A DNA stretch of 64,000 nucleotides, from contig NZ_CP081183.1 in assembly GCF_019693215.1 (NCBI RefSeq), positions 1,553,226 to 1,617,225 of the forward strand, read 5' to 3'. A program made the translations under genes and the position numbers. The DNA comes from Salinarchaeum sp. IM2453. Lineage in GTDB: Archaea; Halobacteriota; Halobacteria; Halobacteriales; Salinarchaeaceae. Below, in pieces: positions 1 to 64,000 of this stretch. The notes beneath the pieces were generated by a model. The model was given only the letters and a program-made list of their open reading frames with translations. It was not told the origin of the DNA and searched no databases. Numbering within the stretch: the stretch's first letter is position 1; each line of letters starts with the position of its first letter.

Positions 1-252
1 ATGAGTCAGTTTACCGCAACGGTGCATGTGCGGTTGAAAAACGGCGTCCTTGATCCGGAAGCAAAGACTACTCAACGAGCACTGGAACGGCTTGATTTCG
101 AGTTGGATGATCTACGCTTTTCGGATCAGTACGAAATTGATCTTGAAGCCGAAACAGAAGAAGCTGCACATGAGCGCGTTACTGAGATGACAGAACGGCT
201 ACTAGCAAACCCGACAATTCACGACTACGATATTGAGATTACCGAGTTATGA
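1..252 (+). CDS. purS: Phosphoribosylformylglycinamidine synthase subunit PurS
   Basis: Small 83-residue subunit of FGAM synthase, which bridges PurL and the glutaminase PurQ in purine biosynthesis. The sequence reads as a complete PurS: an N-terminal beta strand (TATVHVRLKNGVLDPE) and the conserved C-terminal LLANPTIHDYDIEI. The start falls on the first base of the window, and the length is normal, so the gene is probably whole. Its TGA stop overlaps the ATG of purQ (ATGA at 249-252), so the two are translationally coupled. purL is not in this window. Confidence 0.95.
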   Translation: MSQFTATVHVRLKNGVLDPEAKTTQRALERLDFELDDLRFSDQYEIDLEAETEEAAHERVTEMTERLLANPTIHDYDIEITEL

Positions 253-926
253 CCGTTGCAATTATCCGTTTTGGCGGATCGAACTGCGATCGAGATGCGC
301 ATCGTGCGTTCGAACACCTCGGTGTTAATGCAGAGATTGTTTGGCACGATGACGGGCTTCCAGAGAACACAACCGGAGTAATCCTTCCTGGAGGATTCTC
401 ATATGGTGACTATCTTAGAGCTGGCGCTATGGCCGCTCGGGCACCTGTTATGAATGAGGTTATTGAGGCTGCAGAAAATGGAATCCCTGTTCTTGGTGTT
501 TGTAATGGCGCACAGATCGGAGCTGAAGCCGGTCTTGTCCCTGGAGCATTTACTGTGAATGATCACGCTCGGTTCCGATGTGACCGTATCAATGTCCGAG
601 TTGAAACTACTGATACACCATTTACATCGGCATATGAAGAAGGCGACGTTCTGACGCTCCCAATTGCCCACGGTGAAGGACGATTTGAGGCCGACGATGA
701 AACAATTGCTATGCTCAACGAAGAAGATCGAGTTTTGTTCCGGTACTGTGAACCTGATGGAACCATCTCTGATGCCGCTAATCCGAACGGATCTAAAGAG
801 AACATCGCGGGTATTACTGGAGCAAATGCAACAACAGCCGTCCTGATGCCCCATCCTGAACGCGCATCTCTCCCTGAACTTGGAAATACAGACGGGCAGG
901 GTATTCTCAAAGGATTGATTCAGTAA
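249..926 (+). CDS. purQ: Phosphoribosylformylglycinamidine synthase, glutaminase subunit PurQ
   Basis: Class I glutamine amidotransferase (225 aa) that supplies ammonia to PurL for FGAR to FGAM conversion. The nucleophile is Cys85 in GVCNGAQIG, and the His-Glu pair lies in MPHPER near residue 203. LPGGFSYGDYLRAGA near residue 46 is the usual oxyanion-region signature. It overlaps purS by 4 nt. Its TAA is followed with no gap by the stop of the convergent RaSEA gene, so transcripts from the two sides must end inside each other's coding region. Confidence 0.97.
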   Translation: MTVAIIRFGGSNCDRDAHRAFEHLGVNAEIVWHDDGLPENTTGVILPGGFSYGDYLRAGAMAARAPVMNEVIEAAENGIPVLGVCNGAQIGAEAGLVPGAFTVNDHARFRCDRINVRVETTDTPFTSAYEEGDVLTLPIAHGEGRFEADDETIAMLNEEDRVLFRYCEPDGTISDAANPNGSKENIAGITGANATTAVLMPHPERASLPELGNTDGQGILKGLIQ

Positions 927-1991
927 TCACTGAACTAATGGCTGGTTATATCCAGTCTCTCGCTTATGGACCTCAGTCCACACTTGTTTACACCCACAAT
1001 CCACCTGTTCAAACACTGACGGATCTTGACGAAGTGAAAAATCTTTGATTGATCGCTTCACCTTTGTGTCGCATTCACCACAGTTGTGTGGTCCCCTGTC
1101 CGACCCAGCACCAACTGGATCTGAAACGACGGTAATGTCTTCCTCAGCAGTCTTTTTTAGCACGCGTGCTACCGACCACAGCCACGGTGGTCGATATCCT
1201 CGTCGATAGTACAACTCATCGACAAGCGTGTATCGTTGAACGTTTGTTGGATTCATCGAGACGGTGTGACAACCATCAATCTCTGCACAATCTTGAATTG
1301 ATTGGATCATATCTTCAATGGCTTCAGACTCCGTAAGGAACGGCGGCTTCATGAGCAGGTACGCCTTGACTCCTGCTCCTGCAGACCTTGCACTCTGACA
1401 TGCTGCTTTGAAATGCTCAAAATCAAATGCCTTGTTGATAGTGTCACGGCGGATACGATCAGAGCTTGTCTCCAGTCCAATTGCAACATCAACTGCTAAT
1501 CCTTGTTGAATGAATGGTTCAACTCGTGACTCTTTGATGTAGCTCGGCATCGATTCTACAACAATTCGCTCTCGATCAGCGAACGTCTCTGCGAGTTCCT
1601 CACGAATTGTCGGTGAAACCTCTTGATTATCAAGGACAGAGCCTGAACTGTAGACTTTCACCTGCTTTGCTTTCTCGTCTAACTGTTGGCTTTCATATTC
1701 TAATGCTGCTTCGATCTGGGAGCGGAGATTGTCGTCGCTGATTTCTTCTATTGTTTCAGCAACATATCCGCACATTGTGCAGCCCCCTTGAGCTGCCCAC
1801 CGACAACCGCCTGTATTGAGCACAATTGTTAAACTTTCATATACACCATCAGGTGTAAGATCCTGATCCGTCCACACCCGTGTTGGCTCATCCGCGGTTA
1901 TATCCGGATCTTTCTCTTCCCGCATCCGCGTCATCACTTCATTATGGGCTGCCATCCCATATCCTCTCGTATATGTCTCTAGGCTGCTCAT
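927..1991 (-). CDS. Archaeosine biosynthesis radical SAM protein RaSEA
   Basis: 354-residue radical SAM protein. The cluster cysteines are C63, C71 and C74 (GCRWAAQGGCTMCGY), the wide C-x7-C-x2-C spacing of the Elp3/MiaB-like archaeal group that includes RaSEA. A further Cys-rich segment lies near the C-terminus (HNCGECD and VDCGC). In characterised archaea, RaSEA works with ArcS to turn the lysine adduct of preQ0 at tRNA position 15 into archaeosine. The two genes directly upstream on the same strand are ArcS and TgtA, which strongly supports the assignment. It could only otherwise be a related radical SAM enzyme of unknown substrate. Confidence 0.88.
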   Translation of the reverse strand: MSSLETYTRGYGMAAHNEVMTRMREEKDPDITADEPTRVWTDQDLTPDGVYESLTIVLNTGGCRWAAQGGCTMCGYVAETIEEISDDNLRSQIEAALEYESQQLDEKAKQVKVYSSGSVLDNQEVSPTIREELAETFADRERIVVESMPSYIKESRVEPFIQQGLAVDVAIGLETSSDRIRRDTINKAFDFEHFKAACQSARSAGAGVKAYLLMKPPFLTESEAIEDMIQSIQDCAEIDGCHTVSMNPTNVQRYTLVDELYYRRGYRPPWLWSVARVLKKTAEEDITVVSDPVGAGSDRGPHNCGECDTKVKRSIKDFSLRQDPSVFEQVDCGCKQVWTEVHKRETGYNQPLVQ

Positions 1992-2073
1992 TATACCGTG
2001 GTAATTGCTCAGCCCGTATATCCTTCGCGTTTATTCTCTAATCGGTTGTCAAACCGTCTCAACCAGAAAAAAT

Positions 2074-3822
2074 CTATTGTTCTTCTATATGCCTTACTTT
2101 TGATGCAACTCCTCGGGTACTCTCCACCATTTCTTTCCCAGACATCTCTGCTCGTCCGACTCCGAAGGCGCTTTCTCCCTCAATAATAACTTCATCTCCT
2201 GGGCGAATAGTGTCCGTGGCATCGACCACACCCGGGGCAAGTACACTTCCATGTGGCACAAAGTCATCAATCTCTACGTACTTTGTTGGAACTGATGAGT
2301 TGGTCCACTGTTTAGCTCCTTCCAGTGTCAGTGATAGGATTCCATACTTAGCAACAATTGTAGCCAGTTGCGTTCCATCCTCATTTATCGCTCGCAACTC
2401 TGGATATCGACCCTGTACTTCAATCTGGTCAAACAAGACATCCCCCGCTCCCGGGCCAAACATATAGTCCGCAATCGCTTGGATTGTTGCCTTTCGTCGT
2501 CGTTCCCGTCGATAACTTTCTATCCCATCAAGGGCTGCCGACAGGTTTGCTAATGACTGTTCGTCTGTTGGGTGCCCGTCAACAGTGTATGTGACGTTAT
2601 CTGTTGATACAGCTTGGTCAATAATCGGCTTGTATCCGTCTTCTGGTGCATGTGCGATAATCTCTGGATAATCTGTGTTCTCAAGATATGCTGTCAATAA
2701 TTCTGTTACGAAGTTAATCTCTGTTTCACTCCAGTCACCAGTCACTACGGTGTCGTAATGTTGTGCAGGGTAAGTCAATTCTAACTCATTCGGAATAATT
2801 CCTAGTGGGCTGGTAAGCGTAACAATGTGGCCCCGATAACTGATTGCATCGTGGAACTGCCGATGGCTATTTGAGGTACTATATGGTTTCTTAGCCGAGC
2901 ATGGCACTAATACTAGTGGATGGTCATCTAATCTAGCCTGATATCGATTAATTACGCGACTCGCGAAGCGCTGAATCTCGACCCGATTCAATGTATCATC
3001 AGTCGCAGCTGTTATTTCTGCATCTCGAATAACTGGCATCCTCTGTTCGAGGTAATCCCACTGTTGATCAAAGCGCCGAAGTGTTTCTGTGTGCCACTGT
3101 TCGTACCTTGTCTGTCCTTCCAAATAATCTCGTAGTTGTCCTCGTTTGATATATCGTCGAATTCGTTTTAGCTGGCTTGTAAGCAAATTCTTATTGTGTT
3201 CTGCACAATCCCTCCGTCCAAACTCCTCAACAGGCTGTTGACATGCAGAACACGCACAGGGCAGCTCTTCAAGCTCACTGAGTTCGATAGTCTCATCAAC
3301 AGTTAGGTACTCCCCCTGTAGCCCTTGTAGCTCTACTCGGTCCGTGTCGAATAAGTCAACCCCAGCATAGCAAAGAATTCCAATATTCTTAGGCGTTGCA
3401 ACGCTTGGAAAATATAATGCGGTGTCTGCCGGAATCTGATCTCGTAGTGAAATAACAGCATCCACAAACGATGGTGCATGCCCGACTAATGTCTGTGGTG
3501 CTGAAAGTATGTATACGTCTGTTACTTGCTCATCAGGAACTACCTCAGAGACAACAGCAGCACTTGGATTGTCAATATCTGGAACTTCAGGCTGAAACGC
3601 CTGCTGAATCTCTGTTGGCGTTCCAGATGGCATGCCTCTATGTGGTAACACCGTAATCTTCGACGGATCTCCTACTGGAACTTCACGATCACTGCTCCAG
3701 AGACTTCCTCCATCTTCGATCAGGTCGTCAATAAGTGCTGGAGTCATTCGGGACGATTCAAGTCGTAATTCGCCAATTCTGGCTGCCCCGTCCCGGCTGT
3801 GAACCTCAAAATAATCGGTCAT
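2074..3822 (-). CDS. arcS: Archaeosine synthase ArcS (TgtA2)
   Basis: 582-residue paralogue of archaeal tRNA-guanine transglycosylase. It modifies the preQ0 base at tRNA position 15 on the way to archaeosine. Order of domains: a degenerate TGT-like region (1-200) with a retained zinc-type Cys cluster (C189, C191, C194 then an HN), the ArcS core with PCSAKKPYS at 307-315, and a C-terminal PUA RNA-binding domain from about residue 505. The PCSxKKPYS motif separates ArcS from true TgtA. It lies between RaSEA (downstream) and tgtA (upstream), all on the minus strand. Confidence 0.93.
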   Translation of the reverse strand: MTDYFEVHSRDGAARIGELRLESSRMTPALIDDLIEDGGSLWSSDREVPVGDPSKITVLPHRGMPSGTPTEIQQAFQPEVPDIDNPSAAVVSEVVPDEQVTDVYILSAPQTLVGHAPSFVDAVISLRDQIPADTALYFPSVATPKNIGILCYAGVDLFDTDRVELQGLQGEYLTVDETIELSELEELPCACSACQQPVEEFGRRDCAEHNKNLLTSQLKRIRRYIKRGQLRDYLEGQTRYEQWHTETLRRFDQQWDYLEQRMPVIRDAEITAATDDTLNRVEIQRFASRVINRYQARLDDHPLVLVPCSAKKPYSTSNSHRQFHDAISYRGHIVTLTSPLGIIPNELELTYPAQHYDTVVTGDWSETEINFVTELLTAYLENTDYPEIIAHAPEDGYKPIIDQAVSTDNVTYTVDGHPTDEQSLANLSAALDGIESYRRERRRKATIQAIADYMFGPGAGDVLFDQIEVQGRYPELRAINEDGTQLATIVAKYGILSLTLEGAKQWTNSSVPTKYVEIDDFVPHGSVLAPGVVDATDTIRPGDEVIIEGESAFGVGRAEMSGKEMVESTRGVASKVRHIEEQ

Positions 3823-3883
3823 ACTTTGTTTGCAGGCACCAAGCGGAATGAGAATATCGATACACCATCCAATACCTTGGCAT

Positions 3884-3940
3884 AAAGTGAACTGTTCCGG
3901 GGCTAAGCCCCGATCTGCCTGCTTTCTCTGTAGACTGTGG
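3884..3940 (+). repeat. Dispersed IS200/IS605-type end hairpin, copy 1
   Basis: The gene-free stretch 3823-4092 between arcS and tgtA carries a hairpin with stem CGGGG (3898-3902) / CCCCG (3908-3912) and loop CTAAG. It is preceded by a GTGAACT box and followed by CTGCTTTCTCTGTAGA. The same arrangement recurs at about ten other gene borders in this window. No open reading frame with recognisable homology was seen in the gap. Confidence 0.6.
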
Positions 3941-4092
3941 TGGGTTGATATATGGCCTTGAGACAGCCCTACTGCCTTCTGTCGTTAGGATCTCGTAAGA
4001 ACAAGCCCAAAATGCACACTCTGTATTGTGCGCTGGACCGACGTTTCCGGAACATTAAGACAATGGATTCAGAAGTTGTGGAGAGAGGTCTA

Positions 4093-5580
4093 TTATCTAT
4101 CACTGCCTACACTTCCTGTCAGGTTATATGTATCAATACTGTCTGGTAGAATACCTAATGCGCTTTCTGGCCAGTTGTCGTGTGCAACAGTGAATGAGAC
4201 ATCTGAATGTTGTTCTGCTAATTCTCGCACTGCCTGTGCTGTCTGGTCATATCCTTGTTGATCGAGCTGGTCTGGAACCTCAGCTGTAAATGGATACATC
4301 TGTGCCAGCGTCTTCGGGACAGGCCCGAATGGTGGTTTTATCTGAAGACATTGGTCGTATCTCTCATGTTCCTCTCCCTCTGTTAGCAGTACATCTGTCC
4401 CAGTGATTGATATTCGATCCAGCCGCTCTTGGTGTCGATAGATCTCCGGCCGCTGAGCGCTGTCTGAAGAGAGGTAGAAAAACGTCTCTTTTGTTGCTGG
4501 ATCTGACCGCTCAAGCCATCCAGCGTGGTCAAGCAACCTTCGATATCCATCAAGAATTGCAGGATGTGCTCGTGCTCGTTTTTCGACAAGCTCTAGAAGA
4601 TTACCTTGATGGATTGCCTGCTTTACCCGATCTATCTCCTCAAAGCTCACATATAAATTATGTCGTGCTAACAACTCTTCTTGGCGTTTCTCAGTTGTTT
4701 CTTGAAGTTCCTTAGCACTGTACTCCGTGCATACTGGACACGAACATGGAAGCCATCGTAAATCTTCGAGATGTTTTGTACCGCGTACGGTCAAATACCG
4801 TCCGTCCCGGGCATATAGTGCATAGGCAGCTGAATCAAATAGATCGCATCCAGCAGCCGCAGTTAGTGCAAACATCATCGGATGGCCTGCCCCAAACAAG
4901 TGGACCGGTGCATCTGGCTGTAGGCCTTTCTTTGATGCCACTACAAGGTCGATAATATCGGCAAATCGATATTCCTCAAGTAGTGGAACAACTGCTCCAA
5001 TCGGGTAGACATCTAAGTCGAATCTCTTAGCTCTTTTTCCCGCTTTTGTACGTAAATCTGGATATGTCGACCCTTGAACCGGTCCAGTAACGAGCATCTC
5101 TCCTGTATCGAACGACTCTGCTATCTCTAGACGATCGAGTGTTGTTTGTAGCTCCGATTCTGCCCGGGAGCGATCAACATCCGGTGGAGTTGGAATATCT
5201 ATGGGCGTTGCAATATCTGTTCCAATATCATGCTGAAACTGTAGGATTTCCTCAGTTGTGACTGAAATAGACCCATACTCTGAGAGTTGAAATGACCCTG
5301 AGTCAGTCATAATTGCCCCTGTGAAATCAAGCCAGTCGTGTAGACCATGTTCCAGTGCCTCCTCTCGCAGTTCCTCGTTTGAATGAATAATATAAGAATT
5401 TGTAATGAGGATTTCAGCACCAAACTCAGACTCCATCTCACTTGGAGGAATTGTCTTAATTCCCGGATTAATTACTGGTAGCAGTGCTGGTGTCGTTACT
5501 TCCTGTCCATTACGTGGGACTGTCAGTGTTCCGATACGCCCGGCAGCATCCGTACTATTTATTTCAAAACATGGATCCAT
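4093..5580 (-). CDS. tgtA: tRNA-guanine(15) transglycosylase TgtA
   Basis: Archaeal TGT (495 aa) that exchanges G15 of tRNA for preQ0, the first tRNA-level step of archaeosine synthesis. Catalytic features: Asp93 in MTDSGSFQ and a second acidic site in [15 protein letters not shown]. The zinc site is CSCPVC followed by an ARHN about 30 residues later. The protein ends without an obvious PUA domain, which fits the split seen here, where ArcS carries one. The ATG at 5580 gives an N-terminus ([16 protein letters not shown]) that aligns with the family. Confidence 0.95.
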
Positions 5581-5644
5581 GGATATCAGTCATCTCGATG
5601 GTGTTTCTGCGACGTTTTGGATTCACAGAAACCTTTGATATGTA

Positions 5645-6196
5645 CTAGTTCACTTTGTCTTTGAGTAGGTATCGATACATGGCTGTTACTGCTCGTCCAT
5701 CCCTCAATTTCCCAGTCAATGCAGCAGTGGCAACTTTATCAACATTAACAATATCAACCTCAATCTGTTCATCTTCATCGAGTTTCTGCTGTGCTGTCGG
5801 AGCACAATTGTGAGCGATGAAATAGTGGTGTACAGTATCTGCAACCCCATTTACTGGCTCAAGTGTAATCATGTGCTCCATTGATTCTGCTTCATATCCT
5901 GTTTCTTCTTGTAGTTCCCGCTTTGCAGCAACATCCGGTGCTTCGTCTGGCTCCATTGTTCCAACTGGTATGCCCCAGTTAACACGCTGTACTGGTTCTC
6001 GCCACTCCTTAATCGTAATCACTTTTTCTTCATCGATAAACGGAAGAATAACAACCGCAGGTGGTTCGGAAAGATAATCAAAGTCTGTTTGTGTCCCGTT
6101 CGGGAGCTCGATGACTTTATTGATTATTTCAAACCCTGGACATTGGTATGCACTCTTTTCTTTAATTGTCTTCCATGCAGCTTCCTCTCTATTCAT
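5645..6196 (-). CDS. NUDIX hydrolase, ADP-ribose pyrophosphatase type
   Basis: 183-residue NUDIX hydrolase. The Nudix box is complete around residues 99-121: GTMEPDEAPDVAAKRELQEE followed by TGYEAE. The N-terminal WKTIKEKSAYQCPGFEIINKVIELPNG strand region is typical of ADP-sugar pyrophosphatases. The substrate cannot be fixed from sequence. It sits 64 nt upstream of tgtA on the same strand and may share its transcript, with no known functional link to archaeosine. Confidence 0.85.
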   Translation of the reverse strand: MNREEAAWKTIKEKSAYQCPGFEIINKVIELPNGTQTDFDYLSEPPAVVILPFIDEEKVITIKEWREPVQRVNWGIPVGTMEPDEAPDVAAKRELQEETGYEAESMEHMITLEPVNGVADTVHHYFIAHNCAPTAQQKLDEDEQIEVDIVNVDKVATAALTGKLRDGRAVTAMYRYLLKDKVN

Positions 6197-6254
6197 ACCT
6201 CTATTTATCTCCCGCAGTTCCTAATTGGTTGGATTGCAGAATGACTCTCTTATT

Positions 6255-6304
6255 ACAGCGGTAGCGAGGCGAAAGCCCACCCCTTCAGGGGTGTGGATGA
6301 AGCC
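6255..6304 (-). repeat. IS200/IS605-type end hairpin, copy 2
   Basis: A perfect 6-bp stem CACCCC (6278-6283) / GGGGTG (6288-6293) with a TTCA loop, next to GGCGAAAGCC at 6268-6277. Read on the minus strand it matches the copies at 18.5 kb and 21.6 kb, including the flanking GCTACC and CTGTAA. It marks the left border of the GC-rich hairpin region that runs to 6755. Confidence 0.65.
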
Positions 6305-6374
6305 GACATGATATGTCACAAACAACGTGACATAGACCGGTTGTAATCCCAACGTTTATTCTATGCGAAATATT

Positions 6375-6712
6375 ATGAGTTGGTAGGCATGCGACATGCT
6401 GCTGCGGGGAACGTGCTCACGCTCAAGCTGGCCACGAGTGCGTCTCAACTCTTACATTCACACACCTTCGCAGCCCAACCAGCAGCGGTTGGCATGTCAC
6501 CCAAGCGCTCCCCACGTGTGGCTGTAACGGGGAGTGGGGCCGATGGCCCGGCCCGCTGCTCACGGTGCTGGACGCCCGTGAGTGTCACTCCCTTCTTGGG
6601 AGGGCAACACCGAGTGGATACCCAACACGCCACACCCCCGTTTGGGGGCCAAAGGTGCATCAGCGAACCCGCACGTTCACAGCCGGGGTAATCAATCTGG
6701 GTGGATTACCCA
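6375..6712. ncRNA. GC-rich row of perfect hairpins; candidate structured RNA
   Basis: This gene-free stretch is much richer in G and C than its surroundings and holds consecutive perfect inverted repeats: CCAACC/GGTTGG (6475-6492), CTCCCC/GGGGAG (6508-6534), GGGCC/GGCCC (6537-6549), CTCACGG/CCGTGAG (6559-6582), CTCCC/GGGAG (6588-6602), CCCCC/GGGGG (6635-6648) and GGGTAATC/GATTACCC (6686-6711). A long run of stems in DNA with no convincing protein suggests a structured RNA or the folded end of a transposable element. The strand is not decidable by eye. Reading frames through it give Cys/Pro-rich proteins with no family resemblance. Confidence 0.5.
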
Positions 6713-6714
6713 CG

Positions 6715-6755
6715 GAGGAATCCCACGACTTCAGTCGTGGGAGGAGGTCAAACTG
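6715..6755 (-). repeat. IS200/IS605-type end hairpin, copy 3
   Basis: A perfect 9-bp hairpin, TCCCACGAC (6721-6729) / GTCGTGGGA (6734-6742) with TTCA loop, followed by GGAGGTCAA. The GAGGTCA tail is the usual mark of haloarchaeal TnpB-type element ends and is shared with the copies at 21.6 kb and 18.5 kb. It forms the right border of the hairpin-rich stretch and lies in the same orientation as copy 2. Confidence 0.7.
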
Positions 6756-6839
6756 TCCTATGTTGCTAATGAATGCCGGTATTGAGCGACGAACATCATT
6801 ATTCCTCTTGAATCCAAATCTCTCGGAGGTGTGTAACTG

Positions 6840-7400
6840 TTATTGATGTGGTGTCACTGCTTCGCTATGATCTGCAAGCAATCGCTCAATCTCTTCTTTG
6901 ATTGCATCTGCTTTCGCCTGTAATTGCTCAAATCGCTCATCCTCATCAAGGGCGATACTTGACTTTGATTCTTGTAATACGTTAATTTTAGACCGAACAC
7001 GCGTGTACTGTTTGATTTTCTGATCATATGCCGCATACATAAGCTGCTCGTTAACTGTTGCCGTAAGTTCTTCTTGGCTTACTGGTTTGATAAGATATCC
7101 TTCGAATTCCATATCCACGATATCAAACTCTGGGTCAACTGCAGTTACCATAACTACTCGACAGTCATATCCTGCTTGCCGGGCCTTCCGCAACACCGTC
7201 TTTCCATTCATATTAGGCATCCGCCGATCTAGTAATACGAGATCCGTTGTGTGATCAATTTGCTCAAGGCCTTCTTCCCCGTTGTATGCGACTTTTACTG
7301 TATACTGATCTTCAAGTGTTTGTGCAAACAAATCTGCTAAACTTTGTTCGTCTTCGATTATCACTACTTCTGGCTCGGATATCGCGGTATGTTGAGTCAT
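6840..7400 (-). CDS. Response regulator with HalX output domain
   Basis: 186-residue receiver protein. The receiver domain (about 10-115) has the acidic pair E16/D17, phospho-acceptor Asp58 in LVLLDRRMP, and the conserved Lys105 (LIKPV). The C-terminal half (about 118-175, MYAAYDQKIKQYTRVRSKIN...) is the coiled HalX domain found almost only in haloarchaeal response regulators. No DNA-binding helix-turn-helix is visible, so its output is unknown. The start overlaps the stop of the upstream thioredoxin gene by 4 nt, so the pair is coupled. No histidine kinase gene is adjacent. Confidence 0.9.
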   Translation of the reverse strand: MTQHTAISEPEVVIIEDEQSLADLFAQTLEDQYTVKVAYNGEEGLEQIDHTTDLVLLDRRMPNMNGKTVLRKARQAGYDCRVVMVTAVDPEFDIVDMEFEGYLIKPVSQEELTATVNEQLMYAAYDQKIKQYTRVRSKINVLQESKSSIALDEDERFEQLQAKADAIKEEIERLLADHSEAVTPHQ

Positions 7401-7759
7401 ATCGTGTCTTCATTTGTGCTGGTAAATGATTCGTCGATCCATTCTCTCAGATTGTCTGCCTCGATATGTCCATCTGCGCGTTCATCAATTATTTTGCCTT
7501 CCTCAAACAATATGAACTTTGGAACGCTTTTGATAGTATAGTTATCGATTAGACTCGGATCGTCCCGCGGATTAACCGTTCCGACGGCAACTGACGTAGT
7601 TTGTGCAATTAACCCGATTACTGGTTCCATACTCGCGCAAATCCCACACCCCTCTGTATAGAACTCGACCATCACTCGATCGTGCTCTTCGATAAACTCA
7701 TTTAGCTCATCTGCATCGCTCAATTGAACGGGGCCTGTTGGTGTTTCTGTTTTGTTCAT
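7397..7759 (-). CDS. Thioredoxin-family protein (CGIC active site)
   Basis: 120-residue single-domain thioredoxin fold. The redox motif is C-G-I-C in YTEGCGICASMEP, not the standard CGPC, and the cis-proline is in SVPKFILF. The unusual active-site dipeptide should shift its redox potential compared with a classical thioredoxin. It is translationally coupled (ATGA) to the HalX response regulator downstream, which suggests a role in redox-linked signalling, though this is inference. Confidence 0.87.
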   Translation of the reverse strand: MNKTETPTGPVQLSDADELNEFIEEHDRVMVEFYTEGCGICASMEPVIGLIAQTTSVAVGTVNPRDDPSLIDNYTIKSVPKFILFEEGKIIDERADGHIEADNLREWIDESFTSTNEDTI

Positions 7760-7893
7760 GTTACATTTATGAGGCCAATGTGTATAACCATTGCACTGGT
7801 AGCACAGAGACTATCCCTCCGTCTGGATGCCTGCTAAACAGAACTCAATATTGAACACAAACCGTTATACCAGTCGATACGTGAGATTTACTT

Positions 7894-8076
7894 ATGAGTG
7901 ATAAACGTGCATTCTATGGTGGACTTGCGTTCATCGCTGGGGGAATCCCAATCCTTGTTTTCTATGGAATTAGCCTTGTGGGCTCAATTGGTCTTGGCCT
8001 TATCATCCTCGGTGCGCTCATTGCCTACGGTGCGACCGTTGTTGATCAATCGTCAAATAGTCAGTTGCTGCCGTGA
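7894..8076 (+). CDS. Small two-helix membrane protein
   Basis: 60-residue hypothetical protein with two hydrophobic segments (about 8-28 and 31-50), rich in glycine, and a short polar C-terminus. The ATG at 7894 lies about 28 nt downstream of an AT-rich box (GTTATACC), consistent with a leaderless transcript. No family function is recognised. Its 3' end overlaps the convergent small membrane gene by about 16 nt. Confidence 0.6.
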   Translation: MSDKRAFYGGLAFIAGGIPILVFYGISLVGSIGLGLIILGALIAYGATVVDQSSNSQLLP

Positions 8077-8291
8077 TAAAGCAAATGCAGGCCAGCAAGT
8101 ACCATCCCTATTCCAACGGCCCGAACGCGCCGTGTTGATCGGCTATTTGGCGTAAAGTCAACGGCGAGTGCCATTTTATATCCTTTCTCAGCCATTTTAA
8201 GTAAAAGACGTGGCGCCAGTATATGTACGATTCCAGCAATGACCAGTAAGACTCCATTCGCCCTTGGATAAGGTAGTCGTTCTGTAATCAT
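8061..8291 (-). CDS. Small membrane protein of unknown function
   Basis: 76 residues from the ATG at 8291 (a GTG at 8300 would add three). Hydrophobic segments lie near 12-32 and 57-72, separated by a basic stretch (FTPNSRSTRRVRAVG). Nothing identifies its role. It converges with, and overlaps the end of, the preceding small membrane gene. Confidence 0.55.
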   Translation of the reverse strand: MITERLPYPRANGVLLVIAGIVHILAPRLLLKMAEKGYKMALAVDFTPNSRSTRRVRAVGIGMVLAGLHLLYHGSN

Positions 8292-8417
8292 TACTTGCAC
8301 ATATTCTGTCTACCCTCTCTTATCAGTGGTGATTCTGACCTTCTATGGACAACGTATGAATGTTATTATATGTCATACCAATAAACTTATTCGCTCTCCA
8401 GCCCTATCTATAGTACT

Positions 8418-9029
8418 ATGATGGCAATTACGCACGCGATTGCTGGAGCTGCCGCCGCAGTTCCATTACTCGTGCTCGCTCCAGAATTTGCCGTTGTTGG
8501 TGCCCTTGCCGGACTGATTGGGGGATTATTCCCTGATCTCGATCTATACACCGGGCACCGCAAGCTACTGCACTATCCTGTATATGGATCTGCAGTGGCT
8601 ATTCTTGCTGCTGCTGTTGCTGCTGCTTGGACAACAACTGTAACTGTAGCAATTGCAATGTTTCTCATTGGAGCAGCACTGCATGCTGTCTCGGATGTCA
8701 TTGGGGCTGGTCTTGAGTTAGAGCCTTGGGAGGGTAATTCTGATCGAGCTGTATATGATCACTACCATGACAAATGGCTCGAACCCAAACGTCTTATCCG
8801 GTATGATGGAGCTCCTGAAGACGCAGCTCTTGCCGGCGGGCTGGCAAGTGGACCACTTTTGCTGTTTGATGGTCCGATTAGTCTACTCGTCCTAGGGTTA
8901 CTTGTTGTTGGGGTCATCTATGCAACACTCCGCAAGCCCCTTGCCAAGGCGGCTGGGTGGCTTTTCCCACAACTTCCAAAAGAGCTACATTCATATCTTC
9001 CGGATCGATACTTTGAGAATACAAACTAA
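8418..9029 (+). CDS. Membrane-bound metal-dependent hydrolase (DUF457/YdjM type)
   Basis: 203-residue integral membrane protein of the YdjM/DUF457 family. The signature residues are visible: the N-terminal MAITHAIAGAAAA, then GGLFPDLDLYTGHRKLLHYPV near residues 35-56, supplying His and Asp metal ligands, and a later HAVSD. About five hydrophobic segments follow. The biochemical substrate of this family is not established. The start is ATG 8418, with an ATG directly after it as an alternative. Confidence 0.8.
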   Translation: MMAITHAIAGAAAAVPLLVLAPEFAVVGALAGLIGGLFPDLDLYTGHRKLLHYPVYGSAVAILAAAVAAAWTTTVTVAIAMFLIGAALHAVSDVIGAGLELEPWEGNSDRAVYDHYHDKWLEPKRLIRYDGAPEDAALAGGLASGPLLLFDGPISLLVLGLLVVGVIYATLRKPLAKAAGWLFPQLPKELHSYLPDRYFENTN

Positions 9030-9058
9030 GAGAAGATCTGGTTATACGAGTTCTTGTC

Positions 9059-9724
9059 TTATCGGACTCCATCTTCAGGATTTTCTGGTGTACCGAATAG
9101 CTGCGTTCTGACTTCTTTTGAAACACCTGATAGGTATGCTTGCCCAAGTGTAGCAACAATAATCGCTCCCAACGTATTATACATCATATCAACAACGGTA
9201 TCTTCTAATCCGAGTTGTGCAAGTGGCATTGTCAAACCTGTTTGGTCAGCAAACACATCGAGCCCAAACTCGAATAATTCCCAGATAACGCCAAACGCCA
9301 TTACAAAGATGATTATGTATGCAAATATGAACCGCCTTGGAAGATGGATCTCATCATGATGTAAATCAATAATTCGGACTGTTACATATCCAATTGCAGC
9401 GACAACCGAAGCTGAAAGTGTGTGAGTCAGGTGATCCCACCACTCAATTTGCGCGTATAATCCGGCTGATCCCAGCGAATGGAAAAACACTGCTGCGGTA
9501 ATCCAGAGTGTTAGAAATGGACTTAGAACGAATCGGTAGTTTCGCCGAATAATTGCTGGGAGAAATGTAATCACCAATCCGATTCCTGCATTAGTGATTG
9601 TCTTTGGTGCTCCGGTGTATAGTCCATGGACAAGTAGCCCAAGTAAGATTGCCTGCATGATCCGTGTAGCAGTACGCTGTCTTCGCGGCGGAAGTGCCCG
9701 AGTTGGAATTGTTTTCCAACTCAT
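9059..9724 (-). CDS. Multi-pass membrane protein, DUF2238/YjdF-like
   Basis: 221-residue protein with about six membrane helices. The motif IEWWDHLTHTLSASVVAA (near 93-110) and the later VIWELFEFGLDVF plus DTVVDMMYNTLGA with polar residues in membrane segments resemble the YjdF/DUF2238 family. Its function is unknown. It is coupled by a 4-nt overlap to the membrane protein upstream (start 10323). Confidence 0.7.
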   Translation of the reverse strand: MSWKTIPTRALPPRRQRTATRIMQAILLGLLVHGLYTGAPKTITNAGIGLVITFLPAIIRRNYRFVLSPFLTLWITAAVFFHSLGSAGLYAQIEWWDHLTHTLSASVVAAIGYVTVRIIDLHHDEIHLPRRFIFAYIIIFVMAFGVIWELFEFGLDVFADQTGLTMPLAQLGLEDTVVDMMYNTLGAIIVATLGQAYLSGVSKEVRTQLFGTPENPEDGVR

Positions 9725-10323
9725 CGTGGTAGCACCCCCCGAAGCTGACGCCGAAGCCGTTGTGCTCGTGGCCGGAAGTATAACTCAAAAAGGACCCCTG
9801 CAAACAACCCAGCGACTACTGCCCACCCAAACTCAACCATTAGTGCTGTGTTGTCTGTCAGGAATTCTGTTCCGGTGTACTGATCCAAATTCCAGCGGAT
9901 TATTGCCCATGCTCCAGCCGCAGCTAAGGTTGCCAGCACGACTGTTAGAATTGCGAACCAGTGGGTCACCCGAACAGATGATAATACATGTAATTGTGAA
10001 ATAATAATTAGTGCAACAGCACTGATCGACAAATATGTGGTAAACAGATTTGCTAACGCAGAAACCTCCAGCGCCCGAACCGTGACCGGTATCGAAGCTA
10101 GTAGCAACAGTTCCCACGGTAACATCACGTTTGCCGATCGAGCATGTACTGGTGGTATAATTACGATTGCAAACAGTGCTGTTGTAAATATAACCCAACG
10201 CAGATCATCGGTGATTGCGCTTTCAATTATTACCAAACCAAAAATCCCGACAAGGATCCAGCTGAGTATCGCATTTACGCGACTGTCAATGAATAATCGA
10301 TTAAATTGATCCTCACCGTCCAT
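9721..10323 (-). CDS. Hypothetical membrane protein
   Basis: Predicted 200-residue protein from ATG 10323 (MDGEDQFNRLF); a GTG 72 nt further upstream is also open. It has a short charged N-terminus, then six hydrophobic segments and a basic Arg-rich tail (RPRAQRLRRQLRGVLPR), which predicts a cytoplasmic C-terminus. No family was recognised. The stop overlaps the start of the DUF2238-like gene, so the two form a small membrane-protein operon. Confidence 0.65.
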   Translation of the reverse strand: MDGEDQFNRLFIDSRVNAILSWILVGIFGLVIIESAITDDLRWVIFTTALFAIVIIPPVHARSANVMLPWELLLLASIPVTVRALEVSALANLFTTYLSISAVALIIISQLHVLSSVRVTHWFAILTVVLATLAAAGAWAIIRWNLDQYTGTEFLTDNTALMVEFGWAVVAGLFAGVLFELYFRPRAQRLRRQLRGVLPR

Positions 10324-10499
10324 CAGGAAGGTATAGTATGCTGATACGTAATAACTTAATCCTACTCTGGCTGTGACTCTTTTCAACGGATACACCAGTC
10401 ATCCATTTAGGTCAGGATTCGATTTTATTGATAGGGCCGGAGCCGTCGTGCGCTGGACAGTTGAATAGCTTAGGTTTGGTGATCAGTTCTGTGGGTCAC

Positions 10500-11099
10500 T
10501 TATCCCACTGAACCAGCGTCTAGATTCTCTTTATGTATCTTAACTGTCTCCTGTGTGAGATCAAATACACCTACGTAGAACTTTGGTGGATCATATGACT
10601 TTGCTTCTGTATAGTAGTCACTTATCCACTCAGTGAGATGATTTTCAAGGAACTGCTTTTGAGCATTCTTCTTTTCCAGTTCACAGAGTTGGCTCATAAA
10701 TAGTAATTCCGTCCCGAGGTGATCAATCTGCTCTGGCGGCCCGTCATACGATAATCCAGCATCTGCATATAGTTGTTCTACTGCAACTGATGCAGGACCC
10801 TGTAACCGTCCATCACGATATACAGATTCGTGCGGGGGATGAGGTGAACAGCTCTGATGATATCCCTGAATCAAGCGAGTGTATTCTGAGGCAAGTTTGC
10901 TAGCATTCCCATTAGCAACGTTCTCAAGCGCCTCCCACAGAGCTGTCTGTTGCTTATTAACTTCATTGTACCACCGTCTAAATCCATTACACAGTTCTTC
11001 TGTCGGTGGCCGAATATACGCCTCACTGAGGAGCTTATACACGTTTGCAAGCTCTGACTGGCTAATCGGCATCTGCGCGCTAATATGATTTTTTGACAT
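10500..11099 (-). CDS. TorD/DmsD-family molybdoenzyme chaperone
   Basis: 199-residue all-alpha chaperone of the TorD family, which binds the Tat leader and apo-form of molybdopterin oxidoreductases while the cofactor is inserted. Family features visible here are the N-terminal YKLLSEAYIRPP and the central signature DHLGTELLFMSQL. It is the last gene of the Mo-oxidoreductase operon, 11 nt after the small membrane protein, and its client is almost certainly the catalytic subunit encoded at 13433-16267. Confidence 0.88.
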   Translation of the reverse strand: MSKNHISAQMPISQSELANVYKLLSEAYIRPPTEELCNGFRRWYNEVNKQQTALWEALENVANGNASKLASEYTRLIQGYHQSCSPHPPHESVYRDGRLQGPASVAVEQLYADAGLSYDGPPEQIDHLGTELLFMSQLCELEKKNAQKQFLENHLTEWISDYYTEAKSYDPPKFYVGVFDLTQETVKIHKENLDAGSVG

Positions 11100-11110
11100 A
11101 TTTGATCAGA

Positions 11111-11305
11111 TCATGAGGGCAAGATAAATTCAGTGAGACTGACGACAAATGTTCCAGCGATCAATACTGCAACGATACTAATCATAAAGACGACTCCTAG
11201 TCCTGCTGTTCTGTAATCTCTTGGTTTTCCAAGTATCCATCCAGCAATCACGAGATACAGCGGTAGCAGTAAGATTCCAAACACAAGGATGATGCTAAAA
11301 CTCAT
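11111..11305 (-). CDS. Small two-helix membrane protein of the Mo-oxidoreductase operon
   Basis: 64 residues from ATG 11305, which overlaps the NrfD stop as ATGA and so decides the start. Two hydrophobic helices (about 3-25 and 36-58) are separated by a short GKPRDYRTAG loop. The position between the membrane anchor and the TorD chaperone suggests an accessory subunit of the complex. No family was recognised. Confidence 0.65.
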   Translation of the reverse strand: MSFSIILVFGILLLPLYLVIAGWILGKPRDYRTAGLGVVFMISIVAVLIAGTFVVSLTEFILPS

Positions 11306-12633
11306 TCGTTTTTCACCCCCCACAGCCGTTCAACCTCAACAATTGGAATAATCTTTGAAATAATCATAAACCCAAGTGCCGCCATACCGATTGTTCCAGA
11401 CGCCACTGCAAACTCAACAAGTGTTGGTGTATAGGATCCATCTGGGAACAAATCTGAAATCGGTGAACGGGATGGATGTACGAGCCCTTCAATAACAAAC
11501 AAGAATTTCTTTGCGAGAATTGAAACTGACACAATCGCTGCGGCTGCAACTGTCCCACCAACACTAAACCACTGTGGGCGAAGTGTTACCGCTGTTGTGT
11601 AAATAAGCCCGATGCCTAATCCGCCAACAGATCCCCAGAATAAGGGTGACAACGATCCGGAAATCAGCGCCTCTGTTACTGCTGCCTCATCAACTGGTGC
11701 TGCAGGTCCCAGCCCTGTCACTAAATCCTGCAGAACAAACCACAATGTAACAACGATTAGACCAATCATCACCTTATTGAGGCCTCTGAAAATATCCTTT
11801 GTGATGATCTCTTCCCAATCATACGCATACCGAAACGTTGCGGATACAACGATTACCACTGCGATAGCAGATGTTAATGACTCTGCAAGCATTGCTGGTC
11901 CTTGTGCTGCTCCCCACCACCCAGGGTGCATTCCCATAGTCGCATAGAGCCACGGGACAACGCCACCGGATAGAAGTGGAACTAGCAACAAGATAGCTAC
12001 CGCTAGCCACCAGTTCATTTGACGCGTCTTCTCTTCCTCACCTGGGCGATAGCCAATTAGAATGAGACTATACACAGGACTTAAGTATGATGGTAAAGCG
12101 CCTTCCTTGCGAAGTTCATACACATCCTCCCGGACCGTCAGCCATAGATACGTTGCACTTAATGTCAAATAAAGGAATACGGCAGTAACATCCCAGGCTA
12201 ATGGTGAAGATTGTACTGCACTTGGATAGTTAAGAAAAATCTCATACATCATGCTTGGCCGTCCGAGGTCATAGATGATGTTCAGTGCAGCCATCGGTAA
12301 TGCGATCAATGTCAGCACTTCGGCAATTCTGGCAATCGGCAGGTACTTCTCCAGACTGAAAAGTCGCACCGCAGCTGAGATTGCAATACCTCCGTGTGCA
12401 ATCCCAACCCACCAAATAAAGGTTCCAATGTAGAGGCCCCACGGTGCACCTGCCATGGTGCCCCAGTCACCAAGTCCTGTAATATGCATGCCAGAATTTA
12501 ATTGATATATCCAGGCTCCAATCCCGACAATCGACAGTACTGCGGCGGCACTGAATGCAACATAGAACTTTGTGCCACTTTCAGTCAAGGGCCGAATTAG
12601 CTGCTTTCGCAGAGGGCCTTCGATTGTGCTCAT
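11302..12633 (-). CDS. nrfD: NrfD/PsrC-type quinone-interacting membrane subunit
   Basis: 443-residue polytopic protein with about ten hydrophobic helices, including IYQLNSG near residue 43 and WWVGIAHGGIAISA near 85, typical of the NrfD/PsrC family. These subunits anchor Fe-S and molybdopterin subunits and exchange electrons with the menaquinone pool without heme. It overlaps the Fe-S gene by 4 nt upstream and the small membrane gene by 4 nt downstream. The direction of electron flow (oxidase or reductase) cannot be told from the sequence. Confidence 0.9.
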   Translation of the reverse strand: MSTIEGPLRKQLIRPLTESGTKFYVAFSAAAVLSIVGIGAWIYQLNSGMHITGLGDWGTMAGAPWGLYIGTFIWWVGIAHGGIAISAAVRLFSLEKYLPIARIAEVLTLIALPMAALNIIYDLGRPSMMYEIFLNYPSAVQSSPLAWDVTAVFLYLTLSATYLWLTVREDVYELRKEGALPSYLSPVYSLILIGYRPGEEEKTRQMNWWLAVAILLLVPLLSGGVVPWLYATMGMHPGWWGAAQGPAMLAESLTSAIAVVIVVSATFRYAYDWEEIITKDIFRGLNKVMIGLIVVTLWFVLQDLVTGLGPAAPVDEAAVTEALISGSLSPLFWGSVGGLGIGLIYTTAVTLRPQWFSVGGTVAAAAIVSVSILAKKFLFVIEGLVHPSRSPISDLFPDGSYTPTLVEFAVASGTIGMAALGFMIISKIIPIVEVERLWGVKNE

Positions 12634-13436
12634 GCTGATTCACCCCCTGTGAGCAAATACTCGTCCCGATCAGCTTCGGCTTCAATTGCGTCTTCTGGAT
12701 CTTTGTACTGGTCTTCGATTCCTCTGGCGTCGCTGTTAGGTTGAGGTCCTAGATATGTGATGTTAGATCCGGTGCCAGCACTTTCTAACATCGTCCATTG
12801 TTGCTTACTCGACTTTTCGTTTAGGTACTGTCGCGGTTTGCTTTCTGGGTCTTCCATATCTCCAAAGTGGATCACGTTCATTGGACAAGCTTCTTGACAG
12901 GCTGTTGTTCCCTCCAATTGCTCGTCGTCTGAGTCCTGTCGGTGGACACAGAATGTACATTTTCCTATTTTTCCGCTTGCTTGTGTTCCTCCTCCTTCCT
13001 CGTGGCTGCCTACATATGGTGTTTCTTCCCAGGGTGACCCATCTAACTCATCACTGTACTCTTCGAGGTGTGCCTCAAATCCATACTGTCCTTCTGAGGA
13101 GTCGCGCCACTGGAAGTAGTTTACACCATACGGGCAGGCAATCTCACAGTACCGACAGCCAATACATTGATCATAATCTGTCAGCACGATACCATCCTCA
13201 TCACGCTTATATCGGGCAGTTGTAGGGCACACATCTGTACAGGGAGAATCAGTACAATGATGACATGGATTAGGTACGAAACCTTGATCCACGTCAGGAA
13301 ACTCTCCCTGCTCGTATCGAAGCACGTTCATCCAAAATGCACCCCTTGGTGTATTGTTCTCTGTCTTACACGCAATTTGACATGATCTGCATCCTTGGCA
13401 ACGCTCTAAGTCGATTACCATTCCCATTTGAGTCAT
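12630..13436 (-). CDS. Tetra-[4Fe-4S] ferredoxin subunit of molybdopterin oxidoreductase
   Basis: 268-residue DmsB/NrfC/PsrB-type electron-transfer subunit. Four cysteine groups are visible: C13-x2-C16-x2-C19-x3-C23; C58-x2-C61-x4-C66-x3-C70; C91-x2-C94-x2-C97-x3-C101; and CTFC followed by CQEACP near 160-190. This is the complete set for four cubane clusters. It lies between the catalytic and membrane genes, with 4-nt overlaps on both sides. Confidence 0.93.
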   Translation of the reverse strand: MTQMGMVIDLERCQGCRSCQIACKTENNTPRGAFWMNVLRYEQGEFPDVDQGFVPNPCHHCTDSPCTDVCPTTARYKRDEDGIVLTDYDQCIGCRYCEIACPYGVNYFQWRDSSEGQYGFEAHLEEYSDELDGSPWEETPYVGSHEEGGGTQASGKIGKCTFCVHRQDSDDEQLEGTTACQEACPMNVIHFGDMEDPESKPRQYLNEKSSKQQWTMLESAGTGSNITYLGPQPNSDARGIEDQYKDPEDAIEAEADRDEYLLTGGESA

Positions 13437-16267
13437 GCGTCATCACCCGCTGGTTCGACAGCGACACGAATGTGGAATGATTGATCAGCGCCCCATGAGC
13501 AGTATCCCTCTGTTGAGTCAAACAAGACATTGACGTTTGCTCCTTCGTCGAGGGCTTGAGCATTTGGCTTCAGCGTGTCAGTGTGATGTGGAGGGATACA
13601 TATTGTCTCCGGCTTGATCCCCTCAAGTGTCATCACCTCACCTTCAATCTCGTGCGTTTCGTCCTCGACTGCATTGTGACTTGTTACAGTGACACGGTCC
13701 CCCTCTTCGACACCAACCTCTTCTGCGGTGCTTGGATGCATTCGAACGTATGACTGAGGATCAAGCTCGTTTAACAGCGGATTCTGGTTACTTCGCGATT
13801 GCTTATGTTCGATCTTTTTGTGATCAAATAGAGTATACTGGTATTCATCGGGTGAGTCCCACATTGTTGGCTCTCGCCACGTAGGAAAACCATTGATATC
13901 ATCGATATAAGGAAAGTCTACCGAATTATGTTCTTCATGCTCTTCAAATTCGTTACGTACAATCTCTCCAACACGCTCAAACGATTCGACATACAATTGC
14001 CACTTGAATCCAAACGGACTGTGCTCTACTTTTATATCTTGATTTGGCGTCGTTCCTTGGCTGTTGTACCGTTCTTCAAGTAGGTACCAATACCGCTCGT
14101 ACAATGGTCTCTGTCTGCTTTGTGCTTGACTTTTCAAGTCTTCACTGAATGCTCGGTCTAAACATTCGGATACGGTCAACTCATCGACTGAATCAAATGC
14201 ATCTGCGCCATCCAAGTCGAATGCCGTGTTGATATTCTCAAGATACTCTTCTGCTGCACCGAGCTCAGCTGCTAATTCCTTGTATATATCGCCTTCATCT
14301 CGGCAGTCAAACAACTGTGGAATTGGTGCCGTTCGAGTTGTTGTTGTATAGTGCGTGTTACTCATTCCGCCTTTTGAGTTCTCATTCTTGTCAACGGTCG
14401 TTGTTGGAAGAATATAATCCGCGACAAGAGCGGCTGTGTCACTCATGTGGGGATCGACAGCTACAACTGTATCGTATTGTGCATACCCGTTAATCGTTCG
14501 TCTACGATTTGGACCACTTCCGACAGGATTTGCAAACTGGACAATACATGCCATATCATCGGGTTCTCCTACTGTCTCATCAAGACCATACCGATCATAA
14601 TTATTCATCACATGCGGAACTTTGGCGTATGCACCGTTCGCATCAGGATGATAATACGTTCCTTCAAGATCAGGTCCATCTGGTTCCCATGTGAGGGTAT
14701 CATTGAATGCGGCTTCTCGCATCTGCCTCCGTGGCCCGCCATCCGGAACATTAGCATATCCTGTTCTGCTCGCTCCAATAACTTCGGCGGCTCCTACAAG
14801 CACCATCATTAGTATTCCTGCCTGCGCTGCCGGGGGACCCAGTTCCTGTTGACTAACGTGATATAGCGACATTGAGACGGGCCGATATGGCACTTCTCTC
14901 GTGTTACCATCCACCTCTACTGTCCGCGTTGCACCAATCTGCGCTGTTTCTCCCCAGTTTATTGCAACTGATCTGATTGTTTCGGCATCGATATCAGTGA
15001 TCTCTGCAGCCCATTCGGGACTGTATTCGGTAATATGATCAGCGAAACGCTCAAAAGCCGTCTCAACAAGTACCTCTTCACCATCTACCTCAATCCGTAG
15101 CTCATCTTCTGTCTCTAGTACTGCTGTCGCGTGATCATTTGGAACAGTTGGATCGTCGGGTAGTGCACTCTCATGTGTCCGAAGCGATTCTCCGTCGTAT
15201 ACCACTTCACCTTCTGTCCACAGTGGGGATTCAATCGGAGATTCGACATCCTCTTGACTATTATATCCTTCAACGACATCTGTTGAAAGATCATCCGCTC
15301 TCACCACCTCTCCTTCACGTTCACCTTCAGCATAGACTAGACAAGGCGAATTTGACATATTCTTTAAAAACCATTGGTCGATGTATCCTTCTTCAATCAA
15401 CACGTGATTAATTGCTAGGAAAAATGCCAAATCTGTTCCTGGTTCAATGGGGAGCCATTGATCACACCACTGTCCTGCTCCACGACGTTGTGGGTCGAGG
15501 ACGACCATCTCTGTTCCATCTTCGTATGCTTCCGCTATTTCCCGGGAGTAAGTCGTGTTACAGAGGTGCGGTCCGCCAGCATTTGTCGCATTCCATCCCC
15601 AACTCAAGAATAACTCAGTATTATCAAAGTCGGGTTCGGGTGAAGTGAATGCAGCCCCGACCCGTGACCCTGCAAATTTATTTCCTGATGCACATACATT
15701 TCCGTGGCCTCTCACGTTTAGACCGGCATCATCACCATTTACACCGTATGCTTGCTCAACCGCATTTACCCAACCATCCATGTGCCATTCTGCGCCCTTT
15801 ACCCGCCCAATTTGAAAATGCACTCTGCGTGGGTCTGATTCTAATTTTGGAGCGAGATCAGCAGCAATCTCTTCGATTGCCTCGTCCCATGAGATTGGTT
15901 CAAAATCACCTTCTGTACCTTTCTCTGAATCCCCTACGCGTTTGAGCGGCTGTTTAATCCGATATGGATCATACAAATCTGCAATTTGTGACACTCCCTT
16001 TGGACAAAGCCCGTCAACACATTCGTCTGCAGGGTCAGGTGCAAGATGCACAACTCGATCATTTACAACTCGAGCACGCATCCCACAGTCCTGCTTTCCA
16101 ATCCAGCAAGCTGTTGCAACTTCATCATACTCAACCGGTTCTGTCTGTCCACTTGCAATCTGGCTAAAATATCCGTATCCGCCAAGGCTGCTAATTCCTC
16201 CGGCTGCTCCAAGAGCCTTCAATGCTGACCTCCGTGAAATCCCCGTCTCATCATCTGCCGAACTCAT
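13433..16267 (-). CDS. Tat-exported molybdopterin oxidoreductase, catalytic subunit
   Basis: 944-residue member of the DMSO-reductase superfamily. The N-terminus has a twin-arginine signal (SRRSALK, R12/R13, then a hydrophobic Ala/Gly stretch), so it acts outside the membrane. The first-cluster region reads C54-x2-G57-x3-C61...C88 (CPKG), so the usual second cysteine is glycine; an extra Cys83 lies nearby. Cys192 in GNVCASGN is the probable molybdenum ligand. The 3' domain has the molybdopterin-dinucleotide fold (YVRMHPSTAEEVGVEEGDRV). It is more like the PsrA/Arr/Srd group than nitrate reductases, but the substrate (sulfur, selenium or arsenic oxyanion) is open. The divergent ArsA gene hints at arsenic. 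Confidence 0.9.
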   Translation of the reverse strand: MSSADDETGISRRSALKALGAAGGISSLGGYGYFSQIASGQTEPVEYDEVATACWIGKQDCGMRARVVNDRVVHLAPDPADECVDGLCPKGVSQIADLYDPYRIKQPLKRVGDSEKGTEGDFEPISWDEAIEEIAADLAPKLESDPRRVHFQIGRVKGAEWHMDGWVNAVEQAYGVNGDDAGLNVRGHGNVCASGNKFAGSRVGAAFTSPEPDFDNTELFLSWGWNATNAGGPHLCNTTYSREIAEAYEDGTEMVVLDPQRRGAGQWCDQWLPIEPGTDLAFFLAINHVLIEEGYIDQWFLKNMSNSPCLVYAEGEREGEVVRADDLSTDVVEGYNSQEDVESPIESPLWTEGEVVYDGESLRTHESALPDDPTVPNDHATAVLETEDELRIEVDGEEVLVETAFERFADHITEYSPEWAAEITDIDAETIRSVAINWGETAQIGATRTVEVDGNTREVPYRPVSMSLYHVSQQELGPPAAQAGILMMVLVGAAEVIGASRTGYANVPDGGPRRQMREAAFNDTLTWEPDGPDLEGTYYHPDANGAYAKVPHVMNNYDRYGLDETVGEPDDMACIVQFANPVGSGPNRRRTINGYAQYDTVVAVDPHMSDTAALVADYILPTTTVDKNENSKGGMSNTHYTTTTRTAPIPQLFDCRDEGDIYKELAAELGAAEEYLENINTAFDLDGADAFDSVDELTVSECLDRAFSEDLKSQAQSRQRPLYERYWYLLEERYNSQGTTPNQDIKVEHSPFGFKWQLYVESFERVGEIVRNEFEEHEEHNSVDFPYIDDINGFPTWREPTMWDSPDEYQYTLFDHKKIEHKQSRSNQNPLLNELDPQSYVRMHPSTAEEVGVEEGDRVTVTSHNAVEDETHEIEGEVMTLEGIKPETICIPPHHTDTLKPNAQALDEGANVNVLFDSTEGYCSWGADQSFHIRVAVEPAGDDA

Positions 16268-16277
16268 ATTTTAGCAT

Positions 16278-16284
16278 CCTCCTT
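16278..16284 (-). promoter_or_regulatory. Strong Shine-Dalgarno upstream of the Mo-oxidoreductase gene
   Basis: On the minus strand, AAGGAGG lies about ten bases before the ATG at 16267. Many genes in this window instead have a TATA-like box close to the ATG and little or no leader, so a full ribosome binding site is unusual here and supports this start. Confidence 0.6.
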
Positions 16285-16394
16285 TTTTCTCATTGTATTC
16301 CATTCAATTGTCATGTTATGCCACGCTCATTGGTTGAACAATCACACATATACTAAATTAGACCACAGCGACTGCAGAAATTGGAACCTTGCAA

Positions 16395-16412
16395 AAAATA
16401 TTTATATAATTA
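16395..16412 (+). promoter_or_regulatory. AT-rich promoter element in the Mo operon / ArsA divergent gap
   Basis: The 246-nt gap 16268-16513 separates the divergent Mo operon and arsA. A long AT run containing ATATTTATATAATT fits a haloarchaeal TATA box reading toward arsA. It would place the start site near 16430, leaving a leader of about 100 nt. A weaker T-rich box near 16480 is an alternative with a shorter leader. Confidence 0.4.
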
Positions 16413-16531
16413 AGAAATTTGAACGTAGCAATTATCTTGTTTTATGTCGTAAATGGCAGATAACAACTGCAACAGGCTTATTTTATTGTCTGCTCAAATG
16501 ACTGTAAGAACAGTTGTTTATCACCGTATCT

Positions 16532-18418
16532 ATGTCAATGAGACATTCCGTTGTCGACATCGTTACACCACAGCAAAGTACAGAGACACAGTTTGTCTTT
16601 TTCAGCGGGAAGGGCGGCGTTGGAAAAAGCACTGTTAGTTGTTCCACCGCTGCATGGCTTGCTCAACGCGGCTTTGAGACACTAATTGTTACTACTGACC
16701 CTGCTCCAAATGTTGGTGATATCTTTGGACAAAATGTAGGTCACGAAGTCACTCCTGTCTCCGGATATGAGAACCTTTCTGCAATTGAGATTGATCCTGA
16801 TACAGCTGCTGAGGAATACCGTACGCAGGTTTTGGAGCCGATCGCTGATTCGGTTGATGACGAGGAACTTCAAACGATCAGGGATCAACTTGATAGCCCG
16901 TGTGTTGATGAAGTAGCTGCATTTGACAAATTTACTGAATTTATGAGCTCGGATACATATGATGTCGTGGTCTTTGATACGGCTCCAACGGGGCATACAA
17001 TTCGTCTGATGGAGCTACCAAGTGACTGGAGTGAGGAACTTGATCACGGGGGTAACACATGTATTGGTCCTGCTGCTGCACTTGAAGATACAAAGGAACG
17101 ATATGAAGATGCTGTCGATACACTGCAGTCCGACCAGCATTCGTCATTTGTATTTGTCAGTCGTCCTCGTGACACTGCTATTGAGGAAGTCCGTACATCC
17201 TCCAGCGAGTTATCTGATCTTGGAATTAAAACCGATTTGATTGTTCTCAATGGATACCTCCCAGAAGAGGTCTGTGACAACCAGTTTCTCAGACAGCAGT
17301 ATACGACTGAGCAGTCTCTCATTACACAACTCAAAGACGACTTTCCTGATATTCCTGTGGAAACATATCCGTTACAACCTACGGAAATTACTGACAATAC
17401 GCTGCTTGTCGATGTTGCAGAAACGCTGTACGAAGATAACTCCCCCTCAGTAAATGTAAAAACGGAACAACCAGACGATATCCCACCAGCATCAACACAA
17501 ATTGATACAGGAGGTATCATTGAGGAGATCACCCCTGACACTGATACCCGATATCTCTTTTTTGCTGGCAAAGGCGGTGTCGGTAAAAGCACTGTTGCAG
17601 CAACAACAGCAACTGCCTTAGCCAATGCAGAATATGAGACACTTGTTGTCACAACTGATCCGGCGTCACACCTTAGCGAGATCTTCGGTGAAAGGGTTAC
17701 AACGGAGCCAACATCCTTGAGCCAACCGAACTTATACGCAGCTCGCATTGACCAGCAGAAAGCTTACGAGGAGTACCGTATCCAAATACGTGAGCAGGTG
17801 CGTAAGCGAGTTCAGCGGGGTAACAACGATTCAATCGATCTTGATGAGGTACTCGCACAAGTCGAAGAAGAACTCAATTCACCATGTGCTAAAGAAATGG
17901 CTTCGCTTGAGAAGTTCATTGAGTACTTCAACAAAGATTTCGATATTGTCGTATTTGATACTGCTCCAACTGGACATACACTTCGATTGCTTGAACTCCC
18001 CTCTGATTGGAGCGGATTTCTGAACTTGGGATCATTAACCAAAACATCTGCTTCTGATGCGACAAAATATGATGATGTCGTCGATGCTATGCAAAATCCA
18101 CAGAAGACATCGGTTATTTTTGTGATGTATCCTGAACATACCCCAATCATTGAAGCCCGACGAGCTGCAGATGACCTTCGCGAGCAAGTTGATATTGAAC
18201 CGGCAGCTATTGCGGTGAATTATCTCTTGCCATATTCACATAGTGACAATGCCTTTTTCCAGCGACGTCGAAAACAACAGTATTCGTATCTCAACAATAT
18301 TGCTGATCAATTTGATGTTCCAGCAATGCTCGTTCCACAGCGGATTGACTCTCCGCAGGGTATTGACGAACTTCAGTCATTCGGAGATCAAATCACTGGT
18401 CTCGACGGCTTGGGTTAG
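16532..18418 (+). CDS. arsA: Two-domain ArsA-type anion-pump ATPase
   Basis: About 628 residues from ATG 16532 (a TTG 18 nt upstream is also open). Two homologous halves each carry a deviant P-loop GKGGVGKST (about 26-34 and 346-354), a TDPA switch and DTAPTGHT. Three cysteines sit where arsenite binds in bacterial ArsA: C124 (DSPCVDE), C177 (NTCIGPAA) and C452 (NSPCAKE). This pattern, with the fused double domain, favours true ArsA over the single-domain tail-anchored protein targeting factor Get3. No arsB, acr3, arsD or arsR lies in the window. It is divergent from the molybdopterin oxidoreductase operon. Confidence 0.85.
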   Translation: MSMRHSVVDIVTPQQSTETQFVFFSGKGGVGKSTVSCSTAAWLAQRGFETLIVTTDPAPNVGDIFGQNVGHEVTPVSGYENLSAIEIDPDTAAEEYRTQVLEPIADSVDDEELQTIRDQLDSPCVDEVAAFDKFTEFMSSDTYDVVVFDTAPTGHTIRLMELPSDWSEELDHGGNTCIGPAAALEDTKERYEDAVDTLQSDQHSSFVFVSRPRDTAIEEVRTSSSELSDLGIKTDLIVLNGYLPEEVCDNQFLRQQYTTEQSLITQLKDDFPDIPVETYPLQPTEITDNTLLVDVAETLYEDNSPSVNVKTEQPDDIPPASTQIDTGGIIEEITPDTDTRYLFFAGKGGVGKSTVAATTATALANAEYETLVVTTDPASHLSEIFGERVTTEPTSLSQPNLYAARIDQQKAYEEYRIQIREQVRKRVQRGNNDSIDLDEVLAQVEEELNSPCAKEMASLEKFIEYFNKDFDIVVFDTAPTGHTLRLLELPSDWSGFLNLGSLTKTSASDATKYDDVVDAMQNPQKTSVIFVMYPEHTPIIEARRAADDLREQVDIEPAAIAVNYLLPYSHSDNAFFQRRRKQQYSYLNNIADQFDVPAMLVPQRIDSPQGIDELQSFGDQITGLDGLG

Positions 18419-18518
18419 CGTCTGAGGAATTTATTTGATAGTGACAAACGTTTGGAGACTACAGATCCAACTGATCTCAAGTTGGTTTAGGATGATTTCT
18501 TGTATTCGCCTTCTATCC

Positions 18519-18640
18519 TTTGACCTCTTCCCCGGCTAAAGCGGGGTGGGCGTTCGCCTTGCTACCACTGTAAATTAGCTCTTTTAGCTTCTACAGGCTA
18601 TGTCCCGCTCTCAAGGAACCGCCAACGACGGCGAGTAGGC
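18519..18640 (+). repeat. IS200/IS605-type hairpin plus TnpB-tail relic, copy 4
   Basis: In the 231-nt gap between arsA and the epimerase gene. GACCTCTTC is followed by the stem CCCCG (18530-18534) / CGGGG (18542-18546), a second hairpin GGCG-TT-CGCC, then GCTACCACTGTAAATT. After that, the segment to 18638 reads in one frame as SRSQGTANDGE-stop, the same tail as the TnpB relic at 21.7 kb. The downstream half of this copy recurs at 28.7 kb and 37.4 kb. Confidence 0.6.
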
Positions 18641-18649
18641 AGGGCTAGC

Positions 18650-19585
18650 TCACTTGGCATCGATCAGCGTTTTTAGTCCTTCCTCTAACTCTATCGTTGG
18701 CTCATACCCAAGTTCTTCCTTCGCTCGAGAGATGTCTGCGCAACTCCGACGAATGTCACCCTCTCGCGGATCAATATGTGTGACCTCAGCACTACTATCT
18801 GTTAGGTATTTGATTATATCAGCGAGTTTGTTGATAGAGATTTCTGTGCCAGTTCCAATATTATATGCGCCTGTTTTTTCTGTTGCTGCAGCTAGCAGGT
18901 TTGCCTGCACAATATCATCCACGTGTACAAAATCACGGGTCTGCTCACCATCCCCTTCAATAGTGATTTCAGTTCCCTGTTCGGCCTGCTCACAGAAAAC
19001 AGAAATCACTCCCGCATAGTCACCGGTTTGTCTTGGCCCATATACGTTGAAGTACCGTAGAGCAACCGCGTTTAGATCATACAACTCACCATATAACTGC
19101 GTCCGCTGATCAATTGTAAGCTTATCAAGCCCATACGGCGATGTCGGATGCTTTGAATGATTCTCGCTGATTGGTACTGTCTCTGGGTGCCCGTATATTG
19201 CTGCTGAGGATGCAACTACAACCCGTGTATCTGTCATTCGGGCCGCCTCAAGAACCGTCAGCGTCGCTTCGGCATTTCTCTGATGGCTTTCTACCGGGTT
19301 TTTCACTGACGCTTCGACACTGACCAGTGCTGCCTGATGGAAGATCACCTCAACTTGCTCCGCAAGCGAGTTCAGTAGCGGTTGACTGGCCGCATCTCCT
19401 TGAACAAACTCAATGTTTCCATGATCAAGCTGAATGTGCTCTGCTGATCCGTTCGAAAGATCATCAATAACGAACACATAGCAATTTAGATCAGTAGCAA
19501 GCCGCTCTACCAGATGGCTCCCGATAAATCCAGCACCACCGGTAACAAGAACTGAACTACCAGCCAGATCTGCTGTGTCTGTCAT
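18650..19585 (-). CDS. NAD-dependent sugar epimerase/dehydratase (UDP-glucose 4-epimerase type)
   Basis: 311-residue extended SDR. The NAD motif TGGAGFIG is at 15-22, the catalytic YGLDK (Y-x3-K) near 150, and the substrate-region ALRYFNVYGPRQ follows. Members with this sequence act on nucleotide sugars for surface glycan and glycoprotein synthesis; 4-epimerase is the likeliest activity but the exact sugar is unknown. A TATA-like CTATAAAA lies about 30-40 nt upstream of ATG 19585. It is isolated from other glycosylation genes here. Confidence 0.82.
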   Translation of the reverse strand: MTDTADLAGSSVLVTGGAGFIGSHLVERLATDLNCYVFVIDDLSNGSAEHIQLDHGNIEFVQGDAASQPLLNSLAEQVEVIFHQAALVSVEASVKNPVESHQRNAEATLTVLEAARMTDTRVVVASSAAIYGHPETVPISENHSKHPTSPYGLDKLTIDQRTQLYGELYDLNAVALRYFNVYGPRQTGDYAGVISVFCEQAEQGTEITIEGDGEQTRDFVHVDDIVQANLLAAATEKTGAYNIGTGTEISINKLADIIKYLTDSSAEVTHIDPREGDIRRSCADISRAKEELGYEPTIELEEGLKTLIDAK

Positions 19586-19711
19586 TGTTATACCGTTTGT
19601 GGCTATCTGCTTAACTTTTATAGACTTCTAATTTGAAAACTGCAGATTCTCAAACTAACCTCAGGACAATTGACCGGAAGGTTCCTATTTATCCATTCCT
19701 TATCGCGGTCC

Positions 19712-21583
19712 ATGTCACAACATAACACTGCCCCTCCAACAGACGAAGGGTGGTTTGCACTGCATGATTTTCGGACAATAGATTGGGATGCTTGGCGGAA
19801 GGCTCCTGAACGTGAACGAAAGCGTGCACTTTCGGAGATAATTGATCATCTCGTATCTCAAACTGGTGTAGGTAAGAATGGAGATGGGGCTTCTGCGATA
19901 TACTCAATTCTTGGACACAAAGCAGATCTGCTTATACTTCACCTCCGTCCCACAACTGCACGTATCGGAGCAATTGAGCGCCAATTTGAGCGTACCAAAT
20001 TTGCGAAGTATACTAAACGAGCAACTTCTTTTGTCTCCGTAACAGAGGCCTCTGGCTATTCAGAGCGTGCTCGCAAGTATTTTGACGGCACAATCGATGA
20101 AAACTCGGGACTTGCAAACTACATGCAGACACGGTTGAAACCGGACATCCCAGACACAACACATGTCTGCTTTTATCCAATGAACAAGCGCCGCCAGCCC
20201 GGCCAGAATTGGTATGACCTTGACTTTGAGACACGCGCAGAACATATGGAAGCACACGGTGACATCGGCCGTGATTATGGCGGACGTGTTGTTCAAATGA
20301 TCACAGGAGCAATAGCGCTCGACGACTGGGAGTGGGGAGTGACATTATGGGGTGATGATTTGGTTGATATGAAGGATTTACTTTATGAGATGCGTTTTGA
20401 TCCTTCTACTTCGAAGTTTGCTGAGTTCGGCTCATTTTACATTGGCCGAAGGATTGCTCCTTCGGATTTACCTTCATTCATGGCAGGTGATCCTGTCCCA
20501 ACTGATAAGAATGACCTAACGGCACAAGAGATGGAATCTCCAATCCATCCGGAGGATGCAACCGGCACTGAAGGTAGCTCTGATGCTATGAAAGACCATG
20601 CGAACAGCCCTGATAAATCAACAGTTAATCCTGATGAAGATGGTGTAATTGTAAATTCGGATCATCTTGTGTCACGTCTCAGCGACATTGGACTCAATGA
20701 GGAGACGAATTATGGAGATGATATTTATGGTCTTATCATATACTCCAAAGCTAATCTCCAAGACGTTCGGACAGATGTTGATGGTCTCCGTGGAAATTTC
20801 GATCACTACGATACCCATATTAAGACAGTTGTAACTGAAGAGAATGAACAGGTGGCTGTAGCCAGCCTCTGGGAAACTGAGCGTGCAGCCAATATTGCTA
20901 AGAGTTTTTTACTTGATATTGCGGGCGTTGAAGATAGCCACTCTCAACAGACGGATAATGACACCAATGTCAAGGAACCAGCTGCGACTGAAGACGATGT
21001 TGAGGACATCAGAAGTGAATTATCTGAACTCGACATCTATGCTGGTACACCTCATGGCGAAGATATGTATGCCCTTGTGCTGTATTCTGATGCGGAATTA
21101 GACAATCTTATTGATGCCGTTGAAGACTTAAATAGTGGATTTGACCGATATGACACACACAATGGAACAAATGTTTACAACGATACGGATGGAGACGTTG
21201 CAGCTGTAGTCAGCCACTGGAAAACAGCGGACGCCGCAAGCACTGCCAGTGAATACCTTTCTGATCTTCCCGGGATTGTCGGTTGGGCAAACGAAGGTGA
21301 TGGCTTTGAAACTATGGGCATGTTTTACACTGTTAAGCCTGCCTACCGTGACGATTTCGTTAAAAAGTTTGGAGATGTTGAGGAACTACTCGTTGAGATG
21401 GAGGGGCATCGAAGAACCTCTTTGCTCGAAAATGTTGGTCAAAATAATGATATGTTTATCGCCAGCAGATGGGATTCAAAGCAAAATGCGATGGAATTCT
21501 TCCGTTCAGATGATTTCACTGACGCCGTTGAGTGGGGTCGTGAGGTACTTGTAGACAGGCCTCGACATGTTTTTCTTACCTAA
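19712..21583 (+). CDS. pitA: PitA-type heme protein: chlorite-dismutase-like domain with repeats and ABM domain
   Basis: 623 residues from ATG 19712 (MSQHNTAPPTDEGWFALHDF); an upstream in-frame start is less likely. Residues 1-240 are a chlorite-dismutase/HemQ-like domain: LDDWEWGVTLW, KDLLYEMRFD and GSFYIGRR are hallmark segments. An acidic linker follows. Two related blocks (about 300-395 and 415-510) share a pattern of DIYG/DMYA, a YxxAxL segment, GxFDxYDTH and a SxWxT/E close. The last 100 residues (MGMFYTVKPAY..., IASRWDSKQ) are an antibiotic-biosynthesis-monooxygenase (ABM) fold. Haloferax PitA is a Cld-ABM fusion; the duplicated middle blocks make this one longer. It probably binds heme and is not expected to degrade chlorite. 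Confidence 0.85.
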   Translation: MSQHNTAPPTDEGWFALHDFRTIDWDAWRKAPERERKRALSEIIDHLVSQTGVGKNGDGASAIYSILGHKADLLILHLRPTTARIGAIERQFERTKFAKYTKRATSFVSVTEASGYSERARKYFDGTIDENSGLANYMQTRLKPDIPDTTHVCFYPMNKRRQPGQNWYDLDFETRAEHMEAHGDIGRDYGGRVVQMITGAIALDDWEWGVTLWGDDLVDMKDLLYEMRFDPSTSKFAEFGSFYIGRRIAPSDLPSFMAGDPVPTDKNDLTAQEMESPIHPEDATGTEGSSDAMKDHANSPDKSTVNPDEDGVIVNSDHLVSRLSDIGLNEETNYGDDIYGLIIYSKANLQDVRTDVDGLRGNFDHYDTHIKTVVTEENEQVAVASLWETERAANIAKSFLLDIAGVEDSHSQQTDNDTNVKEPAATEDDVEDIRSELSELDIYAGTPHGEDMYALVLYSDAELDNLIDAVEDLNSGFDRYDTHNGTNVYNDTDGDVAAVVSHWKTADAASTASEYLSDLPGIVGWANEGDGFETMGMFYTVKPAYRDDFVKKFGDVEELLVEMEGHRRTSLLENVGQNNDMFIASRWDSKQNAMEFFRSDDFTDAVEWGREVLVDRPRHVFLT

Positions 21584-21604
21584 TTTTGGATTCGATATCA
21601 CGTG

Positions 21605-21660
<56 letters not shown>

Positions 21661-21693
21661 TTGAGGTTCCTCTGTAGACCGCGTGAACCTCCC

Positions 21694-21864
21694 CTACCTA
21701 CCCCCGCCGTTGGCGGTTCCTTGCGGATAGGAGCTTTCTGGTTCAGCGATGTGCCTTGCAGACACAACCGCAGTGTCTACAGCGGTCGCAGTCTCCGCAG
21801 GCGTTGATTTGGATTGTCTCAACCCCGCTTGCTGGTGACGGGCAAATGAGGCTGCCCGCGGGTA
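21694..21864 (-). pseudogene. Decayed C-terminus of a TnpB/OrfB transposon protein
   Basis: The minus strand has an open frame ending at 21694 that reads ...STPAETATAVDTAVVSAR, then HIAEPESSYPQGTANGGGR-stop. It resembles the C-terminal tail of haloarchaeal IS1341/TnpB proteins (typically TPVETALPVDT...SAKRVVEAGSP). The RuvC-like domain and everything upstream are missing, so this is a remnant. The rest of the gap up to 22193 is AT-rich with no gene; a GTGATA-N6-TATCAC inverted repeat lies at 22052-22069. Confidence 0.65.
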
Positions 21865-22193
21865 TGATCCCGTTCGAAGTCAGCATCATGAGCAGAATCT
21901 ATCACAGTCGATAATTTAATATCACGTAACGTAACTGTTTCAGAGTAGACTGAGCGATGGCTGTATTCCTACTCTACTGCACTCACTGTAATTGCAACTG
22001 ATGTCCTTATCAGTAGTTGAAAACACAGTTTTATTATTCAACACGAGTCATGTGATAATGGTGTATCACGGTTTGTTACCGGATCACCACTGAATAAAGA
22101 AATCGTATTATCAACAACTGTTATCCACAGATGGAGAAGACCGAGTGCCCTGAGCCTCTCCCGAAGTACTTTACGCCAACTCACGTATGTTAC

Positions 22194-22571
22194 TCACTTC
22201 TCGTCAACTACAAAATATCGTTCATAATGATGTTCACATTCTGCATTGAACTCTGAATGGCACTTGGGACATTGTGTACCTCCGTTTATGTACTCTGTAA
22301 TAGTAAATACAGATCCGCAATTGCCACAGTATATAGCTTCTGTATCAAACTCGCTACACTCCCATTGTTCTGCTTTATGATCTGTGAGTGATCGATGACA
22401 TTTGTAACATGGATAAAATGTATCACAGCATGGGAACCGGATCGAGACAATATCCACCTCGCTGTTATAATGCTCACAGCGAGTTTGTTCGTCCATCCTG
22501 ATGCCAGCTAACGGAATTTCTTTTTGATTATTGGTTTCCTCTGGAGTTATTGCCGTTCTGTCTCGTGTCAT
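22194..22571 (-). CDS. CHY-type zinc finger protein
   Basis: 125-residue protein built on cysteine and histidine pairs: TRCEHY near residue 32, FPCCDTFYPCYKCH, CSEFDTEAIYCGNCG and CPKCHSEFNAECEHHYERYF. This is the CHY zinc-finger layout also found in eukaryotic Pirh2-type proteins; in archaea the role is unknown. Its ATG at 22571 overlaps the trmY stop (ATGA), which fixes the start and makes the two genes translationally coupled. Confidence 0.85.
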   Translation of the reverse strand: MTRDRTAITPEETNNQKEIPLAGIRMDEQTRCEHYNSEVDIVSIRFPCCDTFYPCYKCHRSLTDHKAEQWECSEFDTEAIYCGNCGSVFTITEYINGGTQCPKCHSEFNAECEHHYERYFVVDEK

Positions 22572-23167
22572 TCGTATTGACGGTATCTTTCTGTATCAAG
22601 ATAATTGTGGACAACTGTAATAGCGTGGTTTGCATGGATGGCTTTTGGTCCCACACTGATCTTTTCCTCAACAACCTCATCGAGAATTTCCTGCTCTTCT
22701 GTAGTGAATCGCTGATGATCAGAGAGCACAAATGCGGATGACTGTGGCATATCAACATCTGTAATTGGCGTGCCTGATTCATGTAACTGTATTACTGCGC
22801 TTTGTTCCGCAACTGCTTCTACCGTCGATCTCGTGTCCATTCGGTATAGTTTCACACCAGGCGATGGCTCTGCTGGCTGATGACCAATTGCCATATCAGC
22901 ATTCTCTAATGCATTCTTGATCCGGGATGCAATTGTTCGCTCATCTGGATGTAGATACTGTAACTGCTTTCCATCAAACTCAACTCGGTATGTATCTGAA
23001 AGCACCAGTTGAATTTTTGTATCTTCTCGCATTCCATGTGAAAGAAACACTGCACTGTTTACGCAACGGCAAAGTACATCCAGCCGTCCGGCTCCACCAG
23101 CTAAGTCATCAAGCGAAAAGGACGGGTCTGTTGGCGTTTCGTGGCCGAAAATAATGAACTGACGCAT
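22568..23167 (-). CDS. trmY: tRNA (pseudouridine(54)-N1)-methyltransferase TrmY
   Basis: 199 residues from ATG 23167 (MRQFIIFGHETPTDPSFSLDDL), the family's conserved start; an in-frame upstream start adds six residues. TrmY is a SPOUT methyltransferase that makes m1-pseudouridine at position 54 of archaeal tRNA. AGGAGRLDVLCRCVNSA and the C-terminal FVLSDHQRFTTEEQE match the family. The CHY zinc-finger gene overlaps its 3' end. Confidence 0.93.
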   Translation of the reverse strand: MRQFIIFGHETPTDPSFSLDDLAGGAGRLDVLCRCVNSAVFLSHGMREDTKIQLVLSDTYRVEFDGKQLQYLHPDERTIASRIKNALENADMAIGHQPAEPSPGVKLYRMDTRSTVEAVAEQSAVIQLHESGTPITDVDMPQSSAFVLSDHQRFTTEEQEILDEVVEEKISVGPKAIHANHAITVVHNYLDTERYRQYE

Positions 23168-23207
23168 GATAACTATATATCCCAACTGTGTTCAAATATC
23201 CCTTTGT

Positions 23208-24812
23208 TTAGTACGCTTGTGCATTCCCATCCTTTCGTGGTTCCGTTGCTGCTGATAGTGTGGCATCATTGTAACGACTGATTTGTGCTCCGCCAAATGC
23301 AGTCGTTGAGTCAACACGGACGTTGTGTCCTTTCCGTGAGAGCCCAATAGAGATTTCATCCGGGAATTCTGGCTCAACCGAGATAACTCCCTCTGAACGA
23401 TACCGCCATCGAGGGGAATCTAGTGCCTGCTGTAGTGGTTGTCTTTGATCAATTAGGTTTGTTAGGACCTGCAGATGCCCTTGTGGCTGCATGTACCCAC
23501 CCATCACTCCGAATGCTGCCCAGTCATTCTCATCGAATTGTACTAGTCCTGGAATTAGCGTATGGAATGGCCGCTTTCCAGGCTCTAAACAATTCGGATG
23601 GTTTGGATCAAGTGTGAATGAGGCTCCTCGATTTTGTAATGCAATCCCGGTATTTCCAGCAACCAGCCCAGATCCAAATCCCATGAATCGAGAGTTTATA
23701 TACGAAACTACGTTGCCTTCGTCATCTGCAACAGTGAGTAACACTGTGTCCGCATCCTCCGCTGGTGAATCAATCATTTGAGGGGTCGGATCAGACGCTG
23801 TTGATTCAATTCGGTCAGCACGTTTCTGTGCCCATCTTTTTGATTCAAGTGCTGGAACCTCTTTGTACTCTGGATCAGTGATATAGTAATGACCGTCATG
23901 GAATGCGTGTTTCATTGCCTCAATTAGGTAGTGTATACGTTCTGTCTCATTTTCATAATCACCAACGTCCAGCTCCTCGGCGATATTCAGTGCCTCAAGA
24001 GCGATTGGTCCCTGATTGTTTGGTGGGAGCTCATATACTGTTGCACCGTTGTACGTTGTACTGATCGGGTCGATGAACTCTGGTTCAAATGATGCCATGT
24101 CGTTCATCGAAAGAACGCCTCCATGTTCTTGGACTTCATTAACAATTGCTTCTGCAATTTCACCCTCGTACACAACATCTGCTCCTTCGTCAGCAATCTT
24201 CGCAAGTGACTTGCCCAGTCGTGGTAATCGTATTTCTTCTCCAACCTGAGGAGACCGTCCGTCAATCAAGTATGCTTCTTTTGCATGGCTTGTCTGAAAT
24301 AATTTCTCTGCTGGTTTCCACTGTTCAGAAATGACTTCACTCACGGGATATCCGTCAATTGCATACTGAATAGCTGGTTCAAGAACATCAGACATCGACA
24401 GAATGCCAAACTCTTCGATTGTCTGTTCCCACCCTCGTGCTGTGCCCGGCACTGTTACCGTGTGTGGTCCTGTTTCGGGCATTGACGGGTTATCGCCATC
24501 CATCCGATCCCGAATCGTTTCAATTGTTGCATCTTGTGGTGCCCCACCGCATGATCGCATAGCTCCAATTTCCCCATCAGCAGTCCGATACATTGCAAAG
24601 ACATCTCCGCCAATCCCTGTTGATGTCGGCTCAACTACGTTCAATGCCGCAGCTGTTCCAACAGCTGCATCAAACGCATTTCCCCCATCCTGAAGAATAG
24701 AGATTCCAGCTTGTGCTGCTAATGGCTGACTGGTTGCGACGACGCCTTGTTGTCCGTATACTGTTGATCGCCGCGATTGAAATTGTTCAATATCTACTGG
24801 ATGGTCGTCCAT
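23208..24812 (-). CDS. ggt: Gamma-glutamyltransferase / glutathione hydrolase
   Basis: 534-residue Ntn-hydrolase precursor. The N-terminal half carries GGNAFDAAVGTAAALNVVEP and GIGGDVFAMYR; the autocatalytic cleavage site is at DADTVLLTVAD, whose threonine becomes the nucleophile of the small subunit. GFGSGLVAGNTG and the later GVMGGYMQPQGHLQ belong to the substrate pocket. No clear Sec or Tat signal is visible at the N-terminus, so a cytoplasmic location is likely. In haloarchaea, gamma-glutamylcysteine is the main thiol, so its turnover is a plausible role. It diverges from trmG10, with starts about 80 nt apart. Confidence 0.88.
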   Translation of the reverse strand: MDDHPVDIEQFQSRRSTVYGQQGVVATSQPLAAQAGISILQDGGNAFDAAVGTAAALNVVEPTSTGIGGDVFAMYRTADGEIGAMRSCGGAPQDATIETIRDRMDGDNPSMPETGPHTVTVPGTARGWEQTIEEFGILSMSDVLEPAIQYAIDGYPVSEVISEQWKPAEKLFQTSHAKEAYLIDGRSPQVGEEIRLPRLGKSLAKIADEGADVVYEGEIAEAIVNEVQEHGGVLSMNDMASFEPEFIDPISTTYNGATVYELPPNNQGPIALEALNIAEELDVGDYENETERIHYLIEAMKHAFHDGHYYITDPEYKEVPALESKRWAQKRADRIESTASDPTPQMIDSPAEDADTVLLTVADDEGNVVSYINSRFMGFGSGLVAGNTGIALQNRGASFTLDPNHPNCLEPGKRPFHTLIPGLVQFDENDWAAFGVMGGYMQPQGHLQVLTNLIDQRQPLQQALDSPRWRYRSEGVISVEPEFPDEISIGLSRKGHNVRVDSTTAFGGAQISRYNDATLSAATEPRKDGNAQAY

Positions 24813-24892
24813 ATGTCTTCTATTACTCCAATTGGCAAAAGCCCGCGGGAAAAACCGTCATGTTCTTTTTGTTATACTGGCTCTGTTTCGAT

Positions 24893-25957
24893 GTGTATTG
24901 GCTTGAATTCGCCGGCGAAGATGATGTCCTTGCGGCACTTGAAGCGACATATGCTACTGATGATATCGCCATTGTGGGACCTGGGGTTGGAATCGCAACT
25001 GATCTCGATCCAGATCGACTTCAATCACTAGCACTCACACGAACCGCTGGTCCACTAGTTAGCCGTACTAATGCTTCTGTTGACGATGCCTGCCAATCTC
25101 TGAAATCTGCTTCGCTTAATCGGTCAGGAACTGTTGCGGTTCGTGCCCGCGATGTTCGGGCACAAGCTAACATCGACACCCAGCGTGCTGAGCGTAAGCT
25201 TGGATCTGTCCTTGTTGATCACGGTTTTAGTGTCGATCTCGACAACCCAGATCACGTTCTTCGCGTGTTATTTGCTGATGGGAACATTAGTCGCGATCCT
25301 GCTGCTGATCCAGTCCACTGTCACGATCCAATGCGAACTGGCTACTTGAGTGGTGTTGAATCTGATTCAATTTGTGTAATTGGATGGTCTGACCATCGGA
25401 CTTCTCGGGATTTTCACACCCGTATGCCAACTGATCGACCTTTCTTTCAACCAGGAAGTATGGACCCACAGATTGCTCGTACGCTAGTCACACTTGCTGG
25501 TGTAACATCTGGTGATAGGTTCTTAGATCCAATGTGTGGAACCGGTGGAACTCTTATCGAATCTGGCTTAATCGGTGCGGAGTGCATTGGATGTGATATA
25601 CAGTTAAAGATGGTCAACGGGACACGGGAAAATCTCACCCAATATCTTTCTAAACGACAGACTGATGTCTTCCGTGCTGATGCAACTAAGCTCCCGCTCT
25701 GTAATATGGCGGTTGATGCTGTTGCCTTTGATGTCCCATACGGACGTCAATCAGTAATTGAAGGGGAGACACTCTCTTCACTTGTCAATGATACTCTGGC
25801 AGAAGTATACCGTGTAACCAATCGAGCGGTTGTCGTCGCAGATCAATCATGGAAACCTGCGGCAGAATCGGTAGGATGGTCTGTACCTGCGGTCCTCCAG
25901 CGGTATGTTCACGGATCGCTTACTAGATATATCCATATTCTTGAGAAGCCAGAGTAA
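24893..25957 (+). CDS. trmG10: tRNA (guanine(10)-N2)-dimethyltransferase
   Basis: 354 residues from a GTG start at 24893 (VYWLEFAGEDDVLAALEA). The open frame runs 180 nt further upstream into the divergent ggt gene, but that extension is hydrophobic and unlike the family, and a TATA-like TTTTTGTTATA lies about 25 nt before the GTG. The N-terminal THUMP-type region binds tRNA. The C-terminal Rossmann domain has LDPMCGTGGTLIE and the catalytic DVPYG in place of NPPY. It makes m2-2G at position 10 of tRNA. Confidence 0.88.
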   Translation: MYWLEFAGEDDVLAALEATYATDDIAIVGPGVGIATDLDPDRLQSLALTRTAGPLVSRTNASVDDACQSLKSASLNRSGTVAVRARDVRAQANIDTQRAERKLGSVLVDHGFSVDLDNPDHVLRVLFADGNISRDPAADPVHCHDPMRTGYLSGVESDSICVIGWSDHRTSRDFHTRMPTDRPFFQPGSMDPQIARTLVTLAGVTSGDRFLDPMCGTGGTLIESGLIGAECIGCDIQLKMVNGTRENLTQYLSKRQTDVFRADATKLPLCNMAVDAVAFDVPYGRQSVIEGETLSSLVNDTLAEVYRVTNRAVVVADQSWKPAAESVGWSVPAVLQRYVHGSLTRYIHILEKPE

Positions 25958-25999
25958 CGGTGCGATATACTCTTTTTACTACACGTTCAAACTACTTCC

Positions 26000-26200
26000 A
26001 TGCAAGTAACCGTTGACGTGAAAGGAGATGATACACATGTCGTTACTGTTGAGAACGGTGCAACATACGACGATATTCTTCTACAACTTGGTTTCTCACC
26101 GCAGGAGGCAACTGTTCTCTCCGATGGTCAACCTGTCCCAGGTGATGGCCACGTTACCGAAACCGAACTGACCGTTCTCCGACTTGTTGCTGGCGGATGA
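26000..26200 (+). CDS. samp2: Ubiquitin-like small archaeal modifier protein SAMP2
   Basis: 66 residues, the same length as the characterised haloarchaeal SAMP2, with a beta-grasp pattern and the required C-terminal VAGG diglycine. Such proteins are adenylated by UbaA and serve as lysine-linked protein modifiers and as sulfur carriers for tRNA thiolation. The start is ATG 26000, about 27 nt after a TTTTTACTA box, so the transcript is probably leaderless. The stop overlaps the next gene (ATGA). Confidence 0.92.
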   Translation: MQVTVDVKGDDTHVVTVENGATYDDILLQLGFSPQEATVLSDGQPVPGDGHVTETELTVLRLVAGG

Positions 26201-26568
26201 TTGAAAAAGCAACTCCTGATGATCGTCTTGCGCTCCGCCGTTTAATCGATAGTGTTCACCTTATTGTCAATGACCTCCCCGCTCGGATCGCGGATAGCTC
26301 TGTATATGTCAAACGAAGCAACAACACAGTTCTCGGTGCAATCGTACTTCGTGAGACTACGTATGGTGCACATATCGAGGCTATTGTTGTTCGCAAGCGA
26401 CGTCGTAATTCCGGGATTGGAACTGAGCTAGTAAAGACCGCTATTGACAGATACGGAGTTCTCACGATGAGCTGTCAGTCAGATACCTGGCCATTTTGGG
26501 CATCGCTTGGCTTTCGACCTCTATGGAGCACAGATCAACGTGTGTATGCTCACTATGAATCTTCCTGA
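26197..26568 (+). CDS. GNAT-family N-acetyltransferase
   Basis: 123-residue acetyltransferase. The acetyl-CoA motif is VVRKRRRNSGIGTELVKTA near 66-84 (R/Q-x-x-G-x-G/A). The substrate is unknown. Translational coupling with samp2 (4-nt overlap) suggests a role tied to SAMP metabolism or a protein lysine target, but this is inference. The 3' end overlaps the convergent phosphohexomutase gene by 16 nt. Confidence 0.82.
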   Translation: MIEKATPDDRLALRRLIDSVHLIVNDLPARIADSSVYVKRSNNTVLGAIVLRETTYGAHIEAIVVRKRRRNSGIGTELVKTAIDRYGVLTMSCQSDTWPFWASLGFRPLWSTDQRVYAHYESS

Positions 26569-27941
26569 ACTGCTGTTTTTTGTGCGACGACAAACTCCTG
26601 CCCTGTTTCAAGCAACTCCTCAACACGGATTTCAGTATCCGCTTCTGCGTAGATGCGAAGCTTCGGTTCAGTCCCACTCGGCCGAACTAGTATCCAAGCT
26701 CCATCTGCGAGTAGCATTTTTACTCCGTCTGCTGTATTCACATTCGTAACTGACTCTCCAGCGATTGATTCCGGACGATTATCGCTGATTTTGCCCATTG
26801 TTTCTGCTTTCAGATGATCTGGGCAATCAATACTTATTCGATCTTGGTGAATCTCTCCGTGTTGTTCAAGTAATTCGTCGATCCATTCTTCAATCGGTTG
26901 TTCTACAGCAGCGGCACATGCGAGCAATCCAGCAAGAACCCCGTCTTTGTTTCGCACGTGATCTCTGATTGTAAAGCCGCCGCTTTCTTCTCCACCGATT
27001 AACGCATCATTCTCATCCATCGCTTTAGCAACCCATTTGAAACCAACTGGCGTTTCAACAACGTCTTCGGCGTGTGCCTGTGCAATGCGGTCAATTAAAA
27101 ACGTCGTGGAAACTGTTCTCACTGCTGGTCCCGACTCTGATTGAAGTAAGTATGTATAGTAAATGCCAAAAAGTTTGTTTGCATCAACATACCCATTCGA
27201 AGTAACAACGGCGATTCGATCTGCGTCACCATCATTAGCAATCCCGATATCCGCTTCTCCCGAATTGACTGCATCTATTATTTGCTCTAGTCGATCAGCT
27301 GTCGGGTTAGGGGCTTCTCCTCCAAATTCCGGATCTCGGTCACACCGAAACTGCAGTACTTCGGCTCCAGCATTCTCGAGTACTTGATCCGTAACTCCTC
27401 GTCCGCTTCCGTATAACCCATCATACGCAACAGTTAGTCCATTTAGATCTGCATTTATTCTATCTTGTACTGCTCTTATATGTGGTGTCAGAAAGTCGAC
27501 CTTACGGATGGTTGCTGGATCATCTAACGTATATTCTGGCTTATCAATATATGATTCAATTGTGTCAGTAACTGCCGGCAATGCTGGTGCCCCGTCTTCT
27601 GGTATGAACTTTACCCCACCGTATTCTGGAGGATTATGCGATGCAGTAACCATGATCCCCCCAGCGAGCCCTCGCTCGACAATTCCATGGGCTAACGATG
27701 GTGTCGGACAATCCCGATCTGCAAATAGAACTTCATGCCCTTCTGCTGCCAGTACTCGAGCAAGTTCCTGTGCATCCGATTCAGCATGCCTTCGAGCGTC
27801 GTACCCTACAGCCACCGGTTTTTCGTCTTTCCCTACTTCATGCAGGTACTTGCTGATTGCTTCAGCGATGGCATGTAACCGATTTGGTGTAATCTCTTGA
27901 CGAGTAGCTCGCCAGCCATCGGTCCCAAATGCAACATCCAT
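26553..27941 (-). CDS. Phosphoglucomutase/phosphomannomutase
   Basis: 462-residue alpha-D-phosphohexomutase. All four hallmark sites are present: FGTDGWRA near 5-12, the catalytic serine in MVTASHNPPEYGG near 96-108, the metal loop GDADRI near 238, and the phosphate site RPSGTEPKLRIYAEA near the C-terminus. It interconverts hexose 1- and 6-phosphates for sugar-nucleotide synthesis; glucose versus mannose preference cannot be told here. Confidence 0.93.
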   Translation of the reverse strand: MDVAFGTDGWRATRQEITPNRLHAIAEAISKYLHEVGKDEKPVAVGYDARRHAESDAQELARVLAAEGHEVLFADRDCPTPSLAHGIVERGLAGGIMVTASHNPPEYGGVKFIPEDGAPALPAVTDTIESYIDKPEYTLDDPATIRKVDFLTPHIRAVQDRINADLNGLTVAYDGLYGSGRGVTDQVLENAGAEVLQFRCDRDPEFGGEAPNPTADRLEQIIDAVNSGEADIGIANDGDADRIAVVTSNGYVDANKLFGIYYTYLLQSESGPAVRTVSTTFLIDRIAQAHAEDVVETPVGFKWVAKAMDENDALIGGEESGGFTIRDHVRNKDGVLAGLLACAAAVEQPIEEWIDELLEQHGEIHQDRISIDCPDHLKAETMGKISDNRPESIAGESVTNVNTADGVKMLLADGAWILVRPSGTEPKLRIYAEADTEIRVEELLETGQEFVVAQKTAVQEDS

Positions 27942-27979
27942 ATTTCCGATTCAACATGCATTATTAAAAAATCCCAGTA

Positions 27980-28243
27980 CTATCCACGATTATCTTTCTC
28001 GCCCTCAGCAAGTTTTTGCTTTGCCGATTTACTAAGTTGCTTTATCTCATACTCCCGTTGCATCGCTTTACTTTGCGTCTCAAATTCTTCTGTATGAACA
28101 AGTGAGACCGGATTTCTCCCTTGTGTGTATTTTGCTCCATCCCCATTATTATGCTCCTTAATCCGTCGTCTGACGTTGGTTGTATATCCAGTGTAAAATG
28201 TGCCATCTGTGCATTGAACAACATAGACATAGTGACCTCCCAT
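27980..28243 (-). CDS. GIY-YIG nuclease-domain protein
   Basis: 87-residue single-domain member of the UvrC/YhbQ-like GIY-YIG family. The motif is in variant form: YVYVVQCTDGTFYTGYTTNVRRRIKEHN, then KYTQGRNPVSLVHTEEF with the catalytic Glu. The small stand-alone form is common in prokaryotes; its DNA substrate is not known. It is 36 nt upstream of the phosphohexomutase on the same strand. Confidence 0.87.
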   Translation of the reverse strand: MGGHYVYVVQCTDGTFYTGYTTNVRRRIKEHNNGDGAKYTQGRNPVSLVHTEEFETQSKAMQREYEIKQLSKSAKQKLAEGEKDNRG

Positions 28244-28372
28244 GATACTACATCTGATAGTTAGTACTGTACTTGTGAATAAGCCAATGCATTATCAAAG
28301 TACGTCTATATAATAAAATCTAATCAGCACTTGCTGTTGGTGGATGCTCTTGCAGTGCGGTAACTTGACCAA

Positions 28373-28567
28373 TTAGGATTGATACTGTTTAGCGCGTTCC
28401 TTTCGAGCAATGTAGCCTGCAATTCGGTTTCGAACGCCTTTTGATCGAATGTTTGTCAGTGTCTCTACTGCTTCTTTGTTATGTTCGAAGTTAGTCGATA
28501 CTGCTTCAGGATATCGCTCCATAATGAGCTCGCCTGTCTTTTTGACGTATCCCGGTTTAATTGCCAT
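28373..28567 (-). CDS. rps17e: 30S ribosomal protein S17e
   Basis: 64 residues from ATG 28567 (MAIKPGYVKKTGELIMERYPEAVS); an in-frame upstream ATG at 28582 preceded by GGGGGTGA would add five residues. The sequence NFEHNKEAVETLTNIRSKGVRNRIAGYIARK is the conserved S17e body. It is a small archaeal/eukaryotic ribosomal protein. The gap 28244-28372 downstream has no gene. Confidence 0.92.
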   Translation of the reverse strand: MAIKPGYVKKTGELIMERYPEAVSTNFEHNKEAVETLTNIRSKGVRNRIAGYIARKERAKQYQS

Positions 28568-28639
28568 ATTTGTAGATTTCATTCGTCACCCCCTAAAGGC
28601 TATCGTATCTTGCCTATAATGGTAGTAAAGTGAACTACT

Positions 28640-28765
28640 CTTACATACTCGCTACCGTTGGTCGCTCCCTGAGAATGGTGATTTAGCCTACCAGAATTAA
28701 AGCCAATTTACAGAATTGCAAGACGAATGCCACGGGGCTTGACCCCAAGGCACTTCACAGTGGCC
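28640..28765 (-). repeat. IS200/IS605-type hairpin repeat, copy 6
   Basis: In the gap 28583-28807 between S17e and panB. The hairpin has outer stem TGCC/GGCA and inner stem GGGG (28734-28737) / CCCC (28743-28746) with a CTTGA loop, followed by CTTCAC. Read on the minus strand, the next 80 bases (CTGTAAATTGGC... GGCTAAATC... GAGCGACCAAC) match the sequence after the hairpin at 18.5 kb and the solitary piece at 37.4 kb. This shows a longer repeat unit of at least 120 nt. Confidence 0.65.
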
Positions 28766-28807
28766 AAATTCTGTGCATTTATTCATGTTCTTATCTAACC
28801 ATCATCT

Positions 28808-29593
28808 ATGTCTTTCACAGTTCAGGATATACGAACATATTCTGATAGCCCACCGTTGACAATGCTCACTGCTTATGATGCTCCTACAGCCAGTCTTGTC
28901 GAAGAGGCAGGTATTGATATAATTCTTGTCGGCGACAGCATGGGCAATGCCGTTTTGGGATATGATACGACAATTCCGGTAACGATGGAAGAAATTCTTA
29001 GCCGTACCGCTGCTGTTGTTCGTGGCACTGATGATACTCTCATAGTCGCTGATATGCCATTCTTAAGTGTCGGCACCGATCGACAAACGAGCATCGAAAA
29101 CTGTGGAACCGTTCTTAAAGAAACGGGAGCCGATGCGGTAAAAATTGAGTGTGGATCACATACCGTAGACCTTACCCAAGATTTGGTAGAGCTCGGGATC
29201 CCAGTTATGGCACATCTTGGGCTTACCCCACAACGCGTTAAGGAACTTGGAGGATATGCTCAGCAAGGTGATTCACCACAGGAGGCTCAACGAATCCTTG
29301 ATCTTGCCCGACAACATGAATCGGCCGGTGCATTTGCCCTTGTGCTTGAGCATATCCCAGCAAAACTTGCAGCCGAGATAACTGAGGAACTTTCCATTCC
29401 AACGATTGGCATTGGTGCTGGCAACGACTGCAACGGTCAGGTACTGGTTTTCAACGATGTTGTGGGACTTAACGAATGGGCTCCTTCATTTGCTAAACAA
29501 TTTGGTGATGTCCGAGGAGAAATCCTGTCTGCTGTTGAGGAGTATGCCGATTCGGTTCGATCAGGTTCATTTCCCAATTCTGAGGAGGAATAA
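28808..29593 (+). CDS. panB: 3-methyl-2-oxobutanoate hydroxymethyltransferase
   Basis: 261-residue PanB, first committed enzyme of pantoate synthesis for coenzyme A: it transfers hydroxymethyl from methylene-tetrahydrofolate or its archaeal equivalent to ketoisovalerate. The signature LVGDSMGNAVLGYDTT (about 40-55) binds metal and substrate, and HLGLTPQ and IGIGAGNDCNGQVLV follow. An AT-rich TTTATTCA box lies about 29 nt before the ATG, in keeping with leaderless transcription. Confidence 0.95.
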   Translation: MSFTVQDIRTYSDSPPLTMLTAYDAPTASLVEEAGIDIILVGDSMGNAVLGYDTTIPVTMEEILSRTAAVVRGTDDTLIVADMPFLSVGTDRQTSIENCGTVLKETGADAVKIECGSHTVDLTQDLVELGIPVMAHLGLTPQRVKELGGYAQQGDSPQEAQRILDLARQHESAGAFALVLEHIPAKLAAEITEELSIPTIGIGAGNDCNGQVLVFNDVVGLNEWAPSFAKQFGDVRGEILSAVEEYADSVRSGSFPNSEEE

Positions 29594-29603
29594 GCTATGA
29601 ATC

Positions 29604-30383
29604 TCATTCAGACGCAATCTTCTGTAAAAACGCACTGATACTACTATTCACTGCTTCTGGTTGCTCAAGCATCACTAGATGTCCAGCATCTGGTATTATG
29701 TCTAACTCTGCTTCTGGTAATAATTTCTGCAGCTTCTCATGCTCTGCTGGTGGCGTTAGCTTATCATTCTCTCCAGCGACTAGTTGGATTGGTATTTGGA
29801 TTTGATCAACACGATCGCGAATATCGAACTGATGACATGTCTCAAAATCCCGCCATGTTACTTCCTGTCCAGTTTGCTTCATTAGTTGTTTTGCCTGTTC
29901 TGCCCGCTTTGTGCCTGCTTTGGAGAATAGCCCACCAGGCTGATCAAGAAATTCAATTGCTCGATCGAAGTCTGTCTCTAGCCATTCGCGCACGCTATTC
30001 AGTACTGGCATTCTTGGACCGGTTCCGGAGATAACTGCCGCCGTTATGTCTGTATCCCGTTCTGCAAGTAGATGTAGTATCACTGCACCTCCAAGCGAAC
30101 ATCCCACAAGCACATTTGCATTAACCTCTTTTGCTACTGCAGTTATGTCATCAGCATACGCTGAAAGTGTCTCAAACCCTGGATCTGCCGTTATATCTTC
30201 TGAACAACCGTGCCCACTTAGGTCAATAGCAGCAACTGACCAGTCTGCTCGTAACTGAAACTGTTGTTTCCACACTGTATGAGTTCCCCCGCTCCCATGG
30301 ACAAAAAGAACCGTAAGGCCCGCACCATTTCCTTCGTGGAAACGGTATGCTATCTCTCGTTCATACTGAGTAATGGTTTCCAT
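29604..30383 (-). CDS. Alpha/beta-fold hydrolase
   Basis: 259-residue hydrolase. The oxyanion-hole HGSGG is near 29-33, the nucleophile elbow GCSLGGAV near 92-99, the acid in AGENDKLTPP, and the base His in PDAGHLVMLEQPE. The triad is complete, but the substrate is unknown; it could be an esterase or a C-C bond hydrolase. It converges with panB with a 10-nt gap. Confidence 0.85.
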   Translation of the reverse strand: METITQYEREIAYRFHEGNGAGLTVLFVHGSGGTHTVWKQQFQLRADWSVAAIDLSGHGCSEDITADPGFETLSAYADDITAVAKEVNANVLVGCSLGGAVILHLLAERDTDITAAVISGTGPRMPVLNSVREWLETDFDRAIEFLDQPGGLFSKAGTKRAEQAKQLMKQTGQEVTWRDFETCHQFDIRDRVDQIQIPIQLVAGENDKLTPPAEHEKLQKLLPEAELDIIPDAGHLVMLEQPEAVNSSISAFLQKIASE

Positions 30384-30478
30384 ATATTATCTTGTATTGA
30401 CAGAACCAAAAACAGTCCCCTCGATGTCGATATCTGTGTTGCTCTTCTGCTCCTGTATAGACGGTAAAAGCGACTATC

Positions 30479-30530
30479 TGGGTCTTGAACCCGGGTGAGT
30501 TCACGCGGTCTTGCGTCTAAGGTGTGATTT
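30479..30530 (-). repeat. IS200/IS605-type end hairpin, copy 7
   Basis: Stem GGGT (30480-30483) / ACCC (30489-30492) with the family's CTTGA loop, then GGGTGAGTTCAC. It closely matches the copy at 55.6 kb (CTTGACCCCCGGGGTGAGTTCAC) in both the hairpin and the adjoining box. It starts the 606-nt gene-free stretch 30384-30989. Confidence 0.55.
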
Positions 30531-30570
30531 TATTCTATACTGTCGTACGAATCGCATATAATCTCATAAT

Positions 30571-30641
30571 GTGGCGGCTCAGTTGAACCCGTCATCACAA
30601 GGGGCTCAGTGCGGGGGCAAAATACTCGTCATTGCCGCCAC
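30571..30641. ncRNA. Candidate structured element closed by an 8-bp stem
   Basis: Perfect inverted repeat GTGGCGGC (30571-30578) / GCCGCCAC (30634-30641) enclosing 55 nt that are GC-rich against an AT-rich background. AT-rich boxes lie just upstream (around 30530-30563). There is no T-loop motif, so it is not a tRNA. It may be a small RNA or the end of a mobile element. Confidence 0.4.
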
Positions 30642-30697
30642 TTAGGATAGTACCTTTAGCCTAAAATTTATATTGTATTATTTCGCCTATCCAGATA

Positions 30698-30865
30698 ATT
30701 AGCGGTACGGTGAGGACACACAGTTCCCGTCCCCAGGGAGGACCGACGAGAGACAGACCCGGGTGAACTGCAGCAAAATTACGGTCGTAACACCGGGCAG
30801 CAGTCGCCCAGCGGGAGTGTCACACAGTACATCCTCGCCACTACGACCGAATATGGCTAAATGCT
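30698..30865 (+). ncRNA. Candidate structured RNA upstream of the Hsp20-like/cdc48 genes
   Basis: A GC-rich block with three pairings: GGTGAGGA (30709-30716) with TCCTCGCC (30832-30839); CAGTTC (30721-30726) with GAACTG (30765-30770); CGGTCGTA (30782-30789) with TACGACCG (30842-30849). The first and third cross, so they are either alternative folds or a pseudoknot. AAATTTATATTG at about 30664-30675 could be its TATA box. It does not show the conserved motifs of SRP RNA, RNase P RNA, 5S rRNA or tRNA. The frames across it give no recognisable protein. Confidence 0.45.
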
Positions 30866-30956
30866 CCCAAATACTACTGAAAATCAGAACGGTAGTTGGC
30901 TTCTTCCGTTTAGTAATTACCCCAATTTTGACTACTTTGTACGGATGCGCGTAACA

Positions 30957-30968
30957 TTTATATAATAT
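30957..30968 (+). promoter_or_regulatory. TATA box for the Hsp20-like/cdc48 transcript
   Basis: TTTATATAATAT centred about 27 nt before ATG 30990. This spacing predicts transcription starting at or next to the ATG, so the Hsp20-like gene is probably leaderless. Confidence 0.65.
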
Positions 30969-30989
30969 AAGCACTTACCTAATGTTACT

Positions 30990-31223
30990 ATGAACCCTAA
31001 TCAGCTACAAGACCGTTTAGATCACCGTGTTCGCACGGTATCTTGGTCTGATGAATTTGAAATTGTCGTTGATCTCGGTCCATCAACTGATGCATCTGTT
31101 GATGTTGTTGAGGAGACGGTTATCATTGTTACTGATGATGATCAACACGAGATTGATCTTGACACTACTCCGAAACAAGTGTTTATGAAAAATGGAGTCC
31201 TAACAATCAAACAGGAGGCATAA
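30990..31223 (+). CDS. Hsp20-like small protein adjacent to Cdc48
   Basis: 77-residue acidic protein with a beta-rich pattern (EFEIVVDLGPS..., DVVEETVIIVTDDDQHEIDL, FMKNGVLTIK) like a short alpha-crystallin/Hsp20 core without the usual C-terminal extension. The GVLTIK close is typical of that fold. It is 3 nt upstream of cdc48 on the same strand, so it probably works with the unfoldase. No specific function is known. Confidence 0.7.
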   Translation: MNPNQLQDRLDHRVRTVSWSDEFEIVVDLGPSTDASVDVVEETVIIVTDDDQHEIDLDTTPKQVFMKNGVLTIKQEA

Positions 31224-31226
31224 ACT

Positions 31227-33482
31227 ATGGAGCTTACTGTTAAACCACTCAAACAGAAAGACGCTGGACGCGGACTTGCTGCTATTGATCGTGCGTCGAT
31301 GGAAGAACTCGAAGTCGAGAACGGAGACTACGTTTTACTCCAGGGTCCGGACGATGGCCGCGGCGTAGCTCGAGTCTGGCCAAGTTATCCTGAAGATCGT
31401 GGCAAGAGCATTGTTCGTATCGACGGACGACTCCGACAGGAAGTTGGTGTCAGCGTTGATGATCAAGTGACTGTCGAACCTGCTGATGTGCAACCTGCTA
31501 CATCGGTGACTGTTGCTCTTCCGCAGAACCTGCGTATTCGCGGTAATATCAGTCCTCTTGTCCGAGATAAGCTTAGCGGACGTGCAGTGACAGAAGGTCA
31601 AACGGTTCCGTTCCCGCTTTCCTTCGGCCCACTATCAGGCTCTGGGAAATCGGTCCCACTCAAGATTGCCTCAAGTGAGCCATCTGGCACCGTCGTCATA
31701 ACCGATTCCACTGAAATTGAAATCAGTGAGACACCTGCCGAGCAGATAACATCAGACAAATCTGCTCCAGAGGGTGTCCCAGATGTTACTTACGAAGACA
31801 TTGGAGGTCTCGAAAACGAACTTGAACAGGTTCGGGAGATGATTGAATTGCCGATGCGGCACCCAGAGTTATTCCGCCAACTTGGTATTGAACCTCCAAA
31901 AGGAGTTCTCCTCCACGGCCCGCCTGGCACTGGTAAGACCCTCATGGCTAAAGCAGTTGCAAACGAGATTGACGCTCACTTCCAGACTATCTCTGGCCCA
32001 GAGATTATGTCCAAATATTACGGTGAGAGTGAAGAGCAACTACGGGAAGTTTTCGAAGAAGCTGAAGAAAACGAACCAGCTATTATCTTTATTGATGAAA
32101 TTGATTCAATTGCATCCAAACGCGGTGAAACGCAGGGCGATGTTGAACGACGGGTTGTTGCACAGCTACTCTCGTTGATGGATGGACTCGAGGAACTTGG
32201 GCAGGTAACGGTTATTGCAGCAACCAACCGTATCGACGATATTGATCCGGCTCTTCGACGTGGCGGCCGATTTGATCGGGAAATTGAGGTTGGTGTCCCC
32301 GACAAGGAAGGTCGACATGAAATACTTCAAGTCCACACTCGTGGAATGCCGCTTTCCGATAAGATTAATCTTGAAGAATATGCGGAAAACACCCATGGTT
32401 TTGTTGGGGCAGATATTGAGAGTCTCACAAAAGAAGCCGCAATGAATGCTCTGCGACGAATTCGCCCAGAAATCGATCTTGAAAGTGATGAAATCGACGC
32501 AGAAACACTTGATGCACTACAAGTTACCGAATCCGACCTCCGGGAAGCACTCAAAGGTATTGAGCCGTCTGCTCTACGAGAGGTCTTTGTTGAGGTTCCA
32601 GATACGACATGGGAAAATGTTGGTGGCCTCGAAGATACCAAGGAGCGACTTAAGGAAACAATACAATGGCCGCTTGAGTACCCTGAAGTGTATGAACAAA
32701 TGGACATGGAGTCGGCGAAGGGGGTATTGCTCTATGGTCCACCAGGAACCGGAAAAACATTGCTCGCTAGAGCAATTGCCAACGAGAGCCAATCGAATTT
32801 CATCTCCGTCAAAGGTCCTGAGTTGCTGAATAAATACGTAGGTGAATCTGAGAAGGGTGTTCGCGAAATCTTCTCGAAAGCCCGAGAAAATGCACCAACA
32901 GTTGTGTTCTTTGATGAGATTGATGCAATCGCCGGCGAACGTGGTAGCGGTAGCGACTCAAACGTAACCGAGCGAGTCGTTTCACAACTCCTCACAGAGT
33001 TAGATGGTCTTGAGGAAATGGAAGATGTTGTTGTGATTGCAACGACAAACCGTCCTGATCTGATCGATAATGCGCTTCTTCGACCGGGCCGTCTTGACCG
33101 ACATATCCATGTACCTGTTCCAGATGAGGAAGCCCGACGAAAGATCCTTGAGGTGCATACCCGAAATAAACCGCTTGCAGACAATATTGATCTTGACTGG
33201 CTTGCTGAAGAAACAGAAGGCTTTGTTGGTGCAGATATAGAAGCCCTCTGTCGTGAAGCTTCCATGGCTGCCAGCCGTGAACTGATCAATACTGTTAGTC
33301 CAGATGAAATCGCTGAAAGCGTCGGAAACGTCCTTATTAGCAAAGAACACTTCGAAGCGGCACTCGATGAGGTCAGCCCAAGCGTGACCCCTGATGTCCG
33401 AGAACAGTACAAAGAAATTGAGCAAAAGTTCGAGCGAACGGAACCGGAAACAACTGGTCAGCTTGGCAGAACGTTCCAGTAG
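31227..33482 (+). CDS. cdc48: AAA+ ATPase Cdc48/VAT
   Basis: 751-residue double-AAA unfoldase. An N domain (1-190, beginning [20 protein letters not shown]) precedes two ATPase modules. D1 has P-loop [12 protein letters not shown] near 231 and Walker [16 protein letters not shown]2 has [12 protein letters not shown] near 504 and [13 protein letters not shown]. Both have arginine fingers ([17 protein letters not shown]). It extracts and unfolds proteins, feeding them to the proteasome. Length and order are those of archaeal Cdc48/VAT. Confidence 0.96.
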
Positions 33483-33517
33483 ATAGACTCTGCTGACCTG
33501 TCCTGTATTCACCGTTC

Positions 33518-34372
33518 TTAATCGATCGGTTCTGCGACCTCACCATCAATCAGTGGCTCCGCATTTTTCTCCGGTAATGATACAACGTCGTTAACTGCAA
33601 GATCGTATTCGCATTCATCAATCCCGACAATTGATCCAATATCATCCAGAATTTGAACCGTTGTTCTACTTAGCTGATCTGCCTCTGCTGTCAAATGCTC
33701 TTTTCCTCCGTCTGTCGAAGCCTCAACAGTATCTTTTGTTGTTTTGTCTGTCTGGTCTTGATCGGACTGCATCATGTCAGCAGCACTGACAGACTCAGAT
33801 TCTGTTCTATCAAGAGACTCTGATTTATCCTGTTCTTCCTGTGGGCTTGGAGGATCCGGAAACTCCGAAGGCTCAGAATATTCATCCGAGGTATAGTGTT
33901 CAGTGTCTGTTGTGTGCCGTGTCGTAGCGTTTGAATCGGATTGTGTATCTACATTCTCTTCATTGTTCTCTCTGTCTGATGGTGATTCTCCGCTAAGGAT
34001 GTCCAGTACGTTCGATTTGTTTTGCTCGATGCGAGCAACAAGATCTTTGAGTAATTGTTCTTCTTCTGTTGTCAGGCCTTCTCGTTCTGTTTTGTATCCG
34101 GCAGCGTCCAAGGATGCGTTTTTAACGATTTTTCCCATCCGACGTTCGTATATTGACTTTGTGACGTCTTTCGCTGTTTCAATTTCATCTGTTAACCGCC
34201 GAATCTCTGTTGAACTAAATGGATCATCAACCTCTTCGGCGAGATCTTCACGCTCGGATTCGAGTTCACTGATGTATCTCCCAACTTTGGCATAGAAATT
34301 ATCTTCTAACGCTTGGAGGTCGTCCATTTGCCGTTCTCGGGACTGAACCGAGCGCAGTTCATCTAGATTCAT
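33518..34372 (-). CDS. GINS complex subunit (Gins51/Sld5-like)
   Basis: 284-residue protein. The N-terminal helical A domain (about 1-130, MNLDELRSVQSRERQMDDLQALEDNFYAKVG) fits archaeal Gins51. A long acidic Ser/Asp/Thr-rich linker (about 130-230) follows, then a small beta B domain (QILDDIGSIVGIDECEYDLAVNDVVSLP) at the end. The GINS complex joins Cdc45/RecJ and MCM in the replicative helicase. Its ATG overlaps the priS stop (4 nt). Confidence 0.85.
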   Translation of the reverse strand: MNLDELRSVQSRERQMDDLQALEDNFYAKVGRYISELESEREDLAEEVDDPFSSTEIRRLTDEIETAKDVTKSIYERRMGKIVKNASLDAAGYKTEREGLTTEEEQLLKDLVARIEQNKSNVLDILSGESPSDRENNEENVDTQSDSNATTRHTTDTEHYTSDEYSEPSEFPDPPSPQEEQDKSESLDRTESESVSAADMMQSDQDQTDKTTKDTVEASTDGGKEHLTAEADQLSRTTVQILDDIGSIVGIDECEYDLAVNDVVSLPEKNAEPLIDGEVAEPID

Positions 34373-35577
34373 TCTTTTTCCTTTTCAGCGTGGCCTCTGG
34401 TCATTAGGAAGACACCCAAGTATTCTGGATACGAATCGAGGCCCTCTGTTAGTTCAAAACTATCCCCACCTAATTCAATCTTACCCCATGAGTCTTCATC
34501 ATATGGGGGGTACTCAGATAAATCAGTTATCTCAATTGTAATGTCGTGTTTTGTGAATGCTTCTGGGACGGCATCGACTAATGGATCAAAGTCTGAGATT
34601 TCATCCCGGTCAATCCGCTGTACTTTTAGCCCACTTCCACCGTGTAGGCTTCCAGGTAACCGGATTAGACGATGAGTATCTGTCGTTACCGGCTCGTCAA
34701 TCGGAGCTCGTTCGTTCTTGATTGTTTCTTCAGTTAACTTACGAACTATTTTTAAAAAGGCTGAGTGCAAGTCAATATTTCCTTGCTTGATTGCATCAGG
34801 ATTTTCTTGTATTGCTCGTAAAATTGCTGTCGTACTCTCTGTGCCAATACCCTCAAACGACTGTAAACGCATTGTAGCTTGCTTTTCATCAATCGTCTGT
34901 AGTTCCGAAACTAACTCAACCAACTGCTCGTGGACTCGTCGTCCCCAGCCACCATTTGTTCGAAGCGTTCGTTTCTCTGCTGGACTTTTTCGACCAGCTG
35001 TTCCTTGAACAGCCTCTGTGTCAATAATCTGGTCGACTCCCACGTCAACACCTCGTATGTACTCAACAATCTCCCGTCGATCCTCTCGATCTAATTTCTT
35101 TACACTCTCATCCCGAACATGTACATGATACCCTCGACTTCCTGAAAAGACAACTGTAAGATCAGTAAAATTGAAATCTTCCTCAATAAAAGAGAGCAAC
35201 CTCATTAACGCATCCTTACACGCTGTGAGCATCGCTTTGTACGTTGTTTCATCGGGGTTGATTCCTGGCAGGTGATCCGCATCTAGATCAAACACCAGAT
35301 CTGAACCTTGCCAGTTCTTTTCTTCCATTGTTTGTGCTCCTGGCGTTTCGTAATATCCTGCAGAAAAATATACGTGCCGTGGACGTCGGTCAGCAAGAAA
35401 CTCACTTACAGACCCGATGTCAACCAACGACTGATGCCGTACCATCGTTGTTCCGTCAGGCGAAAATGGAATATATCCCCATTCGCGTTGTCCAGCATCT
35501 GGAGGCGATAATACATTGGCTCGTCGGTAGTAGTCTCGAAAACGACCGCGTAGATACGCTCGGGTCCGGTCTTCCAT
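34369..35577 (-). CDS. priS: DNA primase small (catalytic) subunit PriS
   Basis: 402 residues from ATG 35577 (a TTG lies one codon before). It is an archaeal-eukaryotic primase: the catalytic acidic motif VFDLDADHLPG is near 96, FSGSRGYHVHV near 146, and TRLPGSLHGGSGLKV-type nucleotide-binding residues near 310. It makes the RNA/DNA primers for replication. It is translationally coupled to the GINS gene, a typical archaeal replication pair. Confidence 0.94.
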   Translation of the reverse strand: MEDRTRAYLRGRFRDYYRRANVLSPPDAGQREWGYIPFSPDGTTMVRHQSLVDIGSVSEFLADRRPRHVYFSAGYYETPGAQTMEEKNWQGSDLVFDLDADHLPGINPDETTYKAMLTACKDALMRLLSFIEEDFNFTDLTVVFSGSRGYHVHVRDESVKKLDREDRREIVEYIRGVDVGVDQIIDTEAVQGTAGRKSPAEKRTLRTNGGWGRRVHEQLVELVSELQTIDEKQATMRLQSFEGIGTESTTAILRAIQENPDAIKQGNIDLHSAFLKIVRKLTEETIKNERAPIDEPVTTDTHRLIRLPGSLHGGSGLKVQRIDRDEISDFDPLVDAVPEAFTKHDITIEITDLSEYPPYDEDSWGKIELGGDSFELTEGLDSYPEYLGVFLMTRGHAEKEKE

Positions 35578-35617
35578 CAATGAAGCATATGCATGATGGG
35601 GCTAAAATAATGCCGAA

Positions 35618-36091
35618 CTAGCGGAGAATTTCAGAGATTCGATCCGTAATCCCACCCTCTCCTCCAAGACGAAGATAATATGCGTCTCCTCCATCCTCGT
35701 AATAGCCTTCGATATGACGCTCTGCTTCGAACCCGACTGATTGGTAGAATTTTAGTGCTTGCTCATTCGTTGCTCGTGCGTGACACGTAACTGTCTCGTG
35801 ATTCTTTGCAACACGTTCAATCAACTGTCGGCCGAGTCCTTTTCCTCGATATCTGGCATCAATTGCGAGAAAAAGAATATACCCATCTGGCCGCACGGCA
35901 GTAAACCCCCCCAGTTCCCCGTCGATAATAATTGCATGAACTTTCGCCCGTCGGTATGAATCCGCAAAAAAGCCCTTCCGCTGTTTTAGAATACCCTCTG
36001 ATCTCCGAATCCGCTCTTTGAGCTCCCACGCTTCTTCGAGGTAGTCGTCTTCCCCGGGTTCAATCACGACGGCTCGTAGATTGACGCTCAC
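35618..36091 (-). CDS. GNAT-family acetyltransferase (RimI-like)
   Basis: 157 residues from a GTG at 36091; a TTATATAATC box on the minus strand lies about 27 nt upstream, which supports this start. The acetyl-CoA loop RYRGKGLGRQLIE is near 91-103 and the C-terminal ATNEQALKFYQSVGFE is the RimI-type signature. The target (N-terminus of a protein or a small molecule) is unknown. It ends 41 nt before priS and may be co-transcribed. Confidence 0.82.
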   Translation of the reverse strand: MSVNLRAVVIEPGEDDYLEEAWELKERIRRSEGILKQRKGFFADSYRRAKVHAIIIDGELGGFTAVRPDGYILFLAIDARYRGKGLGRQLIERVAKNHETVTCHARATNEQALKFYQSVGFEAERHIEGYYEDGGDAYYLRLGGEGGITDRISEILR

Positions 36092-36164
36092 TGCAATACT
36101 CTAGCAGACTGGATTATATAACAGTTATTGACGGCTCAATTGATTTTTAGCCTTACAGTTTTTG

Positions 36165-36210
36165 AGGTAGCAAGGATTCAGCTTTAGCCGTGGGAATGGA
36201 TCAATTGCCG
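36165..36210 (-). repeat. Degenerate IS-end hairpin, copy 8
   Basis: In the 365-nt gap 36092-36456. GTAGCAAGGATTCAGCTTTAGCCGTGGGA followed by ATGGATCAA resembles the hairpin tails at 6.73 kb and 21.6 kb with substitutions. The remainder of the gap is AT-rich, with only promoter-like runs before archease. Confidence 0.35.
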
Positions 36211-36456
36211 TTTATATATTGAGAAAGCAGATTGTATATTCCAGAACTCGAATCCGAGGTAGTTGACTTTGCAAATATGGGGCACTCAATATGTCTTGAT
36301 CATGCTTTTTCTGCTCTGGAGAGCAAAACCTTTGTCTCAAATGTCTCGTAACCTACTGATAATGCGGAAGTTTATTTGAACTACACACACACACAATTAT
36401 TTCAGAATAAGAATAACTTTTGCAGTAGACTACAATTATATCATAAACATATAGAT

Positions 36457-36867
36457 ATGACCTACAAACTCGTCGATCATACCGCTGATATCGCTGTTGA
36501 GGCGACTGGCGAAACACTTGGTAATGCTTTTGCGGCAGCCGCGGATGGCATGGCTGCTGCAATCTGCGATGAGATTCCAGATACTGGAGACCGCATTAGC
36601 ATCGAAGCTGAGGGCGAATCAAAGGAAGCAGCACTATTTGAGTATCTCGATGAGCTTATTCTACAGCGGGATGTCCAACATATCTTACCAGTTGATAATA
36701 CCGCCAAGGTTACTGAAGTAAACGGCAATTGGATTGTAGAAGCGTCGACTCGGGGCGTACCACTTTCTGAGGTTACTGCCCGTGAGATTAAGGCTGTAAC
36801 CTATTCTGAGATGAATGTCGCAAAGACCGATGATAGCTGGTCTCTCTATGTTGTATTCGATGTTTGA
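36457..36867 (+). CDS. Archease
   Basis: 136 residues from ATG 36457 (MTYKLVDHTADIAVEATGETLGNAF), the family's standard start; the open frame extends further upstream but without similarity. Archease activates the RtcB RNA ligase and lets it turn over using GTP; DHTADI supplies conserved acidic metal ligands. The rtcB gene lies 0.7 kb downstream on the same strand, separated by a PH-domain gene. Confidence 0.93.
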   Translation: MTYKLVDHTADIAVEATGETLGNAFAAAADGMAAAICDEIPDTGDRISIEAEGESKEAALFEYLDELILQRDVQHILPVDNTAKVTEVNGNWIVEASTRGVPLSEVTAREIKAVTYSEMNVAKTDDSWSLYVVFDV

Positions 36868-36922
36868 GTGTCTCAGTTGAAATAACGATACTTATCCAAG
36901 TGTATCGTATATATTTATACTA

Positions 36923-37390
36923 ATGTCACCGGTTGACTGGAATTCAATTACTAACGAGGAAACTGTGCTCTGGACCGGCCGGTCACATTATGTACTTGCA
37001 TTTGGACTCTTCCTTCTTGGAGTGACACTTGCAGCCACTGGGGGTATAATTCTTTGGTCCGGTCTTACCGGTGGTTCGCTGCTTCTCGGTCTTATTCTTG
37101 GCTTACCGCCGATCAATATCGGACTACTGGTTGCACTTCTTGCTGGTCTTCGTCGGATTTGGACACACTATGCTGTGACCAACCATGCTGTATATAAATA
37201 TCGGCGAGGACCCCTTGGTGGAATTACTCGAATCCCGCTCAATAGCGGATCTGTCACTGTTCAACAGGATCTGCTAAGTCGGGTTGTCTCAGCAGGCGAC
37301 CTTGTTGTTAAATCTGGGGATGAAACGCACATATTGCCTGCAGTTGGATCCCCTGAGCAGGCTGCTCAGAAGATACGTGACGTATTTTAA
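36923..37390 (+). CDS. Membrane-anchored bacterial-PH-domain protein
   Basis: 155 residues. Two hydrophobic helices (about 25-47 and 52-75) are followed by a bPH2/YdbS-type domain (YAVTNHAVYKYRRGPLGGITRIPL, then VVKSGDETHILPAVG). Such proteins sit in the cytoplasmic membrane; their role in archaea is unknown. TATATTTATAC just before the ATG at 36923 gives a probable TATA element. The position between archease and rtcB may be chance. Confidence 0.75.
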   Translation: MSPVDWNSITNEETVLWTGRSHYVLAFGLFLLGVTLAATGGIILWSGLTGGSLLLGLILGLPPINIGLLVALLAGLRRIWTHYAVTNHAVYKYRRGPLGGITRIPLNSGSVTVQQDLLSRVVSAGDLVVKSGDETHILPAVGSPEQAAQKIRDVF

Positions 37391-37393
37391 CTT

Positions 37394-37440
37394 TTACAGG
37401 CTATGTCCCCGTTATCAAGGAACGACCAAGGGAGACAAGC
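37394..37440 (+). repeat. TnpB-tail repeat fragment, copy 9
   Basis: CTTTTACAGGCTATGTCCC and the next 25 bases closely match the downstream half of the copy at 18.5 kb, including the AAGGAAC-GACCAA segment. No hairpin precedes it because the PH-domain gene ends here. Confidence 0.5.
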
Positions 37441-37533
37441 AGGTATACGGATAGTTCATTCCTCAAATACTGCTCTGATATCTGTCTGATTTTCTCCGTA
37501 ACCGTTACCGGCGTTCTATGCATAGAAAAATAT

Positions 37534-38994
37534 ATGACTACTTTCGAGGCCGATGATATCACAATAGAGAAAGTTCGTGAGCATGTATGGGAAATCCCTC
37601 GTGAAGGCGATATGCGCGTCAAAGCTAGAGTTTACGCAAGTGAACCGTTGCTTGAAGAGATTGCCCAAGACAAAACACTTCAGCAGTTGAAAAACACTAC
37701 TCATCTCCCTGGCATTGTCGAACCAGCTATCTGTATGCCGGATGGCCACCAAGGATACGGATTTCCAGTCGGTGGGGTCGGCGCAATTGACGCTGAAAAC
37801 GGATGTATCTCTCCAGGTGCAGTTGGATACGATATCAATTGTGGCGTCCGGATGATAAAAACTAATCTTACGTATGCTGATATTCGCGGTAAAGAACGGG
37901 AACTTGTCGATACTCTCTTTGAAAACATCCCGTCCGGACTTGGTGGAGGTGGGATTGTTGAGGTAGACCGATCAACGCTTGATGAGATTCTTGAACGCGG
38001 AGTTAAGTGGGCGGTTGACGCTGGCTACGGTGTTGAATCTGATCTTGCACATTGTGAGGATGAAGGGTATCGGCCAGAGGCAAACGCTGATAAAATCACT
38101 CAGGATGCCAAAGACAGAGGTAAAAATCAAGTCGGGAGCCTTGGAAGTGGTAACCATTTCCTTGAGGTACAGCGTGTCACTGATATCTATCGTGATGAGG
38201 TTGCTGAACAGTTTGGTCTCGAAGAAGACCAAATTGTCATCCTCATCCACTGCGGTTCCCGCGGGCTTGGCCACCAGACATGTAATGATTACCTACGAGA
38301 GATTGAGAAAGCGCACCAAGGCCTGCTTAACAAGCTTCCAGACAAAGAGCTGGCAGCCGCTCCTGCCGGTTCTCAGTTAGCTGAAGATTATTATCAGGCT
38401 ATGTGTGCAGCGATCAACTTTGCATGGGTAAATCGTCAGCTTATCACTCATCGTACTCGACAAGTGTTCCAACAAGTGTTTGACCGACCATGGGAGCAGC
38501 TTGATATGGAGCTTCTCTACGATGTCGCACATAACATTGCAAAAAAAGAGACACACACTGTTGAGGGTAAAGAACGCGAACTCTATGTCCATCGAAAAGG
38601 CGCAACTCGAGCGTTCCCGCGTGGCCATCCAGAGCTTCCTTCAGTGTATAAAGATGTTGGGCAACCAATTATTATCCCTGGTAGTATGGGTGCTGGTAGC
38701 TATATTCTCCGCGGTGGCGACAAATCACTTGATATCTCATTTGGATCGACCGCGCATGGGGCAGGTCGGCTAATGAGCCGCACTCAAGCTAAAAAAGAAT
38801 ATTGGGGGGAAGATGTTCGTGATGCACTGGAAGACCAGCAGCAAATCTATGTTCGAGCACAGAGTGGTGCTACTGTTGCTGAGGAGGCTCCCGGTGTGTA
38901 CAAAGACGTAGACGAAGTCGTTCGTGTGTCCGATGAACTCGGAATTGGCGACAAAGTTGCTCGTACATATCCGGTTTGTAACATCAAAGGATAA
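37534..38994 (+). CDS. rtcB: tRNA-splicing RNA ligase RtcB
   Basis: 486-residue 3'-phosphate/5'-OH RNA ligase. It carries the metal and nucleotide motifs PDGHQGYGFPVGGV near 67, YDINCGVRM near 98, LGSGNHFLEVQ near 203, HCGSRGLGHQ near 235 and the guanylylation/last motif STAHGAGRLMSR near 409. It joins tRNA halves after intron cleavage and repairs RNA. Full length and without an intein. The co-oriented archease gene upstream is its activator. Confidence 0.96.
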   Translation: MTTFEADDITIEKVREHVWEIPREGDMRVKARVYASEPLLEEIAQDKTLQQLKNTTHLPGIVEPAICMPDGHQGYGFPVGGVGAIDAENGCISPGAVGYDINCGVRMIKTNLTYADIRGKERELVDTLFENIPSGLGGGGIVEVDRSTLDEILERGVKWAVDAGYGVESDLAHCEDEGYRPEANADKITQDAKDRGKNQVGSLGSGNHFLEVQRVTDIYRDEVAEQFGLEEDQIVILIHCGSRGLGHQTCNDYLREIEKAHQGLLNKLPDKELAAAPAGSQLAEDYYQAMCAAINFAWVNRQLITHRTRQVFQQVFDRPWEQLDMELLYDVAHNIAKKETHTVEGKERELYVHRKGATRAFPRGHPELPSVYKDVGQPIIIPGSMGAGSYILRGGDKSLDISFGSTAHGAGRLMSRTQAKKEYWGEDVRDALEDQQQIYVRAQSGATVAEEAPGVYKDVDEVVRVSDELGIGDKVARTYPVCNIKG

Positions 38995-39065
38995 CCGAGA
39001 AAGCACAACGAGTCTCCCGGTATCTGTTGTAACAGAATTTGATGAGTCCTCATCGTGTTTTTCAA

Positions 39066-39392
39066 CTATCTTTGGAAATCAAACCGAGGCTCATCTTCAA
39101 GCCACGGTCCGCTTTTGACACGACTGCCGTCTTTATATGTGATAAAATTAAGGTAAAATTGCCGTCCACATCCGTCTGGGTGTTCCCGTTCTGTTCCTAT
39201 TCGGTCATCTACACCACAGACCAGCGCAATACCATCCTTTTCTTCTCTATTCTCATCTGTTAATGAACTATACTCGTACTTTTCAATCGGCGTTGCGGTC
39301 ACTGATTGATCATTAAGAATTGCTGGCCGTTTTAGAACATGGATAGTGTCACAATATGGGCACGTGTATGTCTGCTCGATCCTTGTTGTCAT
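39066..39392 (-). CDS. Small zinc-binding protein of unknown function
   Basis: 108 residues from ATG 39392 (MTTRIEQTYTCPYCDTIHVL). CPYC and then ALVCG plus HPDGCGRQF offer four cysteines for a zinc site. No family is recognised. A longer upstream frame overlaps the next gene and has no similarity, so the inner ATG is preferred. It faces away from the eIF2B-like gene. Confidence 0.6.
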   Translation of the reverse strand: MTTRIEQTYTCPYCDTIHVLKRPAILNDQSVTATPIEKYEYSSLTDENREEKDGIALVCGVDDRIGTEREHPDGCGRQFYLNFITYKDGSRVKSGPWLEDEPRFDFQR

Positions 39393-39514
39393 CTCTATAT
39401 TGTTCAGGTATACTATGGTCTGCTGTGCAATATCGGTTCCCCTCATTCCCCGTTGCTTGTACAAGACTTTCCGATAAGGCCTTTTGCTCTGGGGTACGTC
39501 ATTGTGACATAGCC

Positions 39515-40366
39515 ATGATAGATGAGACTGCCGCTGAAATCGAGGCAATGCGTACCCATAGCTCCTCTGAGGTGGCCATCAAGGCTGCTGAGGCACTCCA
39601 CACGTTGACCACTCGTGACCGATCCACGGTTTCTGAGTTCAAGCGCGACCTCGAACACAATATCGGAGTGTTACGAAGAGCCAATCCGTCACATGCTACC
39701 CTTGAAACTGCCCTCCGTGAAATTGAGGATGCAGTTCTTGATACCGATCACACGTCGGTTACAGGTGCAGTCGATGCACTTGCAGAAACAATTGATACCG
39801 TAACTGAGCGTATCCAGACAGCCAAACAGGATGCTGCATTGAATGCTGTATCATTATTCTCCGATGGGGATACCATTCTTACTCATGACTTTTCTACAAC
39901 AGTCATGGCAGCTATCCGGGAGGCGGCAGAGCAGAATATCTCTCTTCAGATATATGTGACAGAAGCTCGTCCCCGAAATCTTGGTCGAAAGACAGCCAGA
40001 GAGCTTGGCAAGATTGACTCTGTTGACGCTACGCTTATAGTCGATTCTGCTGCAGGCTCATACGTTGATGAATGTGATTATGTTCTTACTGGAATGACAT
40101 GTGTTGTCGATGATCAGTTGTATAATCGAGTTGGCACGTTCCCAATTGCTGCCGCTGCCGCACAAGTAGATACACCGTTTTATGTAACTGGCGCTAGCAC
40201 GAAAGTGATTGAATCTGGTTTCGTATTTGAAAATGACTACCGTGATGCAAGTGAAGTGCTCCGGGAGCCCGCCGAAGGATTCTCTATTGAAAACCCATCA
40301 TACGATGCGACCCCAATTGAACTCGTCAACCGGATTGTCACCGAAAAGAAGATTATATCTCCATGA
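39515..40366 (+). CDS. eIF2B-alpha-like / ribose-1,5-bisphosphate isomerase-like protein
   Basis: 283 residues from ATG 39515 (MIDETAAEIEAMRTHSSSEVAIKAAEAL). The C-terminal half has the eIF2B/MtnA signatures LTHDFSTTV, YVTEARPRNLGRKTAREL and LIVDSAAGSYVDECDYVLTGM. Haloarchaeal members may act in AMP/nucleoside salvage as ribose-1,5-bisphosphate isomerase rather than in translation; the sequence does not decide. It is followed 16 nt later by a small zinc-ribbon gene. Confidence 0.75.
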   Translation: MIDETAAEIEAMRTHSSSEVAIKAAEALHTLTTRDRSTVSEFKRDLEHNIGVLRRANPSHATLETALREIEDAVLDTDHTSVTGAVDALAETIDTVTERIQTAKQDAALNAVSLFSDGDTILTHDFSTTVMAAIREAAEQNISLQIYVTEARPRNLGRKTARELGKIDSVDATLIVDSAAGSYVDECDYVLTGMTCVVDDQLYNRVGTFPIAAAAAQVDTPFYVTGASTKVIESGFVFENDYRDASEVLREPAEGFSIENPSYDATPIELVNRIVTEKKIISP

Positions 40367-40382
40367 TTTTTCATAACTAACT

Positions 40383-40583
40383 ATGGCCGATGAAGAACCT
40401 GATGTCCCCGTTATGTGTCCCGAATGCGACACCGAGACTACTGTCCCTCTTTCCGATGTTGAATCAACACTTGCTGACCACAATGAGGAGCATCACGGTG
40501 GTGATACTGTTGCCACTGTCACCCCGGAAATCAAAGAGTATATTGCCGATCTCGTAGCTGAAGACTTAGACCTTCTTGACTAA
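40383..40583 (+). CDS. Small zinc-ribbon protein
   Basis: 66 residues, acidic, with CPECDTETTVPLSDVESTLADHNEEHH: two cysteines and three histidines that could bind one zinc. The second half (VTPEIKEYIADLVAEDL) is helical. Function unknown. It is co-directional and closely spaced with the eIF2B-like gene. Confidence 0.65.
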   Translation: MADEEPDVPVMCPECDTETTVPLSDVESTLADHNEEHHGGDTVATVTPEIKEYIADLVAEDLDLLD

Positions 40584-40664
40584 CGACAACTAACTTGCTT
40601 TTCTGCAGGAAGCTCTCTCAATAACTTGTACCTGATGGTTGTGTGCCAGTATAGGCTCAACACT

Positions 40665-41414
40665 TTATGGATCCTTGTTAATCTGAATTGATAGTCCATC
40701 TTCAGCAATTCGTACATCTGTGTCGATATATCCCTGCAATGAATCTAGCATTTCTTCGTGTTTTCCTTCTGTGTGCGGGTATAGATGTGTTAAGTATAGT
40801 CTTCCAATCTCCGGGTTTGACTTTGACAGCATCTTTCCGAGCGTTTCAGGCGTTGGATGATTTGAAACTTCGACTTCATCAGGAAAAGAACAATCATGGG
40901 CAACAACGGCTACCTCGTCAAAAAATGTTCCCAGCTCTTCAAAGGGTTCGGAATCGCCACTGAACGCAAAAAAATCACCGATGCGATACGCAAAACAGGG
41001 AAGCGAATGCTTTGTCTCTCGGGCTTGGATATTGAACCCAGCAATTTCATGAGATCCCGCTTCAATTTCTCTTACTTCAATATCTAGCCGATCCTGCATA
41101 TATTCGTGAGCTTCAAACAGGTTATCTACGAGTGTCTTTGTCCCCTCTCCACCGATAATTGTTAGATCTTCTTCCCCTGATAACCAGCGAGCTTTACATA
41201 GTGGCATCAAATCAGCAATATGATCGAGATGATGATGCGTTAATAACACTGTAGAGATTTCTTCATATCCTGGTCCATATTCCTCTAGTCGATGTAATAC
41301 CCCTGACCCACAGTCAATTAATATCGACTGTTCGTCCTGTTGAACAGCAATCCCGGTCTGCATACGTTTACCAGCCGGCATTGCACTGCCCGTCCCAAGA
41401 AACGTAACTCGCAT
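40665..41414 (-). CDS. Metallo-beta-lactamase-fold hydrolase, RNase Z-like
   Basis: 249 residues beginning MRVTFLGTGSAMP, with the metal motif THHHLDHIAD near 61-70, further ligands in FSGDSEP and VVAHDCSF, and a final HLYPHTEG. The layout is that of the RNase Z/AtsA group. It could process tRNA 3' ends, but related members cleave other phosphodiesters or sulfate esters. The start is an ATG at 41414. Confidence 0.82.
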   Translation of the reverse strand: MRVTFLGTGSAMPAGKRMQTGIAVQQDEQSILIDCGSGVLHRLEEYGPGYEEISTVLLTHHHLDHIADLMPLCKARWLSGEEDLTIIGGEGTKTLVDNLFEAHEYMQDRLDIEVREIEAGSHEIAGFNIQARETKHSLPCFAYRIGDFFAFSGDSEPFEELGTFFDEVAVVAHDCSFPDEVEVSNHPTPETLGKMLSKSNPEIGRLYLTHLYPHTEGKHEEMLDSLQGYIDTDVRIAEDGLSIQINKDP

Positions 41415-41630
41415 GACGTATAATTACGTTTTTGCTTTCATACGATTGTTGGTCTTTTGTGTCCTGTATGCAAATAGGACCTTACAAGCGATGTGAGGAA
41501 GTGATGCATAACCTGATTTCGAGAAGACTGACATCATTGCAGATGGAATTAACCGTTATGAGGTTTAAGAACAGGCAATAGCTACTGAAGATGAGAATAC
41601 ACTTACCGGCTCAGTGTTCAATATATCTCG

Positions 41631-44372
41631 ATGACTTGGCGGCAGCACCTTCCTGCCGAACTTGATCCAGCGGATGTCGCTGATAGTGAAATCATTGAAG
41701 AGTTTACGCCCGTTCTCCAGAAATGGTGGGTCGAATCGTTTGGTGAATATGTTCCGGAGAATAACGGTCTTTTTACCCCACCACAGAAGGAAGCAATTCC
41801 TTTGATTGCAGATGATACAAACGTGCTCATCTGTGCGCCAACTGGGAGTGGCAAAACTCTTGCCAGCCACGCCGCCATTGTTGATGAACTTATTCGCCGT
41901 GAACGCCGAGACGAGCTTGAAAATTCTGTGTACTGTCTCTATATCTCTCCATTAAAATCTCTTGCTAATGACATTTATCGTAATCTAACTGAACCACTTT
42001 CTGATATTGATGAAATCGCAACACAACGTGGAGAAGAATCGATTAACATTCGGCATGCGATTCGGCATGGGGATACCGATCAACAGGCCCGGCAAGCTAT
42101 GCTTGACCAGACGCCACACATCCTCAATACTACACCTGAGACGCTAGCGATTTTGCTTAACTCTCCAAAGTTCAAACAAAAGCTTGAGACTGTTGAATAT
42201 ATCATTGTTGATGAGATTCACTCGATCGCTGATAATAAAAGAGGAACACATCTTTCTGTTAGTCTTGAGCGATTAGAGGAACTTACTGATACATCACCAA
42301 CGCGAATTGGATGCTCTGCCACAATTGAGCCACTTGATGAGGTTGGAAAATTTCTGGTTGGTAAATCAGAAGCCAATGGTTCATTTCGTGAGTTTGAAAT
42401 TGTTGATGCTCGTTTTGCTCGTGACTTTGATTTAGAACTACTCACCCCAGTGGACGATTTGATCGGTACAGCTCCTGAAACAGTAACTGAGAAGTTCTAT
42501 GAGCAACTGCACGATCTAATTGAGTCGCATACAAATACAATTGTCTTCGCAAATACTCGATCTGGTGCCGAACGAATCCTCCATAACCTTCGTGAGTACT
42601 TCAATTATGATGAGGCTAATTCCGGATGCCACCACGGAAGCTTATCGAAGAGCCAGCGAGAGCACATCGAGGAAGGGCTGAAAAATGGTAATTTCGATGT
42701 TGTAACATCCTCGACCAGTCTGGCGCTTGGAATTGACATGCCGCATGTCGATTTGGTTGTCCAAGTTGGATCTCCAAAGTCAGTTGCTGAACTTTTACAA
42801 CGTGTTGGTCGGGCAGGCCACCGCGTCGGACAGACTGTTACAGGGAGAGTAATCGCTCTTGACCGAGATGAACTTGTTGAATGCGCTGTCATGGTGAAAA
42901 AAGCTGAAGAGGGTTTTGTTGATTCAGTTGATATTCCTGAACGGGCTCAGGACGTGGCCGCACAGCATGTCTATGGTATGGCAATCAACGCGATCCGACC
43001 GGAACACGAAATTAAGGGTATCCTCCAACGTGCTTATCCATACCAGGATTATACTGACGACGAATTTGATCAGCTTCTACGGTATTTGACAGCAGAATAC
43101 AGTGGTATGGAGGACCGGAATATCTACGCTAAAGTTTGGCGTGATACCAACGATCCACCATCTGGAGAACATCACTACGATGAATACGAGGTCGGTGAAC
43201 AACTGATTGGCAAGCGAGGTCGTCTTGCCCAGATGATATACATGACAAACATCGGTACGATCCCAGACAGCTTCTCCGTGGATGTATTTACGCGTGCCGG
43301 CAACGAATGGGTAGGACAACTCGATGAAGAGTACCTTGATACATTAGAAACAGGAGATGTGTTTGTTCTTGGTGGAGAACACTTTGAGTATCGATATCGA
43401 CGTGGATCAAAGGTATATGTCGACCGGACATCGGCACGTCCAACTGTTCCTTCTTGGTATAGCGAACGACTGCCTCTCTCATTTGATCTTGGACGTGAAA
43501 TTCTCCAGTTTCAGCGTGATTTACTCTCCATATTGAGGCATGACGGGAAAGATGCGGTTAGATCATGGCTTGCTGATCTTCCGCTGGACGAACATTCTGT
43601 TCGAGCACTCACCCAAATGTACGTCCACCAGGTTCAGTTTGCAGGAGAAGAAAGCATCAGTACTGATCGTCGGTTCGTCATTGAGGAAGAACTAGACCGA
43701 GACGAATATCGCCGACACTATCATATCCGTACTATTTACGGACGAAAATTTAATGACGGACTTTCTCGGCTACTCGCGTACCGATGTGCACAGGAGACAA
43801 CAGCAAATATTTCTGTTGCTGTTGCCGATAACGGATTTACCGTTTCAATGCCGCTTAACCGTAAAGTAGACCTCGTCGAAATCATAGAAAACCTTGATCC
43901 AACTTCCGTACGACAACAATTACGAGCGAGTTTAGATGAAACAGATTTGCTTAAGCGTTATTTCCGAATCAATGCAACTCGATCACTTATGATCCTCAAG
44001 CGTTACAAGGGGACCGAGAAGTCAGCTAGCCAGCAACAAGTTTCAAGTGAAATGATGCTTTCTTACGCCCAAGATCTTGATGACTTTGCCGTCATTGAAG
44101 AAACTTATCGGGAAATCCTAGAAGACAAGCTTGATATAAATGCCATAGAATGGCTCTGCCAGCGCATTCAAGCTGGGGACCTTTCTGTCCACAGCATGAC
44201 CGTTGATACTCCTACTCCTCGAGCCTTTGGATTAGCAACACTCGCAGCCAGCGATGTCGTACTCGCTGAAGATGAAAGTGCAGTTTTACAAGAGTTCCAT
44301 CAGCGGGTGTTATCTGAAATTGGTGATGGCGATGAAAATGCTTCGGCAACAAGTAGTCAAGAATCATCGTAG
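41631..44372 (+). CDS. Lhr-family ATP-dependent DNA helicase
   Basis: 913-residue superfamily 2 helicase. Walker A CAPTGSGKTLASHA is near 66, the DExH box VDEIHSIADNKRG near 191, and motif VI LLQRVGRAGHRVGQT near 388. The C-terminal 500 residues form the Lhr winged-helix and beta-barrel core. Such enzymes unwind DNA or RNA-DNA duplexes and are linked to DNA repair. The gap 41415-41630 before it has no gene. Confidence 0.9.
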   Translation: MTWRQHLPAELDPADVADSEIIEEFTPVLQKWWVESFGEYVPENNGLFTPPQKEAIPLIADDTNVLICAPTGSGKTLASHAAIVDELIRRERRDELENSVYCLYISPLKSLANDIYRNLTEPLSDIDEIATQRGEESINIRHAIRHGDTDQQARQAMLDQTPHILNTTPETLAILLNSPKFKQKLETVEYIIVDEIHSIADNKRGTHLSVSLERLEELTDTSPTRIGCSATIEPLDEVGKFLVGKSEANGSFREFEIVDARFARDFDLELLTPVDDLIGTAPETVTEKFYEQLHDLIESHTNTIVFANTRSGAERILHNLREYFNYDEANSGCHHGSLSKSQREHIEEGLKNGNFDVVTSSTSLALGIDMPHVDLVVQVGSPKSVAELLQRVGRAGHRVGQTVTGRVIALDRDELVECAVMVKKAEEGFVDSVDIPERAQDVAAQHVYGMAINAIRPEHEIKGILQRAYPYQDYTDDEFDQLLRYLTAEYSGMEDRNIYAKVWRDTNDPPSGEHHYDEYEVGEQLIGKRGRLAQMIYMTNIGTIPDSFSVDVFTRAGNEWVGQLDEEYLDTLETGDVFVLGGEHFEYRYRRGSKVYVDRTSARPTVPSWYSERLPLSFDLGREILQFQRDLLSILRHDGKDAVRSWLADLPLDEHSVRALTQMYVHQVQFAGEESISTDRRFVIEEELDRDEYRRHYHIRTIYGRKFNDGLSRLLAYRCAQETTANISVAVADNGFTVSMPLNRKVDLVEIIENLDPTSVRQQLRASLDETDLLKRYFRINATRSLMILKRYKGTEKSASQQQVSSEMMLSYAQDLDDFAVIEETYREILEDKLDINAIEWLCQRIQAGDLSVHSMTVDTPTPRAFGLATLAASDVVLAEDESAVLQEFHQRVLSEIGDGDENASATSSQESS

Positions 44373-44381
44373 GTCTCAACA

Positions 44382-45605
44382 CTATTTCTTTGGTATTAGT
44401 AGGGTGTTGATTGCGTCTGGAACAATTAGTATATCTGCTGCTGTGTCAATTGCTGTGTTGATACTTTCTTCTACTTCCATGTGACATTCTGTGACTACTT
44501 GTGGGTGTTCGCTATTCGTAATCGTCACTGTATGCTGTTGCAAGACCTGGGATAAGACAAACGCTCGCTGCGCTCCCGGGTCGTATCCATCCTTCATTTT
44601 ATTGTACAGCGCCTCAGGTGACTCCGATTTAATAAGCTCCCTGTAAAATCGCTGTTCTCCCGCACCATGTCCAGCCCCGTTTTCAAGTCTCGCCGGAACG
44701 ATGATCGTTCCGTTCTCTTTGAGTGGGTTTACTGCTCCAAGCGCAATGTATGTTGCCGCTCGACTTGCTTGGTACAGGTTCTTATCTTTTGGGCCATCAA
44801 TGCCGGCGATAACAGTATCGTATGTCTTCTTGATCGGAACAGCCAGCGCCTCCTGTGCTGTTGATGCTAACTCTTCTAAGACAGCTGTGTGATCTCCAGC
44901 ACTTACACCAGTTATATTACCTGAACAACGCGTGATATTAACGCAAAAATCAATCCCAATCAGATCTCCGGCTTTGTTGATTGCCTCTCGAAATGGGTTC
45001 CCCATAATCCTCCCAAGCCGTATACCATCTCGGTCTAGCATCTTAGGACCGTGTGTATACCTGATAAGCTCCTCACCTCCAGCTCCAATAACCACCGTTT
45101 TTGCTCCGCCAGAGAATCCTGCATATTGATGCGGCTCAACGATTCCGGTTGTGATTACAGTGTCGGCTTCGTATATAACAGGATTGACCTCCACGGGTAC
45201 ACCGTCTACTTGTCCAACTGTAACAACATCACTAACATCGTGATTTACCGCTAACTCTGCGTGTGATCCTAATAGTTCATTTAATTCTTGGCTGCTTAAT
45301 TCCGCGTGTAATCCGGTTCCAACTACAATTGTTATTTGACTTTTTGCAACTCCAGCTTGGTTTAGCCGCTCTATCAGTGCCGATACTAGTGTCTCTGTCG
45401 GCGTCGACCGAGTTCTATCTGTGGTAACAATGGCAATTGTATCGTCTTCTGAAACTTGTTTTTGTAACTTCTCTCCATGTGGATTTGATATGGCATCTAC
45501 TAACGCCGCCTGTATTTCAACAGCCTCGTTTCCTGTTGGTTGTGCTATTTTGACGTTGGGCAAATTGACGGATATTGACTCTGTCCCAAGTGGAAGTTGT
45601 ACCAT
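44382..45605 (-). CDS. larA: LarA-type lactate racemase family protein
   Basis: 407-residue DUF2088/LarA protein. Conserved segments are VTTDRTRSTPT near 63, VVGTGLHAELS near 98, VNHDVSD near 123 and EPHQYAGFSGGAKTVVIG near 157, which hold the histidines and lysine used to bind the nickel-pincer cofactor. Some family members racemise other 2-hydroxy acids. The cofactor genes larB, larC and larE are not nearby, so the activity cannot be confirmed from context. Confidence 0.85.
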   Translation of the reverse strand: MVQLPLGTESISVNLPNVKIAQPTGNEAVEIQAALVDAISNPHGEKLQKQVSEDDTIAIVTTDRTRSTPTETLVSALIERLNQAGVAKSQITIVVGTGLHAELSSQELNELLGSHAELAVNHDVSDVVTVGQVDGVPVEVNPVIYEADTVITTGIVEPHQYAGFSGGAKTVVIGAGGEELIRYTHGPKMLDRDGIRLGRIMGNPFREAINKAGDLIGIDFCVNITRCSGNITGVSAGDHTAVLEELASTAQEALAVPIKKTYDTVIAGIDGPKDKNLYQASRAATYIALGAVNPLKENGTIIVPARLENGAGHGAGEQRFYRELIKSESPEALYNKMKDGYDPGAQRAFVLSQVLQQHTVTITNSEHPQVVTECHMEVEESINTAIDTAADILIVPDAINTLLIPKK

Positions 45606-45680
45606 TCACCGTAGCATCATTCGACTGTGGTGATTAAGTTTTCACTCCCCGCAATAAACCAAGTTTGCATCCCTCTAGGA

Positions 45681-46109
45681 TCAAGACAATCTTCCATACA
45701 AAGCGGCGACTGAATTTGGCCATTCAACAGCGAGCACTGGTAAGATCGCCTTTACTTTTGCTTCGTTTTGCTCAATCCATCGCTCTCTTTTTTCCATCTC
45801 TTGATTCCACTCTGCTGTCGTGCTGATGTTGAGTGTTTCCTTTGTATATATCTCCCCGCCAACCTCGACAGTCCCATGAAGCGACCCACAATCTGCACAG
45901 CGAAGTGCTGCGACAATAAAATACTCTTCGACCTTTTCTCGAATCTTCTCATCATATCCTTCAACTTCATCCGCTGAGATTCCGGTGGATGCACAGGAGT
46001 AACATAGTGAACTACGTGATCCAAGTTGTTTCCCGCAGTATAGACAGTTCTGTGGCACAGGATTGCTTCCCTCGGAATCTATTATAAACCTAGTCAGGTT
46101 CGTAGCCAA
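45681..46109 (-). CDS. Zinc-ribbon hypothetical protein
   Basis: Up to 142 residues from a TTG at 46109; a GTG at 46058 would begin just before the first cysteines and is a fair alternative. Three pairs of Cys (CLYCGK, CYSC and CADCGS) suggest one or two zinc ribbons; the rest is helical (EWNQEMEKRERWIEQNEAK). No family is recognised. It follows the Nmad3-like gene with a 16-nt overlap if the TTG is used. Confidence 0.55.
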   Translation of the reverse strand: MATNLTRFIIDSEGSNPVPQNCLYCGKQLGSRSSLCYSCASTGISADEVEGYDEKIREKVEEYFIVAALRCADCGSLHGTVEVGGEIYTKETLNISTTAEWNQEMEKRERWIEQNEAKVKAILPVLAVEWPNSVAALYGRLS

Positions 46110-46912
46110 TAACCATCTGGAACAGTTGTTGTATGCGTTTCAATCCAACTTGCGAATGACTGTGATTCGATTTGTAATTTATGCGCTTTCTTTATACCAC
46201 CAAGGTAGGCGTTTCGATCTTGGTTTCCCCCTGGGACTGGCTGTAACAGTTGCTGTGCCTTGTCTGTCATGTAATGATGCCCTCTTCCTTGATGCTTGCT
46301 GATTCGAATTGCTTTTTCAAGCCTGCCTCCCGGGGTCTTTCCATCAACAAGTACTGCTTCTTTGTCTATCTTCCCGCTTGCGTTGAACCGCTTGATGTGT
46401 GCATTTTCCCGAAATGTATCTTTTATGTCTGCGGCTCCCCCTTTTGTTCCGATCTGGTCACTTATTCCTTGAATATCACAAACTGAATTTACAGTCATAT
46501 ATCCAATCAGATACCGATGCGTGTATGAGTGACTTTGCTCGTTTTTCAAGCCCGTATAAAACGCGATTATATCTCCTTGCTCAAGCGACCGTAGTAACTT
46601 TGTGTATGCTGGTCTGCTTCCAGTTTCGCCGTAAGTCAAAGCATCAAAATTTGGGTCATGGTGAACTGGCCATTCTTCCATTTGATCTCCGCTCACCGTA
46701 TGTTCCCCATTCCCAGACGGGTCAATCTTATCGAAAAATTCTGCAGCTGATCGTTCCTGATGCCGTAGCTCAATCGACCCATATGTTTTTGATTCAACTG
46801 TCGGGTCGGACTCCGGTATTGGAAGATACTCAAATGAATTATCGGGGTAGATTGGTGGAACTGGTGAAACATTTGTTGAGTCTGCCCCAATCCCGAGTAA
46901 TGCGACGGTCAT
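46094..46912 (-). CDS. Nmad3-like nucleotide-modification-associated protein
   Basis: 272 residues from ATG 46912 (MTVALLGIGADSTNVSPVPPIYPDNSFEYLPIPES); a GTG at 46924 adds four. The opening, GSRPAYTKLLRSLEQGDIIAFYTGL, and the middle HRYLIGYMTV match the Nmad3 domain, which has been associated by comparative genomics with modified DNA bases and restriction-type systems. Function is unproven. It lies between an FAH-family enzyme and a zinc-ribbon protein on the same strand, with no restriction or base-modification genes visible near it. Confidence 0.65.
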   Translation of the reverse strand: MTVALLGIGADSTNVSPVPPIYPDNSFEYLPIPESDPTVESKTYGSIELRHQERSAAEFFDKIDPSGNGEHTVSGDQMEEWPVHHDPNFDALTYGETGSRPAYTKLLRSLEQGDIIAFYTGLKNEQSHSYTHRYLIGYMTVNSVCDIQGISDQIGTKGGAADIKDTFRENAHIKRFNASGKIDKEAVLVDGKTPGGRLEKAIRISKHQGRGHHYMTDKAQQLLQPVPGGNQDRNAYLGGIKKAHKLQIESQSFASWIETHTTTVPDGYWLRT

Positions 46913-46923
46913 AGTCCTATACA

Positions 46924-47643
46924 CTACTCATTGCTTGCTACTGTGTTCTCTAATGTTCCAACACCCTCATACCAGATTTTGACTTCGTCACCAGGTTCAA
47001 TTAGACCAGGGTTTGCTGGACTTCCGAATGCAACTACATCCCCTGGCTGAAACGTGTATCGGTTCGAGAGGTGGGAAATAAGTTCAGCCGGTTTGAATAA
47101 CATTTGCTTTGTATTGGCTGACTGTCTCATTTCGCCGTTGATGTGGGTTGTCATTTCTATTCCTACCGGATCAATGTCAGTTTCAATCCATGGTCCGAGC
47201 GGTGCTGATCCATCAAACGCTTTTCGTGCTGTTCTTCCTGGTTGATCAAGTGCGTCAACGTCGTTCATAATCGTATATCCTCGCACTACTTCGCTGACTT
47301 CGTCTGGCTGTATGTCTGTACATTTTGTATCAATCACTGCTGCTAACTCTCCTGCGTATGTTAGTTCCTCTGTCCACTCTGGGTATTGAATTGGGTCTTC
47401 TGTTGCAATAACGGCTCCGTGGTGTTTTAAAAACCAGTCTGGCTCTTCTGGTCGCTCGTATTCCATCTGCTCGAGCGTTTCAGCATAATTTCGTCCGACA
47501 CAAAACAACGTTGACGGTTCGCAAGGGGCAAGTAGTTCTGCCTCTCTACCCAGTTCATATTTTTTATTATCGGTATATATGTGGCCATCTCGATGCTCGC
47601 CCGTGATAACTCCGTCCTCTGTTTTGACTCGTGCCAGTTGCAT
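46924..47643 (-). CDS. Fumarylacetoacetate hydrolase family protein
   Basis: 239 residues from ATG 47643 (MQLARVKTEDGVITGEHRDG). FCVGRNYAETLEQM, the metal-ligand glutamates in ELTYAGELAAVI, then GYTIMNDVDALDQ and FGSPANPGLIEPGDEVKIWYEG are typical of FAH-fold enzymes (acylpyruvate hydrolase, oxaloacetate decarboxylase/tautomerase). The exact substrate is unclear. It ends 12 nt before the Nmad3-like start and is divergent from the SDR gene. Confidence 0.85.
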   Translation of the reverse strand: MQLARVKTEDGVITGEHRDGHIYTDNKKYELGREAELLAPCEPSTLFCVGRNYAETLEQMEYERPEEPDWFLKHHGAVIATEDPIQYPEWTEELTYAGELAAVIDTKCTDIQPDEVSEVVRGYTIMNDVDALDQPGRTARKAFDGSAPLGPWIETDIDPVGIEMTTHINGEMRQSANTKQMLFKPAELISHLSNRYTFQPGDVVAFGSPANPGLIEPGDEVKIWYEGVGTLENTVASNE

Positions 47644-47732
47644 AACAGACGTTTCTGACTTGTTCCTATGCCCGTTTCGGTTTAGTATGCATGATAACAA
47701 CCGACTTGTTCTTGTACTCCCTAATAGCTATC

Positions 47733-48665
47733 ATGGCTGTGTCTCGTCCTGAAATCAAGGCTGGAGTTGCTGACTTAGACCTATCTGATCATACTGTTCT
47801 TGTTACTGGTTCGACCCGTGGTGTCGGAAAACAGACTGCACTAGCAATGGGAAGGCTTGGTGCAACTGTATTTGTACACGGTCGTGATCGTAAGGCTGGA
47901 AGAGATGTCGTCTCTAAGCTTGATCAAATTGGTGCATCTGATTCTGAATTTTTCGCTGCCGATTTCTCTGATCTTCACGCAGTTCGAACAATGGCTGCGG
48001 ATATCGCTAACAGAACTAATTCACTTGACGTATTAATAAACAATGCTGGTGGATATTTCCCGAACGCTGGCACAACTTCCGATGGATTCAGTTATACTTT
48101 CTGTGTAAATCACTTGGCACCATTTGCGTTAACTGCAGAGCTTTGGTCGCTTGTCAATGCTGCTGACGGGCGTATTGTTGTTACATCATCGGCTGCACAT
48201 CGTGGTGCTTCACTTGATCTTGATGCAATAACTTCCCCTGATGGACGGCTTGGATTTCAAGTATATGCTCAATCGAAGTTAGCCAACATCCTCTTTGCAA
48301 ATGAACTCAATCGTCGGTCAGTTAATACCGGCAGTTCTGTTCGAGCAAATAGCATACACCCTGGAGCTATTCCGGGTAGCGGATTTGGAAGACACGCACC
48401 GTTTCCGTTTTCACTGATTCCTAAACTTGTGCAAGCACTTCCAGACCGTGTCGAAGATCGTATTGCAGATACGCCTGCTGACGGTGCAGCAACTGTAATG
48501 TATGCCGCTGTTTCTCCTGAAACTAGCGGGATTGGTGGAGCCTACTTTTCAGACTGTCAACGCCAGTCTCCTGCTTCAGCTGCAACGAATGAGCAAACTG
48601 CGGTTGCGCTCTGGGAACGTAGCGAAGAACTTCTTGACCAAACGTTTTCAATTCCAGAGGTGTAG
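47733..48665 (+). CDS. Short-chain dehydrogenase/reductase
   Basis: 310 residues from ATG 47733 (MAVSRPEIKAGVADL). The NAD(P) motif TGSTRGVGKQTA is near 25-36, NNAGG near 100, the catalytic Ser in VTSSAAH and YAQSK (Y-x3-K) near 175. It is closest to the retinol-dehydrogenase-like SDRs, but the substrate is unknown. An in-frame upstream ATG at 47691 adds a hydrophobic leader and overlaps the divergent FAH promoter region. Confidence 0.82.
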   Translation: MAVSRPEIKAGVADLDLSDHTVLVTGSTRGVGKQTALAMGRLGATVFVHGRDRKAGRDVVSKLDQIGASDSEFFAADFSDLHAVRTMAADIANRTNSLDVLINNAGGYFPNAGTTSDGFSYTFCVNHLAPFALTAELWSLVNAADGRIVVTSSAAHRGASLDLDAITSPDGRLGFQVYAQSKLANILFANELNRRSVNTGSSVRANSIHPGAIPGSGFGRHAPFPFSLIPKLVQALPDRVEDRIADTPADGAATVMYAAVSPETSGIGGAYFSDCQRQSPASAATNEQTAVALWERSEELLDQTFSIPEV

Positions 48666-48680
48666 TGACCTGCGTAGTGT

Positions 48681-49592
48681 CTAGTCGTCAATAGCTCTCT
48701 GCACCTCTTCGCTGTCGTCTTTCATATCAATCGGATCAAGGTGAATATGCGCATCAGATACATCATCCAAATCTATGGTCTGATTTCGCAGTTTTGTCTC
48801 AAGGTCGTGTGCCTGCTGGAAGGAAAGATTATGTGGAACTTCAACATGTGCTTCAACCTCTAAGCTTGGTCCTTCGTAAAATACAACAAGATCATGCACG
48901 TCGTAGACCTCTGGATTATTCTGTAATGTCTCTTTTATCATCTGTTGCTGTTCTGTTGAGGCCGCTTTCCCGGATAGATACTCGATATTTTCTTTTGCTA
49001 TCTTAACACCTTGATAGATGACTAAGACACTTACAAGTGCTCCAGCAGCAGCATCAAAAATCGGATATCCTAATGCAACCCCGAGTACACCAAGCAGTGC
49101 TGCAACTGATGTGTATAGGTCGTTCAAACAATCAACAGCGAGTGCTTTCAGTGCCGGAGCACCTACCTCTTCATTCATTCGTGAAGTATACCAGTAGATG
49201 AAGTACATATCCAACATCGCGATGAGAATCCCAACTACCAGCAGTGGGTGGAATGTCACATCTACCCCATATGCCAGTCCTGTTACTGACTCATACAGGA
49301 AATTTACGCCAAGTAATACGATCACTGCCCCGACAAATAGAGCCGTAAGTGGCTCAATTCGGGCATGTCCATGTGGATGTGTTTCGTCTGGATCCTTGAA
49401 GCGACTCTCTCCCCAGATGTAGACTACAAAGCTCGCAACTAAGTCTGCGATTGAATGTGCTGCATCTGCCAGCAGCGCAATACTACCGAATAGCAGTCCG
49501 ACTGCCCCTTCAACAATGATCTTAACTGCATTTCCGATTATGTTCGCGATCGAAGCTCGGTTAAAACGCTGCTGGTCTGAGAGACCTGACAC
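48681..49592 (-). CDS. Cation diffusion facilitator transporter
   Basis: 303 residues from a GTG at 49592, with a plausible TATA box about 27 nt upstream. Six membrane helices; metal-site residues are in DAAHSIADL near 43-51 and HPHGHARIEPL near 72, with a second site near AVDCLNDLYTS. The C-terminal cytoplasmic domain has the usual beta fold (DLVVFYEGPSLEVEAHVEVP). It exports divalent metals such as zinc, iron or cobalt. Confidence 0.9.
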   Translation of the reverse strand: MSGLSDQQRFNRASIANIIGNAVKIIVEGAVGLLFGSIALLADAAHSIADLVASFVVYIWGESRFKDPDETHPHGHARIEPLTALFVGAVIVLLGVNFLYESVTGLAYGVDVTFHPLLVVGILIAMLDMYFIYWYTSRMNEEVGAPALKALAVDCLNDLYTSVAALLGVLGVALGYPIFDAAAGALVSVLVIYQGVKIAKENIEYLSGKAASTEQQQMIKETLQNNPEVYDVHDLVVFYEGPSLEVEAHVEVPHNLSFQQAHDLETKLRNQTIDLDDVSDAHIHLDPIDMKDDSEEVQRAIDD

Positions 49593-49944
49593 ATCCTTTT
49601 TAGACCCTGTCTAAATTTGAATATTGGCATTAGCTCCGTCAAATAATCGGATTTCACAAATCTATACTGACAGTGTTCTCTTTTCAAACGATAATCAAGG
49701 TAGGTCTTCTCTCCACCGGGGCAGACCAGTTGACCCAGACACATGTAGTTCTCTTCAAATGAGGATTTCAAGATAAAATCTGCTTCAGTGTGTGATCTTA
49801 ATAAGAGTATTGAGTAGGAGAAAATCGGCCTCAGTACTCATAGGGATCGTCTTTCCTGGTTGCCGACGCCAGGTCTGACTGGTATATTCATCATCGGCCA
49901 TCTGTATGTATGTGAGTCCCGCATATCTGTTTTTCTTCATGTCT

Positions 49945-50003
49945 CTCCTGAAGTACTTCGGTGTCAAGCCCCGAAGCACGCTGCCTTCTCTGTAGAAATA
50001 TCA
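49945..50003 (+). repeat. IS200/IS605-type end hairpin, copy 10
   Basis: In the 460-nt gap 49593-50053. GAAGTACTTCGG, the TCAAG loop and CCCCGAAGC, then CTGCCTTCTCTGTAGA, match the copy at 3.9 kb in the same orientation. The rest of the gap contains no recognisable gene; a minus-strand open frame at 49785-49979 has no family features. Confidence 0.55.
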
Positions 50004-50016
50004 ATGCAACCAATAA

Positions 50017-50036
50017 TGGTATGTATTTTCATACCA
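50017..50036. promoter_or_regulatory. Palindrome overlapping the Lrp-type gene promoter
   Basis: Perfect inverted repeat TGGTATG-N6-CATACCA. Its AT-rich centre is about 27 nt before ATG 50054, where the TATA box should be, so a protein bound here would block initiation. It looks like an operator. Confidence 0.55.
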
Positions 50037-50053
50037 AACTAAATATGAAGACT

Positions 50054-50287
50054 ATGACCGATGCATATGTTCACGTTGTTGCTGAACCGTCTGCAATACA
50101 ACAAGCAGCGAATGCCATTGCTGGACGCGATTCCGTCTCAGCAGTTCATCTTGTGACTGGTGAACATGACATTACCGTTCAGCTTGAGGTTGAAAGCAAG
50201 GAAGATATTGCATCAGTTGTAACCGAAGACATTCACTCAGTGATGGGTGTTATTGACACCGAAACCCATGTTGCATACGAGCCGTGA
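50054..50287 (+). CDS. Lrp/AsnC ligand-binding (RAM) domain protein without HTH
   Basis: 77 residues from ATG 50054, or 80 from ATG 50045. The fold pattern TDAYVHVVAEPSAIQQAANAIAGRDSVSAVHLVTGEHDITVQLEV is the RAM (regulation of amino acid metabolism) domain of Lrp proteins. The helix-turn-helix half is missing, so it cannot bind DNA alone. Such stand-alone RAM proteins may sense amino acids or pair with full Lrp proteins. Confidence 0.8.
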   Translation: MTDAYVHVVAEPSAIQQAANAIAGRDSVSAVHLVTGEHDITVQLEVESKEDIASVVTEDIHSVMGVIDTETHVAYEP

Positions 50288-50371
50288 GTATCACCAGTAT
50301 TACCGGCGGAACAAGTGACTGTTTCGGTGCTTGACGCTTAGGTGTAACACTTGTATTCAGCCATCGTTCTT

Positions 50372-51385
50372 TTACTGATTATTGAGCTTTTCTCGAGCAG
50401 CCGCGACAACAAGTGGAAATGTGATCGTTGCGTCTGCATACACTGTTGCATTTTTCGCATCCTTCTCAATCTTCCCCCATGAGCGGGCCTCCTCAAGACT
50501 CGCTCCTGAGAGTCCTCCTGTTTGCTTGGAGTCCATCGTTAGTTGTACACCATAATCGTAGGCTCCTGGAACAACCAACATTGTCTGTAATGTATAGTTC
50601 TTCGGTACACCTCCTCCTACAAGCAGTGCTCCGGCACGCTCTGCTTCGAATGCCATGTCGTTGAGATCAGACATATCGCCCAACGCATCCACTGTAAGAT
50701 TAGAAATTTGCGAATGCATCCATGCTTGGAGTCCAAGAATTGAGTCTTGTACTGCCGGACAGTAAATTGGCACACCATTCTCGTATGCTGCAGCGGCAAT
50801 CCCCGAGTCTTCGTCAATGTTTTTCTCCTTATTAACCCGAGCATTTTCTTCACCAAGTTTTGCAGTCAACTCTTGTATGCTAACTTTCTCTTTTTCAGCA
50901 AGTGGTGGTAACACATTATTTCGCATGTGCTCTTCAAACTCTGCGAAGTGCTCTTGTGGAAGATAGACATTGTAAATTCGATCAACACCTTCCTCTCGAA
51001 GTTGTTCGTCGTGGTCTCGTTGATCTTGATCAGGTGCAGACTCCCGTCCATGGTGATGTTTTCCTCCGATGGCTTCGATAGCGTCATGTGTAAGATTAGC
51101 GCCTGTTGTTACCAGTACGTCAACATGGCCATCCCGAATTAGGTCTGCAACAATTGATCGCATTCCTCCGGGAACCATTGCTCCAGCAAGTGAAAGAAAC
51201 GACAGCGCTTCATCATCTGCTAACATCTCGGCGTATATATCAACAGCATCACTGAGCGACGAAGCTCCGATGCCAGCATTTCCATAGCCCTCAACAAGTT
51301 CCTGCACGGTCATCCCGGCTTGAACTTCTGCATGCTTAATTGGGTCCGGGTCAAACTCCTCACGTGGAGTCTCCTCATCAGACAT
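50372..51385 (-). CDS. dhs: Deoxyhypusine synthase
   Basis: 337-residue enzyme that transfers an aminobutyl group to the target lysine of aIF5A. LSLAGAMVPGGMRSIVADLI near 60, TTGANLTHDAIEAIGGKHHHG near 95 and SGASLEEARSWGKI near 300 (with the catalytic lysine) are family motifs. The substrate protein aIF5A is encoded about 1.8 kb upstream on the same strand. In Haloferax the pathway was reported to use agmatine, which fits the agmatinase gene between them. Confidence 0.93.
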   Translation of the reverse strand: MSDEETPREEFDPDPIKHAEVQAGMTVQELVEGYGNAGIGASSLSDAVDIYAEMLADDEALSFLSLAGAMVPGGMRSIVADLIRDGHVDVLVTTGANLTHDAIEAIGGKHHHGRESAPDQDQRDHDEQLREEGVDRIYNVYLPQEHFAEFEEHMRNNVLPPLAEKEKVSIQELTAKLGEENARVNKEKNIDEDSGIAAAAYENGVPIYCPAVQDSILGLQAWMHSQISNLTVDALGDMSDLNDMAFEAERAGALLVGGGVPKNYTLQTMLVVPGAYDYGVQLTMDSKQTGGLSGASLEEARSWGKIEKDAKNATVYADATITFPLVVAAAREKLNNQ

Positions 51386-51537
51386 GTATATAGTTCATTA
51401 ATGGCTGACTTTCAACTATCCGGTTTTGTGTATGCGAACTTCGTCACCACCTATAATTATAGCAACAGGAGGTATCAAAGTGAATCTCCATATACCTGTC
51501 TAATTGATTTATGCCCTGACAGATCTTGATTACTCTG

Positions 51538-52302
51538 CTAGAAACCGGTCGGATGTGATACGTATGTTGTTTCTAACCCCTCATCGTCAAGCATTGATTG
51601 CAATGCTTGTACACCAAATGTCTCTGTTGCATAATGGCCAGCAAGGATGAGATTAATTCCACGCTCCTTTGCTTCGTGATATGCTGCTTGCTTGCCTTCA
51701 CCAGTTATCAACACGTCTGCCTGTTCTGCAGCTGACTCTAGGAAATCTGTTCCACTGCCCGTAACGATAGCGACTGACTCAATTTCTTCTGGACCGAAAT
51801 CGAGCGACTGTACTTCCTGTCCTGCATCATTGAGTGTTGCTTCAATATCACTAACCAATGTTTCCGGTGATCGTGGTGTTGTAAGTTCCCCTTTCCGTCC
51901 GACCGTTACAGGGCCCATCTCACCAAATGGCTCGTGATCTTCGATGCCAAGTCCTGCTGCTAATTGTGCTGCATTTCCAACTTCTGGGTTACCATCAAGT
52001 GGCAGATGACTTGCATAGAGTGCGATGTCGTTTTTAATCAATTTCTGGATATGATCATATGATCGCCCACTGATTCGATCGACTCCATTCCAGATTATCC
52101 CGTGGTGGACTACAAGCATGTCCGCATTCGCTGAAGCTGCTGCTTCAATAGTCGCTGTTGCTCCGTCGACAGCGAATGCAACGTGATTAATCTCCTGAGC
52201 CTGTGATTCAACCTGTATCCCGTTTGTGCTTGGATCAACATCGGCGTATGTTTCTGGCTCCAGCAGTGTGTTGAACTTCTCTGCTATCGACTGAATATCC
52301 AT
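51538..52302 (-). CDS. Nif3-like dinuclear metal-centre protein
   Basis: 254 residues from ATG 52302 (MDIQSIAEKFNTLLEPETYADVD). LVVHHGIIWNGVDRISGRSYDHI supplies the two histidines and GHYATETFGV the others of the di-iron/dinuclear site. The family (GTP cyclohydrolase 1 type 2 / YbgI) has no agreed substrate. It sits between agmatinase and deoxyhypusine synthase, about 40 nt after the former, and is likely in the same transcript. Confidence 0.88.
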   Translation of the reverse strand: MDIQSIAEKFNTLLEPETYADVDPSTNGIQVESQAQEINHVAFAVDGATATIEAAASANADMLVVHHGIIWNGVDRISGRSYDHIQKLIKNDIALYASHLPLDGNPEVGNAAQLAAGLGIEDHEPFGEMGPVTVGRKGELTTPRSPETLVSDIEATLNDAGQEVQSLDFGPEEIESVAIVTGSGTDFLESAAEQADVLITGEGKQAAYHEAKERGINLILAGHYATETFGVQALQSMLDDEGLETTYVSHPTGF

Positions 52303-52344
52303 ACTGAACATTTCCTTATCTGGAGGCAAGACTATTGTGTTCAC

Positions 52345-53157
52345 TTACTCTTGTTCCTTTGTTGCGTGCCCGAATATACTCTCACGCGCCAGCTTTCCCG
52401 CTAGCGTTGCTGCTTCTCCATTGTCTCGATCATTTACTTCAACAATGTCCATTCCATCCGCGTGTGGAGCAATTGAACGAACAATTGTTTGCATCTGACG
52501 CGATGTTAGACCAAATGGCTCTTTTGTTCCTGTTCCCGGTGCAAATGCTGGATCTGCTCCATCGATATCAACTGTTAGATATACTGACTTATCGGTCATA
52601 TCGAACTCCCAGTTTGGGACCTCTTCCACAGGAACAACTGTGATATCCTCGTTTTTAGTCTGTACCCACTCTGCCTCAGAACCTGCCCGAGCTCCGATGA
52701 CTGTTATCTTATCAGCAACTTCTTTTCCTCTTGCCATGATACAGGCATGATTGTACTTGTTCCCATCAAACGTGTCCCGCAGATCTAAATGCGCGTCGAT
52801 ACTGATTATCACGTCGGGGTTGACAGCTCGAAATCCGGCCAGTGATATAGTGTGCTCACCCCCAAGTAGCACTGGAAACTTCCCTTCATTTACAAGATCG
52901 CTTGTTATTCCAGAAAGGTACTCAAGGTATTCTTCGACATCATCGCTAGGTCGAATATCACCATGATCGTAGACATCTAGCTCAGTAAATCGTAATCCAG
53001 TGTGGTGATCATAGTCTTCAAAAGAGTGAGAGAATGATCTAATTTGCTCTGGCCCAAATCGGGTTCCCGGCTGAAATGTTGTTGACTTATCGAGCGGTGC
53101 TCCGATAATAGCGTACTTAGCGGATTCTCGATTAGCGATTGCTCCTGGAAAATTCAC
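52345..53157 (-). CDS. speB: Agmatinase
   Basis: 270-residue ureohydrolase from a GTG at 53157. The manganese-binding motifs are LLGGEHTIS near 98, [15 protein letters not shown] near 120 and [15 protein letters not shown] near 197. It releases urea and putrescine-type products. In Haloferax, an agmatinase was found essential for aIF5A deoxyhypusine formation via an agmatine-modified lysine. The gene overlaps the end of aIF5A (GTGA), so coupling is direct. Confidence 0.93.
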
Positions 53158-53537
53158 GCCTGTACAATTTTTCGCTGCTCTTCCATTTCAAGGTATTCAA
53201 TTTCGTCGTCCGGCTCAAGATCGTATTCCTCAGGTACACTCATAGTGATCGTTTCGTATGTTTCAAGATCCATTACCTGTGCAACGTCGGCACTTTCAAG
53301 ACTAACTACCTGACCTTGCTTTCGATTGATGATCGGGACCCAGACCTTTTGATCGACCGGCTGGTTCATCGATCGTTTTCGCCCGTCAAAGACACCTTCT
53401 GCTTCAATCCGCGCTTTTGCACTTCCGTGCTTTCCTGGTGCAGCCGTACTATACGACCGAATCTTACATGCTGTGTCGTCAATGATTACGTAGTTCCCTT
53501 CCTGCAAATCTCGAACCTCTTTCTGTTCTTTTGCCAT
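53154..53537 (-). CDS. eif5a: Translation initiation factor aIF5A
   Basis: 127 residues. The N-terminal SH3-like domain holds the modified lysine, K36 of PGKHGSAK, followed by [15 protein letters not shown]; the C-terminal OB fold ends VQA. aIF5A relieves stalled ribosomes and is active only after its lysine is (deoxy)hypusinated. It is the first gene of an overlapping cluster with speB, then Nif3 and dhs. Confidence 0.96.
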
Positions 53538-53676
53538 ACCTGAATAGTATCTGGTGGATATTCATAAACGGTTTGGAACACCGTCGCGGTGGTTTTTCAC
53601 TGTGATGACTGCTGTTATGGCCAATCTTATTCAGTACGCTCTTGCAGAAAAAGCGAATGGAGGGCTCTTGCAACTA

Positions 53677-55422
53677 TCATTCTTCTTTATTTTTACCTTC
53701 ATTATCCTCGTCTGGTTGTTCTTCATCTGGTATCTGGACATCTCCACCAATCCCGAGGTCGCTAGCGCCTTGTCGATACTCAAAACTTTGCTCTGCAAAC
53801 TCAGTTTGCATGGCGATAGTATCATCTGATTTTAATGACCGTCGCAGAAGGAACAGCGTGATAACTGCACCCCCAAATGCAATCAAAGCAGCTTCTGTTG
53901 ATTGAAAGGTATATAAAAACACTCCTGAAAGAATTCCTGTTACCGCAAGCATTCCGTATATGAGCCGCTTTGCCAGTGTGTCCAGTAGACTCTGTGGATC
54001 TTCTAGTTCAGCTTGGACTCTCAAATTTTCACGCTCTATCCTGTCTAACGTCCGCTCAAACTTTGGTAATGTCTGAAATGCCGACCTACCAACGTCTGTT
54101 ATCTGTGATCTAAATTCTGTTGCCAACCGCCGCGCTGTCTGTTCTCGATATCCCTGATCGGAGAGATAATCGGTTGCCACATCGATAAAATCGAAGTTTC
54201 GGTCCAACCTGACACATACCCCTTCGACAACCGTTGCGACACGTAACACCAGTGCGAGGTCGCGAGGAATTCTAAAAGGAAACTCGTACAGCGTATCTTC
54301 CATTTGATCTACAATCTCTTGCACTCGATACTGCTCAATATCCCCCCCTCGAGCATTCTGTATAGCTATCTCGATGATGTCAGACATTAATTCTCGATCG
54401 GCATTTGGTGATAATGCTCCAAGCTCTATCCACGTGTCTAATATTTTGTCAATATCTTGATTTGCAACAGCAATATAGAAATCGATAATTTGCTCTCTTG
54501 TTCGCTGGTCTACCCGCCCGGACATCCCAAAGTCGTAAAACACGAGTGTTCCATCATCTTGGACGGCGAGATTGCCTGGATGCGGGTCGGCGTGAAATGT
54601 CCCATCAATTACAACCATCTGCATGTAAGCACGCTGTAAACGCTCTGCTAACTCCGACTGATTGATGCCCTTCCTTTCAAGCTCTTGGTAGTTATCAATT
54701 TTAATCCCATCAATATATTCCATCGTCAAGACCCGCTTCCCTGAATGCTGCTCGTATGACCTTGGAACAACAATCTCTGATGAATCTTCGAAGTTTGACC
54801 GTACTTCTTCCAGCACTTTTCGCTCCCGCTCATAGTCCATCTCTTCGCGGATTGTCTTATCAAACTCATCAGCGAGGTTCCGAATTGAATAGGCACGCGA
54901 CTCATCTAAAAACCGAACAAGGATTGGTATGGACCATTTTATCACGCGTAGATCGGCTTCGACAAGTGACTGTACTCCTGGGCGACGGACCTTAACGGCG
55001 ACTGGTTCTCCATCAACATGAGCCTTGTATACCTGTCCAAGGCTTGCACCGCTGATTGCTTCCGTATTAAAATCATCGAACTGTTCATTCAGTGGTCCCA
55101 GTTCTTCTTCAATTACTTTCTTTGTCTCTGGCCAAGGCTCTGGGGGTACATCGTCCTGAAGCTGTGAGAGGACGCTGACATACTCTGGTGGTAATACATC
55201 TGGTCTTGTCGATAGTAACTGTCCAAGCTTAATGAACGTCGGTCCGAGTGTTACAAGTGAATCTACCAGATGCTCTGCCCGTCTCTCCCTTGTCTCTGAA
55301 TCTGGCGAGCGTGAACTCCCAAATATGATAAACCTGTTGCGGTCTCGAAGGTATGCGATCAGTAGCGGCAGAAAGTATCGAGCCACAACAACAAACCGCC
55401 GATAAGACCGAAGTATAGCCAT
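53677..55422 (-). CDS. UbiB/ABC1 (AarF)-family atypical kinase
   Basis: 581-residue protein kinase-like ATPase. The unusual KxGQ motif KLGQLLSTRPDVLP is near 62, EAISGASLGQVYKA with the Ala-rich loop near 122, DGTFHADPHPGNL near 275 and the metal-binding FYDFGMSGR near 294. Two hydrophobic helices near 495-535 anchor it in the membrane. Related proteins support quinone or lipid biosynthesis. It is upstream of aIF5A but 139 nt away. Confidence 0.9.
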   Translation of the reverse strand: MAILRSYRRFVVVARYFLPLLIAYLRDRNRFIIFGSSRSPDSETRERRAEHLVDSLVTLGPTFIKLGQLLSTRPDVLPPEYVSVLSQLQDDVPPEPWPETKKVIEEELGPLNEQFDDFNTEAISGASLGQVYKAHVDGEPVAVKVRRPGVQSLVEADLRVIKWSIPILVRFLDESRAYSIRNLADEFDKTIREEMDYERERKVLEEVRSNFEDSSEIVVPRSYEQHSGKRVLTMEYIDGIKIDNYQELERKGINQSELAERLQRAYMQMVVIDGTFHADPHPGNLAVQDDGTLVFYDFGMSGRVDQRTREQIIDFYIAVANQDIDKILDTWIELGALSPNADRELMSDIIEIAIQNARGGDIEQYRVQEIVDQMEDTLYEFPFRIPRDLALVLRVATVVEGVCVRLDRNFDFIDVATDYLSDQGYREQTARRLATEFRSQITDVGRSAFQTLPKFERTLDRIERENLRVQAELEDPQSLLDTLAKRLIYGMLAVTGILSGVFLYTFQSTEAALIAFGGAVITLFLLRRSLKSDDTIAMQTEFAEQSFEYRQGASDLGIGGDVQIPDEEQPDEDNEGKNKEE

Positions 55423-55584
55423 TTAGTAATCCCTGTTGTGAAATCTAATAATTGATACTCCCGTATTTTGCTTTTGAAATGTATCCTTCCCTTCTTTCCA
55501 ATATCCTTTTGCAGATCTCGGGGATTCCGTATGCTTACGTAACTGAGATATCTCTTTCATAGACTATAGAATGTACAGGCGGTA

Positions 55585-55632
55585 CAAGGCGACTGCCCCG
55601 GGGCTTGACCCCCGGGGTGAGTTCACCATCAC
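55585..55632 (-). repeat. IS200/IS605-type end hairpin, copy 11
   Basis: In the 443-nt gap 55423-55865 between the divergent ubiB and moeA genes. An 8-bp stem CCCCGGGG (55596-55603) / CCCCGGGG (55610-55617) with a CTTGAC loop is followed by GTGAGTTCAC. Further on the gap has CTGCTTTCC-N5-GGGAAGCAG near 55771-55793 and AT-rich promoter DNA (TTTTTATTTATC) about 28 nt before moeA. No gene is seen. Confidence 0.6.
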
Positions 55633-55865
55633 ACAAGCAAGTTTGGCTTATATATGATTTTATTGTATTGTTGCCTCTAAAACCACATAGAATATTAAGA
55701 CAGGTTGGTATTTTCTTCCACAGTGGCTTTCCGCGAGGCACCTTGGAGGCCAAATCCCGAGGTAATCGGTCTGCTTTCCTCTATGGGAAGCAGATTAATC
55801 AAATGGAGTAGTGTATATTAGCAATAACTGATACGTTTTTATTTATCGACGCCCAGCGTGCATGC

Positions 55866-57089
55866 ATGCCTTCGGACCCCTCCTCGAGACACACCTCGGG
55901 GTTCAAAGAACAGACTTCCTTAGCAGATGCTCAGGAACGTCTCTTCGATAACATTAGGCCGATTGATCGAACCGAACATGTTTCGCTTGCGGCTGCTGAT
56001 GGGCGTATACTAGCAGAGCCAATTGTCGCTAATCGGGATGTGCCACACTACAGACGTGCAGCAATGGACGGATATGCTGTTCAAGCATCTGACACCTTTG
56101 GTGCTACCTCGCGATCACCAGCTGTACTCTCTGAAGATGAAGAGATGGGGACTGGAACTGCTGTCCGCGTCCATACTGGAAGCCCTGTTCCCGATGAGGC
56201 AAATGCCGTCGTGAAAATTGAGGAAGTGAATGTCATAGGAAACACAATCGAGGTTAACACTCCCGTTGCAGAAAGTGAAAACGTTGCTCCGGTCGGCGAA
56301 GATGTGACTGCAGGCCAGCAACTATTCGACGCTGGTCACCAACTTCGACCGTCTGACCTTGGCTTATTGCAATCTATTGGTTTAACGCGTGTTTCTGTCT
56401 ATGATACACCAACAGTTGGCGTTATCCCTACAGGTGATGAACTCGTACAACAGGATCCGCAGAAAGGAGAGATTATCGAGACAAATGGTCTTACTGTCTC
56501 ACGACTTGTTGATCGATGGGGAGGAATTTCCACTTATCGTGATCCTGTTTCGGATGATAAAGACGCGCTTCGCGCAGCCATTCAGCGTGACCTGACTAAA
56601 GATTTGATTGTCACGACAGGTGGGTCTTCCGTCGGGGAGCGAGACCTCCTTCCAGAGGTAGTTGATGAGCTTGGTGAGATCCTCGTGCATGGCGTTTCAA
56701 TCAAACCAGGACATCCGGTCGCTCTTGGAGTCGTTGAATCGACTCCTATCATTATCCTTCCTGGGTATCCCGTCTCCTGTATCGTTAATGCTGTCCAGTT
56801 TCTGCGTCCAGCACTGAAACGGTTAGTACGTGTTTCTCCTCCTGACCATCCTACTGTCACCGCAACCTTGGATCGTAAAATCTCTAGTGAGCCCGGAACC
56901 CGTACTTTTGCTCGTGTTGAACTTTCAGACAGTGGAGACAAACAAACGGCAATTCCTACACGGTCTAGCGGAGCTGGTGTCCTCTCTTCTGTAGCTCTTG
57001 CTGACGGCTGGGTCGAAGTCCCAGAGGCAAAGGAAGGTGTCACCGCTGGTGAGTCTGTAACAGTTGGTTTATGGGAGTGGTTACCATGA
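55866..57089 (+). CDS. moeA: Molybdopterin molybdenumtransferase MoeA
   Basis: 407-residue MoeA, which inserts molybdate into adenylated molybdopterin. AAMDGYAVQA near 60, PTGDELVQ near 190, TTGGSSVGERD near 252 and LPGYPVSC near 294 are the active-site segments. It makes cofactor for the Mo-oxidoreductase operon. The stop overlaps the start of a second moeA by 4 nt. Confidence 0.93.
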   Translation: MPSDPSSRHTSGFKEQTSLADAQERLFDNIRPIDRTEHVSLAAADGRILAEPIVANRDVPHYRRAAMDGYAVQASDTFGATSRSPAVLSEDEEMGTGTAVRVHTGSPVPDEANAVVKIEEVNVIGNTIEVNTPVAESENVAPVGEDVTAGQQLFDAGHQLRPSDLGLLQSIGLTRVSVYDTPTVGVIPTGDELVQQDPQKGEIIETNGLTVSRLVDRWGGISTYRDPVSDDKDALRAAIQRDLTKDLIVTTGGSSVGERDLLPEVVDELGEILVHGVSIKPGHPVALGVVESTPIIILPGYPVSCIVNAVQFLRPALKRLVRVSPPDHPTVTATLDRKISSEPGTRTFARVELSDSGDKQTAIPTRSSGAGVLSSVALADGWVEVPEAKEGVTAGESVTVGLWEWLP

Positions 57090-58936
57090 CAGAACGGAAA
57101 GAATTTCGTGAATTAACAGATCCGGATAAGGCTACTCAGGTCATTGCTGAGTTACCACTTTCTGTAGGGACTGAGAAAGTCTCACTCACAGAAGCTCCCG
57201 GTCGAATAACTGCGGAACGCGTTGATGCTACTATCGATGTCCCAGGATTTGATCGAGCAACTCTTGATGGGTATGCTGTCCGTGCAAGAGATACATTTTC
57301 CGCTGACGAAGCAAATCCTGTCCATCTTTCTATTGCTGGTTCGGTACATGCTGGTGAGAAGCCAACAGTTGCACCAGATTCAGGTGAAGCAGTTGAAATT
57401 TCGACTGGAGCAGTTATGCCGGATAAAGCAGATGCTATGATTCCGATCGAACGAGTCGAAGAGCATGATAATGAAGTTGCAGTTTTCACCTCCGTAGCCC
57501 CCGGAGAGAACGTAATGTTTGCTGGAGCAGACATTGCCGCCGGCGAACGAGCAGTGGGTCCTAATCAACAACTTTCTGCCCGTGAAATCGGGGTTTTATC
57601 TGCAATTGGAAAATCACGAGTGACCGTTAAGTGCCAACCGACTGTTGGCCTGATCTCAACTGGTGATGAATTGACACGTCCTGAAGACCCTCTTGACCAT
57701 AGTCGTGGTGAGATTCATGATGTCAATACATACTCCCTTGCTGCTGCTATTCGTGATGCCGGTGGATCGCCGCAGATCTATCCACACGCCAATGATGATG
57801 TCGAACAACTCCGGAGTTCACTTATCAATGCGGCGGAGGAATGTGATTTCGTACTCACATCTGGATCTACCAGTGCTAGCACTGTTGATGTGATCTATGA
57901 TGTACTTGAACAGGAGGGGCAGCAACATCTACACGGTGTTGCTGTTAAGCCAGGTAAACCGCTGCTCGCCGGTGTTATCAATGGAACACCATATGTTGGA
58001 CTCCCGGGCTATCCTGTCTCAGCACTCATGACGTTCAAAACATTTGTTTCACCTGTTCTCCGAGAAGCCAGCGGTCTGGACAATGAATCAACGACCGTTA
58101 CCGGAACCATGTGTGTCGAAGAGCGGTTTCAAGAAGGAAGACGTCGCCTTCTTCCCGTTGGCATTGTTGAAGATGAAAATAATGACCTACTCGTCTATCC
58201 TGTTGATAAAGGATCAGGAGCAACGACAAGTCTGACTGAGGCAGATGGCATTGTTTCTGTTCCTGCTGACACTGCATATGTTTCAGAAGATGAGACAGTA
58301 CGTGTCAGTCTGTTCTCTTCAGATCTTCACCCTCCGACCGTATTCGGTATTGGAGAGGATGACCCGATTCTCATGGATGCGCTTGACCAACTTAGATCCT
58401 CTCGGTACCTCTCTGCTGGTTCTCGTGTGGGTAATCGACAACTGCGTCGTGGGATCCCTGACTTTGCTATTCTTACTGGTCCACTTACAAATGATCCTTC
58501 TGGCGAGATTCAGATGTCATGGACCCACGAATGGGGACTTATTGCAAGCCCGAACGCTCAGGGCCGCATTGATAGCCTCTACTCGCTGACTAGAGAAGAC
58601 ACCACATTCGTCAACCGCACTTCAGACTCAGGACTCAGATCTGCCCTTGATACAGCTGTTTCTGACTTGGCCGCTGATCGTGATATGACTACAAGAGACA
58701 TCACTACCCGGATTGATGGATGGAATCACACTGTTCAGGGTCATGAAAGTCCGGCACGAATTGTCCAGCGTGGTGATGCTGACGCTGGAATTGGAATTAA
58801 ACAAACCGCTGAATCTCTGAACCTTCCGTTTATATCTCTAGGTGAACTTCCTGTTCGTTTTGTTTCTAACCCAACCCGCACTGAGAAGCCCGGTGTTCAG
58901 CAACTTCTTTCAGTACTCTCGAACTCTATTTTCTAG
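57086..58936 (+). CDS. MoeA fused to a periplasmic-binding-protein-like domain
   Basis: 616 residues from ATG 57086, which overlaps the stop of the preceding moeA (ATGA). Residues 1-400 are a complete MoeA (ATLDGYAVRA, STGDELTRP, TSGSTSAS, VGLPGYPVSAL). Residues 410-616 are a PBP/LysR-substrate-type domain (DDPILMDALDQLRSSRYLSAGSRVGNRQLRRGIPDF, RGDADAGIGIKQTAESL). Such fusions are common in archaea, and the added domain may sense tungstate, molybdate or cofactor. The tungsten-versus-molybdenum preference cannot be told. Confidence 0.9.
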   Translation: MTERKEFRELTDPDKATQVIAELPLSVGTEKVSLTEAPGRITAERVDATIDVPGFDRATLDGYAVRARDTFSADEANPVHLSIAGSVHAGEKPTVAPDSGEAVEISTGAVMPDKADAMIPIERVEEHDNEVAVFTSVAPGENVMFAGADIAAGERAVGPNQQLSAREIGVLSAIGKSRVTVKCQPTVGLISTGDELTRPEDPLDHSRGEIHDVNTYSLAAAIRDAGGSPQIYPHANDDVEQLRSSLINAAEECDFVLTSGSTSASTVDVIYDVLEQEGQQHLHGVAVKPGKPLLAGVINGTPYVGLPGYPVSALMTFKTFVSPVLREASGLDNESTTVTGTMCVEERFQEGRRRLLPVGIVEDENNDLLVYPVDKGSGATTSLTEADGIVSVPADTAYVSEDETVRVSLFSSDLHPPTVFGIGEDDPILMDALDQLRSSRYLSAGSRVGNRQLRRGIPDFAILTGPLTNDPSGEIQMSWTHEWGLIASPNAQGRIDSLYSLTREDTTFVNRTSDSGLRSALDTAVSDLAADRDMTTRDITTRIDGWNHTVQGHESPARIVQRGDADAGIGIKQTAESLNLPFISLGELPVRFVSNPTRTEKPGVQQLLSVLSNSIF

Positions 58937-59586
58937 TCTGCTGTTATTCGACTTTGCTCTCGAAGCGTTGATAGCTGTCTCATTTGATAATCAGCAACGA
59001 CTCTACCTCCGCGGAAATCAGAGTTTAGCCGCTCAATGTGTCCCGCTTCGATTCCAGCATTCCATGCAGCACCAATATCACATGCAGAATCTCCAATAAG
59101 TATTCCATTCTGACTGTTGACTCCTAACTGATCCATTGTATATTCAACTGGTGCTGGATCTGGTTTCCATCCAAGTGAGTCACTACAGCAAACTACAGCG
59201 TCAAACCAGTCCCTAATATCCAGATGCTCAAGTACTGGCTCGGTTAGGTATGGCTGACAGTGTGTAACAATTCCAACTGGCTCTTTAATTTCTGTGACAA
59301 CTCTTGCATCGGGGTGTAGATACGTTGCCTCTGCCCGCTCTTGTGGATCCTCTGCTTGATGAAGTGCATCCCAGAATTGCTCAACATCAACTCCAAGTTC
59401 ACTAATATACTGGTTTCTGGATCCAGTTAATCCACGCCATAATATTCGCGCTTGTTCATCACTGAATGTAGCATCTAGCGATTGTTCTAGTCGGTCAAAC
59501 ACAGAGCGGATGTATGACCATTCAACATCGACTAGCGTTCCATCTAAGTCAAACAGCCAGAAGTCATACTCTGTGCTTTTAGTCAC
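58933..59586 (-). CDS. HAD-family phosphatase (phosphoglycolate phosphatase-like)
   Basis: About 217 residues from a GTG at 59586 (a TTG at 59610 adds eight); the start is uncertain because an AT-rich box lies between them. The motifs are WLFDLDGTLVD (Asp nucleophile and acid), VTHCQPYLTE, GWKPDPAPVEY (Lys) and IGDSACDIGAAWNAG (metal). The substrate is not known. It converges with the moeA fusion with a 4-nt overlap. Confidence 0.85.
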   Translation of the reverse strand: MTKSTEYDFWLFDLDGTLVDVEWSYIRSVFDRLEQSLDATFSDEQARILWRGLTGSRNQYISELGVDVEQFWDALHQAEDPQERAEATYLHPDARVVTEIKEPVGIVTHCQPYLTEPVLEHLDIRDWFDAVVCCSDSLGWKPDPAPVEYTMDQLGVNSQNGILIGDSACDIGAAWNAGIEAGHIERLNSDFRGGRVVADYQMRQLSTLREQSRITAD

Positions 59587-59741
59587 AATTGTATATATGG
59601 TCGTCGGCAACTATCAAGGTTCCGCGCCGCTCCTTGCCATTGTGAGTAATGTAAACAAGTCCGGAATTGACAGGAGTATCTGACTTATAACGACATAGGC
59701 CTCAGAACTGGTTGGACATTTCCGTGGATTATCTTCTTCAG

Positions 59742-60803
59742 CTACTCAATGACACCTGTTGTGTGCGCAAGTTCCTCTGCGGCTGTTCTATCAATTCCGT
59801 CACCCAATATTGTGTATCTATCTCGTACTCTATGTGCTGTTGTCAATGCTTCAATAATCTCTTCTCTTGTGAAGCCCAGCTCTTCTGCAGTTGTTGGAGC
59901 ATCAATACTCTCTAATGCACGTCGGATATCTCGCCACATCCCTCGATCACCGCCGTGTAGATATGCTGTCATAATTGCTCCTACGCCAACTTGGTGCCCG
60001 TGCAATGCTCGGTCGGGAGCTATTTGATCAAGTCGATGTGAAAATAGATGCTCAGCACCGCTTGCTGGCCTTGATGATCCGGCAATTGACATTGCAACCC
60101 CCGAGGAGACTAATGCTTTGACGACAATCCAAGCAGACTCTTCCAACCCAGGTCTAATTGATTCAGCGTTTCCAACCAGTATTTCGGCGGTCATCTCGGA
60201 TAGTGCTGCTGCGTACTCTGAATATGGGACATTTTTTAGTCGACGGGCTAGCCGCCAGTCGGCGACCGCTGTGTAATTACTGATGATATCAGCACAGCCA
60301 GCAGTTGTTAACTCCCATGGTGCTTCAGCAAGGATCGTTGTATCAGCAATTACAGCATGAGGTGGCTCAGCAGCTACGCTGTGTCTGACATCTCCGTCTG
60401 GAACTGATGCTCGACCGCTAACAATTCCATCATGACTTGCTGCTGTCGGAATTGAAACAAACCCTCGGCCAAGCTCCTCTGCTGCCAACTTTGCAATATC
60501 GATGGGCTTTCCACCTCCGACACCAATCAGATAGCCTGGATCGACCTCTCTTGCTCGTTCTATAACTTGCTCAATTGCTTTTGCAGATGCATCGTTCACC
60601 TCAACGATAACTGGCGATATTGATTCTGTTTTAAAATCCTCAGCAATACGATCAGCCGCAACCTTCCTCGGCGTTGAACTTGTAACGATAAGTGGCTGTC
60701 CTCGAAGATGTAATTCCGCGATCGCACTTGCCGCCTGGCTGAGGACACCGTGACCTACGACAACATTCCTTGGAAGCCGGATCCACGTCGACTTGTCAAA
60801 CAT
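59742..60803 (-). CDS. egsA: sn-glycerol-1-phosphate dehydrogenase
   Basis: 353 residues from ATG 60803 (MFDKSTWIRLPRNVVVGHG). This NAD(P)-dependent, zinc-containing enzyme makes the glycerol-1-phosphate backbone of archaeal ether lipids. YLIGVGGGKPIDIAKLAAEELGRGFVSIPTAASHDGIVS (around 90-130) is the cofactor site, and the zinc ligands include H in RPASGAEHLFSH and in LHGHQVGVG. Essential for archaeal membranes. Confidence 0.94.
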   Translation of the reverse strand: MFDKSTWIRLPRNVVVGHGVLSQAASAIAELHLRGQPLIVTSSTPRKVAADRIAEDFKTESISPVIVEVNDASAKAIEQVIERAREVDPGYLIGVGGGKPIDIAKLAAEELGRGFVSIPTAASHDGIVSGRASVPDGDVRHSVAAEPPHAVIADTTILAEAPWELTTAGCADIISNYTAVADWRLARRLKNVPYSEYAAALSEMTAEILVGNAESIRPGLEESAWIVVKALVSSGVAMSIAGSSRPASGAEHLFSHRLDQIAPDRALHGHQVGVGAIMTAYLHGGDRGMWRDIRRALESIDAPTTAEELGFTREEIIEALTTAHRVRDRYTILGDGIDRTAAEELAHTTGVIE

Positions 60804-60959
60804 ACCTATAACTACTATGCCCACTGGCAAAATGGTTCCTCCATTGTTTTGCTGATCAACAAACTAATCGAGATCTCGGCTGTTACCTCTCCTTGTAACA
60901 TCCGACTAGCAGCGAAGGCCATCCGAAAGAATCTATCATAAGTCGATTAGGTACTTAGT

Positions 60960-62414
60960 TCAATACGTTTTTGCAAAGTATGCTGTTTCAACTGCTTCAT
61001 CACCACAGATTGCGCACTCGTCTCCGATCGGTTCTTCTGACTCGTCCATTGGTACCATAACGATTTCTGCAGCAATTTCGTCTTTGATAACCGTCTCACA
61101 TGCCTCATCTCCACACCACGGTGCTTTCACGTATCCCCCGTGCTTACCAATGGTTCCAAGTATCTCTTCGGGACTGTACGCTTCTCGGACATTCTCGTTT
61201 AGGTTCTCCTCGGCTGTTTCGTACAATTTTTCTTGAATTTCTTCGAGACCCTGCTCTACGCCTTCGACAACTTCCTGTTGTTTGACCTCTTGCTGTTCTC
61301 CATCAGGCCTGTGCACCAATGTTGCTGTTTCGTCATCTACCTCGTTTGGTCCCACTTCGATTCGAAGTGGAATCCCGTGCAGTTCATGCTCATTAAACTT
61401 GAACCCAGGGTTCCGGTCATCGCGGTCATCTAGGTTCACATCAAGCCCAGCTTCTATTAGTGCATCCTCGATTTCTTCTGCATAGCCAATAACTCGATCT
61501 TTTGTTTCATCCGTCCAGATTGGAACAATGACAACTTCGGTTGATGCCATCTTTGGTGGCAATACCAGACCCTGTTCATCACTGTGCGTCATAATAAGCG
61601 CTCCGAGTGATCTCCACGATACTCCCCACGATGTCGTGTGTGCGACTTGCTCTGATTCATCTTCATCAACGTAGGTAATGTCGAATGCTTCTGCAAAGTT
61701 TGTTCCAAGGTAGTGACTTGTCCCTCCTTGAACACTTTTTCCGTCAGGCATCAATGCTTCAACAGTTGTAGTCGTGTGAGCTCCTGGGAATTTATCGTGT
61801 TCTGGTTTTCGGCCCTTGAGGACTGGTATTGCAAAGATTTCTTCATATAAGCGCTCATATTGGTCCAGCCGAAGCATTGTTTCCTCGAATGCCTCTTCGC
61901 GCGTTTCATGTGCCGTGTGTCCTTCCTGCCACTGAAACTCTTTTGTCCGGAAAAATGGCTTTGTCTCTGTAGCCTCCCATCGAACAACGCTACACCACTG
62001 ATTGAGTCGCATTGGGAGGTCTCGATGACTCCGCGTCCACTTGGCCATAAACGGAGCAATGATCGATTCGCTTGTTGGCCGAACTGCAAGCCGTTCCTCG
62101 AGTTCTTCATTTCCCCCATGAGTGACCCATGCGACCTCTGGATCAAACCCCTCAACAACGTTTTTCTCCCGCTCAAGATATGACTCTGGAATAAATACTG
62201 GGAAGTACGCGTTTGTTACCCCTGTATCTTTGAACCACTGATCAAGATGATTTTGTACAGCCTCCCAGAGTGCCCACCCACGAGGTCGCGTTACAATAAA
62301 CCCTCCCATCGGGGCATAGTCAGCAAGCTTTGCTTTTTGAACGACCTCGGCGTACCACTCTCCGGTCGCATACTCCTTACTCTCTGTAATTCCCAGTTCC
62401 TGCTCGTTACTCAT
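60960..62414 (-). CDS. proS: Prolyl-tRNA synthetase, archaeal/eukaryotic type
   Basis: 484-residue class II synthetase. Motif 2 and ATP-site residues lie in the segment around RPTSESIIAPFMAKW and RLNQWCSVVRWE; motif 3 in the SHYLGTNFAEAFDI region followed by HSDEQGLVLPP. The C-terminal zinc-type domain ends with CGDEACE and CAICGDEAVETAYFAKTY. It charges tRNA-Pro. The length and ending in YF/Y are typical of the ProS type 3 found in archaea. Confidence 0.95.
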   Translation of the reverse strand: MSNEQELGITESKEYATGEWYAEVVQKAKLADYAPMGGFIVTRPRGWALWEAVQNHLDQWFKDTGVTNAYFPVFIPESYLEREKNVVEGFDPEVAWVTHGGNEELEERLAVRPTSESIIAPFMAKWTRSHRDLPMRLNQWCSVVRWEATETKPFFRTKEFQWQEGHTAHETREEAFEETMLRLDQYERLYEEIFAIPVLKGRKPEHDKFPGAHTTTTVEALMPDGKSVQGGTSHYLGTNFAEAFDITYVDEDESEQVAHTTSWGVSWRSLGALIMTHSDEQGLVLPPKMASTEVVIVPIWTDETKDRVIGYAEEIEDALIEAGLDVNLDDRDDRNPGFKFNEHELHGIPLRIEVGPNEVDDETATLVHRPDGEQQEVKQQEVVEGVEQGLEEIQEKLYETAEENLNENVREAYSPEEILGTIGKHGGYVKAPWCGDEACETVIKDEIAAEIVMVPMDESEEPIGDECAICGDEAVETAYFAKTY

Positions 62415-62484
62415 TGCCCGTTCATTGCGTTAGCCAGATAATAAACACCACGAACCAGTGTGTTTATTTTTGCTCTCTCTATGT

Positions 62485-62500
62485 TTTGCGAAGATTTTTA
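62485..62500 (+). promoter_or_regulatory. TATA-like box with a long leader before aCPSF1/FttA
   Basis: GATTTTTATATGTC near 62490 is the best TATA-like element in the 228-nt gap 62415-62642. A start about 25 nt later leaves a leader of roughly 120 nt before ATG 62643, unlike the very short leaders of most genes here. No other element was identified in the gap. Confidence 0.4.
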
Positions 62501-62642
62501 TATGTCACAGATTGATTCACTGATACGTAAGTTTTCGCCGCAGTCCAATCGTACCTGAACATGGCGTACGGTATCCTTTATGGATGTCCTGTGGACTGTC
62601 ATGTTCTGTGTACCGATTGACCGTGGTGACCATATCTAACCC

Positions 62643-64000
62643 ATGAGTTCAGTTGATAAGCAACTTGAGGATATTAAAGCAGAGATTGAAAGTGAGTTGC
62701 CGCCGCGTATTTCCGTTTCGGAGGTCTCATTTGAGGGTCCTGAGCTGGTAGTTTATACCCATGATCCCAAAGAGTTCGCCGACCAGGGCGATTTAATTCG
62801 TCAACTTGCCTCGAAACTTCGCAAGCGAATTACTGTTCGTCCCGATCCGAGTGTGTTGTTGCCTCCAGCGGAAGCACGTAAGCGCGTCCAAGATGTCATC
62901 CCTGATGAAGCCGGAGTAACCGATCTTGATTTCCATGCAGATACCGGTGAAGTCGTTATTGAAGCAGAAAAACCTGGGATGGTTATTGGACGTCACGGCG
63001 CAACGCTTCGAGAAATAACAAAAGAGGTTGGTTGGACTCCAGAGGTGGTTCGAACGCCTCCAATCGAGTCATCAACCGTTAAAAACGTCCGAAGCTTCCT
63101 GAAGCAGGAGCGTGGAGACCGCCGTGATATTCTGGAGCGGGTTGGTCGACAAATTCATCGCGAAGAGCTTTCTGATGATGACTACGTTCGTGTCTCTACG
63201 CTTGGGTGTTGTCGAGAAGTCGGTCGTGCAGCGTTTATTCTGTCAACACCCGAAACGCGAATCCTTATTGATTGTGGCGATAAACCCGGCGCAGAAGATG
63301 AGGTTCCGTATCTACAGGTGCCAGAGGCCCTTGGTGCTGGTGCAAGTAATCTTGACGCGGTTGTCTTGACACACGCACATCTCGACCACTCGGCGTTCAT
63401 CCCGCTTCTGTTTAAGTATGGATATGATGGCCCGATTTACTGTACTGAGCCCACCCGCGATCTAATGGGTCTTCTCACACTTGACTATCTCGATGTCGCC
63501 GCTAAGGAGGGGAGAGCACCCCCATACGAGTCAGAGATGGTTCGAGAAGCAATCAAACACACCATACCAATTGAATACGGTGATGTGACAGATATCGCCC
63601 CAGATGTCAAATTAACATTTCATAATGCGGGTCACATCCTTGGATCTGCGATTTCGCACTTCCATGTTGGTGATGGGTTGTACAATGTTGCATTCTCTGG
63701 TGACATTCACTATGAGGATACCCGATTATTCAATGGAGCCGTAAACGATTTCCCTCGTGTTGAAACGCTTATCCTCGAATCAACATATGGCGGTCGTGAT
63801 GATTACCAAACCGATCAGGAAGATTCTGAAAAGCGACTGAAAAAGATTATTCGAGAAACTGCAGAGCGCGGAGGCAAAGTACTCATCCCTGCTTTCGCTG
63901 TTGGCCGATCCCAAGAGATCATGCTGGTTATTGAGGAAGCTATGCGGAATGATGAAATTCCTCGCATCCCGGTCCATCTTGATGGTATGATCTGGGAAGC
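62643..64000 (+). CDS. aCPSF1 / FttA beta-CASP ribonuclease, transcription termination factor (5' part)
   Basis: The window ends inside the gene; 452 codons are visible. Start ATG 62643 gives MSSVDKQLEDIKAEIESELP. N-terminal KH-like region (about 1-150, with VIGRHGATLREI near 115) binds RNA. A metallo-beta-lactamase domain follows, with LTHAHLDHSAFIP near 242 and SGDIHYEDTRL near 355, then the beta-CASP part (LIPAFAVGRSQE). In archaea this family cuts nascent RNA and is the general termination factor. A frame on both strands gives no competing gene. Confidence 0.95.
   Translation, partial: MSSVDKQLEDIKAEIESELPPRISVSEVSFEGPELVVYTHDPKEFADQGDLIRQLASKLRKRITVRPDPSVLLPPAEARKRVQDVIPDEAGVTDLDFHADTGEVVIEAEKPGMVIGRHGATLREITKEVGWTPEVVRTPPIESSTVKNVRSFLKQERGDRRDILERVGRQIHREELSDDDYVRVSTLGCCREVGRAAFILSTPETRILIDCGDKPGAEDEVPYLQVPEALGAGASNLDAVVLTHAHLDHSAFIPLLFKYGYDGPIYCTEPTRDLMGLLTLDYLDVAAKEGRAPPYESEMVREAIKHTIPIEYGDVTDIAPDVKLTFHNAGHILGSAISHFHVGDGLYNVAFSGDIHYEDTRLFNGAVNDFPRVETLILESTYGGRDDYQTDQEDSEKRLKKIIRETAERGGKVLIPAFAVGRSQEIMLVIEEAMRNDEIPRIPVHLDGMIWE

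Follow-up and report, generated by a model that had tools for sequence, protein, structure and literature searches.

Palindrome-associated transposable elements (PATEs) were described in 2011 in Haloquadratum walsbyi as multi-copy elements that target a short oligonucleotide (PMC3119063). They lack terminal inverted repeats, carry near-terminal palindromes like those of IS605-type elements, cause no target duplication and are too short for a transposase. Transposition of IS200/IS605 elements proceeds through single-stranded DNA with hairpins at its ends, and, in the TnpB model derived from ISDra2, the 3′ end of the reRNA reaches into the flanking DNA and guides TnpB (PMC8612924). HgcC, a family of archaeal RNAs, is transcribed in Thermococcus kodakarensis, three members from transposase genes and two from loci not associated with them (PMC4247193). 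Our search of the open-access literature found no paper that links HgcC to TnpB or PATEs to TnpB guide RNA. Reportedly, studies of bacterial IS605 elements have brought up PATEs alongside TnpB.

Here, we describe a 495-bp element in a 64-kb stretch of the Salinarchaeum sp. IM2453 genome (the window). An initial annotation of the locus had noted a row of perfect hairpins bordered by IS200/IS605-type hairpins and had proposed a mobile, structured non-coding element or an RNA comparable to that made from TnpB element ends. The features of the element given below lie on the plus strand.

A Mobile Element with Defined Borders

The element occupies positions 6257–6751 and follows the target tetranucleotide TTAC (6253–6256), which lies at its left boundary. 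TTAC also precedes the left end in those copies in which this end is intact, both in this genome and in others, and the TnpB elements T31 and T32 likewise begin at it. The ends of the element, AGCGGTAGC and GGAGGTCAA, form no terminal inverted repeats; the palindromes are near-terminal, and the right border reads GGTCAA. The left end (~100 bp, 6257–6360) is common to the TnpB-coding elements of the genome, with 78–91% identity by blastn, and inspection of the window revealed a subterminal hairpin within it (CACCCCT/AGGGGTG, 6278–6293). The right-end hairpin, TCCCACGACT/AGTCGTGGGA (6721–6742, helix 18), has changed on both sides in five of its six pairs among the related copies. Both hairpins of the initial annotation are present, but a single element accounts for them, as its left and right ends, rather than two flanking IS copies, and the limits that had been given for the stretch give way to the true borders at 6257 and 6751.

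The genome (2.66 Mb, one contig) holds about 16 copies of the element. Three further copies are 99–100% identical, about ten more are 73–95% identical, and there are fragments in addition; similarly, the model of the 5′ domain (R1, see below) identified 16 places. At 495 bp and with no Pfam domain, the element is too short for a transposase; it is present at these ~16 places with defined borders. The four copies that are at least 99% identical, the window copy included, have different flanks and equal borders, which indicates that the element moved recently. Furthermore, a related copy in genome G071 lies within a gene that the sister genomes G274 (94% identical) and G166 carry intact. Since its flanks, once joined, give a single open frame and the gene is uninterrupted in the sisters, this insertion occurred without target duplication, a result that comes from this one related copy and its empty site in G274. 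Directly upstream of a copy of the element in G071, on the other strand, lies a TnpB-like gene (L162, 587–1384). Judged by its sequence and that of its copies, the 495-bp element is mobile, transposase-free and of the IS200/IS605 type.

No match to phage was found, nor did viral contigs match two conserved patterns of the element or the neighbouring NUDIX protein. No tRNA is located near the element.

A Conserved RNA Core

Between 6375 and 6712, a script (stems of 5–8 bp, loops of 3–15) counted eight non-overlapping perfect hairpins, compared with a mean of 4.0 in 500 dinucleotide-preserving shuffles, of which six reached eight. The total stem length was 48 bp compared with 22 bp in the shuffles, and 48 bp was reached by one of the 500. 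These counts bear out the row of hairpins noted initially, and the change in composition was seen as well (GC from ~0.42 to 0.59–0.70). The fold energy, which is a weak test, was only modestly below that of shuffled sequences (z of −1.98 for the plus strand and −2.96 for the minus strand).

Covariation was decisive. The conserved core (367 nt, 6385–6751) was present in full or nearly full length in eight further sampled haloarchaeal genomes and also on plasmids of Salinibaculum and Natribaculum, and most of it carries no annotated gene in these relatives. In an alignment of 20 cores, the consensus structure comprised 97 pairs, with 96.8% of the cells paired. Of the 97 pairs, 35 had changed on both sides, compared with 17.5 in shuffles and 2–12 in slid structures, and while taking the consensus from the same alignment favours it over its slid versions, the gap is larger than that. 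One of the helices concerned is the linker hairpin CTCCCC/GGGGAG (6506–6536, helix 7), in which five of seven pairs changed on both sides. The plus strand is favoured because G-U cells in the core pairs (169) far exceed A-C cells (29). These results show that the RNA structure of the core is under selection.

No conserved protein was found to run through the stretch, in agreement with the earlier view that it holds no believable one. The two longest frames had no Pfam match, and the frame with a conserved ATG was not kept among the copies, being missing, truncated or frame-shifted in many of them. At gathering thresholds, Rfam gave no match anywhere in the 64-kb window. The mobile, structured non-coding element proposed at the outset is thus recovered as a multi-copy, transposase-free, IS200/IS605-type element with a covarying RNA core.

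The Two RNA Domains

The 5′ domain (114 nt, 6385–6498) is the most conserved part of the core. Its local closing helix is 98% paired, with one pair switching from A-U to G-C. Model R1 found the domain in 9 of the 394 genomes of the class, spread over seven genera. When 84,980 species were searched for an exact pattern, it occurred only in records titled haloarchaea or uncultured archaeon A07HR60. The domain has no Rfam counterpart, and no tnpB lies inside any element that carries it. Because it occurs in no TnpB element examined, the locus is better viewed as an RNA element in its own right, present alongside TnpB genes elsewhere in the genome, than as a freshly decayed TnpB copy. The initial comparison with an RNA of TnpB element ends near a lost TnpB holds for the 3′ half, which shares the TnpB right-end scaffold, but the detail of the lost TnpB needs refining. 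In a Natribaculum breve copy (L166), an insert of ~1.1 kb at ~1600–2780 separates the two RNA domains; it has a long ORF of its own that resembles an IS transposase and does not match the TnpB query.

The 3′ domain (~215 nt, 6538–6751) is omega/reRNA-like. From 6538 onward, its sequence can be aligned to that of four TnpB elements from this genome at their 3′ ends, where the corresponding stretch additionally encodes the end of the protein. Over 18 elements and four TnpB 3′ ends, 96.0% of the pair cells in the scaffold helices were paired, and one scaffold helix was swapped on both sides with pairing kept (CTCACG/CGTGAG versus CCCTGT/GCAGGG). The arm at 6584–6657 differs between the element and the TnpB 3′ ends and does not align. 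A pseudoknot between a hairpin loop and a downstream motif was 95.5% paired with little variation and is conserved rather than covarying. The last 95 bp of the element, together with its left end, are 78–95% identical to TnpB elements. At every place examined, the 3′ domain was found with the 5′ domain, at the right end, and the core terminates at the transposon border GGTCAA, which corresponds, in position only, to that of an omega/reRNA. The shared helices indicate that the 3′ domain is kin to the guide-RNA scaffold of TnpB right ends. If the layout of TnpB reRNA applies (PMC8612924), the predicted guide segment would be the flanking DNA at 6752–6771, which is different at every insertion.

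A Promoter-like Box and Candidate TnpB Partners

A TATA-like box (TTTATT, 6355–6360) starts 30 bases before the conserved core. Among 17 representatives, 10 have a TATA-like hexamer whose first base falls between −38 and −28 relative to the core (at −30 in nine and at −31 in one), compared with 0.86 expected, and none of 2000 shuffles reached 10; the representatives are not all independent, as several copies come from one genome, but at least four different upstream sequences carry the box. It is also present in members with unrelated upstream sequence. A distance of ~30 bases is the usual one for an archaeal promoter if transcription begins at the first conserved base.

The genome has 51 places with a TnpB domain, many of them intact, including intact genes for a TnpB of 466 aa whose ends match those of the element, and one intact Y1 TnpA. 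Close relatives of this TnpB were found in five of nine element-bearing genomes (six with one just under the threshold) compared with 24 of 385 others (Fisher p = 1.6e-4), a count that takes in the query's own genome and a statistic that ignores phylogeny. Three carriers, G369, G384 and G134, have no close cognate TnpB; the last of these genomes is 99% complete, and its nearest TnpB shows only 45% identity.

Discussion

Could an element without a protein gene make the guide RNA for a TnpB encoded elsewhere? We lean towards this reading, in which the locus is a non-autonomous IS200/IS605 element (a PATE) and the source of a guide RNA that serves TnpB in trans; the flank would be the guide and TTAC the motif that the cognate TnpB needs (its TAM). 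The element may, in this way, borrow a TnpB encoded elsewhere in the genome to keep its place. The left-end promoter would start the RNA at ~6385, so that the payload would be one structured RNA, and we infer that this RNA is transcribed and processed. It would run into the flank, with the first 16–20 nt past GGTCAA as the guide. TnpA, acting in trans, would move the element via the end hairpins. TnpB from full-length elements would bind the RNA and cut element-free chromosome copies, in which TTAC is followed by the flank, and because repair would be templated by an occupied copy, the element would be restored. Haloarchaea are polyploid, which would supply the occupied copies. The transcription of HgcC RNAs in T. 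kodakarensis lends this reading support from another organism, since the HgcC model matches TnpB right ends in the present genome and, below its cut-off, the 3′ domain. The 5′ domain might stabilise the RNA where the tnpB message is absent, which is a guess on our part. We are evenly divided on the wider proposition that PATEs like this one are RNA genes, selfish units of transposon ends and a self-transcribed guide RNA that hijack a TnpB made elsewhere for copying back into vacated sites, with the 5′ domain as a new accessory domain of guide RNA.

Several points speak against the guide-RNA reading: three carriers have no close cognate TnpB, the pseudoknot is conserved rather than covarying, and the 5′ domain, to which nothing in known guide RNAs corresponds, could point to another function of the RNA. 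One could think of a structured RNA unrelated to TnpB, for example a ribozyme, an RNA controlling TnpA or one with some other regulatory role, that is framed by IS605 ends and merely adopted the right-end scaffold, as the most conserved domain is the one without an Rfam match and three carrier genomes have no close TnpB. We nevertheless consider this unlikely, given that, at every place examined, the 5′ domain comes together with the 3′ domain at the right end, that the TnpB scaffold helices are kept and that the carriers are enriched for TnpB of the matching clade.

The element could also be an ordinary degenerate PATE, passive and moved by TnpA, in which the RNA-like 3′ sequence is an unused leftover of the parent TnpB element. 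PATEs are described as arising in part from IS605-type elements by core deletion (PMC3119063), and the 78–95% identity of the left end and last 95 bp to TnpB elements would agree with such a descent. A leftover, however, would not keep its pairing through 35 both-side changes, and a conserved 5′ domain that none of the examined TnpB elements has, together with the constant spacing of the TATA-like box, makes this account quite improbable. Hardly credible is the view that the structure serves the folding of single-stranded DNA during peel-and-paste transposition by TnpA rather than an RNA, which would draw on the single-stranded movement of these elements with their end hairpins and on a G-U bias that also fits the folding of one DNA strand, but TnpA requires only the element ends, the 5′ domain is missing from the TnpB-coding elements of this genome, and the box at ~−30 is left unexplained.

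If the trans-acting guide RNA is real, it would explain how transposase-free PATEs spread and persist in haloarchaea, and it would mean that TnpB guide RNAs can come in trans from elements that have no protein gene. It would also provide a natural guide RNA that is compact and yet has an extra domain.

Comparison with Known Systems

Among the alternatives considered, an IStron was rejected, as no Rfam group I intron matched up to E = 10. Like canonical MITEs, the element is short, transposase-free and presumably mobilised in trans, but it differs from them in having neither terminal inverted repeats nor target duplication.

The best Rfam match to the 3′ domain was HgcC (RF00062), with E = 0.004 and 22.8 bits against a gathering score of 50, and is thus sub-threshold; the HgcC model has nothing equivalent to the 5′ domain. 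In the element's own genome, the RF00062 model gave 38 matches, 11 of them right behind TnpB genes and 6 inside the 495-bp element family, and the remaining ones seem to be further PATEs. As the model matches TnpB right ends, the HgcC family may consist of RNAs from the right ends of TnpB elements, which offers a reading for its function.

The omega/reRNAs of TnpB, known from ISDra2 (PMC8612924) and from the Halobacterium sotRNAs (RF02656/RF02657, PMC12558985), differ from the element, which has no tnpB in cis and has its own promoter-like site and an extra 5′ domain of 114 nt. The sotRNA models, sot0042 (RF02656) among them, had no match on the element; the TnpB element L034 itself scored 17.6 bits with RF02656, for which the gathering threshold is 88.

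The closest system is the PATE. By the published definition (PMC3119063), the element is one: it is without terminal inverted repeats, has near-terminal palindromes, makes no target duplication (as seen for a related copy), is too short for a transposase, is multi-copy and targets a short oligonucleotide. Its kind is therefore already known, as PATEs were described in Haloquadratum in 2011. At 21607–21659 of the window, a 53-bp "terminal-only" element (TTAC...GAGGTCAA) with fused left and right ends resembles the 52-bp core-deleted PATEs reported in that paper. A 438-bp transposase-free element elsewhere (L226, G000:C1:1835750-1836450) has a similar left end and a different core, which suggests that other PATE families carry the right-end RNAs of other TnpB clades. 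PMC3119063 treats PATEs as non-coding or degenerate, whereas the present element has a covarying RNA and a TnpB right-end scaffold and occurs in several haloarchaeal genera. What is new, then, is the evidence that one PATE family, present in several genera, has at its centre an RNA that is under selection and bears the guide-RNA scaffold of TnpB.
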